A DNA stretch of 37,226 nucleotides from Campylobacteraceae bacterium. GTDB lineage: Bacteria > Campylobacterota > Campylobacteria > Campylobacterales > Sulfurovaceae. Shown piece after piece: positions 1-37,226 of this stretch. The stretch is from NCBI GenBank assembly GCA_027036015.1, contig JALVTH010000034.1:1-37226 (forward strand). Reading direction: 5' to 3'. The notes beneath the pieces were generated by a model. The model searched no databases. It saw only the letters and a list, made by a program, of their open reading frames with translations, and was not told the DNA's origin. The translations under genes were made by a program, and so were the position numbers. Position 1 is the stretch's first letter. Every line of letters starts with the position of its first letter.

Positions 1-309
1 ATCACCGCACTCATTTAAATGAAAAAAGAGATAAGAGTTTTGCAAATCAAACTTATTTTTATTAAAATAGAGTATATCGTTTTTTATATCAAACAAAGAC
101 TCACTCTCCTGCTTGCACTCTTTTATTCCAATAAAATGCCAAATCCCCTTTAAAATTAAAAAAATTGCAAAAACAAAAGCTGAAAATATAAATATATTAT
201 CTATTTTTTGCTTACCCGAAACTATATAAATTAATGCAAAAACTCCTATTGTTCCATAAAAAATAGATTTATATAAAAGCTCTTCACTGCTTTTTTTTGC
301 AATTATCAT
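1..309 (-). CDS. Partial membrane protein, paralogue of its upstream neighbour (cut by window edge)
   Basis: An open frame runs on the minus strand from an ATG at 309 off the left edge, with no stop in 103 codons. It begins MIIAKKSSEELLYKSIF. Two hydrophobic segments lie at about residues 14-30 and 38-56. They are followed by a soluble part containing ESLFDIKNDILYFNKNKFDL. This matches the neighbouring protein at 349-1338 in layout and in motif (there FEIKNKKVIFNNQEYLLENGYL), so the two are tandem paralogues. The gap to the upstream stop is 39 nt, consistent with the same operon. An in-frame GTG at 327 is an alternative start. Function is unknown. Confidence 0.7.
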   Translation of the reverse strand, partial: MIIAKKSSEELLYKSIFYGTIGVFALIYIVSGKQKIDNIFIFSAFVFAIFLILKGIWHFIGIKECKQESESLFDIKNDILYFNKNKFDLQNSYLFFHLNECGD

Positions 310-348
310 AACATATCCATTTAAAAGCACCTAAAGAGTGCTATTCTT

Positions 349-1338
349 CTATATTTTATCATACCCACTTCTTTCTTTTATAATATTTTGAACCTTTTTA
401 CAAATAGTTTTTTGGTAAAAAAAGTCTATTAAAGATAAATAGTAAAAAAACGCAAGAAAAAACGCCGCTATTACAGCTATAAAGCCAAATTTTTTGCTAA
501 ATCCGGCTCCAATAAGGAGCAATATCACAAATGCAAACCAAAAATTTAATTTGGGGCACGGATAATCATCTTTTGAGATTTTTCCTTGCAAATTAAAAAA
601 GTGCTTTGCATAAAGCGCTTTTGCGTGGTCATTTTGATTGCTTAATCTTTCTTTAATTTTAGCTTTGTTTTTTAAAATAATTTCTATATCAACATATCGC
701 TTACCATGAAATTCTGTCATTTCCGCTAAAAATTTTACAATCTCACTATAAAAAATTTCTCTTTTATTAATAATCAATCCTTTATCAAAGAGCATTATTA
801 ACTCATCTTTTTCAAGTGTTTGATTTTTTGAACTATTATCTTTTTTATCATTTACAATTGTCTTTTTATTGATTGCTGCATTCTCTTTATTTTCAACCAA
901 ACAAATATCTGTTTTTCTATACGGTTTAATAAGTTGTAAAAAGGAATGCATTTCATCTTTATTCAATACAATATCTTCAAAAATTTGTATCGTCTTTTTA
1001 TCTTTTTCTAACCATAAAGAGACTTTATAAAGCTCATCTTCTTCTTTAAACTCAACACTCAAATATCCATTCTCAAGCAAATATTCTTGATTGTTAAAAA
1101 TTACTTTTTTATTCTTTATCTCAAAAGCAGCCTCTTTTTCTTGTTTAAATTGATGAAATTTATGAATTTTTGCCACCCCAAATATAAACAATACCAACGC
1201 AAAAAACCTGCCAAGCCCCATAAGCTCTTTTGCAGATGCATCTAAAAGCCCAAGAGCAAAAAAGAGCCCAATGGCTATAACAATAAAAGCAACTCCTAAT
1301 TGTAAATATTCGCTGTTTGCTTTTGTGGTTATTTTCAT
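349..1338 (-). CDS. Membrane protein of unknown function with N- and C-terminal membrane segments
   Basis: The frame is open from 1428, but the likely start is the ATG at 1338 (MKITTKANSEYLQ). The upstream part overlaps the preceding gene, and this ATG lies 5 nt after that gene's stop. The protein is 329 aa. It has two hydrophobic helices near the N-terminus (about residues 14-36 and 45-62) and a soluble domain with an FEIKN-type motif. A Lys/Asn-rich linker follows, then a second soluble part, and two further hydrophobic stretches near the C-terminus (FWFAFVILLLIGAGF and FGFIAVIAAFFLAFFYYL). No known family is recognised. It is part of a tight minus-strand operon and is followed by a paralogue. 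Confidence 0.75.
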   Translation of the reverse strand: MKITTKANSEYLQLGVAFIVIAIGLFFALGLLDASAKELMGLGRFFALVLFIFGVAKIHKFHQFKQEKEAAFEIKNKKVIFNNQEYLLENGYLSVEFKEEDELYKVSLWLEKDKKTIQIFEDIVLNKDEMHSFLQLIKPYRKTDICLVENKENAAINKKTIVNDKKDNSSKNQTLEKDELIMLFDKGLIINKREIFYSEIVKFLAEMTEFHGKRYVDIEIILKNKAKIKERLSNQNDHAKALYAKHFFNLQGKISKDDYPCPKLNFWFAFVILLLIGAGFSKKFGFIAVIAAFFLAFFYYLSLIDFFYQKTICKKVQNIIKERSGYDKI

Positions 1339-1343
1339 TTTCT

Positions 1344-1670
1344 TTAAAAAGCGGATAAAAATTTTAATATACCCATAACATATCCAGCCCAAGCCAAGAC
1401 CACTGCAATTTTTGCAAGATTTTTCCAAATATTTTTACCTTGATACTTTTTTATTGCCCTTGCAAGAGCAATAAGTGCAAGAGGCTCATAAATATACCAG
1501 CAAATAAGGAGTAAAAAAATAGAAAATCTCTCGCCGCTTTGAGTTACAAAGAATAAAAGAATATTAAAGATAATATATGCTAAAACAAGAAAAATCCAAT
1601 ATGTTTTAGCCAATCCTAAATCGCCGTTAATAAATTTTTGAAACGCTATTTGCTCTTTATTTTCAGCCAT
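1344..1670 (-). CDS. Small three-helix membrane protein, unknown function
   Basis: This protein is 108 aa. After a short polar N-terminus (MAENKEQIAFQKFINGDLG) it has three hydrophobic stretches: TYWIFLVLAYIIFNILLFFV, FSIFLLLICWYIYEPLALIAL and LAKIAVVLAWAGYVMGIL. A GGAG ribosome-binding site lies 8 nt before the ATG. The gene starts 9 nt after the propeller-gene stop and ends 5 nt before the next start, so it is very probably cotranscribed with both. No family is recognised. An inner-membrane location is inferred from hydrophobicity alone. Confidence 0.75.
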   Translation of the reverse strand: MAENKEQIAFQKFINGDLGLAKTYWIFLVLAYIIFNILLFFVTQSGERFSIFLLLICWYIYEPLALIALARAIKKYQGKNIWKNLAKIAVVLAWAGYVMGILKFLSAF

Positions 1671-1679
1671 AAAATGCTC

Positions 1680-4655
1680 CTAAAAATTTAATTTATATTT
1701 AAAAATTTTATCATAAATAGCATAGTAAAAGATCCCATCTTTTGTGCAGTATGTTGCATTTACTCTATTATCTAACTCTAATTTGCCAATTAAGTTTAAC
1801 TTTTTATCGTAAACATAAACCTTTTTGTAAGAAGTAGCAACAATATATTTATTGGTTTCATAAAGCTTAAAAATGGTGCTTTGTGCTTTTGTTGCGAATG
1901 ATTTATAGTAGATATAATCATCTGTTTTTGAGTAGTATAAATCTTTATTTTGTTTATTAATAGCTGGAAGCTTTTTAATAAGCTTTTGTTTAAATGTTTT
2001 TAAATCGATAAGATAATTAACTTCAACCCCTTTTATATAAACTTTATCACCATCTAATTTATAAAATCTATCAAAGCCTAAATTTATCTTTTTAATAAAT
2101 TTTAAATTCTTTGAGTAGATAGAGATTGCATATTCGCCAAGTGCTACTATATACTCTTTGCCAACAAAAAGCTTTTGAAAGCTTTCAACTCTTTTTAAAA
2201 GCACTTTTAAATTTTTAGTTTTGCCAAACATTTGATACTCAAGCAATTTATCATCGGAAATGAAAGCCAATACTGAACCCATAAACTCATCTTTTAACTC
2301 GGCAATTCCGGCTAAAATATCGATATTATACTTTTTATCTAAAAAACTACTTGCTTTAACCTCATCGCCTTCGCATTTTAATATATCGTTATTGTAACTA
2401 ACCCCATAAAAACTCTTTTTGCCGTTAAAAAAGTAAAAATTGCTCTTGCTATGGAATAAAAATTTCTTTTTTAAATTTTTATCTAAAGTGTAGTAACTAT
2501 TTTTAATTTTTACAACAATACGATTTTGCAGTGTTTTAATAAAGGCTTTATCTATTTGTATCGATATTGTTTTATTGCTTTTAAAGCTATGTTTAAATAG
2601 AGTTTTGCCTTTTTGCACATAAAAACTATCATCTATAAATGTCCAAAAAAAGTGTTTCTTTGTCTTATAGTCATATTTTATCTCTTTTATGGGATTTAAA
2701 TTGCTATCAAAAAGATAATAGGTATTTTTGTATCTTGATACAATAAAATTTTTGTATCTATCTAAATGATAACTTTTGGCATAATCGCCATAATAGTAAG
2801 GCTTTAAATCGCTTTTTGAAATAAAGCTAAAATCTTTATCATACTTATAAATATTTCCGGTAGTGAGTAAAACATAAATAAAGCCATCTTTTTCTAAAAC
2901 ATCGCCAACACTCCAAGTAACGGGCAGTTTTGGAATTTTTATTAATTTTTTTGTTTTTTTATTCCACGCATAATAGGTATCGTTTCCTAAGATGATATAA
3001 TTTGAGGTGTTAAAAAGAAAACTCATTTTATTATCAAATTCAATTGGCAAATTAGAGCTTAAATTGATAGTTTTAACCTTTTTTTCTAAAGGTTTTTGGG
3101 CAGAAATTATCTTTTCTATCGCCTCTTTGTTTGCTTTGCACTTGGTTTTTACTAAATTTAATTTTGTTGGCTTTAGACAGACAACATTATCCAAATCATC
3201 GGTATAAAAATACTCCCCGCTTCGCACTAAAAAGCTTTTATCTCCAAAAAGGGTTACTGTTAAATAGGGTTTTATTTTGCTTTGGAGCTTCTTTAAACTA
3301 TAAAGCCTAATATCGCCCTCTTCATCTAAAACAAAGAGTGTATCATCATATAGACTCATATCCTTTATATGGTCTGTAATATCATCTAAAGATGCCGCTA
3401 AGCTTTTGCTCTTTATATCATAAATATAAACTTTGCCATAATCTCCGCCGCTAATAATATAGTGTTTATACCAAAGCACAACGCGGTGTCTGTAACCGCT
3501 TGAATTGTCTCGAACAAATCTTGCAACCTCTTTTTTATCTTTTTTCTCATAAATAATTAGTGTATCTGTTCCTTTTCCAAAATAACTATATAAATTTCCA
3601 TCTATTGTGTGATAATTTAGTTTAAATAGTGCATCATCTCCTAAGATTAAATTGTCATAAATACTTTGGTAATTTAAATAAAAATATTTACCAGCAGCCC
3701 CTAAAGAGTAAGGATGTATAATATTTGTCTTACTCTTTATTTCAAGCTTGGAGAGTTTATATTTTTTTAAAATATTTCTATCTCCTACATAAAAATTATC
3801 CCCGTCAATTGCAACTGCCTTAACAAAATCTAAACCTTTTTTAAAAAGCAGCTTATCATTTTTTAAAACAGCAAAACCGCCGCTTCCTCCGGCAACTGCA
3901 AGAAAAGATTCAGAAGCTTTTAACTTCAAAATATCAAAATTGCTGCCTAAAAATATCTTATTTAAACTTTTTAAATTTTTATCAAAAATATAAATATATC
4001 CATCATATCCGCCTACATATAGTTTATTGTTTACAAAGATAATCGATTGCAGCCTTGTTTGCAGCTGCTTTGTTTTAAGAATCTTTTTTGCTTTAATATC
4101 ATAAACAATAATATAGCCATCCCAATTTACAAAAGCAACTGTTTGATTATCTAAAAAAGTAATATCATAAAATGTATGTGAATATTTGCTCTCATACTTA
4201 TAAAAACTCTCATCAAATAAAAAGTTTAAATTGTTATCATAAAAGTAAATGCTGCTACCAGAAATAATAGCTAAAATCTTTTTATTTGGGCTAAATTTTA
4301 ATTTATTAATTGCATTAAAATCCTTCTTTAACTCTTTAATAACCTTTAAACTCTTTTTATCATGCACAAAAACTAAATTTTCAAGCCCGGTAATTCCGGC
4401 AGTTAAAATATAATTTTGATTACTCTCTATTGTATATAAATTCCCAAAACTCCCGCTCTTTTTTTCATAAATGCTATCAAGCAAATTTAAATTTTTATCC
4501 CATACTTTTAAGGTATTATCATTTGAAACAGAATAAACTTTATTGTCTATAATTTGAATATCGTTAATTATTCCTCTATGAGAAATTGATTTTGGCTCAA
4601 CAATAAGCGCATTTAACATTAACGAAAATAGAAAAAAAAGAAAAAGTTTTTTCAA
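1680..4655 (-). CDS. Large exported beta-propeller (WD40-like) repeat protein
   Basis: This protein is 991 aa. It starts with a clear signal peptide (MKKLFLFFLFSLMLNA), so it is probably periplasmic or exported. The rest is a long series of short repeats ending in a [YF]-x-[YF]-D-[KNS]-[NK]-L motif, for example VWDKNLNLLDSI, YFYDNNLNFLF, YIFDKNLKSLNKI, YLFDSNLNPIKEI, YTLDKNLKKKFLF, SIYSKNLKFIKKI and YVYDKKLNLIGKL. Such repeats are typical of WD40/PQQ-like propeller blades, and the length suggests two or more propellers. No catalytic residues are recognised and no C-terminal anchor is seen. It starts 1 nt after the stop of the metallo-beta-lactamase-fold gene and is followed by three small membrane-protein genes. 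A scaffold or ligand-binding role with those proteins is an inference. Confidence 0.8.
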   Translation of the reverse strand: MKKLFLFFLFSLMLNALIVEPKSISHRGIINDIQIIDNKVYSVSNDNTLKVWDKNLNLLDSIYEKKSGSFGNLYTIESNQNYILTAGITGLENLVFVHDKKSLKVIKELKKDFNAINKLKFSPNKKILAIISGSSIYFYDNNLNFLFDESFYKYESKYSHTFYDITFLDNQTVAFVNWDGYIIVYDIKAKKILKTKQLQTRLQSIIFVNNKLYVGGYDGYIYIFDKNLKSLNKIFLGSNFDILKLKASESFLAVAGGSGGFAVLKNDKLLFKKGLDFVKAVAIDGDNFYVGDRNILKKYKLSKLEIKSKTNIIHPYSLGAAGKYFYLNYQSIYDNLILGDDALFKLNYHTIDGNLYSYFGKGTDTLIIYEKKDKKEVARFVRDNSSGYRHRVVLWYKHYIISGGDYGKVYIYDIKSKSLAASLDDITDHIKDMSLYDDTLFVLDEEGDIRLYSLKKLQSKIKPYLTVTLFGDKSFLVRSGEYFYTDDLDNVVCLKPTKLNLVKTKCKANKEAIEKIISAQKPLEKKVKTINLSSNLPIEFDNKMSFLFNTSNYIILGNDTYYAWNKKTKKLIKIPKLPVTWSVGDVLEKDGFIYVLLTTGNIYKYDKDFSFISKSDLKPYYYGDYAKSYHLDRYKNFIVSRYKNTYYLFDSNLNPIKEIKYDYKTKKHFFWTFIDDSFYVQKGKTLFKHSFKSNKTISIQIDKAFIKTLQNRIVVKIKNSYYTLDKNLKKKFLFHSKSNFYFFNGKKSFYGVSYNNDILKCEGDEVKASSFLDKKYNIDILAGIAELKDEFMGSVLAFISDDKLLEYQMFGKTKNLKVLLKRVESFQKLFVGKEYIVALGEYAISIYSKNLKFIKKINLGFDRFYKLDGDKVYIKGVEVNYLIDLKTFKQKLIKKLPAINKQNKDLYYSKTDDYIYYKSFATKAQSTIFKLYETNKYIVATSYKKVYVYDKKLNLIGKLELDNRVNATYCTKDGIFYYAIYDKIFKYKLNF

Positions 4656-4656
4656 C

Positions 4657-5570
4657 TTATTCCCATTCTAATTGATTATAATAGTTTGTGGCATTATGAA
4701 TATTAAGCTCTTTTGCATGTTTTAAATTGTTAAATTTTTCTAAATGCAAATGTTTTGGTAAATCGGCTAAATCTACATCATTATCATAAACTTTTTTAAC
4801 TTGGCTTTGCAGCGCTTGTAAATACTCTTTTGTCGTTTTATAAGCATCAGCTCCCATAACTACACCATGACCTCCAAGAATAATTTTAGGTTTTAGCTTT
4901 TGAATTTTTTTATAGCTTCAAGCCATCTTTTCATATTGCTATTTTTAGTATAATTTAGGGCGCGATTATTAAAAATAATATTGCCTGCAAACAAAAAGCC
5001 GCTATCTGGAACCCAAACAACAATATCAGATTTTTCTTCGCTAACAGGACTTAATTTTAAAAGTTTTACTACTCTTTTTGTTCCATTAATCTCATATGCT
5101 TTATCAAAAAGTATATTTGGAGTAACAACTTTTATTCCATTAAATTCAGCTTTACTTAAGATGTGTTTCATTCTTTCAAATTTTTGGGGATTGTTTTTAA
5201 TATCTTCTACTATGTTTTTGTGTGCAATGATAGGTATTTTTTTGCTTGCATAGTAGCTTGCCCCATATAATCTATCATCATGATAATTTGTGATCACAAC
5301 TGCTTTTATTTTTTTACCACTTAATTTTTGCGCTTTCTTTGCAAACTCTTTTGCAAATAAAAAGGTAGAACCAGGATCAACAACAACTAAACCATCACCC
5401 ACATCTATAAAACAGCTATTACTTACAAAACCTTTATTCTCTTTAGTTGGAGGATTAAAATCTCCAATGACACACTCAATTCTTTTAGCAACTTTTTGAA
5501 ATTTCAAAGGATAAATATTGGCTTTTAAACAGGCAAAAAGAGTTAAAACAAGTAAGATGAATTTTTTCAT
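4657..5570 (-). pseudogene. Metallo-beta-lactamase-fold protein, broken by a one-base frameshift
   Basis: The frame from ATG 5570 encodes 225 aa with a signal peptide (MKKFILLVLTLFACLKA) and a metallo-beta-lactamase-like fold: VVVDPGS near residue 65, TNYHDDRLYG near residues 94-103, VWVPDSGFLFAGN. It stops at 4893. Adding one A to the A7 run (T7 on the plus strand, 4905-4911) restores a frame reading IKKIQKLKPKIILGGHGVVM and continuing to a stop at 4657. This gives about 304 aa and includes the expected late GGHG motif. The usual HxHxDH metal motif is N-Y-H-D-D-R, so metal binding looks degenerate. The gene heads the propeller operon. The break could be a real inactivation, phase variation in the A-run, or a sequencing error. 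Confidence 0.75.
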
Positions 5571-5591
5571 TTTGATTTCCTTTCATTTATT

Positions 5592-5597
5592 ATTATA
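5592..5597 (-). promoter_or_regulatory. -10 box of the metallo-beta-lactamase/propeller operon
   Basis: The minus strand reads TATAAT about 22 nt before the ATG at 5570, followed by an AGGAAA ribosome-binding site. This suggests the operon has its own start, separate from the ATPase pair upstream. Confidence 0.5.
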
Positions 5598-5665
5598 CTT
5601 ATACCAAATTGATGTGAATATTTAAGAGTCTTAGTATGTTTTTTATCTTTTATCTTTCTTTTTCC

Positions 5666-6094
5666 TTAACATATAACTTCCGTAGTAGTATCTCTACTGG
5701 AAATTAAAGTAAACTTTCTTATTTTTGTATTAATTAGCTTTTTTTTTAAATTGACATCTTCAACTTTTTTATATTGCAAAGAAACCCTCTTGACTTTGCC
5801 TAATAATCCTAACTCTTCAACAATTTTGATGCAGTTGTTTAATTGTTCAATTTTATCTTTATATTCAGAGTATGTTAATTTACCGCACAATATTTCATGG
5901 ATAATAATTTTTCCATCTTTGCAAATAATGATACAGTCACAAATTTTAAACTTTAAAGGAAAGAGCCTGTTTTTTAGAGCCTCGTCTATAATCCCGGCAT
6001 CAGGTTTAAATATTATATCAATATTTTTTTGATTGACTTTGCAGCTTTGCTCTTTGCAATTCTTTTTTTTATAAAAAACTTTAGAAAACGGCAT
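5666..6094 (-). CDS. Small Cys-rich partner protein of the ATPase (possible degenerate nuclease fold)
   Basis: This protein is 142 aa and starts 2 nt after the ATPase stop, so it is translationally linked to it. Eight cysteines are present (C13, C18, C52, C54, C58, C70, C88, C142). The central part, CDCIIICKDGKIIIHEILCGK, is followed by an amphipathic stretch (YKDKIEQLNNCIKIVEELG). This pattern, an acidic residue, two strands, E-x-x-x-G-K and then a QL helix, recalls PD-(D/E)xK-like small proteins next to OLD-type ATPases. However, the E-x-K triad is not intact (E67-I-L). That fold assignment is inference. A role as effector or cofactor of the ATPase is the likeliest reading. Confidence 0.75.
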   Translation of the reverse strand: MPFSKVFYKKKNCKEQSCKVNQKNIDIIFKPDAGIIDEALKNRLFPLKFKICDCIIICKDGKIIIHEILCGKLTYSEYKDKIEQLNNCIKIVEELGLLGKVKRVSLQYKKVEDVNLKKKLINTKIRKFTLISSRDTTTEVIC

Positions 6095-6096
6095 AA

Positions 6097-7488
6097 CTAA
6101 TTGCTCTTTAAATCAATATATTTATTTATCTCTTCGGTTCTATCTAATAATTCATCTAAAACATCATCAAAATTATCATTAAAAATACCATATTTGTCTA
6201 TCCCTAACTCTTTAACCTCAACACTATCATCTGTGTCTTTAAACAGATATGCAGAAACTCTTTCTTTATTTATTATAATATCTTTATTTAAACCATAAGC
6301 ATTAAGGTAGTTTTCTACCCCTTTACTATCGGCTTCTGCCAACTTAATACAGTTGCTTATTTCATTTAAAATATAATCGCTGTGAGTGGTAATTAAAACT
6401 TTTGCTCCTGCATTTACAAGCATTATTAATAATCGAGCCATCTCAATTTGAGCCTGCGGATGAAGATGTGCTTCTGGTTCTTCTATAACTAAAAGTTTAT
6501 CTTTTAATGTAGAAAAGTGTTTTAAAAATATAATTAACGGCAACACTTCTACTGCTGCAGAAGAACTTAAATGCAAATCCAGCTTTTTACTATTTGCTTC
6601 TAAAAAAATTTTAGTGTAATTATGAGAAGATTTCTCTTCTAAAATTTTACCTTTTATTACTCTTTTTTCTATAAATTCAAGTAATTGATTAATAGTTTTA
6701 CTTTTTTTGCTATTATTCTCAAATAAATCTTCAAAATTATCATAAAAATTACCTGATTTTATGCTTGAAAAGTTAGAAATAAAATCTATTGTAGGTTCGG
6801 TTAATTTAGTAGCTGTCGGCTGACCTCCAAATCTATCTCTTAAAACACCTGATACAATTTCATCAAACGCAAGCACAAAGCCTGTTCTTGATGCCGGAAA
6901 GTAATACTCTTTATTATTTATTTTTAATTGCTCATATGAGTTATAAACTTGTATAAAAATCTCTTTAAGAAATAATAAATTATCTTGCTCTTTCTTATTG
7001 TTTGTTATTGAAATAGTATTTATTTTGGGGGTAAAGTTAATATCTATGAACTCTAAAATAGTATTCTTCTCAGAATTGAAACTGTTATTTATCTGTTTTA
7101 AAATATATTCAAGAATATATTTATTTATAGAATTGACTATTTTTTTTAATTCACTATTATCTATTGTTAATGTAACCATTCTTATAATTTGTTCTTTGCT
7201 TATTAAACTTGAATTCTTTATTTCTTTTAATTTCTCATTTTTAGTAGCTTTTTCTAATATCTTAATTAAATCTTTTCCTTTTTTTTTATAAAAATTCGTA
7301 AACAAATTTGTTGGCTTTTCATTAAAAAAATCAAATTTTTCTTCTTGAGGCAATAATTTATTCAACATATAAACAGTGTGAGCAGCATAAGTTTTATTTG
7401 TGCTGTTTTTCCCAACAAATATTGTTAAATCTTTAATATCAAATTCAGCCTTTTTGATTTTAGCTAAATTTTTTACTTTGAATTTCAA
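6097..7488 (-). CDS. OLD/AAA_15-like ATPase with altered Walker A
   Basis: This protein is 463 aa when started at the TTG at 7488, which has AAAGGA 5 nt upstream and gives MKFKVKNLAKIKKAEFD, the normal beginning of this family. An ATG at 7608 would add 40 implausible residues overlapping the rimO leader. Seen in order are Walker A (FVGKNSTNKTYAA), PASRTGF, an ABC-type signature (LSSSAAVEVLPL), Walker B with two Glu (LLVIEEPEAHLHPQAQ) and an H-loop (LITTHSDYILNEI). The Gly normally before the Walker A Lys is Asn (GxxxxNKT), which may weaken nucleotide binding. Such SMC/ABC-like ATPases occur in phage-defence and overcoming-lysogenisation systems. It is divergent from rimO, with an accessory look and very AT-rich codons. 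Confidence 0.85.
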   Translation of the reverse strand: MKFKVKNLAKIKKAEFDIKDLTIFVGKNSTNKTYAAHTVYMLNKLLPQEEKFDFFNEKPTNLFTNFYKKKGKDLIKILEKATKNEKLKEIKNSSLISKEQIIRMVTLTIDNSELKKIVNSINKYILEYILKQINNSFNSEKNTILEFIDINFTPKINTISITNNKKEQDNLLFLKEIFIQVYNSYEQLKINNKEYYFPASRTGFVLAFDEIVSGVLRDRFGGQPTATKLTEPTIDFISNFSSIKSGNFYDNFEDLFENNSKKSKTINQLLEFIEKRVIKGKILEEKSSHNYTKIFLEANSKKLDLHLSSSAAVEVLPLIIFLKHFSTLKDKLLVIEEPEAHLHPQAQIEMARLLIMLVNAGAKVLITTHSDYILNEISNCIKLAEADSKGVENYLNAYGLNKDIIINKERVSAYLFKDTDDSVEVKELGIDKYGIFNDNFDDVLDELLDRTEEINKYIDLKSN

Positions 7489-7563
7489 GATATTCCTTTT
7501 GTTAAACTGTTTTTTTATAAATTCTACTGAATTATTCTTAAAAATAATGAAGCAACACTTTGC

Positions 7564-7569
7564 TATAAT
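7564..7569 (+). promoter_or_regulatory. -10 box of rimO-tilS
   Basis: TATAAT preceded by TGC lies 21 nt before the rimO ATG. AAAGG at 7581-7585 is the ribosome-binding site. The predicted leader is only about 15 nt. No good -35 is seen, as is usual for Campylobacterota vegetative promoters. Confidence 0.6.
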
Positions 7570-7590
7570 GCCTAAAAAAGAAAGGCTCTT

Positions 7591-8907
7591 ATGGCAAAAA
7601 AGTTGCATTTAGTGAGTTTGGGCTGCAATAAAAATTTAGTTGATTCTGAAGTAATGCTTGGCAAGCTCTATAGTTATGAATTAACCCAAGATGTTAGTGA
7701 AGCTGATGTAATTATTGTTAATACCTGCGGGTTTATTGAAGCAGCAAAAATAGAATCGATTGATACAATTTTAGAAGCAGCCCAGCAAAAAAAAGATGAT
7801 GCTTTATTGGTAGTGAGTGGTTGTTTGAGTGAGCGCTACAAAGATGAACTAATAAAAGAGCTTCCAGAAGTTGATATCTTTACAGGTGTTGGAGATTATG
7901 AGCGAATTGATGAACTTATTTTGCAAAAACAAAGCTCCTTTTCTCCACAAGTTTATTTAGTTAATGAAAATGCTCCAAGAAAAATCACAGGCTCAAATTA
8001 TCATGCCTATATTAAACTAAGCGAGGGGTGTAATCAAAACTGCTCATTTTGTGCCATTCCATCTTTTAAAGGACGTTTACACTCAAGAAGTATCGATTCA
8101 ATTGTAAAAGAAGTAAGTACTCTTATTGAGCAAGGCTTTAAGGATTTTACTTTTATTTCACAAGATACTTCAAGCTATGGGAGAGATTTTGGCAATAAAA
8201 ATGCTTTAATTGATTTAATTCAACAAATTGAGCTTTTGCCAGGCATTAAAAGTGCAAGAATTTTATATCTTTATCCAAGCACTACATCATTTGAGCTCAT
8301 TGATGCAATTACTGCTTCAAATGTCTTTCAAAACTATTTTGATATGCCAATTCAGCATATAAGCAATAAAATGTTAAAAGTAATGAAGCGAGGTCTTAAT
8401 AAAGAAAAAACAATTGCCTTGCTTGAGTATATGAAAAGCATTCCAAATAGTTTTGTAAGAACTGCAGTAATTGCTGGACATCCAGGAGAAGATGAAAAAG
8501 ATTTCAAAGAGCTCTGCGCTTTTTTAGAAGAGTTTGAATTTGATAGAGTAAGTGTTTTTGAATACTCAAATGAAGAAAATACAACTGCTTTTACAATGCC
8601 TCAAATTTCAAAAGATATAATTAGAAAACGTGCTGATATTTTGGGTGAAATTGCAAAAAAATCAATGAAAAAAAGTTTGCAAAAAATGGTTGGGAAAGAA
8701 TATCTTGTAGCAATTGATGGAGTAAGTAATGAACATGAGTATTTGCTCAGTGCCAGACCGCTTCTTTGGGCTCCAGAGATTGATGGAGAGATGCTAATAA
8801 ATGATACTAATGAATTTAACCCAAAACATGGAGATTATTTTAGAGCAAAAGTAACAGAGCTTGCACTTTTCCAACCACTTGCAACACTGCTTGAAAAGGT
8901 GCAATGA
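7591..8907 (+). CDS. rimO: Ribosomal protein S12 methylthiotransferase RimO
   Basis: This is a cytoplasmic radical-SAM enzyme of 438 aa that adds a methylthio group to the conserved Asp of ribosomal protein S12. The N-terminal UPF0004 domain carries its cluster cysteines at C12, C46 and C78 (LVSLGCNKN, VNTCGF, VVSGCLS). The radical-SAM motif is C147-x3-C151-x2-C154 (EGCNQNCSFCAIP). DMPIQHIS and RTAVIAGHPGE follow, and a C-terminal TRAM-like domain ends near GDYFRAKVTELALF. Length and motifs fit RimO rather than MiaB. The last bases overlap the start of tilS by 4 nt (ATGA), an arrangement seen elsewhere in the phylum. Confidence 0.96.
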   Translation: MAKKLHLVSLGCNKNLVDSEVMLGKLYSYELTQDVSEADVIIVNTCGFIEAAKIESIDTILEAAQQKKDDALLVVSGCLSERYKDELIKELPEVDIFTGVGDYERIDELILQKQSSFSPQVYLVNENAPRKITGSNYHAYIKLSEGCNQNCSFCAIPSFKGRLHSRSIDSIVKEVSTLIEQGFKDFTFISQDTSSYGRDFGNKNALIDLIQQIELLPGIKSARILYLYPSTTSFELIDAITASNVFQNYFDMPIQHISNKMLKVMKRGLNKEKTIALLEYMKSIPNSFVRTAVIAGHPGEDEKDFKELCAFLEEFEFDRVSVFEYSNEENTTAFTMPQISKDIIRKRADILGEIAKKSMKKSLQKMVGKEYLVAIDGVSNEHEYLLSARPLLWAPEIDGEMLINDTNEFNPKHGDYFRAKVTELALFQPLATLLEKVQ

Positions 8908-9866
8908 AAGAGTTTATTTCTTTTTTACAAAATAAAAAAAATCTTTTAGCCTTTTCTGGAGGTGTCGATTCGAGTGCGCTTTTTTTTATGCTTGAGGAGG
9001 CAAAAGTTCCTTTTGATTTGGCAATTGTCAATTATGGTGTGCGCAAAGAGGCTTTGCAAGAGGTAGCTTTTGCCAAAGAGCTTGCCAAAAAATATAATAA
9101 AAAAATTTTTATTGCCAATGCTCCTAAGTTTCCAAGCAATTTTGAAGCAAAAGCAAGAGAGTTTCGCTATAACTTCTTTGAGACACTTATTAAAAGGCAC
9201 TCTTATGAAACACTCCTTTTAGCCCATCAACTTAATGATAAGTTAGAGTGGCTCCTAATGCGGCTTGGCAAAGGTGCTGGAGTTATTGAATTAAGCGGTA
9301 TGCAAAAGCTTGAAAAAAGAGAAAACTTTTTTTTAGTGCGCCCGCTTTTAGGTTATACAAAAGAGGAATTGCTTGAGTATTTAGAAAACAATAATTTGCC
9401 TTACTTTCTTGATAAAAGTAATTTTGATTTGCGCTATGAGCGAAACCGCTATCGAAAGATTGCTAATGCCCTTTTAAAAGAGAGTGGAAAAAAGGGCGTG
9501 CTAAGAAGCTTTGCAATTTTGGCTGAACAAAAAGCGTTGCTTGAAGATTTTTGTCAAGAGTTGCAAATGATAAAAGAGCTTGCAATTTGTAAATGTCATG
9601 AAAAAGCTCTAATAATTTGTGCCAATAAGATTTTAAAGCGTTTGGGAGTTGTCTTAAGCTATAAGGAGCGCCAAATTTTACAAAAAGAGAAAAAACTTGT
9701 AGCAAAACGAAAATTTGCTATAGCTTTTAATGGAGAAAAGCTTTTTATAGCTCCATTTATTCAAGGTATTATTATGCCAAAAAAAATAAAAGAGTATTTT
9801 AGAATCAAAAAAATACCACCTCTTATTCGCCCCTATTGCTTTAGGGAAAATTTAATTGACTTTTAA
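8904..9866 (+). CDS. tilS: tRNA(Ile)-lysidine synthase TilS (short form)
   Basis: This enzyme converts C34 of the CAU-anticodon tRNA-Ile to lysidine using ATP and lysine, so that AUA is read. At 320 aa it is short and lacks most of the C-terminal region of the E. coli enzyme, as is normal in this phylum. The PP-loop SGGVDSS lies at residues 18-24. LLAHQLNDKLEWLLMRLGKG and VRPLLGYTKEELLEYL are family signatures. RNRYRKIANALL is the RNRIR-type motif. It is translationally coupled to rimO. Its last codons overlap the promoter of the tRNA-Arg gene. Confidence 0.95.
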   Translation: MKEFISFLQNKKNLLAFSGGVDSSALFFMLEEAKVPFDLAIVNYGVRKEALQEVAFAKELAKKYNKKIFIANAPKFPSNFEAKAREFRYNFFETLIKRHSYETLLLAHQLNDKLEWLLMRLGKGAGVIELSGMQKLEKRENFFLVRPLLGYTKEELLEYLENNNLPYFLDKSNFDLRYERNRYRKIANALLKESGKKGVLRSFAILAEQKALLEDFCQELQMIKELAICKCHEKALIICANKILKRLGVVLSYKERQILQKEKKLVAKRKFAIAFNGEKLFIAPFIQGIIMPKKIKEYFRIKKIPPLIRPYCFRENLIDF

Positions 9867-9884
9867 GCAAAGATTTATTACAAT
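9856..9884 (+). promoter_or_regulatory. Promoter of tRNA-Arg
   Basis: TTGACT (9856-9861) and TACAAT (9879-9884) are separated by exactly 17 nt. The tRNA begins 16 nt downstream. The -35 lies inside the last codons of tilS. This is one of the few full -35/-10 promoters in the window. Confidence 0.75.
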
Positions 9885-9900
9885 TTGCCTCCTCAAAAAA

Positions 9901-9977
9901 GCACTCGTAGCTCAGCTGGATAGAGCATCTGATTGCGGTTCAGAAGGTCGCAGGTTCGAATCCTGCCGAGTGTACCA
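9901..9977 (+). tRNA. tRNA-Arg (anticodon GCG), CCA encoded
   Basis: A full cloverleaf is visible. The acceptor is GCACTCG/CGAGTGT with a G-U end pair. The anticodon stem is TCTGA/TCAGA with loop TTGCGGT, giving anticodon GCG, which reads CGC and CGU. The T-arm is GCAGG-TTCGAAT-CCTGC, followed by ACCA. A T-run right after the CCA (ACTTTTTTT) could end transcription. Confidence 0.95.
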
Positions 9978-10062
9978 CTTTTTTTCTGCCAAATTGTTAA
10001 CTTTTCTTCAACTTAAAGCCTATCTATAGTAAAATCTTTTTATAAACTTTGCCAAGGGCTAA

Positions 10063-10644
10063 ATGATGCAAATTTTGGTTATTACGCAATCAGTTGTTGT
10101 AGAAGGGCTTTTTAAAGTCGTTGCTCAAAGTCAAGAACTTAATGTTCATTTTGTAAAAAGCGCAAAAGAAAGCGAAGAAGAGAGTTTTGATGTTATTTTT
10201 ATAGATGACATTATGCCCAATTTAAAAGAAGAGATAGAATATATTAACAATAACTTCTCTTTTAACGAAATAGCAATACTTGGCAAAAGAGAAGCTTTTA
10301 ATTTGCCTCTAATTCACAAACCCTTTTTACCGCAAGATATATTTGAGTTTTTACAAAAAGTAAAAACCTTGCAAGAAGTAAAAGAGGATAAACTACCAAA
10401 TGTTTTAGACCCATATGAAGTTGAACGCATTAAAGCCCTTTTAGCGCTTGAAGAGAGTGAGAAAAAGATAATAAAAGAAGATTATATTAATCGCCTTGCT
10501 CAAAAAGAATCACTAACACTTAAAAATAAAAAAGCTAAAAAATTGATAAAACTTTTATGCTCACTTTCAAAAAAAGAGCGTAAAAAGTTATTAAAAGATG
10601 CTACAATTACACTAAAAATATCTTTTGGAGAAGCAAATGAGTAA
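10063..10644 (+). CDS. Receiver-like protein upstream of gmk, unknown function
   Basis: This protein is 193 aa. The first about 105 residues look like a response-regulator receiver domain: a beta-strand start MQILVITQS, the strand FDVIFIDDIMPN with an Asp in the phospho-acceptor place, and HKPFLPQDIFEFL matching the conserved Lys-Pro. The acidic pair of the metal pocket is replaced by ITQS, so it is probably a degenerate receiver. The rest is a charged helical tail without a DNA-binding domain. The second ATG (10066) has better spacing to AGGG. It overlaps gmk by 8 nt. In Campylobacter an acidic protein gene sits at the same place before gmk, so this is likely the divergent counterpart. Confidence 0.8.
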   Translation: MMQILVITQSVVVEGLFKVVAQSQELNVHFVKSAKESEEESFDVIFIDDIMPNLKEEIEYINNNFSFNEIAILGKREAFNLPLIHKPFLPQDIFEFLQKVKTLQEVKEDKLPNVLDPYEVERIKALLALEESEKKIIKEDYINRLAQKESLTLKNKKAKKLIKLLCSLSKKERKKLLKDATITLKISFGEANE

Positions 10645-11251
10645 AGGCGGACTTTTGGTTCTTTCTGGTCCAAGCGGAGCAGGCAAAAGTACAATTATCA
10701 AAAATGCAAGCAGTGCAATTGGAAACTTTTATTTTTCAATTTCATGCACAACAAGAGCCCCAAGAGAGGGTGAAGTGCATGGAAGAGAGTATTTTTTTTT
10801 AACAAAAGAAGAGTTTGAAGAAGATATCAAAAAAGGAAATTTTTTAGAATATGCTATGGTGCATGGACACTATTATGGAACATCAATGAAGCCTATTTTT
10901 CAAGCATTAGATGAAAATAAATTAGTTATATTTGATATTGATGTGCAAGGGCATAGGCTTTTGAGGGAAAAATTTGGCAAAAAGCTTGTTAGCTGTTTTA
11001 TTACACCCCCAACGCTTACAATTTTGAAAGAGAGACTCTATAGCAGATGTAGCGATGATGAAGCTACAATTAAAAAACGTCTAACAAATGCAAAAGAAGA
11101 GATAAAAGCATTAGGTGAGTATGATTTTTTAATTATTAATGATGATTTAAAGCAGGCTACAAAAGAATTTATTGCAATTGCTAATGCCGCACGGAATAGA
11201 TATTCTCAAGAAGAGTTAGAAGCGTTTCAAAATGAATGGTTTCATGGCTAA
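10637..11251 (+). CDS. gmk: Guanylate kinase
   Basis: This enzyme phosphorylates GMP to GDP with ATP in the cytoplasm. The protein is 204 aa from the ATG at 10637 (MSKGGLLVLSGPSGAGKST), which has GGAG 6 nt upstream. A frame start at 10625 would add only EKQ-type residues. Seen are the P-loop GPSGAGKST, the GMP-binding segment SCTTRAPREGEVHGREYFF, ANFLEYA-like GNFLEYAMVHGHYYGT, the Walker B-like FDIDVQG and the lid arginines. It overlaps the end of the receiver-like gene by 8 nt (ATGAGTAA). Confidence 0.96.
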   Translation: MSKGGLLVLSGPSGAGKSTIIKNASSAIGNFYFSISCTTRAPREGEVHGREYFFLTKEEFEEDIKKGNFLEYAMVHGHYYGTSMKPIFQALDENKLVIFDIDVQGHRLLREKFGKKLVSCFITPPTLTILKERLYSRCSDDEATIKKRLTNAKEEIKALGEYDFLIINDDLKQATKEFIAIANAARNRYSQEELEAFQNEWFHG

Positions 11252-11309
11252 AGCAGAAAAGTTTTTGGCAAGCTTTTTGATTTTAAGCAATGCAAACCCA
11301 AAAAAAGAG

Positions 11310-11315
11310 TATAAT
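11310..11315 (+). promoter_or_regulatory. -10 box of tatA
   Basis: TATAAT lies 27 nt before the tatA ATG, in the 90-nt gap after gmk. AAAGGA at 11330-11335 is the ribosome-binding site. Confidence 0.6.
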
Positions 11316-11341
11316 CATAAAAAAAGTTTAAAGGATTAAAA

Positions 11342-11578
11342 ATGATGCCAGGTGGATGGGAATTAGTTTTAATTATTGTAGTAATCGTTTTGCTTTTTGG
11401 CGGTAAAAAAATTCCAGAACTTGCAAAAGGGCTTGGAAAGGGAATTAAAGATTTCAAAAAAGCTATGAATGAAGATGATGAGCCTCAAGCAAAAGTAGAA
11501 CAAAAAGAGGCAAAAGAGCTTGAAAATAAAACTACAAACGAACAAGCAACTTCTCAAACTCAAAGTAAAGAGGCTTAA
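11342..11578 (+). CDS. tatA: Sec-independent protein translocase TatA
   Basis: This 78-aa protein is the pore-forming component of the twin-arginine system that exports folded proteins across the inner membrane. One N-terminal membrane helix ([27 protein letters not shown]) carries the family FGxKKLPEL motif as FGGKKIPEL. An amphipathic helix ([16 protein letters not shown]) and a charged tail rich in Glu, Lys and Gln follow. Two ATGs in a row (11342 and 11345) could each start it. Both multicopper oxidases in this window carry Tat signals, so they are likely clients. Confidence 0.93.
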
Positions 11579-11580
11579 TG

Positions 11581-11612
11581 AGCCTTTTTAAACTCTACTA
11601 AAAAGGCTTTTT
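11581..11612 (+). terminator. Hairpin after tatA, overlapping the argS ribosome-binding site
   Basis: AGCCTTTTT (11581-11589) pairs perfectly with AAAAAGGCT (11600-11608) around a 10-nt loop, and Ts follow. It resembles an intrinsic terminator for tatA. Its 3' arm contains the AAAAGG that must serve argS. Confidence 0.6.
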
Positions 11613-11616
11613 GGCT

Positions 11617-13308
11617 ATGCAAATAAAAAAAGAGCTTGATACAATTTTGCAAGATACTCTAAAATCTCTTAATCTCAATCCTAAATTAAAAGAGTTTAGC
11701 CCAGCTACAAAAGTTGAATTTGGCGATTTTCAATACAATGGCGCAATGGGGCTTGCTAAAGAGTTAAAGCAAAATCCAAGAGCAATTGCTACAACTATAG
11801 CTAATGAATTAGCAAAAAATCCAATTTTTAGTAAAGTTGAAATAGCAGGTCCAGGATTTATCAATGTGGTAGTTGCAAAAGAGTTTTTGCAAAAGCATCT
11901 TTTAAGTGCACTTAATGAACGTGCAGGTGCTAATAAAAAAGAAGGCATTAGAGTTGTTGTGGACTACTCAAGCCCAAATATGGCAAAGCAAATGCATGTT
12001 GGGCATTTGCGCTCAACCATAATTGGCGATGCTTTGGCAAATTTGTTTGAGTTTTTGGGTGATGAGGTAATTCGTCAAAACCATATTGGTGATTGGGGAA
12101 CACAATTTGGAATGCTTATTGCTTATTTTGAAGAGCAAGGAGATGAGGCAAGCAAAAGTTTAAGCGATTTAGAAGAGTTTTATAAAGCAGCCAAAAAGCG
12201 CTTTGATGAAGATGAAAATTTTGCCAAAAAAGCCAGAGAGTATGTCGTGAAGCTTCAAAGCGGTGATGAAGGATGCTTGAAGCTTTGGAAAGAGTTTATT
12301 GACATTACTTTAGAACATTGTCAAGAGGTTTATGATAAATTGGGAGTAGGGCTTGATAAATCATGCGTTAGAGGTGAGAGTGCTTATAATGAAAGCTTAC
12401 CAAAAATTGTAGAGTTGATGAAAGAAAAAGATTTAGCCAAAGTAAGCCAAGGAGCAACATGTATCTTTTTTGAAGATAAAGAAAATCCTTTAATTATCCA
12501 AAAAGCAGATGGCGGTTACCTTTATGCAACAACAGATTTAGCAGCAATTAAATATCGTGTAGAAGTGCTTAAAGCCAAGAGAATTTGTTATGTTGTAGAT
12601 GCAAGACAAAGTGAGCATTTTGAGCTTGTCTTTAAAGCAGCAAGAATGGCTAACATTGCTCCTGAGGATGTATTGTTAGAGCATATTGCATTTGGAATGG
12701 TGCTTGATAAAAGCGGAAAACCTTTTAAAACCAGAGAGGGTGGAACTGTTAAGCTTATTGATTTAATCAATGAAGCTGTTAAAAGAGCTAAAAACTTTAT
12801 TAAAAATAAAGAAGATTTAAGCCAAGAAGAGATTGAAAAGATAGCAAAAGTTATTGGTGTTGGGTCGCTTAAATATGCCGATTTAAGCATTAATAGAACT
12901 TCAAACTATATATTTGACTGGGATAAGATGCTCTCACTTGAAGGCAATACTGCGCTTTATATGCAATATGCTTATGCAAGAATTAATTCTATTTTGAAAA
13001 AAGCCAACTCTTTTGATGTGCGTGAGGTTATTTTAAGTGATGAGATTGAACGCCGTTTAGCTTTAAAGATTTTAAGTTTTGAAGATGTGTTGCTTAATGC
13101 TTATAAAGAGGCTATGCCGCATTTAATTGCCGCCTATTTATATGATTTGGCAACTCTGTTTACTAAATTTTATGAGAACAATCCAATTTTAAAAGAGGGG
13201 ATTGAAGAAAAGCTAAAAAATTCGCGCCTGATTTTAGCTAAAGCAAGTGCAAATGTGATTAAAACGGGGCTCAAGATTTTGGGAATTGAGGTATTAGAGC
13301 GCATTTAA
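11617..13308 (+). CDS. argS: Arginyl-tRNA synthetase
   Basis: This is a class I synthetase that charges tRNA-Arg. It is 563 aa from the ATG at 11617. A TTG at 11611 would add two residues and has closer spacing to AAAAGG, so the start is not settled. Seen are an N-terminal Add1-like domain, VDYSSPNMAKQMHVGHLRST with the HIGH motif as HVGH, the catalytic core with FGMVLDKSGKPFKTREGGTV, SINRTSNYIFDWDKML, and a C-terminal DALR anticodon-binding domain (YMQYAYARINSIL, ASANVIKTGLKILGIEVLERI). It is full length. Confidence 0.96.
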   Translation: MQIKKELDTILQDTLKSLNLNPKLKEFSPATKVEFGDFQYNGAMGLAKELKQNPRAIATTIANELAKNPIFSKVEIAGPGFINVVVAKEFLQKHLLSALNERAGANKKEGIRVVVDYSSPNMAKQMHVGHLRSTIIGDALANLFEFLGDEVIRQNHIGDWGTQFGMLIAYFEEQGDEASKSLSDLEEFYKAAKKRFDEDENFAKKAREYVVKLQSGDEGCLKLWKEFIDITLEHCQEVYDKLGVGLDKSCVRGESAYNESLPKIVELMKEKDLAKVSQGATCIFFEDKENPLIIQKADGGYLYATTDLAAIKYRVEVLKAKRICYVVDARQSEHFELVFKAARMANIAPEDVLLEHIAFGMVLDKSGKPFKTREGGTVKLIDLINEAVKRAKNFIKNKEDLSQEEIEKIAKVIGVGSLKYADLSINRTSNYIFDWDKMLSLEGNTALYMQYAYARINSILKKANSFDVREVILSDEIERRLALKILSFEDVLLNAYKEAMPHLIAAYLYDLATLFTKFYENNPILKEGIEEKLKNSRLILAKASANVIKTGLKILGIEVLERI

Positions 13309-13318
13309 AGGTTTGAAA

Positions 13319-13642
13319 ATGGGGCGCTTGGCTTTTTTTATTCTTATCATTGCCACTTTTATTGCTTTTGATTGGTATAAAAATAAAGATACCAAAAAAA
13401 GTATTATTGCTTCTTTGCTTTTTATTTATCTACTTGGAGTAAGTTATAGCGGGGCAATTTTAACGCGCCCAATCTTGCCACTTTTTATCGTACATATTAT
13501 TTTTGTTATCGCTTCATATATTGCTCTTTTTGCTTATATTCTTAAACGTAAGTTTTTGTGGTATCTTTTTTTATTACCTCTTTTTTCTATTTTGCTTACC
13601 TTTGGAATTAACTTTATTGAAGGCTCTAGATTTGAGTCTTAA
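13319..13642 (+). CDS. Small integral membrane protein, unknown
   Basis: This protein is 107 aa from the ATG at 13319, which has AAAGG 7 nt upstream that overlaps the end of argS. An in-frame TTG at 13313 is less likely. It has four hydrophobic stretches (LAFFILIIATFIAF, SIIASLLFIYLLGVSYSGAI, LPLFIVHIIFVIASYIALFAYI and FLWYLFLLPLFSILLTFGINFI) and few charges. It lies 10 nt downstream of argS and is probably cotranscribed. No family is recognised. Confidence 0.75.
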   Translation: MGRLAFFILIIATFIAFDWYKNKDTKKSIIASLLFIYLLGVSYSGAILTRPILPLFIVHIIFVIASYIALFAYILKRKFLWYLFLLPLFSILLTFGINFIEGSRFES

Positions 13643-13669
13643 TTGTTTTGTAACCCTATAAAATTATGT

Positions 13670-13675
13670 TACAAT
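13670..13675 (+). promoter_or_regulatory. -10 box of the outer-membrane protein gene
   Basis: TACAAT lies 25 nt before the ATG at 13701. AAGG between them is the ribosome-binding site. There is no convincing -35. Confidence 0.45.
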
Positions 13676-13700
13676 GAGAAAAATTTTTAAGGTTTTAATA

Positions 13701-15068
13701 ATGAAAAAACTCTTTTTTCTTTTGCCAACTTCACTTTTGGCATTTCACTTGCAAAAATTTACTCCATCAATTGTTTATGAAGAGTGGAAATTACCCCATA
13801 ATGAAAAAATGGGAGTTGTGAAATATAGTTTAGATTATCCAATAAATGAGTATTTTTTTCTTGGGAGCGGAATGTTTGGTGCTATTAAGGGTAATAGAGG
13901 AGGCTTTTTTACGTTTGGTTTTGAAGGAGGGGTGCATTTTCCTTTAGGTCAAAGGGTTAATATTGAAAGTTCACTATTTTTAGGAGCTGGAGGAGGAGGC
14001 AGTGCAGCTCAAGGTGGAGGATTAATGCTAAGAGGCGCATTAGGAGCAAATTTTAATTTAGATATTGTACAAGTTGGAGTTGGTGTTAGCAAGGTGCGCT
14101 TTTTAAATGGCGATATTTCTTCTTCGCAAATTTATACCTCCCTTTATTTTCCTTTAACTTGGCTTCCTAAAGATATTGATACAATCAACTATTTTTATTT
14201 TGGGCGCTATTTTGTTAAGAAAGATGTCAAAGATACAAGCAGAAAAAAGATGAAAAATCTTAGCTTTAGCGGGGTCCAAAAAGAGTTTTTTATCAATCAA
14301 AATAGTTATTTTATCTTAAGCAGTGCGGGTGCAAGTGGTGGTGGCAGTGATGGTTATATGGAGGTTATGGCTGGAATTGGCTATAAAAAAGCTCTTTTTT
14401 CTTTGCCTTTTTTTGTTGATGTAGAGTTTAAAGCTGGGCTTGGTGGCGGTGGCAAAGTTGATACAGGAGGCGGAGCAATTTGGAGTGCTTCTGCTGGATT
14501 TGGTGCTAAGATTTATAAAAATTTTTATGCAAAAGCTGATTATGGATATATCAGCAGTTTTAATGGTGCTTTTAAAGCAAAGTTTGCAAGAGGTTTTATT
14601 GGCTTAAAAGAAGTATTAAATAATGAATTGTTGCAAAAATATCGCTTTCGAGCTATAAATAAAATACACTTTACTAAAAAAGGAGATTTTAAAGATCCTA
14701 ATAAAGATAAAAGACTTTATTTACTTGGAATGGCAATAGATAGATATATAAATAAAAACTTTTATATTACCGGTCAAGCACTATGGGCATATAAAGGTAA
14801 AAGTGGAGGTTATACTGAAGGACTTATTGGAATAGGACTAAAAAAGAGAATTTTTAATAATTTTTATTTAAGAAGTGAAGCGCTACTTGGCGCAGGAGGT
14901 GGTGGAGGAGTAAAAACTGGCGGTGGAATGATTGGTTCAGTTGATGCAATGATAGGATATAAATTGAATAAACACTTAACAATTGAAGCTGGAGCTGGAT
15001 ATACCAAAGCAAAATCAAAAGGGTTCTCTTCTAAAGATGTAATATTTGCTTTGCAAGTTGCATTTTAA
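13701..15068 (+). CDS. Glycine-rich outer-membrane beta-barrel-like protein with three internal repeats
   Basis: This protein is 455 aa from the ATG at 13701 (signal peptide MKKLFFLLPTSLLAFH), preferred over an upstream ATG because of its AAGG site and signal peptide. Alternating hydrophobic strands and a terminal Phe (IFALQVAF) fit an outer-membrane barrel. Three homologous blocks share a Gly hairpin: LGAGGGGSAAQGGG (about residue 95), LGGGGKVDTGGG (about 255) and LGAGGGGGVKTGGG (about 400). Each hairpin is preceded by a G-x-G-Y/L-KK-type strand and followed by a GAGY/ADYGY-type strand. No named family is recognised. It stands alone with its own promoter. Confidence 0.8.
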   Translation: MKKLFFLLPTSLLAFHLQKFTPSIVYEEWKLPHNEKMGVVKYSLDYPINEYFFLGSGMFGAIKGNRGGFFTFGFEGGVHFPLGQRVNIESSLFLGAGGGGSAAQGGGLMLRGALGANFNLDIVQVGVGVSKVRFLNGDISSSQIYTSLYFPLTWLPKDIDTINYFYFGRYFVKKDVKDTSRKKMKNLSFSGVQKEFFINQNSYFILSSAGASGGGSDGYMEVMAGIGYKKALFSLPFFVDVEFKAGLGGGGKVDTGGGAIWSASAGFGAKIYKNFYAKADYGYISSFNGAFKAKFARGFIGLKEVLNNELLQKYRFRAINKIHFTKKGDFKDPNKDKRLYLLGMAIDRYINKNFYITGQALWAYKGKSGGYTEGLIGIGLKKRIFNNFYLRSEALLGAGGGGGVKTGGGMIGSVDAMIGYKLNKHLTIEAGAGYTKAKSKGFSSKDVIFALQVAF

Positions 15069-15086
15069 TGCAATTTGCAATATAAT
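15058..15086 (+). promoter_or_regulatory. Promoter of tRNA-Pro
   Basis: TTGCAT (15058-15063) and TATAAT (15081-15086) have a 17-nt spacer. The tRNA starts 12 nt after the -10. The -35 overlaps the stop region of the outer-membrane protein gene, the same arrangement as at tRNA-Arg. Confidence 0.7.
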
Positions 15087-15097
15087 TACAAAAATTT

Positions 15098-15175
15098 CGG
15101 AGCGTGGCGCAGTCTGGTTAGCGCACTACCTTGGGGTGGTAGAGGTCGCCGGTTCGAGTCCGGTCGCTCCGACCA
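15098..15175 (+). tRNA. tRNA-Pro (anticodon GGG), CCA encoded
   Basis: Acceptor CGGAGCG/CGCTCCG, anticodon stem CTACC/GGTAG with loop TTGGGGT giving anticodon GGG, T-arm GCCGG-TTCGAGT-CCGGT, then ACCA. A complete cloverleaf of 78 nt. Confidence 0.95.
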
Positions 15176-15215
15176 TGAGGCTACTTTTATTTTCTCCTAA
15201 GCTTCTTATGCTATC

Positions 15216-15244
15216 TTAAATAAGAGTTATTTTGTCTTATTTAA
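15216..15244 (+). promoter_or_regulatory. Inverted repeat before selO
   Basis: TTAAATAAGA (15216-15225) and TCTTATTTAA (15235-15244) are perfect inverted copies around 9 nt. The right arm runs into the AAAGG ribosome-binding site (15243-15247) of selO. It could be a repressor operator or an RNA hairpin that controls access to the site. Confidence 0.5.
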
Positions 15245-15253
15245 AGGTTTACA

Positions 15254-16915
15254 ATGCAAAAGATTACTACATTTAAAGAGTTTGCTAAGCATGCCGATTT
15301 TGAGTTTATAAATACATTACAACCTAATCCTCAAAGCAATAAAGATGGTATAGATTTTTATCCAAGAGAGGTGAAAAGTGGACACTATGTTTTAGTTCGT
15401 CCAACACCATTGCCAAATCCAAAATTTATTATTCATAGTAAAAAATTTTTTGAAGAGTTGGGGCTTGATGAAAAATTGTTAGAAGATGAAGATTTTATCA
15501 AATTTTTTAGTGCCAATTTAAGCAATGCACAAGAGCCCCTGAAAAAAGTAGGCTGGGCAACGGGTTATGCACTTTCAATTTATGGAATGGAGTATTATTC
15601 TCAATGCCCTTTTGGCACAGGTAATGGGTATGGTGATGGAAGAGCTATTTCTGTTTTTGAAAGTGTTTTTCATAACAAACGATATGAGATGCAATTAAAA
15701 GGAGCTGGACAAACGCCATATTGCAGAGGTGCAGATGGCAAAGCAGTACTTCGCTCAAGTATTAGAGAGTTTTTAGCGCAAGAGTTAATGCAAGTTTTAG
15801 GTGTACCTACAACACGCTCTTTTAGCCTTTTTGCATCAAGTAGCGAGTTTGTAAGGCGCCCATGGTTTAGTTATAATAGCAAAACAAGTGAACCAAATGT
15901 AATGATAAGTGAGCCAACTGCAATTACAACAAGGGTTGCAAGCTCTTTTTTGCGTGTTGGGCAACTTGAGCTTTTTGGAAGGCGAGCAAGAAAAAATGAG
16001 CACCAAAATGCAAAAAAAGAGCTCAAAGAAATTGTTGCTTTTGCAATTAAAAGAGAATATAGTAATGAAATTGATACAAATAAGCCATTTCAAGAGCAAG
16101 TAATCCAGTTTGCTAAAGCTTTTGCAAAACGCTTAGCAAAACTTGTTTCAAATTGGATTAGAGTGGGTTATTGCCAAGGAAATTTTAATAGTGACAATAC
16201 TGCAATTGGCGGATTTACTTTAGATTATGGTCCTTTTGGATATATAGAAGATTTTCATCCAAATTATCAGCCATGGACTGGTGGGGGAATGCATTTTTCT
16301 TTTTTTAATCAGCCAAAAGCCGCTCATAAAAACTTTTTAATGTTTGCAAAATCATTAGAGCCGCTTTTAGATGAGCAACATTTAGGTGCACTTGAAAAGA
16401 TAAAAAAGCAATTTATTTTTATTATGCAACAAGAAATGATTGCAATGTGGAAAAGAAAATTAGGCTTAAAGCGCTTTGATGCAAACCTTTTTAATGAACT
16501 TATTTTTTTAATGAAAGAGACTCCTGTAGATTTTACAATCTTTTTTAGAGAGCTTTCTCACATTCCAAAACATTTTGAAGCAATAAGTAAAAGTTTTTAT
16601 TTTGATGTAGATGCTAACTTTTGGAGTAAATGGCAAGCATGGTTTGAAAATTGGAAAAATTTTATTACAGATGAAGCCAAAACAAAAGAAGAGATGCTAA
16701 AAACGAATCCAAAATATATTTTACGCGAATGGATGCTAAAAGAAGCTTATACAAAAGCCTATGAAGGAGAATATTTGCTTTTATATGAATTAAATGAACT
16801 TATACAAAATCCATATAGTGAGCAATCTGCTAAAATGGAGCAAAAATATTATCGTAAAAAACCAATACAATATTTTGATGTAGCTGGAATTTCATTTATA
16901 AGTTGCTCTTCTTAA
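15254..16915 (+). CDS. selO: SelO/YdiU pseudokinase-fold protein adenylyltransferase
   Basis: SelO transfers AMP from ATP to protein hydroxyls and is tied to redox-stress responses in other bacteria. Family signatures are strong: GTGNGYGDGRAISVFE, MQLKGAGQTPYCRGADGKAVLRSSIREF, GVPTTRS, then GNFNSDNTAIGGFTLDYGPFGYIEDF, which holds the catalytic and metal-binding Asn/Asp residues, and WTGGGMHFSFFNQP. It is 553 aa, somewhat longer than the E. coli protein. The end reads FISCSS. In animal SelO the Cys of this final C-S-S is selenocysteine, so the bacterial Cys form is intact. A single gene preceded by an inverted repeat. Confidence 0.95.
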   Translation: MQKITTFKEFAKHADFEFINTLQPNPQSNKDGIDFYPREVKSGHYVLVRPTPLPNPKFIIHSKKFFEELGLDEKLLEDEDFIKFFSANLSNAQEPLKKVGWATGYALSIYGMEYYSQCPFGTGNGYGDGRAISVFESVFHNKRYEMQLKGAGQTPYCRGADGKAVLRSSIREFLAQELMQVLGVPTTRSFSLFASSSEFVRRPWFSYNSKTSEPNVMISEPTAITTRVASSFLRVGQLELFGRRARKNEHQNAKKELKEIVAFAIKREYSNEIDTNKPFQEQVIQFAKAFAKRLAKLVSNWIRVGYCQGNFNSDNTAIGGFTLDYGPFGYIEDFHPNYQPWTGGGMHFSFFNQPKAAHKNFLMFAKSLEPLLDEQHLGALEKIKKQFIFIMQQEMIAMWKRKLGLKRFDANLFNELIFLMKETPVDFTIFFRELSHIPKHFEAISKSFYFDVDANFWSKWQAWFENWKNFITDEAKTKEEMLKTNPKYILREWMLKEAYTKAYEGEYLLLYELNELIQNPYSEQSAKMEQKYYRKKPIQYFDVAGISFISCSS

Positions 16916-16916
16916 T

Positions 16917-16938
16917 CTCCATAAATTCTACATAGAAT
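16917..16938 (+). promoter_or_regulatory. Copper-island promoter box 1 (before the CopA-type oxidase)
   Basis: CTCCATAAA (16917-16925), a 7-nt spacer TTCTACA, then TAGAAT (16933-16938). The same arrangement occurs at three other promoters in the island. The ribosome-binding site AAAGGAG is at 16985-16991. Confidence 0.6.
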
Positions 16939-16995
16939 TTTTTTATACTCCATTATATCTTTTTGGGCATTAAGCCTAAAATATAAAGGAGTTTT

Positions 16996-18660
16996 ATGAA
17001 CAGAAGAAAATTTTTACAAACTACAGCGGCTTTTGGGCTTGTTGCCATTATGCCTGCAAAAGCGATTGCTGGCATTGGAGAACAGATGCCTACAACAATA
17101 CTTAAGGGGCCTGTTTTTGATTTGCATATCAAATATACGCGTGTTAATATAAGTGGTAAAAGCGTTATAGCAAAAACAATTAACGATATGATTCCAGGAC
17201 CAACGCTTTATTGGAAAAAAGGCGAGATTGTTACAATTAAAGTTACAAACCATCTTGATGAGCCAACAAGCCTTCATTGGCATGGAATAATACTGCCATA
17301 TACGATGGATGGAGTTCCTGGAGTAAGCTTTCGTGGAATTATGCCAGGTGAGACTTTTGTTTATCGCTTTAAAATAAAACAAACAGGGACTTATTGGTAT
17401 CACTCACACACTGGCTTTCAAGAGCAAAATGCTTTGCATGGCTCAATTGTTATTGATGATGGAATCAAAGTTGACAGAGATTATGTTGTTGCGCTTTATG
17501 ACTGGAGCGATGAAGAGCCAGAAACTATTTATCGCCATTTAAAAGTGCAAAGTGATTATTACAATTACCACAAACGAACGGTTTTTGATTTTGCAAAAGA
17601 GGCAAAAAAACATGGATTTTTAGAGGCAATGAAGCGTCGAAGTATGTGGAATAAGATGCGAATGGACAGCCGAGACCTCTCTGATGTTACAGCTGCAACT
17701 TATACCTATTGTATTAATGATTTGCAAAAACACTTTTTTGCCAAAAAAGGTGAGAAGGTAAGACTTCGATTTATCAATCAATCGGCAATGACCTATTTTG
17801 ATTTTAGAATACCAGGCCATAAAATGAAGGTGATTGCGGCTGATGGGTATCCTATTAAGCCAGTTTATGTGGATGATATTAGAATTGCAGTGGCTGAGAG
17901 TTATGATGTGATTGTAAAAATAAAAGAAGATACCATTATCTATGCTGAGGATATGGGGCGAAGCGGCAAAGTTTTTGCAAAATTGGGACCAAATAAAAAT
18001 GCTCCGCTAAAGCTGCCAGAGCCATATCCTTATGAGGAACTTACAATGGCTGATATGGGGATGAGTATGAATATGAAAAAGATGGGTAAAATGAAGATGA
18101 ACAATACAATGCATATGACAAAAGAGATGATGCCCCATTCAAAAAGAAAAATTCCAATAACACCAATACCCAAAAAAGAGGGGATAGCTTGGACTATGCA
18201 TGCAAAAAATCCTAAGTATCGCTTAAATGATAGAGGCGTTGGGTTAAGAAGCGTAAAAAGAAAGGTTTTAACTTATGCAAATATGCATACGCCGCATATT
18301 CAAAATCGCTATCCAGACAGAGAAATTATTTTGCATCTAACAGGCAATATGGAGCGATATATCTGGGCGATAAACGGTATTCCATATGAAGAGTCAAAAC
18401 CGCTTGAGTTTAGGTATGGAGAGAGGCTTAGAGTTACATTTATAAACGATACAATGATGAATCACCCGATGCATTTGCATGGAATGTGGAGTGATGTAGA
18501 AGTAGGAGATAAAATTTTGCGAAAGCACACCGTTAATGTGCAACCAGGCAGTAAAGTAAGTGTGCGTATTAATGTTGATGCCAAAGGAAAGTGGGTCTAT
18601 CATTGTCATTTGCTCTATCATATGGGCGGAATGTTTAGAGAAGTAAAGGTGTTATCATGA
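16996..18660 (+). CDS. copA: CopA/PcoA-type multicopper oxidase, Tat-exported
   Basis: This is a periplasmic copper-resistance oxidase of 554 aa. The twin-arginine signal is MNRRKFLQTTAAFG. Copper sites: HWHG (LHWHGIILPYTMDGVPG), HSH (YWYHSHTGFQ), HPMHLHG, and HCHLLYH with a following Met (GGMFREV) at the C-terminus, covering type 1 and trinuclear ligands. A Met-rich stretch between domains 2 and 3 (MADMGMSMNMKKMGKMKM) is typical of PcoA/CopA and probably binds Cu(I). It is overlapped by the CopB-type gene by 4 nt. This is the copper-resistance CopA, not the P-type ATPase of the same name. Confidence 0.93.
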   Translation: MNRRKFLQTTAAFGLVAIMPAKAIAGIGEQMPTTILKGPVFDLHIKYTRVNISGKSVIAKTINDMIPGPTLYWKKGEIVTIKVTNHLDEPTSLHWHGIILPYTMDGVPGVSFRGIMPGETFVYRFKIKQTGTYWYHSHTGFQEQNALHGSIVIDDGIKVDRDYVVALYDWSDEEPETIYRHLKVQSDYYNYHKRTVFDFAKEAKKHGFLEAMKRRSMWNKMRMDSRDLSDVTAATYTYCINDLQKHFFAKKGEKVRLRFINQSAMTYFDFRIPGHKMKVIAADGYPIKPVYVDDIRIAVAESYDVIVKIKEDTIIYAEDMGRSGKVFAKLGPNKNAPLKLPEPYPYEELTMADMGMSMNMKKMGKMKMNNTMHMTKEMMPHSKRKIPITPIPKKEGIAWTMHAKNPKYRLNDRGVGLRSVKRKVLTYANMHTPHIQNRYPDREIILHLTGNMERYIWAINGIPYEESKPLEFRYGERLRVTFINDTMMNHPMHLHGMWSDVEVGDKILRKHTVNVQPGSKVSVRINVDAKGKWVYHCHLLYHMGGMFREVKVLS

Positions 18661-19301
18661 AAAAAATAGTATTGTTTGTTATTACAAGTGCAATGTTGTT
18701 TGGTGGAATGGGAGATATTTTACGTTCGCAAATAATGTTTGAAAATTTAGAAATACAAAAAGATAAAACGATAGCTTGGGATATGAGTGCTTATATTGGA
18801 TATGACAAAAATAAAATCTATTTCTTTAGTGAAGGAGAAAATAGTTCATATCAATATGAGTTGGTTTATTCAAGAGCTATTAGCCCTTTTTGGGATATAC
18901 AAGCTGGTATTGAGGTAATACATGAGCAAAAAAGCAAACTATTTGGAGAAATTGCTCTTTATGGTGTTGCACCTTATTGGATAGAAACAAAAGCAAAGCT
19001 CTTTTTTGGAGAAGGGGGAGTTGGTGTTGATTTGGACTTTTCATATGAATTGCTTTTTAGTCAAAAATTGATTTTAGAAAGTTCTTTAGCAAGCAGGTGG
19101 GCAAGCAAAAACTATCCTTTGCTTAATGTTGCAAAAGGATTAAACTATATTGAGGCAGGGTTGCGTCTTCGTTATGAAATTAAAAGAGAGTTTGCACCAT
19201 ATATTGGGATAAACTTTAGAAGAAATTTTGCTAATCTAAGAAAAATGGAAGGGGTTAAAGAGGAAACTTCTTTAGTGGCAGGAGTTCGTTTTTGGTTTTA
19301 G
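18657..19301 (+). CDS. copB: CopB/PcoB-type outer-membrane copper-resistance protein
   Basis: This protein is 214 aa with a signal peptide (MKKIVLFVITSAMLFGG). The body matches the CopB family: WDMSAYIGYDKNKIYFFSEGE, GVAPYWIETKAKLFFGEGGVG, DFSYELLFSQKLIL and GLRLRYEIKREFAPYIGI, ending in GVRFWF with the terminal Phe of outer-membrane barrels. It is shorter than proteobacterial PcoB because the N-terminal Met/His-rich region is missing. Its start overlaps the copA stop (ATGA), so the two are coupled, as in known cop/pco operons. Confidence 0.9.
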   Translation: MKKIVLFVITSAMLFGGMGDILRSQIMFENLEIQKDKTIAWDMSAYIGYDKNKIYFFSEGENSSYQYELVYSRAISPFWDIQAGIEVIHEQKSKLFGEIALYGVAPYWIETKAKLFFGEGGVGVDLDFSYELLFSQKLILESSLASRWASKNYPLLNVAKGLNYIEAGLRLRYEIKREFAPYIGINFRRNFANLRKMEGVKEETSLVAGVRFWF

Positions 19302-19313
19302 GGTGCACAAATC

Positions 19314-19335
19314 TTCCATAAAATTTTGTTATAAT
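19314..19335 (+). promoter_or_regulatory. Copper-island promoter box 2 (before the HMA chaperone and two-component genes)
   Basis: TTCCATAAA (19314-19322), a 7-nt spacer, then TATAAT (19330-19335). A partial second copy (GTGCACAAA, 6 of 9 matching) lies 11 bp upstream, as would suit a dimeric OmpR-type regulator. Confidence 0.65.
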
Positions 19336-19353
19336 AGGAAAAAAGGAAGTTTT

Positions 19354-19632
19354 ATGAAAAAGTTTAAAGTTTTAAATGTTAAATGTAATGGATGTGCTAC
19401 TACTTTAAAAAGTAAATTAGAACCTTTATTTGGTAAAATTGATGTTGATTTGGAAGTAATGCCAAGAGAAATTATTATTTATCAAGATAATATTGATATA
19501 AATAAATTAAGAGTGGAGCTTAAAAAGTTGGGATATCCAATGGCAGATGAGAAAATGAATCTCTTTGAAGAGGTAGGTAGCAAGGCAAAAAGCTTTGTAT
19601 CTTGCGCAATAGGGAAAGTAAATAGCAAATGA
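19354..19632 (+). CDS. HMA-domain copper chaperone (CopZ-like)
   Basis: This protein is 92 aa from the ATG at 19354, with AAAGGAA upstream. The frame is open further up, but that part spans the promoter box. A heavy-metal-associated domain is visible: VKCNGCATTLKSKL with the CxxC at C11 and C14, and the final LKKLGYPM. About 25 residues beyond the usual domain end in FVSCAIGKVNSK. It probably carries Cu(I) in the cytoplasm. It overlaps the response-regulator gene by 4 nt. Confidence 0.88.
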   Translation: MKKFKVLNVKCNGCATTLKSKLEPLFGKIDVDLEVMPREIIIYQDNIDINKLRVELKKLGYPMADEKMNLFEEVGSKAKSFVSCAIGKVNSK

Positions 19633-20285
19633 AAATCTTGCTTCTTGAAGATGATATGATTTTAAGTGAAGTGATTCAAGAGTATTTAATTGAGTTGGAT
19701 TTTGATGTTGATATAGCATATGAAGGATATGAAGCGCTTGATATGATTTCAAATAAGCGCTATGATTTGCTTATTTTAGATGTTGGGGTTCCAAATTTAA
19801 ATGGTTTTGAGCTTTTAGAGTATCTTAAAGATGTTAATATTAATATTCCAGCAATTTATATCACTTCACTTAATACGGCAAAAGATATAGAAAAAGCCTT
19901 TAATATCGGATGTGATGATTATATTAAAAAGCCTTTTGAATTAAAAGAGTTAGAAGTAAGAATTAATCATTTAAAAAAAAGGCTCAATTTGGGGAGTGAT
20001 CGCTTAAAATTAACTAATAATATTTTGTATGATTTTACGATTAAGGCAATTATTAAAGAGAATAAAGAGTATCATTTAAGCCCAAAAGAGGCGTTAATTT
20101 TAGAATATTTTATAAAAAATCAAAAGCGTTTTATCTCATTGGAAGAATTAAGTAGTAATGTTTGGAGTTTAGAAAACACTCCTACATATGCTACGATTAG
20201 AACCTATATAAAAAATTTGCGAAAACTTCTTGGCAAAGAGCTATTAGTTACACGAAAAGGGGTAGGATATAAGTTTGAAATATAA
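19629..20285 (+). CDS. OmpR-family response regulator (CopR/CusR-like)
   Basis: This protein is 218 aa. In the receiver domain the acidic pair is D8-D9 (LLLEDD), the phospho-acceptor is D51 (LLILDVGVP), and Lys101 lies in KKPFELKEL. The C-terminal winged helix (YHLSPKEALILEYFIKN, TIRTYIKNLRKLLG, TRKGVGYKFEI) is typical of OmpR/PhoB regulators. It sits between the metal chaperone and the kinase gene inside the copper island. It is therefore the best candidate to bind the TTCCATAAA boxes. Specificity for copper is inferred from context. Confidence 0.92.
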   Translation: MKILLLEDDMILSEVIQEYLIELDFDVDIAYEGYEALDMISNKRYDLLILDVGVPNLNGFELLEYLKDVNINIPAIYITSLNTAKDIEKAFNIGCDDYIKKPFELKELEVRINHLKKRLNLGSDRLKLTNNILYDFTIKAIIKENKEYHLSPKEALILEYFIKNQKRFISLEELSSNVWSLENTPTYATIRTYIKNLRKLLGKELLVTRKGVGYKFEI

Positions 20286-21387
20286 AGAGCATACGCTCTT
20301 AAAAAAGTTTGCTTTTTTCTATTTTGGGGTTACTTTTGTTTTACTATCAATTATTTTTATTCTTATTTACTATTTTCAGCTTGATATGCAAAAGAACTTG
20401 GCGCTTGAGAGAATGAAAAATTTTAGTTTTCAAATTGCTTCAAATATTATTCAAGCTCAAATGCAAAATAAAATGCCAAATTGTAAGGCTATCCAAAAAA
20501 GACAATATAAATTTATGTTGCTTGATAAAAAAGGGAAAAAGATTAGAGGCGATACAATTAATAAGAAAGGGCTTATTATTGTAGATAAAAGCCCGCTTGG
20601 ACATATGGGGGTTTGGGCTATAGTTGTTGAAGATACTACTTTTGAAAAAGTGAAACAAAAACTTTTTTATAAAACATTTTTTGCTTTTATTCTTTCATAT
20701 TTGGTAATTGCATTCTTAGGTTATTATTTGATATTGCTTTTATTAAAGCCTATTAAAGAAGCAAGAGAAAGAATTGATAATTTTATAAAAGATACAACGC
20801 ATGAATTAAATACCCCAATTACTGCGCTTTTAATGTGTGCAAATGAAAAAAGTTTGCAAAAGAAGCATAATCTTGAAAGAATAAGATTAAGCGCTAAAAG
20901 AGTAAGTGAACTTTATAAAGATTTAATTTATATTTTTTTAGAAGAGAAAAATAAAAAAATTATTGAAATTATTATGAAAGAGGAAATTTTAGAACAATTA
21001 CAATATTTTGAGCTTTTGGCTGCTAAAAAGAAAATAACAATTACAACTTCTTTAGATGATAGTAAAACAAAAATGGATAAAGAAGATTTTAAACGGCTTA
21101 TTTCAAACCTTTTATCAAATACAATTAAATACAATAAAAGAGGCGGTCAAGTTTTTATTACACTAAAAAAGAGAAAATTAATTATAGAAGATACAGGTAT
21201 TGGGATAAAAAAAGAAGAGCAAGAAAAAATATTTGAAAAGTATCATCGGGCAACTGATGTTGAAGGTGGTTTTGGCATAGGACTTAGTATTGTAAAGCAA
21301 ATTTGCAATGAATATGGAATAAAAATAACAATGCATTCAAAATTGCACAAAGGCACTAAATTTACTCTTGAATTTCCTCCATATTAA
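20275..21387 (+). CDS. Sensor histidine kinase of the copper island
   Basis: This protein is 370 aa and starts with TTG, overlapping the regulator stop by 11 nt. The first membrane helix is at about residues 11-35 and the second at about 133-156. The periplasmic loop of about 95 residues contains MQNKMPNC. The kinase core follows closely: H-box DTTHELNTPITALL, N-box LISNLLSNTIKYNKRGG, G1 EDTGIGI, F-box-like IFEKYHRA, and G2 GGFGIGLSIVKQI. No clear HAMP domain is seen between helix 2 and the H-box. It probably senses periplasmic copper and phosphorylates the adjacent regulator. Confidence 0.9.
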   Translation: MKYKEHTLLKKFAFFYFGVTFVLLSIIFILIYYFQLDMQKNLALERMKNFSFQIASNIIQAQMQNKMPNCKAIQKRQYKFMLLDKKGKKIRGDTINKKGLIIVDKSPLGHMGVWAIVVEDTTFEKVKQKLFYKTFFAFILSYLVIAFLGYYLILLLLKPIKEARERIDNFIKDTTHELNTPITALLMCANEKSLQKKHNLERIRLSAKRVSELYKDLIYIFLEEKNKKIIEIIMKEEILEQLQYFELLAAKKKITITTSLDDSKTKMDKEDFKRLISNLLSNTIKYNKRGGQVFITLKKRKLIIEDTGIGIKKEEQEKIFEKYHRATDVEGGFGIGLSIVKQICNEYGIKITMHSKLHKGTKFTLEFPPY

Positions 21388-21409
21388 TTCCATAAAAAGC
21401 ATTTATAAT
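21388..21409 (+). promoter_or_regulatory. Copper-island promoter box 3 (before the cytochrome c gene)
   Basis: TTCCATAAA (21388-21396), a 7-nt spacer AAGCATT, then TATAAT (21404-21409). CTCCATATT lies 11 bp upstream as a partial direct repeat. The box starts at the base after the kinase stop codon. Confidence 0.65.
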
Positions 21410-21430
21410 TTGTATAAAAAAGGATTTGCT

Positions 21431-21904
21431 ATGAGAAAAAAAATAGCTATTGCATCTTTATTTGTTACTGGGGCAACATTACTTCTTGCACAAGGTATGA
21501 TGGGTAGTGGTATGATGCACAAAGTTCCTATGATGGGTGGTATGGGGTGCCCTATGATGCAAAGTTCAAATCAAAAAGTAAAGCCATTGCAATATACTCC
21601 AATTACTAACTGGAAGGATAAAACCAAGATTGCTCAAGGTAAAAAACTTTTTTTACAAAATTGTGCTATGTGCCATGGCATTAATGCCGAAGGAGGAATG
21701 GGTCCATCACTCAATGGGTCTGGGCATGTTATTCATCATTCTCCAAAAAAGTTATTAACTCAAATTAACAATGGTGGAGGTGGAATGCCAGCATTTGGGA
21801 ATAAATTAAATAAACAAGAGCAAGAGAGCATTGTAATTTATTTGCATTCACTTTGGCCTAAAAATGTGCAAAAAGCATATGATAAAAAATTTCATATAAA
21901 ATAG
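21431..21904 (+). CDS. Met-rich class I cytochrome c, exported
   Basis: This protein is 157 aa from the ATG at 21431 (AAAAAGGA 6 nt upstream). The signal peptide is MRKKIAIASLFVTGATLLLAQ. The first mature residues are Met-rich (MMGSGMMHKVPMMGGMGCPMM), a likely Cu(I)-binding tail with one Cys. Heme c binds at CAMCH (residues 78-82), with the axial Met probably in GGGGMPAFG. It could take electrons from the copper oxidases or from Cu(I), or hand copper to periplasmic partners. That role is inferred from the shared promoter box and the Met tail. Confidence 0.9.
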   Translation: MRKKIAIASLFVTGATLLLAQGMMGSGMMHKVPMMGGMGCPMMQSSNQKVKPLQYTPITNWKDKTKIAQGKKLFLQNCAMCHGINAEGGMGPSLNGSGHVIHHSPKKLLTQINNGGGGMPAFGNKLNKQEQESIVIYLHSLWPKNVQKAYDKKFHIK

Positions 21905-21919
21905 CCCAACAGGGCTATT
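21900..21919. terminator. Hairpin shared by two convergent genes
   Basis: AATAGCCC (21900-21907) pairs with GGGCTATT (21912-21919) around AACA. It covers the stop codon of the cytochrome gene and touches the stop of the convergent CueO-like gene at 21918-21920. The T-run follows on the minus strand (TTTTATAT), so it should work best for the oxidase transcript. Confidence 0.65.
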
Positions 21920-23339
21920 AAACAACTACAAACTGCCCCATCATTCCATTATCTTCATGCTCTAAAAAGTGACAATGGTACATATATGGATTTTGAGCAT
22001 CTTGATAGTCTGTCATTTTGACAATAAGTTTGACTTTATCTCCTCCTGCTAAAAATACTGTATCTTTATAGCCTCTTTCATTTGGAGCTGGGGCTTTGTC
22101 ATTTCGTTCTATTATTTCAAAGTGTGTAGCATGAATATGAAAATTATGATTTATCATCATTTTATTTTCTATTTCCCAAATTTCAACTTGATTAAGAGGA
22201 ATATGTTCGTCAATTCGATTTTTATCCATAGATTTTCCATTAATAGTAAGTCTCATACTACCCATTCTTCCACTCATGTCAAGGGTAAATCTTCTTGTAT
22301 TTTGTGCATTGTTTGGGTCTAAATGAGTTAGAGTTACTAATTGATTTGGCGTTGAGGTTATATTTGTTGCTGTTTTTGTTACTTTAACTTCTAAAAACTT
22401 TTTATTGGAGTTAAAATCTTTAAAAAGTATACTTTTGCCAAAATCATTGCTAAAATCAACTATTATTTCAGCTCTTTCACCTGGAGAGAGTCTTAAGTTT
22501 GTCAATGTAACAGGAGATTCTAAAAAAGCATTATCGGTTGCAATTTGTTTAAAACTTTTGCCATTTTCAAAGCCAAGATTATATACAGATGCATTGGAAC
22601 CATTTAAGATTCGAAATCGGATTTCTTTGTTTTCAACTTCAACAAAAGGTTCAATTGCTCCATTAGTAAGTGGAGTATCTCCGATATATCCTTGCATAAT
22701 TTCGCGTCTTGAAGGAGAGTAGTCTAATTGAGCATTTGTAAATTTTCTATCTTGAAGTACTAATGGAATATCATCAACTCCATAATCTTTTGGGATATTG
22801 AGTGATTTTGAATTACTATCTTCTACAATTATAAGTCCAGCTAAGCCCATATAGACATGTTCTGCTGTTTTTCCCATAATATGAGGGTGATACCAATTGG
22901 TTGAGGCATATTGTTTTACTGTATATCTTGCACTCCACTTTTGTTTTGGCTGAATTATTTGATGCACTCCTCCATCCATTATAGCTGGAACATGCATTCC
23001 GTGTCCATGCATTGTTGTAGCTTCATCCAAATTGTTGGTAAAGTTAATCGATACTTCTTTGCCAACTTCCAATTTGAGCGTTGGCCCAAGATAGCTTTGA
23101 TTATTGAGAGCATAGGTATTGGTTAAGGTGCCATTAAAAAAGCTATGTTTTGCTTTGTTTATCGTTAAATCATAATGAATAACACCATTTTTTTCAACAC
23201 CTTCAAGTAGTGGAGGAATTGGTAACGCATTGTTTTTTAGAGGTTGTGGTTTGGAACTTTTTGTTAAAGCTTCACCACAACCGCTAAATAATAAAACAGC
23301 TCCAGCTGTACTTAAATATAAAAATTCTCTTCTTTTCAT
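21918..23339 (-). CDS. CueO-like multicopper oxidase, Tat signal and possible lipoprotein
   Basis: This protein is 473 aa from the second of two ATGs (23339), because AAGGA lies too close to the first. Twin Arg (MKRREFLYL) is followed by a possible lipobox (LFSGCGE). All copper motifs are present: HGHGMHVP, WYHPHIMGKTAEHVYMGLAG, HNFHIHATHF and YHCHFLEHEDNGMMGQF, close to CueO rather than CopA. It lacks the long Met-rich insert of CueO. It likely oxidises Cu(I) or phenolic substrates in the periplasm. It is convergent with the cytochrome gene and has its own copy of the copper box. Confidence 0.92.
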   Translation of the reverse strand: MKRREFLYLSTAGAVLLFSGCGEALTKSSKPQPLKNNALPIPPLLEGVEKNGVIHYDLTINKAKHSFFNGTLTNTYALNNQSYLGPTLKLEVGKEVSINFTNNLDEATTMHGHGMHVPAIMDGGVHQIIQPKQKWSARYTVKQYASTNWYHPHIMGKTAEHVYMGLAGLIIVEDSNSKSLNIPKDYGVDDIPLVLQDRKFTNAQLDYSPSRREIMQGYIGDTPLTNGAIEPFVEVENKEIRFRILNGSNASVYNLGFENGKSFKQIATDNAFLESPVTLTNLRLSPGERAEIIVDFSNDFGKSILFKDFNSNKKFLEVKVTKTATNITSTPNQLVTLTHLDPNNAQNTRRFTLDMSGRMGSMRLTINGKSMDKNRIDEHIPLNQVEIWEIENKMMINHNFHIHATHFEIIERNDKAPAPNERGYKDTVFLAGGDKVKLIVKMTDYQDAQNPYMYHCHFLEHEDNGMMGQFVVV

Positions 23340-23406
23340 CATTATCCTTTTTCTTTTGATTGTAGCAAAGTGTGTATTACCTCAAAGGTAATGGTATTGT
23401 AAAAAG

Positions 23407-23428
23407 TTTTTATGTAGAATTTATGGAA
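23407..23428 (-). promoter_or_regulatory. Copper-island promoter box 4 (before the CueO-like oxidase)
   Basis: Read on the minus strand: TTCCATAAA (23428-23420), spacer TTCTACA identical to box 1, then TAAAAA (23412-23407) in the -10 place. It lies about 68 nt before the start codon. Confidence 0.6.
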
Positions 23429-23434
23429 GAAGTT

Positions 23435-23678
23435 TTATCTTTTCCCCTCAATTCCAATAAGAAGTTTAAATTTTAGTTTTGATTTTTTTTGGTAATTGAA
23501 AAAGCGGTTTGTGCTAAGAGCAAAGGTATAATGAAAAATCCATATACGAAGATAGAGACCCTCAAATTTTGGAGGGCAGATAAATTTTTTAATACGATGC
23601 TCTTTTGAGCCTTTTTCAACCTCGCTACTTAAAAATGAATCATTGCCAAAGCCAAATTCACTATGAATTTTTAACCAT
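23435..23678 (-). pseudogene. Frameshifted small gene after the NUDIX gene (80 aa if restored)
   Basis: From an ATG at 23678, inside the last codons of the NUDIX gene, the frame reads MVK and then breaks. Removing one A from the A5 run (T5 on plus, 23668-23672) gives an uninterrupted 80-aa protein ending at 23435: MVKIHSEFGFGNDSFLSSEV, then EKGSKEHRIKKFICPPKFEG and LYLRIWIFHYTFALSTNRFF. The sequence has real protein character (no internal stops, varied composition, strand-like pattern). The restored frame has no other usable start. No family is named. It could be a recent loss, a phase-variable run or a sequencing error. Confidence 0.6.
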
Positions 23679-24228
23679 TTTTTACTACTTTATTGCAATA
23701 AAACCATTGTAACCCTAAAAATGTTCCTGTTCGTTTAATAATTGAATCATCATATAAAAACTCATTAATTTTTTCAACACTTAAAAAATAAAGCTCTATA
23801 TCTTCTTCCTCTATACCACCGCCATCATTTACTTTCATACTTTCATCAATTTCGGCATAAAAAAAGTAGCGTTTGCCACCTTCATAAACAGTAGTAATTG
23901 GCTCTAATTTTTTAGGTTTGTAACCGGTTTCTTCAATAACCTCTTCAAGGGCAATTTCTTCAATACTTTTTCCTTTTTTATCAACTCTTCCACCACAAAG
24001 TTCAACTCTTTTGCCTAAATTGGGATGGTTAATATAAAGAGCTGGACGAAACTGTTTTATGAGTAAAAGTGCATTTTTTTCTTTATGAAAAAGTACAATT
24101 TTTACAATATCTAAAGATTTTATCACTTCTTGTTGTTTTATTTTGCCATTTTCTTTGAAGATTAACTCAAAAACTTGCACCTTTTTTGGTGAAGTAACTC
24201 TTTTTTGAGAAATTATTTCAACTGCCAT
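23671..24228 (-). CDS. NUDIX hydrolase, NUDT14-like (nucleoside-diphosphate-sugar type)
   Basis: This protein is 185 aa with a very strong GGGGAGGAG ribosome-binding site. VELCGGRVDKKGKSIEEIAL leads into EEVIEETGY, the NUDIX box, and the later YFFYAEIDE, GGGIEEEDIELYFLSV resembles UDP-sugar and ADP-ribose diphosphatases of the NUDT14 kind. The box is not perfect: the first Glu and the usual Arg before the EExxEE core are replaced (Lys/Gly and Glu). The substrate is not certain. The gene follows the DUF4139 gene after 31 nt and overlaps the frameshifted small gene. Confidence 0.88.
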   Translation of the reverse strand: MAVEIISQKRVTSPKKVQVFELIFKENGKIKQQEVIKSLDIVKIVLFHKEKNALLLIKQFRPALYINHPNLGKRVELCGGRVDKKGKSIEEIALEEVIEETGYKPKKLEPITTVYEGGKRYFFYAEIDESMKVNDGGGIEEEDIELYFLSVEKINEFLYDDSIIKRTGTFLGLQWFYCNKVVKNG

Positions 24229-24259
24229 CTCCTCCCCTTTTTTAAAAAATTATAGCATA

Positions 24260-25561
24260 TTAATAATAGATTTCAAATTCACTATTAAATGTAAAAGTGC
24301 TTTTTGGCTTTAAGTTTATAGTGTAAATATGTAAAAATGCATTTTCTTTTTTTAATTTACACTCATTCTTACAAGAGCTTTTGAAAGTTATTTTTTCTCC
24401 ATATCTTGGGATATTTTCTTTTATTTTAACAATTGTGCTTTTGTTAGAGCTATTTTTAATAATATAAGTAGTTTGTACATTTTTATAATGGGTTCGTGAG
24501 ATAAATTTGGTAATTTTTTTTGTACCACTTAAGTTAAAGTAATTACCAAGTTTAAGAGATATTTTTGAATTTTTTGCTCTATTTTTTATGATATCTTCGC
24601 CTAAAAATTTATCATTTTGATAGATTCTTGCAACTCCTCTTGGCAAGGGATAATTGAGGCTATTTTTGTTTTGAAACTCTATATAATGGGCAAATATAAG
24701 TTTTTGTTCCCCATAATTATTAAATAAGCTATTCCTTGCTATTGCATACTCTTTGTAAGGAATATTTGTTGCTTTAAAGAGGCTAAATTGCTTTGTTTCT
24801 TTAGCGTGCAAATTGATTTGAAAAGGAATTTTATATTCATAAAACCCGTGTATTTCTTTTGCTTTAATATTAACAGGAGCAGCGCTAAGGCGCATAGCTT
24901 TTGCATAGCTTCTTTGAATTTTAAATTCACTCCTTTTTTTGTTTACATCACCCGCAATTAAAGAGAGCTTAAAGTTTTTAAAATCTTTTTTGCTTAAATT
25001 TTGCACTTTAGCAAAGGCTTGAAAGGTGAGGGTTTTTTGTTTTAATAAAAGAATATAGTTTGCTCTCCAACTGATTTTATGCATTAAATAAAAAAGATTG
25101 ACCTTTTCTTTGCCAGCTTCTTTGGCACTCACTTTGCATAAAAGCATAGCTTTATTAAAGCTGTTTTGAGGCAGTTTGGAAAAAATAATATCTTGAGCTG
25201 ATGTAAAAAAATATTGATTATTACTTTTTATTATAATTGGGTTAATACTTATTAATCTACCCTTTTGGCGCTTTTTATCTTTGGTAAAAAAAGCAACTTC
25301 ACTTCCTAAATTTACATGTAATATCTTATCAAGGTTTAAAGGATTGTGTATAAAGCTTTGCCAATGAAGTGATGCTTTGTTAAAATTTACAATGATAGAG
25401 TCAGCAATAATAGAATCGGGCAAATTGTTAAAGCTAATTTCTTGCTTGCCTTGCTTTAGATTTATTTCTTTTATCTCTTTTATAGCTGCTAAATTGTTGT
25501 TATAAATTGTTAAACTATTGCCAAAAAGCAAAGCTGGTAAAATTGGTAATAGAGTTTTCAT
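24260..25561 (-). CDS. DUF4139-type exported protein
   Basis: This protein is 433 aa with a short signal peptide (MKTLLPILPALLFGNS). The family pattern is LTIYNNNLAAIKEIKEINLKQG at the start, a middle region with KISWRANYILLL, and a C-terminal beta-rich part (IIKNSSNKSTIVKIKENIPRYG). DUF4139 proteins, once grouped with mucoidy inhibitors, have no settled function. The protein probably acts in the periplasm or cell envelope. Its promoter (TACAAT on the minus strand, 25589-25584) and AAAAGG site lie inside a 33-bp sequence that recurs at 26963. Confidence 0.82.
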   Translation of the reverse strand: MKTLLPILPALLFGNSLTIYNNNLAAIKEIKEINLKQGKQEISFNNLPDSIIADSIIVNFNKASLHWQSFIHNPLNLDKILHVNLGSEVAFFTKDKKRQKGRLISINPIIIKSNNQYFFTSAQDIIFSKLPQNSFNKAMLLCKVSAKEAGKEKVNLFYLMHKISWRANYILLLKQKTLTFQAFAKVQNLSKKDFKNFKLSLIAGDVNKKRSEFKIQRSYAKAMRLSAAPVNIKAKEIHGFYEYKIPFQINLHAKETKQFSLFKATNIPYKEYAIARNSLFNNYGEQKLIFAHYIEFQNKNSLNYPLPRGVARIYQNDKFLGEDIIKNRAKNSKISLKLGNYFNLSGTKKITKFISRTHYKNVQTTYIIKNSSNKSTIVKIKENIPRYGEKITFKSSCKNECKLKKENAFLHIYTINLKPKSTFTFNSEFEIYY

Positions 25562-25564
25562 TTA

Positions 25565-25597
25565 TTAGCCTTTTGTTTTTTTTATTGTAGCATAAAT
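25565..25597 (+). repeat. 33-bp direct repeat, copy 1 (holds the DUF4139 promoter and RBS)
   Basis: It starts TTAGCCTTTTG and ends TTGTAGCATAAAT. It matches 26963-26995 at 32 of 33 positions, the one difference being T to C at repeat position 15. On the minus strand it supplies TACAAT and AAAAGG to the DUF4139 gene. Confidence 0.85.
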
Positions 25598-25655
25598 CAA
25601 AGCAAGAGTTATAATTTATTTTTTAGACTAAAAACTAATAAATATTATAAAAAAG

Positions 25656-25671
25656 TTGGAGTATAATCCAA
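25656..25671 (+). promoter_or_regulatory. Palindromic operator 1 before the DUF4143-type ATPase
   Basis: TTGGA-GTATAA-TCCAA, a perfect 5-bp inverted repeat around 6 nt, with TATAAT (25662-25667) inside. A second copy of the type lies 32 bp downstream. Confidence 0.6.
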
Positions 25672-25687
25672 AAAATATAAAAAAATT

Positions 25688-25703
25688 TTGGATTAAAGTC
25701 CAA
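25688..25703 (+). promoter_or_regulatory. Palindromic operator 2 before the DUF4143-type ATPase
   Basis: TTGGA-TTAAAG-TCCAA, with the same arms and the same spacer length as the first. The centres are 32 bp apart, about three helical turns, which suits cooperative binding by one regulator. Confidence 0.6.
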
Positions 25704-25732
25704 GTATGATATTATAAAAAAGAGGAGCAAAA

Positions 25733-26926
25733 ATGATAGAAAAGTTATATCAAGATTTTTTATTATATTTACAAAATCAAAAAGTTACATATCGGCGTTA
25801 TATATGGAATGTTATTAATCATAATGATAAACTCATTGGTATTGTGGGTGCAAGAGGAGTTGGAAAAACTACATACATATTGCAATATTTAAAAAGTTTA
25901 AAAGATATTCCATTGCACAAAAAACTTTATATATCAGCAGATAGTTTTGATGTGGCAAGTAGCTCTTTATTAGAAATTGCCAAAGAGTTTTCTGCTTTAG
26001 GAGGTAAAATATTGGCAATTGATGAGATTCATAAATATAAAAACTTTGAGCGTGAATTGAAACAAATATATGATATGTTGGATTTGAAAGTTATTTTTTC
26101 AGGTTCATCTGCAATAGAGCTTGAACATTCAAAAGCAGATTTAAGTAGAAGAGCAGTTTTATATCATATGAATGGATTGTCTTATCGTGAATTTTTAGAG
26201 ATTAAATTAAAAACAAAACTTGCTTCTTTTACATTAATTGAAATTTTAAATAATCATTTAGAAATTGTTTATGAAATTAAAAAACAACTAAAACCTTTGG
26301 AATATTGGAAAGAGTATTTAGAGCTTGGTTTTTATCCCTTCTATTTTCAAGAACCAAGTACTTACAATCAAAAATTAAAAGAAACTATAAATATTGTAAT
26401 TGAAACTGATATTCCATCAATTTTTCCTATTAAGTATGAAAATATTGTTAACTTAAAAAAGTTGGTAAAGCTTATTTGTCAATCTGAACCATTTAAGTTA
26501 AATATTAAGGAAATGAGTACAAAAATTGGAATAGATAGAGATACACTTTATCTTTATATGAACTATCTTTATCGCGGAAAAATTTTTAATATTATGAGAT
26601 TGAAAAATCAAGAGGATAATATTTTTCCAAAACCAGATAAAATATATCTTAATAATCCAAATCTTTATTTTGCTTATTGTAGCGAACCTAAAATTGGAAC
26701 TATAAGAGAATCTTTTTTTGCCAATCAATTAGAAACAAAATATGAAGTGGCAATTCCTCAAAAAGGAGACTTTTTAATTGAAGAAAGTTATCTTTTTGAA
26801 ATTGGTGGTAAAAATAAGAGCTTTAATCAAATCAAAGATATAAAAAATAGTTTTATTGCTGTTGATGGTATAGAGATAGGTTTTGGTAATAAAATTCCTC
26901 TTTGGCTTTTTGGATTTTTGTATTAA
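25733..26926 (+). CDS. AAA_14/DUF4143-type ATPase
   Basis: This protein is 397 aa with AGAGGAG before the ATG. Walker A is GARGVGKTT near residue 40, Walker B is KILAIDEIHKY near residue 95, and sensor-like LKVIFSGSSAIELE follows. The C-terminal DUF4143 part includes a winged-helix-like segment (LNIKEMSTKIGIDRDTLYLYMNYL) and ends in a nuclease-like fold remnant (GDFLIEESYLFEIGGKNKSFNQI). Members are common, often mobile, and of unclear function. Here the gene is bracketed by 33-bp direct repeats and preceded by twin palindromes, and it sits next to vapBC. An inverted repeat (26901-26910 with 26931-26940) spans its stop. Confidence 0.9.
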   Translation: MIEKLYQDFLLYLQNQKVTYRRYIWNVINHNDKLIGIVGARGVGKTTYILQYLKSLKDIPLHKKLYISADSFDVASSSLLEIAKEFSALGGKILAIDEIHKYKNFERELKQIYDMLDLKVIFSGSSAIELEHSKADLSRRAVLYHMNGLSYREFLEIKLKTKLASFTLIEILNNHLEIVYEIKKQLKPLEYWKEYLELGFYPFYFQEPSTYNQKLKETINIVIETDIPSIFPIKYENIVNLKKLVKLICQSEPFKLNIKEMSTKIGIDRDTLYLYMNYLYRGKIFNIMRLKNQEDNIFPKPDKIYLNNPNLYFAYCSEPKIGTIRESFFANQLETKYEVAIPQKGDFLIEESYLFEIGGKNKSFNQIKDIKNSFIAVDGIEIGFGNKIPLWLFGFLY

Positions 26927-26940
26927 ATATAAAAGCCAAA
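26901..26940 (+). repeat. Inverted repeat across the ATPase stop codon
   Basis: TTTGGCTTTT (26901-26910) and AAAAGCCAAA (26931-26940) are perfect inverted copies with a 20-nt loop holding the stop codon. No T-run follows, so a terminator role is doubtful. Confidence 0.5.
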
Positions 26941-26962
26941 GAATTTATAAAGGACGAATTTG

Positions 26963-26995
26963 TTAGCCTTTTGTTTCTTTTATTGTAGCATAAAT
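26963..26995 (+). repeat. 33-bp direct repeat, copy 2
   Basis: Matches 25565-25597 at 32 of 33 positions. On the minus strand it still carries TACAAT and AAAAGG, but no gene starts after it. Any transcript would run antisense into the DUF4143-type ATPase gene. Confidence 0.85.
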
Positions 26996-27044
26996 AAAAA
27001 GGAGAGGAAAGTTTTTTGTAAATTTGTAATAAAAGAAAAGTAGC

Positions 27045-27446
27045 TTATTTTGACCAATCTTCAATGACAAGTTCTTTAACTTTACTAAATTCTTTAATAT
27101 TATTTGTAACTAAAATAGCTTTTAAACTTTTTGCATGAGCAGCAATGAAAAGATCGTAAGCACCAATAATTTGGCCTTTTTGTTCTAAAGTAGTTCTAAT
27201 TTTTGCATATTCTTTTGCGGCATTTTGATCAAAATCGTAAATTATAAAATTATCTATAAAACTTTCTATTAAAGATTGTAGCTTTTTACTTTTTCTTTTG
27301 TTTGCTCCATATAAAAGTTCACTAACTACGATTGAAGAAAGAGCGATTGTATGTTTGTTTTCATATTCTTGTAATTTCTCTTTGATATAATAAGGTTTTT
27401 CTCTAATAATAAAACTGCATATGTTGGAATCTAACATATAAAGCAT
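27045..27446 (-). CDS. vapC: VapC-type PIN-domain toxin
   Basis: This 133-aa PIN ribonuclease is the toxin half of a type II pair that usually cleaves tRNA or rRNA. Acidic active-site residues are visible: D6 in MLYMLDSNIC, Glu in SSIVVSELLYGANKR, and Asp in GAYDLFIAAHA near residue 98, plus the closing LVTNNIKEFSKVKEL. The start overlaps the antitoxin stop by one base (TAATG). The ORF is complete, with no sign of decay. Confidence 0.92.
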   Translation of the reverse strand: MLYMLDSNICSFIIREKPYYIKEKLQEYENKHTIALSSIVVSELLYGANKRKSKKLQSLIESFIDNFIIYDFDQNAAKEYAKIRTTLEQKGQIIGAYDLFIAAHAKSLKAILVTNNIKEFSKVKELVIEDWSK

Positions 27447-27682
27447 TAAAAAAGCTCTCTTTTTTCGTAAGTTAATTGATTTCGCTCCTTTAAAAAATCT
27501 TTTGTATCTACTTTTTTTAATTTTTCAAAAAAACTATCCCATTTATCTTTTTTTTTAGGTTTAATAATAAGAGTGTCTCCAACTTTTTCAATATAAACTT
27601 CCTCACTCTGTACTCGCAGTTCTTTAGGAATTCTTATAGCTTGGCTTCTGCCATTTTTAAAAACTTTTGCAATAAACTTCAT
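27446..27682 (-). CDS. vapB: VapB-type AbrB-like antitoxin
   Basis: This protein is 78 aa. The N-terminal swapped-hairpin DNA-binding domain is AKVFKNGRSQAIRIPKEL, followed by VQSEEVYIEKVGDTLIIKPK. The C-terminal tail (WDSFFEKLKKVDTKDFLKE) should wrap the toxin. AAAAGGA precedes the ATG. Two palindromes in its promoter region are likely self-operator sites. Confidence 0.92.
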   Translation of the reverse strand: MKFIAKVFKNGRSQAIRIPKELRVQSEEVYIEKVGDTLIIKPKKKDKWDSFFEKLKKVDTKDFLKERNQLTYEKRELF

Positions 27683-27696
27683 ATTAAATCCTTTTA

Positions 27697-27721
27697 GATA
27701 TATATCAAATAGTATATACTA
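27697..27721 (-). promoter_or_regulatory. Operator/promoter of vapBC with two palindromes
   Basis: TAGTATATACTA (27710-27721) and GATATATATC (27697-27706) are perfect palindromes with centres 14 bp apart. TATACT in the first can act as the -10 for the minus-strand operon. This is the usual place for toxin-antitoxin self-repression. Confidence 0.6.
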
Positions 27722-27745
27722 ATTAACTTAAAATAAGCTTAAGTT

Positions 27746-29959
27746 TTACAACTTCACAATTGTAACGCCGCTGTTGCCTTTGGCGCGTTCAAAGCCTTTA
27801 ACTCTTGGGTGGCGTTTGAGAAATTCATGCACAACTTTTGCCAAAACGCCGCTACCAATTCCATGAATAATTTCTACTTCGCTAAAACCATGCATCAAAG
27901 CATCTGAGATAAATTCATGCATCAGCTCTTGGGCTTCATCGGCTCTTTTGCCAAGTAGTTTCAAAGTTAAGCTTGCTTTATTGCTTTTTTGCACATTTAA
28001 AACAACTTTTGGAGGAGTTTTAACCTTTTTAACCTCTTTATATGGGGTAAGGTCACTTTTTTTAACTTTTAATTTAAGTCCTTGAACCTCGATAAAGACA
28101 TCTTTATTGCGCACTGAGAGCACAATTGCTTCTTTACCGCGATAGAGCACTTTTTGATTTTCTTTAATCTCTTTTAGAAGCTCTTCTTTTTGTGGCATTT
28201 TAATAGAACTTTTGCTTTTGTGGGCTTTATTTAAGAGTTGGTGTGCTTTTTTACTCTCGTTGGCATTTTTGATTGCTTCTTTTAAAAGAGCTAGAGATTT
28301 ATTATATTTTTTTTCTAATTCAAAAAGTTTTTGTTGATACTCTTTTTGAAGTGCTTCTTTTAAGCTTTTGAGTTTAGCTTTTTCTTCATTTGCTTCTTCA
28401 AGAGCCTTTGTGGCTTCTTCCATCTTTTGGCGCATTGTAATTTCAAGCTGGGTTGATTTTTCTATTAGTTCATTAAGTCGCTCTTTATCTTGCCCTAAAT
28501 TCTCTTTTGCTTTTTGAATCAAAGATGGTGAAATTCCATAGCGCAAGGCAGTCTCAAAAGCATAGCTTTTGCCAATAGAACCGCTTAAATAGGTGTAGGT
28601 TGGCTCTTGGTTTTTTTCATCATACAATGCAGCAATCAATGTTACATCACGATTTTTTGCCATTAACGAAGCAAGTCTTTTATGGTGTGTTGTAACAATA
28701 AAATAGATTCCTTTTTTGCTTAATTCTTCAAGCAAGGTTCGAAAAAGCGCTGCGGCTTCATCTGCATCAGTTCCAAGCTCTATCTCATCAACGCCTACAA
28801 GTGCATCTTTAAGATTAAAAAGTCTTTTAAAGCTAAGCATTCTTCCAGCAAATGTAGAGATATCGTTTTTAACAGATTGTGGGTCATCCAAAATTGCTTC
28901 AACTATTTCAAAAGAGCCAATTTCGCTTTGAATATTTGCACTAAATGGAATTAAATATTTACTCATTAAAACTGCTGCAAGAATTGATTTTAAAAGCATT
29001 GTTTTACCACCGGCATTGACTCCGGTAATAAGCATTATTTTATTTTCAAATGCAATATCAATTGGCTTTGGATTGTTAAGGGCTGGATGTTTAAACTCTT
29101 TTAAAATAACTTTTTTATGTTTTTTGTTTAAAAAAAGCTGTAAATCTTGTTTTTTCATTAAAAGCACTCTGGCACTATATTGATCGACTCTATCAAAAGC
29201 ACTATTTAAAAATTGCAAAAATTTAAGCCATTTTGTAAAGGTTTTACTAAAAATTTTTGCATATTTTTGAATTATCTCTTGTTTTTTGTCTAATAGGGTA
29301 CTTTCTTTTTGGCTTAATGAATGTAATGAGTCTGGTAATACATAAAAATAGCCGCTACTGCTTCGCCCAAGAATTTGTGCTGGTAAAACACGGCTAAAGC
29401 CGCCTCGAACTAAAAGCGCTTCTTGACCATAATAAAGATGAACTTGGCTATCAACCAAAAATTCTTGCAATTTGCTTTGGTTTAAGATGCGGCGCAAATG
29501 CTCTTTTTTTTCACTTTTTAAGTGAGTTAGTGCACTTTCAATTTCGCTTAATTCTTCAATTTTTTGGCTATCGAGTTCCCCTTTTTCATTAAAAAGAGTA
29601 GTGATTTCTAAAATCTCTTTAGGAATTTCAATATTTTTAATAAATTCACTCCATAATGGCGGCACTATTTTGGCTTTGAGTCTATTAAAAAAACCAACTA
29701 TTTTAACAAACTCAAAAATTGTAGCAATATCAAGCGTTGCTTCTTTGCTAAGGCGCATAAGAGCGTCATCTAAATTAATAACTTCTGGCAGGGGTGGGAG
29801 TTCAAACTCTTCTAATTCTTTAATAAATTTTGCATGAATGTTGCTATCGCCACGTAAAATAATGCTTTTTTCTCTGGCAAAATATTTTTGCAATTTTTTA
29901 GCATGCTCTTTGATATCAAGTTTTTCTAAGAGAGTATCAATTTTTTCGTTTGCTATCAT
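27746..29959 (-). CDS. mutS2: MutS2 endonuclease/ribosome-rescue ATPase with Smr domain
   Basis: This protein is 737 aa. MutS2 binds branched DNA or collided ribosomes and is not part of mismatch repair. Order: core and lever helices, ATPase with Walker A ITGVNAGGKTMLLKS, Walker B ALVGVDEIELGTDADEAAAL and H-motif VTTHHKRLA. A long coiled coil follows (about residues 500-600, rich in EEATKALEEANEEKAKLK), then a KOW-like segment and the C-terminal Smr domain (EVEIIHGIGSGVLAKVVHEFL). The start ATG overlaps the murC stop by 4 nt, so the two are coupled, as in related genomes. It is full length. Confidence 0.95.
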   Translation of the reverse strand: MIANEKIDTLLEKLDIKEHAKKLQKYFAREKSIILRGDSNIHAKFIKELEEFELPPLPEVINLDDALMRLSKEATLDIATIFEFVKIVGFFNRLKAKIVPPLWSEFIKNIEIPKEILEITTLFNEKGELDSQKIEELSEIESALTHLKSEKKEHLRRILNQSKLQEFLVDSQVHLYYGQEALLVRGGFSRVLPAQILGRSSSGYFYVLPDSLHSLSQKESTLLDKKQEIIQKYAKIFSKTFTKWLKFLQFLNSAFDRVDQYSARVLLMKKQDLQLFLNKKHKKVILKEFKHPALNNPKPIDIAFENKIMLITGVNAGGKTMLLKSILAAVLMSKYLIPFSANIQSEIGSFEIVEAILDDPQSVKNDISTFAGRMLSFKRLFNLKDALVGVDEIELGTDADEAAALFRTLLEELSKKGIYFIVTTHHKRLASLMAKNRDVTLIAALYDEKNQEPTYTYLSGSIGKSYAFETALRYGISPSLIQKAKENLGQDKERLNELIEKSTQLEITMRQKMEEATKALEEANEEKAKLKSLKEALQKEYQQKLFELEKKYNKSLALLKEAIKNANESKKAHQLLNKAHKSKSSIKMPQKEELLKEIKENQKVLYRGKEAIVLSVRNKDVFIEVQGLKLKVKKSDLTPYKEVKKVKTPPKVVLNVQKSNKASLTLKLLGKRADEAQELMHEFISDALMHGFSEVEIIHGIGSGVLAKVVHEFLKRHPRVKGFERAKGNSGVTIVKL

Positions 29960-31272
29960 TTAAGCCCTCTAATTTGATAAGTAATATCTCCAGCTCCAAA
30001 AGCTACAACAACTCCTTCTTTATAGCTTTTTATAACACTTCCATCTTTATTAAACAAAAAGACTTTACCATTCTTTCTTGTGATACGTTCAGCCATAATA
30101 GGATTGTATCGGCTAAATGCTCCTTTTAAATCAATTTTTACCGGCAACTCTCCAGCAGCCCATATTGGCAGTATTGTTAGCTCATCAACACCTTTAAAAC
30201 ACTCAACAAATCCATTTAAATTATCAATTGTTCGGCTATATTTATGTGGTTGCCAGATAGCATAAACGCGACTTATTCCAAGTTTTTTGGCATATTCAAA
30301 AATACCTTGCAGTGTAGCTTTAATTTCGGTTGGATGATGTCCATAATCATCAATTACAACAAGTCCATTATTTTGAATAATATCAAAGCGCTTTTTTATT
30401 CCTTTATAATTTAAAAGATTCTTTCTAATTGTTTCAATATCTTGTCCAAGTTCAAGCGCAGCTAAAATTGCCAAAGCAGCATCAATAGCTAAATGATACC
30501 CAAAACCATATACCACAAATTCACCTAAATTTTTCAATTCAAATTTGGTATAAGGAAGTTTCTCTTTTAAAATATATTCAACATTTTTAATATCTTTACT
30601 TGGATATAAATAGATATTATCTAAATCATTTTGTTTTGCCAAAAATTCATCTTCGCCATTTAAAACTCTAATTTTAGCAAGTTCTAAAAATTTGCGATAG
30701 GCTCCATAAAAAAGCTTTTCATCATATTTGTAATACTCCATATGCTCTTGCTCAACATTGGTTACAATCGCTAAATAAGGGTTTGAATTTAAAAAGCTTG
30801 CATCACTCTCATCTGCTTCAAAAACCACTTTCTCATTTGGATAACTTCGAACATTAGAGCCAAACTCTTTACTAATTGCGCCAATGAGTGCATTACTTTG
30901 AGGCAACAAAGAAGCTAAAATTGCTGAGGTTGTACTTTTGCCATGTGCTCCTGCAACTGCATAAACTTTTTTATCTTTTAAGATAAACTTAAGTGCCTCT
31001 TTGCGTGAATAAATTTTTTTGCCAAGCTCTTTTGCTTTTTTATACTCAACATTGGTTGGGCGAATGACGGCTGAGTGGATTATAATATCAGCATCTTTAA
31101 CGGCATCTTCGTGGTGGGGAATGGTAATTTGAGCATTATAATTTATCGATAAATCATTGGTAATTTCTGTGCTTGCTATGTCGCTTCCACTAATTTTATG
31201 ATTCTCTCCAGCTAAAAATTTTGCTAAAGCTGAAAGCCCAATTCCACCAATTCCAATAAAATGAATATACAT
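29956..31272 (-). CDS. murC: UDP-N-acetylmuramate--L-alanine ligase
   Basis: This 438-aa cytoplasmic ligase adds the first amino acid of the peptidoglycan stem peptide using ATP. The N-terminal Rossmann domain is IHFIGIGGIGLSALAKFL, the ATP-binding motif is AVAGAHGKSTTSA, then EADESDASFL and NVEQEHMEYY. The C-terminal domain has VVIDDYGHHPTEIKATL and WQPHKYSRT. It is slightly shorter than the E. coli enzyme but complete. It is followed by mutS2 with a 4-nt overlap. Confidence 0.96.
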   Translation of the reverse strand: MYIHFIGIGGIGLSALAKFLAGENHKISGSDIASTEITNDLSINYNAQITIPHHEDAVKDADIIIHSAVIRPTNVEYKKAKELGKKIYSRKEALKFILKDKKVYAVAGAHGKSTTSAILASLLPQSNALIGAISKEFGSNVRSYPNEKVVFEADESDASFLNSNPYLAIVTNVEQEHMEYYKYDEKLFYGAYRKFLELAKIRVLNGEDEFLAKQNDLDNIYLYPSKDIKNVEYILKEKLPYTKFELKNLGEFVVYGFGYHLAIDAALAILAALELGQDIETIRKNLLNYKGIKKRFDIIQNNGLVVIDDYGHHPTEIKATLQGIFEYAKKLGISRVYAIWQPHKYSRTIDNLNGFVECFKGVDELTILPIWAAGELPVKIDLKGAFSRYNPIMAERITRKNGKVFLFNKDGSVIKSYKEGVVVAFGAGDITYQIRGLK

Positions 31273-31294
31273 CTTTTGCCTTTTGTTTTTTGCA

Positions 31295-31300
31295 ATTATA
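31295..31300 (-). promoter_or_regulatory. -10 box of murC-mutS2
   Basis: The minus strand reads TGCTATAAT, then AAAACAAAAGGC before the ATG. The same style of -10 plus AAAAGGC leader occurs at the DUF4139 gene. Confidence 0.55.
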
Positions 31301-31323
31301 GCAGTTTCAAACTATTGTTGCCA

Positions 31324-31929
31324 TTAAAGAAGTGTTGGTATCTCTTGCAAGCTTTTTAGCTTAAAACTTTTTCGATGAATTGGAGTGTAACCAAAAGTAG
31401 CAATTTTTTGTAAATGCTCTTTGGTGGCATAGCCTTTGTGTTTTTCAAATCCATATTCTGGATACTTCTTTGCAAATTCTTTCATAATTTTGTCTCGGTG
31501 AACTTTTGCTAATATGCTTGCAGCCATTACTTCTGGAATCTTTTGATCAGCTTTAATAATTGTGTTAATATTAGAAACACCAAAAGCGCTATTTCCATCA
31601 AAAATAAAGTTTACATCGTTCCCAAAAAATTTTTTAATAGCTTGAAGAGCTTGAGATATCACCTTTGAAAGCCCTAAAGTGTCAATTTTAGTAGCATTGG
31701 CTTCATAAATAAAATATTTTGAATTTTGTATGATTTCTTGGTATAAAATTTGGCGTTTTTTCTCTGAGAGAAGTTTTGAATCATTCAAAGTTGCAATTTT
31801 TTTGTGTAAGATTACTCCAGCCATAATCAAAGGTCCTGCAATTGGGCCTCTGCCAGCTTCATCAATTCCACAAATTGGCTTTTCTTGTAACGATTCTAAA
31901 CAAAAAAGAGTCTCTTTTGGATATTTCAT
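31324..31929 (-). CDS. rnhB: Ribonuclease HII
   Basis: This 201-aa enzyme cuts the RNA strand of RNA/DNA hybrids and removes single ribonucleotides from DNA. Active-site motifs are CGIDEAGRGPIAGPL (Asp, Glu), LNDSKLLSEKKR and the later ILAKVHRDKIM, with IKADQKIPEVMAASI bearing a catalytic Asp. The end, HKGYATKEHL and FGYTPIHRKSF, is typical. The start at 31929 lacks a well-placed ribosome-binding site (AAAGG about 14 nt away). The gap to murC is 51 nt. Confidence 0.95.
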   Translation of the reverse strand: MKYPKETLFCLESLQEKPICGIDEAGRGPIAGPLIMAGVILHKKIATLNDSKLLSEKKRQILYQEIIQNSKYFIYEANATKIDTLGLSKVISQALQAIKKFFGNDVNFIFDGNSAFGVSNINTIIKADQKIPEVMAASILAKVHRDKIMKEFAKKYPEYGFEKHKGYATKEHLQKIATFGYTPIHRKSFKLKSLQEIPTLL

Positions 31930-31991
31930 TAATTTTTTATTAACCTTTGGTTAGCTGGTAGTTAACTTAATTATTTTATAATTACAAGTGT

Positions 31992-32014
31992 AAGAGGTTA
32001 GTCCATAACCTCTT
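31992..32014. repeat. Perfect hairpin upstream of rnhB
   Basis: AAGAGGTTA (31992-32000) pairs with TAACCTCTT (32006-32014) around a 5-nt loop. No T-run follows on either strand. It is the outermost of four hairpins in this stretch. Confidence 0.6.
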
Positions 32015-32020
32015 GAGTTC

Positions 32021-32186
32021 TCCTTGTTTTGTTTATTTATAGTAGCAAAAAGTTGCTAAGAAATTGTTTGTCCTTGTTTTGAGATTCCCCTCCTTAAATT
32101 CCCCGCTTCAAGCGGGGATGCAGCAGAAGCTACTACTGAAAGTTCCTTAAAGCGAGTCGCCCCATATGCACCCTATAAGGGTGCAG
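32021..32186 (-). mobile_element. Hairpin-rich stretch resembling an IS200/IS605-type end or omega-RNA relic
   Basis: On the minus strand, starting 2 nt after the comM stop: hairpin TGCACCCT/AGGGTGCA (32067 region aside, at 32167-32185), then GGGGCGACTCGC and CAGTAGTAGCTTCTGCTGCA, then hairpin CCCCGCT/AGCGGGG (32101-32117). A weaker hairpin TAGCAA/TTGCTA (32043-32058) and two 11-bp copies of TCCTTGTTTTG exactly 50 bp apart (32021-32031 and 32071-32081) follow. GC-rich hairpins of this form and the AGTAGTAGCTTCTGC phrase resemble the structured RNA region after tnpB in IS605-type elements. No transposase or tnpB frame is present. This is recognition by pattern, not by search. Confidence 0.4.
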
Positions 32187-33707
32187 TTAGCGTTTTCTAA
32201 AACTAAGAGCTTCTAAAATATCTTCTTTTGTAATTTTAGTGTTTCCGTTTAAATCAGCAATTGTTCTGGCTACTTTTTTGATATTAGCTACTTTTCTAAA
32301 AGAGAGGGCAAAATTTTGCTGTGCTTTTGACAAAATTGCTTTGGCTTCTTCGTTTAATAGGCAATATTTTTCTATTTCAACTTCATTTAAAGTGCCATTT
32401 AGCTTATTTTGCCCCCGCTTTTTTTGTGCTATAAAAGCTTTTAAAACCATTTCATGCATTTTTTGTGAAGTAGTTACATTTTTTTCTTCAAGTGAAGCTT
32501 CATTCATAGTAACAAACAGATCAATTCTATCAAGCAAAGGATCCGATAGGCGGTTTTGATAGCGTTTAATTTCTAACTCAGTGCATCTGCACTCTTTACT
32601 TTGAGAGAGCAAATTGCCGCAAGGGCATGGATTCATAGCACCAACAAAAATGAAATCAGCTTCATAAGATATTTTGGCATTAACTCTTGCAATGTTTATA
32701 ATTTTATCTTGCAAAGGTTCTCTTAGGGCTTCTAACGTTTTGCTTGTAAAATGGGGCAATTCATCAAAAAACAAAATCCCTTTATTTGCTAAGGCAACTT
32801 CACCTATTTTAGCTGAATGTGAACCACCTCCAAAAATTGCTGCATTTGTAGCACTATGATGGGGTGATCGAAATGGACGCAGTGCACTAAAGTTTGGAGT
32901 TTGGTTGTTAAGATATTGATATTTTGCTATCGTTAATATCTCTTTTTGCGAAAGGGGTGGTAAAATGTAGCGAAGACGCTTTGCAATCATACTTTTTCCA
33001 CTTCCAGGAGAGCCATTAAGTAGCAAGTTGTGCCATCCTGCAGCTGCAATAAGAGCAGCTTTTATAGCGTGAGCTTGTCCTTTGACTTCTTTAAAATCGA
33101 GAGGATACTCTTTTTTGTAAAAATATTTTGTTCCTTCAATTTCAAGAAAAGCTTCATTAATTTCATTTTTTGCGTAAACTCCCTTTTTATTGGGGTTTTG
33201 TAAGATAGTTATTGCTTCATTTAAACTCTCTACCCCAAAAAATTCTACTCCTTTAATATATTGCAAAGAAGTGAGTGCTTCTTTAGGAACAAGAGCTTTT
33301 GAGATAAGGTTTTGCTCTTTTAAAGACAAAATTATTGGAAAAATCATTGAAGAGCTTTTTACTTTTCCATCAAGCCCAAGTTCTCCAAAAATAAAAATAT
33401 CTTCTTGTGGTAAAATTGTTTCATTAAGCGCAATAAGTAAAGCAATTGCCAAATCAAAATGAGTACCACTTTTTTTGATATCACTTGGAGAGAGGTTAAT
33501 AACTATCTTTTTAGGCGGTAACTGGATATTGCTGTTTATTAAAGCACTTTTTGCACGTTCTTTTGCTTCTTGAATATCACTGCTTGCAAGCCCAACAATA
33601 CTAAAAGAGGGTAGTCCGTTTAAAATTGAGCCTTCTACCTCAATGACTTTTGCCAAAGTGTTATCAAAAGTAGCACTTAATAATTTGTTTGTTTTTTTCG
33701 TTTCCAT
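32187..33707 (-). CDS. comM: ComM/YifB-type Mg-chelatase-like AAA+ helicase
   Basis: This protein is 506 aa from the ATG at 33707 (METKKTNKLLSATFDN). The open frame continues upstream to 33860, but that part spans the promoter. ComM is a hexameric helicase that helps branch migration during natural transformation. Seen are an N-terminal Lon-like part (GLPSFSIVGLASSDIQEAKERAKSA), Walker A NGSPGSGKSMIAKRL, the ComM motif LRPFRSPHHSATNAAIFGGG, Walker B KGILFFDELPHF and a zinc-like Cys group (MNPCPCGN, CRCTE). A -10 box ends only 7 nt before the ATG and no ribosome-binding site is seen. Confidence 0.93.
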   Translation of the reverse strand: METKKTNKLLSATFDNTLAKVIEVEGSILNGLPSFSIVGLASSDIQEAKERAKSALINSNIQLPPKKIVINLSPSDIKKSGTHFDLAIALLIALNETILPQEDIFIFGELGLDGKVKSSSMIFPIILSLKEQNLISKALVPKEALTSLQYIKGVEFFGVESLNEAITILQNPNKKGVYAKNEINEAFLEIEGTKYFYKKEYPLDFKEVKGQAHAIKAALIAAAGWHNLLLNGSPGSGKSMIAKRLRYILPPLSQKEILTIAKYQYLNNQTPNFSALRPFRSPHHSATNAAIFGGGSHSAKIGEVALANKGILFFDELPHFTSKTLEALREPLQDKIINIARVNAKISYEADFIFVGAMNPCPCGNLLSQSKECRCTELEIKRYQNRLSDPLLDRIDLFVTMNEASLEEKNVTTSQKMHEMVLKAFIAQKKRGQNKLNGTLNEVEIEKYCLLNEEAKAILSKAQQNFALSFRKVANIKKVARTIADLNGNTKITKEDILEALSFRKR

Positions 33708-33714
33708 AAGCAAA

Positions 33715-33720
33715 ATTATA
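33715..33720 (-). promoter_or_regulatory. -10 box of comM, suggesting a leaderless mRNA
   Basis: The minus strand reads TATAAT ending 7 nt before the ATG at 33707. Transcription would begin at or next to the start codon, and no Shine-Dalgarno sequence is available. Confidence 0.5.
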
Positions 33721-33794
33721 AAATAACTTGAGAAGATGTCATAAAAATATTTCATTCTGCAAAAAAATGGCTTGCTAATTTTTATATTTTTTGA

Positions 33795-33800
33795 TATAAT
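33795..33800 (+). promoter_or_regulatory. -10 box of the STAND-like ATPase gene
   Basis: TATAAT lies 28 nt before the TTG start. AAGGAG (33816-33821) is 6 nt before it. Confidence 0.55.
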
Positions 33801-33827
33801 GGTATTAATTAATCCAAGGAGCGGGAT

Positions 33828-35402
33828 TTGAGTGCACTCATTGCTGATGCTTTTGTCCATAGAAATGAAGCTGAAATGCTTTTTAAAGAACTTTTAGAGA
33901 ATAAACCAGCTTATAGAGTGCTCAATTTTTATGGCAAAAGCGGAACGGGCAAAAGCTATTTTCAAGACTATTTGCAAGCAAAATATCTATTTAACAAAAA
34001 CTATATTGTAGTAAATCTTAATTTGCACAATCCGGTGTTTCATAATCCTAAAATTGCTTTACTTGAGCTTGCAAAAGAGCTTGAAATAAAATATGATTTT
34101 AGTTTTTTAGCTCTTTGGAAAGCTTATGCGGTGCTTTGGCAAAAACGTTTTAAAAAAAATCCTTTAATTTTTACAAAAGAGTTACCCTATGTTCACGAAG
34201 TAAAACAATTAATGAAGGTTGATAAAAAAGGGAATTTGATTGTTGATTTTATCAAGGGGCTTTTTCAAAGTAATGTTGCAAAAGCACTTGAGAGACTGCA
34301 AGAGCTTGATACAAAAGAGATTCAAAAAGAGCTTTTTTATTTTTTTGCGGCAGATTTAAGAAAACTTAAGCAAGAAAAAGAGCAAAAAGATATTGTTTTT
34401 ATAATTGACGGACACGAAAAATTATCAAAAGATACAACTCTTTGTATGCGCGATTTTTGGTTGCAAGAACTTGTTGCTCAGTTTGGCAAAGAGGCGCTTT
34501 TTTTGATTATTTCTCAAGAAAAACTTGGTTGGGAAGGATGCAATATTGTATGGAAAAGCCAAATAAAAAGCTATGAATTTAAAAACTTTACCAAAAAAGA
34601 AGCCATTTATTATTTACAAGAAAGTGGTATAAAAGATGAGCAACTTATAGAAGCAATTTGTGTAAGCTCTGGAATGCATCCTTTTTATCTTTCGCTTGCC
34701 AAATATGCTTTTTTGGAGCATAAAACAACAAAACTGCCAGTTACAAAAGAAGAGATTGTAATTCATTTTATCAATACTTTAAGCAAAGATGAATATAAAC
34801 TGCTTTGCATATTGGCTCATACGCGCTATTTTACAAAAGAGTTTTTAGATAGAGTTGCAAAACAATACAAAATCAAAATAGGTCCTGATTTGTTGCATAC
34901 AATCTTTTCTTATGATTTTGTCAAAATAATAGGCAAGAAAAAATTTTATTTAGATGATGAGTTAAAGCATATTTTGATAAAGAGACAAAGCAAAGAAGAG
35001 AAAAAAGAGTATCAAATCTTTTTATTTAGTTATTATGAGAGTTTTTTGTATACATTAGATCAAAATAGTGTGAAACAAAATCCAACAATTATTGATGAGG
35101 CGTTAGAAGAAGCGTGGTATTATTTAAATATAATTAGCAAAGAGCCGCTTGTTCATTTTGAATGGCTCGATTATTATGTTTCGCGCTTTTTTAATTTGGC
35201 TGCATGGGAGCCATTTATTGAACGCTATAATAAAATTATTCCAAAATTACAAAAAAGTGGCGAAAAAATTGCAAAAGAAAAACTCGCTTCACTTTATAAC
35301 AATTTAGCAGGACTTTATGAGACAATTGGTGAATCTGCGTTGGCAAAAAGTTACTATAGTAAAGTTGTAAAACTAATTCGACCAGCACGTCTTAGTGCTT
35401 AA
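33828..35402 (+). CDS. STAND-like P-loop ATPase with a C-terminal TPR-like end
   Basis: This protein is 524 aa with a TTG start, chosen for AAGGAG 6 nt upstream. Walker A is FYGKSGTGKSYF near residues 35-46. Walker B is DIVFIIDGHEKL near residue 195. A sensor-like stretch (ALFLIISQEKLGWEG) and a winged-helix region (SKDEYKLLCILAHTRYFTKEFL) follow. The last about 35 residues form one TPR-like repeat (LASLYNNLAGLYETIGESALAKSYYSKVV). The layout, ATPase then winged helix then repeats, is that of STAND signalling ATPases, but with a single repeat and no obvious effector domain. No named family is recognised. It is divergent from comM. Confidence 0.8.
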   Translation: MSALIADAFVHRNEAEMLFKELLENKPAYRVLNFYGKSGTGKSYFQDYLQAKYLFNKNYIVVNLNLHNPVFHNPKIALLELAKELEIKYDFSFLALWKAYAVLWQKRFKKNPLIFTKELPYVHEVKQLMKVDKKGNLIVDFIKGLFQSNVAKALERLQELDTKEIQKELFYFFAADLRKLKQEKEQKDIVFIIDGHEKLSKDTTLCMRDFWLQELVAQFGKEALFLIISQEKLGWEGCNIVWKSQIKSYEFKNFTKKEAIYYLQESGIKDEQLIEAICVSSGMHPFYLSLAKYAFLEHKTTKLPVTKEEIVIHFINTLSKDEYKLLCILAHTRYFTKEFLDRVAKQYKIKIGPDLLHTIFSYDFVKIIGKKKFYLDDELKHILIKRQSKEEKKEYQIFLFSYYESFLYTLDQNSVKQNPTIIDEALEEAWYYLNIISKEPLVHFEWLDYYVSRFFNLAAWEPFIERYNKIIPKLQKSGEKIAKEKLASLYNNLAGLYETIGESALAKSYYSKVVKLIRPARLSA

Positions 35403-35417
35403 GCGCTTTTTTAGCAC
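35384..35417 (+). terminator. Possible terminator after the STAND-like gene
   Basis: AGCAC (35384-35388) and GTGCT (35395-35399) form a short hairpin at the end of the gene. GTGCT can also pair with AGCAC at 35413-35417 across a T6 run. Weak and partly inside the coding end. Confidence 0.3.
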
Positions 35418-35477
35418 ATTTTTGCTATTTTATCACCACTTCTTCTAAGTAAAAATCCTTAAAGGTTTTAAGAAAAA

Positions 35478-37082
35478 ATGGATGTTGTTTTATTTGGACT
35501 TATAAGTACGATTTTTATTGCATTAGTGTTAAATATTATATTGGCAAAGTTTCATATACCAACAATTATTGGCTATATAATTGCAGGAGTTGTTATTTCG
35601 CAACTTTTTTCTTTGCAAAAGGATAATATTGAGTTATTATCTGAAGTTTCTGAACTTGGTATTGTATTTATGATGTTTACCATAGGGCTTGAGTTTTCTT
35701 TTCGCTATCTTTTAAAGATGAAAAAAGAGGTATTTTTATTTGGTTCTTTAGAGGTTTTTTTAATTGGAAGTATATTTGCTTGGCTTTTATATTTTTTGGG
35801 CTATGATATTCATACAGCCTTGATTATTGGATATACTTTATCTCTTTCTTCTACAGCGATTGTAGTTAAAATGCTTAATAGTTCAGGAGATATAAATAAA
35901 CAATATGGGCGAAAAGCACTTGGAATTTTGATTTTTCAAGATTTGGCTGTTATTCCTATTATGTTAATGATTGAAATTTTTTCAAGCGATAATTCTAATT
36001 TGGTTATTCAGTTACAAAAAATCGCTATATCAGCTGTAATTTTGCTCGTTGCAATGTATCTGCTTGGGCGCTATTTGTTTGAAAAAATTTTAACTTGGGT
36101 AAGCCATTTAAATAATGAAGAGCTTTTTAGTGCAAGCGTGCTTTTTATTGTGCTTTTTAGCTCATTTTTAGCTCATAGTGCCGGTTTTTCATACTCTTTG
36201 GGGGCTTTTTTAGCTGGTGTGCTTATTGCAGAGACGCACTTTAAGTATGAAATAGAAGCAAATATTGCTCCTTTTCGCGATTTGATGCTTGGATTTTTCT
36301 TTATTACTGTTGGAATGCATATAAAACCATTTTTTATTATTGAATATTTTGGACATATTTTATTAGCGCTTGCAATTATTTTGTTGATTAAGTTTTCTTT
36401 TATTTATGCAATTATACGTTTTGCATCACAACATAGAACTGCATTAAAAACAGCATTTGTTCTTATGCAAGTTGGTGAATTTGCATTGGCTGTGTTTCAA
36501 ATTTCTAAAGAGCGCGGGCTTTTAGATGAATCACTGAGCCAAATTTTAGCAGCTGCTGTTATTTTTTCGATGATTTTAACTCCATTTATATTGCAACACT
36601 TAAAAACAATTGCAGATATGCTTAGTAAAGAGCCAGAAGAAGCAAGCTCAATTGAGCATATCTATTCAGGACATGTTATTGTAATTGGTTATGGACCACT
36701 TGGGAAGATGGTAGTAAAAAAATTAAAAGAGCAAGGGGTAAATTATATTATTTTAGAGCATGATTACAATTTGGTGCAACAAGGACTCAAAGCGAAAGAG
36801 CCAATTATTTTTGCCAATGCTGCAAAAAAAGAAAACCTTTTAAAAGCTGGAATTAAAAATGCATGTAGTGTTATTGTGGCTATTTCTCATTTTAAAAAGA
36901 AACGCTATATTTGCGATATTTTAAATCAGTTTGATTTTCATATTAATATTGTTACCTTTGTAAGTGATGAAAAAGAAAAAGAGATTTTAAGCCATGAACT
37001 TGATATTGAAAACTTAGTAGTAGATACCGAAGAGATATCTAATATTTTGGTGCAAAAAAGTATGGTTTGTGCATTGAAGTAA
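35478..37082 (+). CDS. KefB-type monovalent cation:proton antiporter (CPA2) with TrkA-N domain
   Basis: This protein is 534 aa. The first about 375 residues form about 12 membrane helices with CPA2 signatures: HIPTIIGYIIAGVVI, GIVFMMFTIGLEFS, SLSSTAIVVKML, ILIFQDLAVIPIML and YSLGAFLAGVLIAET. A cytosolic NAD-binding TrkA-N domain follows (HVIVIGYGPLGKMVVKKL, with GxGxxG), then a short tail without a TrkA-C domain. It probably exports K+ or Na+ against protons. AAAGG lies 12 nt before the ATG. It follows the STAND-like gene by 75 nt and no regulatory partner such as KefF/KefG is seen. Confidence 0.9.
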   Translation: MDVVLFGLISTIFIALVLNIILAKFHIPTIIGYIIAGVVISQLFSLQKDNIELLSEVSELGIVFMMFTIGLEFSFRYLLKMKKEVFLFGSLEVFLIGSIFAWLLYFLGYDIHTALIIGYTLSLSSTAIVVKMLNSSGDINKQYGRKALGILIFQDLAVIPIMLMIEIFSSDNSNLVIQLQKIAISAVILLVAMYLLGRYLFEKILTWVSHLNNEELFSASVLFIVLFSSFLAHSAGFSYSLGAFLAGVLIAETHFKYEIEANIAPFRDLMLGFFFITVGMHIKPFFIIEYFGHILLALAIILLIKFSFIYAIIRFASQHRTALKTAFVLMQVGEFALAVFQISKERGLLDESLSQILAAAVIFSMILTPFILQHLKTIADMLSKEPEEASSIEHIYSGHVIVIGYGPLGKMVVKKLKEQGVNYIILEHDYNLVQQGLKAKEPIIFANAAKKENLLKAGIKNACSVIVAISHFKKKRYICDILNQFDFHINIVTFVSDEKEKEILSHELDIENLVVDTEEISNILVQKSMVCALK

Positions 37083-37226
37083 AAAGTAATTAATAAAGTA
37101 ATAGTAATAAAATCGAGTTAAAATGCGTAAAAATGAAACATAGGAGTGGAAAATTGGTATAAAATTAAAAAAGTTAAAAGTTAATTCCTGACTCTTTATC
37201 CATTTTATGTTTTTAAGCATAATTAA
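37083..37226. other. AT-rich right edge, no gene seen
   Basis: The last 144 bases after the antiporter hold no frame with start, ribosome-binding site and protein-like composition on either strand. A short AAAAGTTAAAAGTTAA repeat is present near 37168-37183. Confidence 0.5.

Follow-up and report, generated by a model that had tools for sequence, protein, structure and literature searches.

Among the genes of this Campylobacterota contig, a group for copper resistance raises the question of what its promoters have in common and which regulator reads the common element. In the present study, we analysed the window (the whole stretch of 37,226 nucleotides), and the starting point was an original prediction that one box is placed at a constant 7 nt from the -10 hexamer in four promoters of the copper island. 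To our knowledge, the copper regulons of free-living Campylobacterota outside Helicobacter have been little described. The paired repeat reported here provides an exact and testable candidate operator for copper control in these bacteria.

Copper-resistance genes and the paired repeat

The gene identities given earlier were retained for the copA-type oxidase, CopB, the response regulator, the sensor kinase, cytochrome c and the CueO-like oxidase, while the small 'HMA' protein can only be called HMA-like (Table 1). The predicted box was also found as described; CTCCATAAA or TTCCATAAA occurs on the plus strand at 16917, 19314 and 21388 and on the minus strand at 23428, each time 7 nt from the hexamer listed for it. 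The core TCCATAAA followed by N7-TANNNT was observed three times in the window against 0.11 expected.

Table 1. Genes, operators and -10 elements of the copper island (window positions)
Feature	Position	Strand	Remarks
Operator 1 (copA-copB)	16918..16934	+	Half-sites TCCATA (16918-16923) and TACATA (16929-16934), 11 bp apart
-10 TATACT, copA promoter	16944..16949	+	9 nt from the downstream half-site, matching boxes 2-4; copA ATG 46 nt on
copA-type copper-resistance multicopper oxidase	16996..18660	+	TIGR01480, 660 bits (cut-off 479)
copB, outer-membrane copper resistance protein B	18657..19301	+	PF05275, E 4e-55
Operator 2 (HMA-like/regulator/kinase operon)	19304..19320	+	TGCACA (19304-19309), TCCATA (19315-19320)
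-10 TATAAT, operator 2 promoter	19330..19335	+	Preceded by extended TGT
HMA-like small protein	19354..19632	+	CNGC motif; Pfam match E 0.07, below cut-off
OmpR/PhoB-type response regulator	19629..20285	+	PF00072 and PF00486; recognition helix TIRTYIKNLR
Sensor histidine kinase	20275..21387	+	PF00512 (HisKA) and PF02518 (HATPase_c)
Operator 3 (cytochrome c)	21378..21394	+	TCCATA (21378-21383), TCCATA (21389-21394)
-10 TATAAT, cytochrome c promoter	21404..21409	+	
Cytochrome c (class I)	21431..21904	+	PF13442, E 2e-16
CueO-like multicopper oxidase	21918..23342	-	NF008205, 402 bits, below the equivalog cut-off of 525
-10 TACAAT, cueO promoter	23396..23401	-	Replaces the predicted TAAAAA
Operator 4 (cueO-like)	23411..23427	-	TCCATA (23427-23422), TACATA (23416-23411)

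The element common to the four promoters is the 11-bp direct repeat TNCAYA-N5-TMCATA, followed after exactly 9 nt by a good -10 (TATACT, TATAAT, TATAAT and TACAAT in boxes 1 to 4). In boxes 2 and 3, TCCATAAA forms the downstream half-site, whereas in boxes 1 and 4 it forms the upstream one; the 'weaker copy' noticed 11 bp upstream in boxes 2 and 3 does exist, as the other half of one repeat. The constant 7 nt and the hexamer TATAAT hold for boxes 2 and 3. The hexamers proposed for box 1 (TAGAAT) and box 4 (TAAAAA) start inside the second half-site, TACATA, and the likely -10s, TATACT and TACAAT, are situated 11 bp further downstream, so that 18 nt separate TTCCATAAA from the -10 there and the 7 nt is an artefact of the repeat. 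What does not vary is the repeat period of 11 bp and the 9 nt between the downstream TNCATA and the -10. The promoter calls in the window were corrected in this way, and the case shows that a phased repeat, when only one half of it is considered, can mimic a box at fixed distance. The upstream half-site of operator 3 is located within the final codons of the kinase gene.

The operator had been placed inside the -35/-10 spacer, which would be unusual for an OmpR-type activator. When both half-sites are counted, it spans about -38 to -22 and stands where a -35 element would be. All four window sites have direct half-sites separated by about 11 bp, one helical turn, and a fixed 9 nt to a sigma-70 -10; judged from the sequence, this is the ordinary class II geometry of PhoB/OmpR-type activators.

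Genome-wide specificity and conservation

The window contains four matches to the corrected pattern, TNCA-N7-TNCAT-N10-TA[CT]A[AC]T, where 0.007 would be expected, and none of 300 shuffles reached four; the pattern was defined after the four sites had been seen, which the held-out tests below mitigate. In the whole genome, a tight repeat pattern matched only the four window promoters, with none outside the island and none in the control, and the repeat patterns gave at most six matches, of which two lie outside the island (2 and 0 in the controls). For the scan with the predicted box, the pattern was loosened to YTCCATAAA-N7-TANNNW so as to include box 4, and it was not specific: 14 matches, 10 of them outside the island, against 5 in the reversed control. 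The other matches of loose patterns, on contigs C1, C9, C41 and C50, were judged to be weak or due to chance because they have poor -10s or no copper link. The C41 match is situated between the murG and alaS genes, and that on C50 precedes a ResB/CcsB-like gene.

Only three other genomes of the genus (G004, G006 and G008) have an orthologue of the regulator with at least 62% identity (range 62-67%). In these genomes, the paired repeat precedes both the HMA-like/regulator/kinase operon and cueO, and six sites of the relatives have direct half-sites 11 bp apart and 9 nt to the -10, as in the window. The placement of operator 3 at the 3' end of the kinase gene is repeated in G004 and G008. A model trained solely on the sites of the relatives ranked box 2 first, box 1 second and box 4 third in the genome of the window, and it missed box 3 there. 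The model built from the window sites gave the G004 sites the top two ranks in G004 and the operon site the first rank in G006, and ranked the G008 and G006 cueO sites only modestly (E 0.3 and 0.6). The sequences thus show how the repeat is built, that it is nearly unique in the genome, that it is conserved at orthologous promoters and that it is associated with this regulator subfamily. The proposal of a small copper regulon with a shared operator is well supported.

These results also bear on the reading of one lone TTCCATAAA box, set within the -35/-10 spacer of each of the four promoters at a constant 7 nt from the -10. The sequence does contain these strings at these distances, but this reading has to accept poor -10s in boxes 1 and 4 although well-placed ones lie 11 bp downstream, its pattern is unspecific genome-wide, and the relatives keep both half-sites. 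We consider it highly improbable, and the N7 model was rejected on the basis of genome-wide specificity and -10 quality.

The regulator and the sign of control

The repeat precedes copA-copB, cueO, the cytochrome c gene and the operon of the regulator itself, in which a receiver and winged-helix protein is encoded together with its kinase. The regulator is not a member of the CopR/CusR/SilR/CzcR subfamily (TIGR01387, 106.7 bits, cut-off 279), and it also scored below the cut-offs of the CusR-type model NF007346 (98.5 bits against 420) and the PhoB family TIGR02154 (107 bits against 296). It may work like CopR/CusR while standing outside that subfamily. We infer, with much stronger grounds than in the original prediction, that the encoded regulator binds the repeats.

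A copper two-component regulon with a repeat operator, activated in class II fashion by the encoded regulator, is the joint reading that we regard as very likely. The four promoters would be of sigma-70 type without a -35, with the direct repeat in its place 9 nt before the -10. Under copper stress, the presumed signal, the adjacent kinase would phosphorylate the regulator (gene at 19629), which would bind both half-sites as a head-to-tail dimer lying along a single face of the DNA helix and, like PhoB, recruit RNA polymerase. Activation rather than repression would switch on copA-copB, the cytochrome c and the CueO-like oxidase, and also the HMA-like/regulator/kinase operon, giving positive autoregulation.

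Another OmpR-type regulator of the same helix class, such as the 47% paralogue on contig C23, might bind the repeats instead, or both might do so and share the regulon. The TIRTYIKNLR helix is shared by the paralogue, and in G003, where the nearest regulator is just 47% identical, TACATA repeats are found before cueO. Against this, the locus of the paralogue in its own genome has no such site, and the sites of the genus track the orthologous regulator and sit in its operon; binding by the paralogue therefore seems improbable.

The regulator could also act as a repressor over the -35 region, blocking polymerase until its release by copper. In favour of this, the site and the core promoter overlap, and good -10s, often extended (7 of the 10 sites of the window and genus relatives have TGN in register), could work without an activator. 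However, several -10s here have no TGN and a -35 is absent from the window promoters; the paired repeats of HsrA replace the -35 element, PceP bound at the -35 is interpreted as an activator, and the targets of copper two-component systems such as CrdRS are switched on by them. Repression is, in our opinion, quite unlikely, and activation by the encoded regulator is preferred.

Known systems and related loci in Campylobacterota

In Escherichia coli, the pho box replaces the -35 element, and its CTGTCAT ends about 10 nt before the -10. It consists of two 11-nt direct repeats bound by PhoB (PMC4415409). The window shares with it an OmpR/PhoB-type regulator and an operator of two such repeats, but has the half-site TNCAYA and copper genes in place of CTGTCAT and phosphate genes. 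HsrA/HP1043 of Helicobacter pylori recognizes a pair of 6-bp direct repeats whose centres are 11 bp apart, the spacer being 5 bp; the pair directly precedes the -10, and the -35 is absent (PMC5253667). Phylum, repeat period and position at the -35 are the same, whereas its half-site is TTTAAG and it is an orphan, phosphorylation-independent and essential regulator, not a copper system. CrdRS of H. pylori is an OmpR-type two-component system that induces copper-resistance genes, with a reported binding sequence of 21 nt at crdA (PMC9927306, PMC9696931). The likeness is at the level of OmpR-type two-component control of copper resistance; the targets there are crdAB-czcAB, in contrast to copA/cueO here. 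PceP (TCS2) of Sulfurospirillum, also an OmpR-type regulator of Campylobacterota with repeats at the -35, has CTATA repeats with a 6-nt gap overlapping that element (PMC7755780). It differs in using two outer copies 22 bp apart and in serving tetrachloroethene respiration. The DccRS motif of Campylobacter jejuni is WTTCAC-N6-TTCACW, and we take its half-site and 11-bp period to match the TNCACA form found in relatives. The layout of the window operators is of this known PhoB/OmpR type, and it links the cluster with copper genes across the bacterial group.

A spacing grid over 149 independent loci of related bacteria peaked solely at N5/N9 (45) and N5/N10 (12), with 0-2 matches wherever the repeat spacer differs from 5, and permuted half-sites gave 0.9 matches on average. 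The genes downstream of the surveyed sites include copA, cueO, RND and outer-membrane efflux, metal P-type ATPase, YtkA and DUF302, and the distance from the -10 end to the start codon is 20-40 nt in 40 of 55 sites. The helix R-x-[YH]-[IV]-[KR]-x-L-R and the site co-occur in 19 of 40 loci, against 2 of 40 loci without the helix (raw counts, kinship ignored). Since the remaining 21 loci with this helix, and the paralogue locus, have no site, helix identity alone is not predictive. The T/C half-site change could be assigned to no residue of the recognition helix, the helix core being identical in both groups.

There is about an even chance, in our estimate, that copper and metal defence in much of Campylobacterota (copA, cueO, RND efflux, metal P-type ATPase, YtkA-like and DUF302 proteins) is under the control of a single operator class, TNCAYA-N5-TNCAYA-N9/10 upstream of the -10, and that this class is read by one OmpR-type regulator subfamily whose recognition helix is nearly invariant. 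The genus of the window would then use a T-for-C variant (TNCATA) of the widespread TNCACA site. No account of such a Campylobacterota regulon was found in the literature searched, and the pattern may serve as a genome-scanning rule predicting membership of these metal regulons. In the Campylobacter loci L155 and L160, no site matched the repeat. One isolated candidate site was seen in the Helicobacter cinaedi locus L129.

Operator frame of the four copper-island promoters

The promoters of copA-copB, the HMA-like/regulator/kinase operon, the cytochrome c and the cueO-like gene (boxes 1 to 4) were realigned on an 11-bp direct repeat rather than on TTCCATAAA, and a single frame fitted all four. 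Each promoter carries a pair of TNCAYA half-sites 11 bp apart, and exactly 9 nt lie between the downstream half-site and a good -10. The original prediction had placed the single box TTCCATAAA at a constant 7 nt before the -10. The strings and distances that it named are present in all four promoters, but TAGAAT and TAAAAA, taken as the -10s of boxes 1 and 4, both start within the downstream half-site; therefore, the constant holds for boxes 2 and 3 and results from the repeat in the other two. In keeping with this frame, TCCATAAA forms the downstream half-site of boxes 2 and 3 and the upstream one of boxes 1 and 4.

The corrected pattern gave 4 matches in the window, where 300 dinucleotide shuffles led to an expectation of 0.007. 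Across the 1.69-Mb genome, the tight form of the repeat found only the 4 window promoters (reversed control, 0), and the looser forms gave 6 matches each, including these 4. The scan for TTCCATAAA-N7-TA, loosened for box 4, returned 14 matches (10 beyond the island) against 5 for the control; this comes close to the case that the original prediction had itself named as refuting it, a motif equally common before unrelated genes.

Repeat operators and related features
Feature	Location	Strand	Repeat-frame alignment or sequence
copA promoter			TCCATAAATTC TACATAGAATTTTTT TATACT
HMA-like/regulator/kinase promoter			TGCACAAATCT TCCATAAAATTTTGT TATAAT
Cytochrome c promoter			TCCATATTAAT TCCATAAAAAGCATT TATAAT
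cueO promoter		minus	TCCATAAATTC TACATAAAAACTTTT TACAAT
Operator at kinase 3' end	window 21378-21394; counterparts L037, L039		
copA region	window 16996-19301		
Site before rhodanese-like gene (genus relative G003)	L085:1501-1532	minus	TGCATAATATCTACATAAACAATAGATATACT
N10-spaced sites of genus g8	L045:3980-, L045:5660-; L047, L242, L247		
Clustered repeat promoters	L120:2488-, 5914-, 6588-		TTCAYA type

Conservation within the genus

Among 12 genus genomes compared, regulator orthologues of 62-67% identity were found in G004, G006 and G008, and in all three the repeat precedes both the HMA-like/regulator/kinase operon and cueO, with one substitution (TCTATA) in the G006 cueO operator. When ten sites from the window and these relatives were aligned, 12 of the 32 columns were invariant, and an extended TGN -10 stood in register in 7. 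A held-out model built from the relatives' sites only ranked boxes 2, 1 and 4 as the top three in the window's whole genome and missed box 3. Conversely, the model from the window sites only gave the two top ranks in the G004 genome to the two sites there and the top rank in the G006 genome to its operon site; the cueO sites of G008 and G006 scored lower.

At its 3' end, the kinase gene shares its last codons or stop codon with an operator in three species (the window's own, G004 and G008). By sequence this operator is retained while the gene behind it has changed, being cytochrome c in the window and cueO in the relatives.

The window copA is absent from every other of the 12 genomes, and its nearest homologues (up to 61%) lie in another genus of the family. 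The comparison suggests that it was acquired; its operator is of the local TNCATA type. In G003, where the closest regulator shares only 47% identity, a near-perfect site lies directly before a rhodanese-like gene.

Spacing and genes beyond the genus

Outside the window's own genome and the training genomes, we scanned 149 further loci (1.27 Mb) and counted TNCAYA-Nx-TNCAYA-Ny followed by a -10, with x of 2-9 and y of 5-14. N5/N9 occurred 45 times and N5/N10 12 times; the remaining cells with x = 5 held 0 to 6, and all cells with another x held 0-2. Permuted half-sites gave a mean of 0.9, with two exceptions (16 and 10) that look like the TNCAYA repeat read in a shifted register. TNCACA is the form in most relatives, and at 40 of 55 places a start codon follows the end of the -10 at a distance of 20-40 nt. 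Of the organisms named, many are Campylobacterota, among them Sulfurovum, Sulfurimonas, Sulfurospirillum, Poseidonibacter and Malaciobacter.

The loci were gathered via the regulator or copA, which biases the choice of genes and leaves the spacing peak free of that bias. The downstream genes include those of the regulators themselves and homologues of copA and cueO; others encode an RND pump, an outer-membrane efflux protein, a YHS/HMBD metal P-type ATPase, and YtkA-like and DUF302 proteins. Right behind TNCACA repeats, YtkA-like proteins (PF13115) and small secreted proteins similar to them are found again and again (L041, L044, L045, L047, L092-L094, L098, L141), and this position suggests that they take part in handling copper or metals. 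A TGCACA repeat repeatedly precedes a DUF302 protein near copA (L221, L220, L222, L223, L226, L228, L233). In L120, three repeat promoters within about 4 kb stand before genes for small secreted proteins and before a ferritin-like gene. In genus g8, N10 replaces N9 between the repeat and the -10 at cueO, copA, RND and YtkA-like genes, which would fit a one-base lengthening of the spacing throughout the lineage.

Regulator and known systems

From the operon context, the autoregulatory placement and the co-conservation, we infer that the OmpR/PhoB-type regulator encoded in the island would bind both half-sites, that its binding would activate the promoters and that copper would be the inducer. 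Among loci whose regulator has the helix R-x-[YH]-[IV]-[KR]-x-L-R, 19 of 40 had the site, against 2 of 40 among the others (Fisher p 2e-5, loci counted without kinship correction). The regulator would work like the CopR/CusR/SilR and PhoB regulators, yet is not classed with them, because it scores under the cut-offs of both profiles (TIGR01387 and TIGR02154).

A one-helical-turn repeat that lies over the -35 and keeps a fixed distance to the -10 is the classical layout for a head-to-tail activator of the OmpR/PhoB type. Comparable layouts are seen in HsrA/HP1043, with two hexamers and a 5-bp spacer directly upstream of a -10 without a -35 (PMC5253667), in PceP, with CTATA repeats in 11-bp phase over the -35 (PMC7755780), and in the pho box of two 11-nt direct repeats (PMC4415409); the first two are from the same phylum as the window organism. 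The earlier remark that the position is unusual for an OmpR-type activator therefore falls. The promoter architecture is already known; the literature searched gave no description of the operator sequence, of its gene set or of its apparent breadth across the phylum. For the H. pylori copper regulator CrdR, a 21-nt binding sequence at crdA has been reported (PMC9927306), and two repeats of the window type would match that length.
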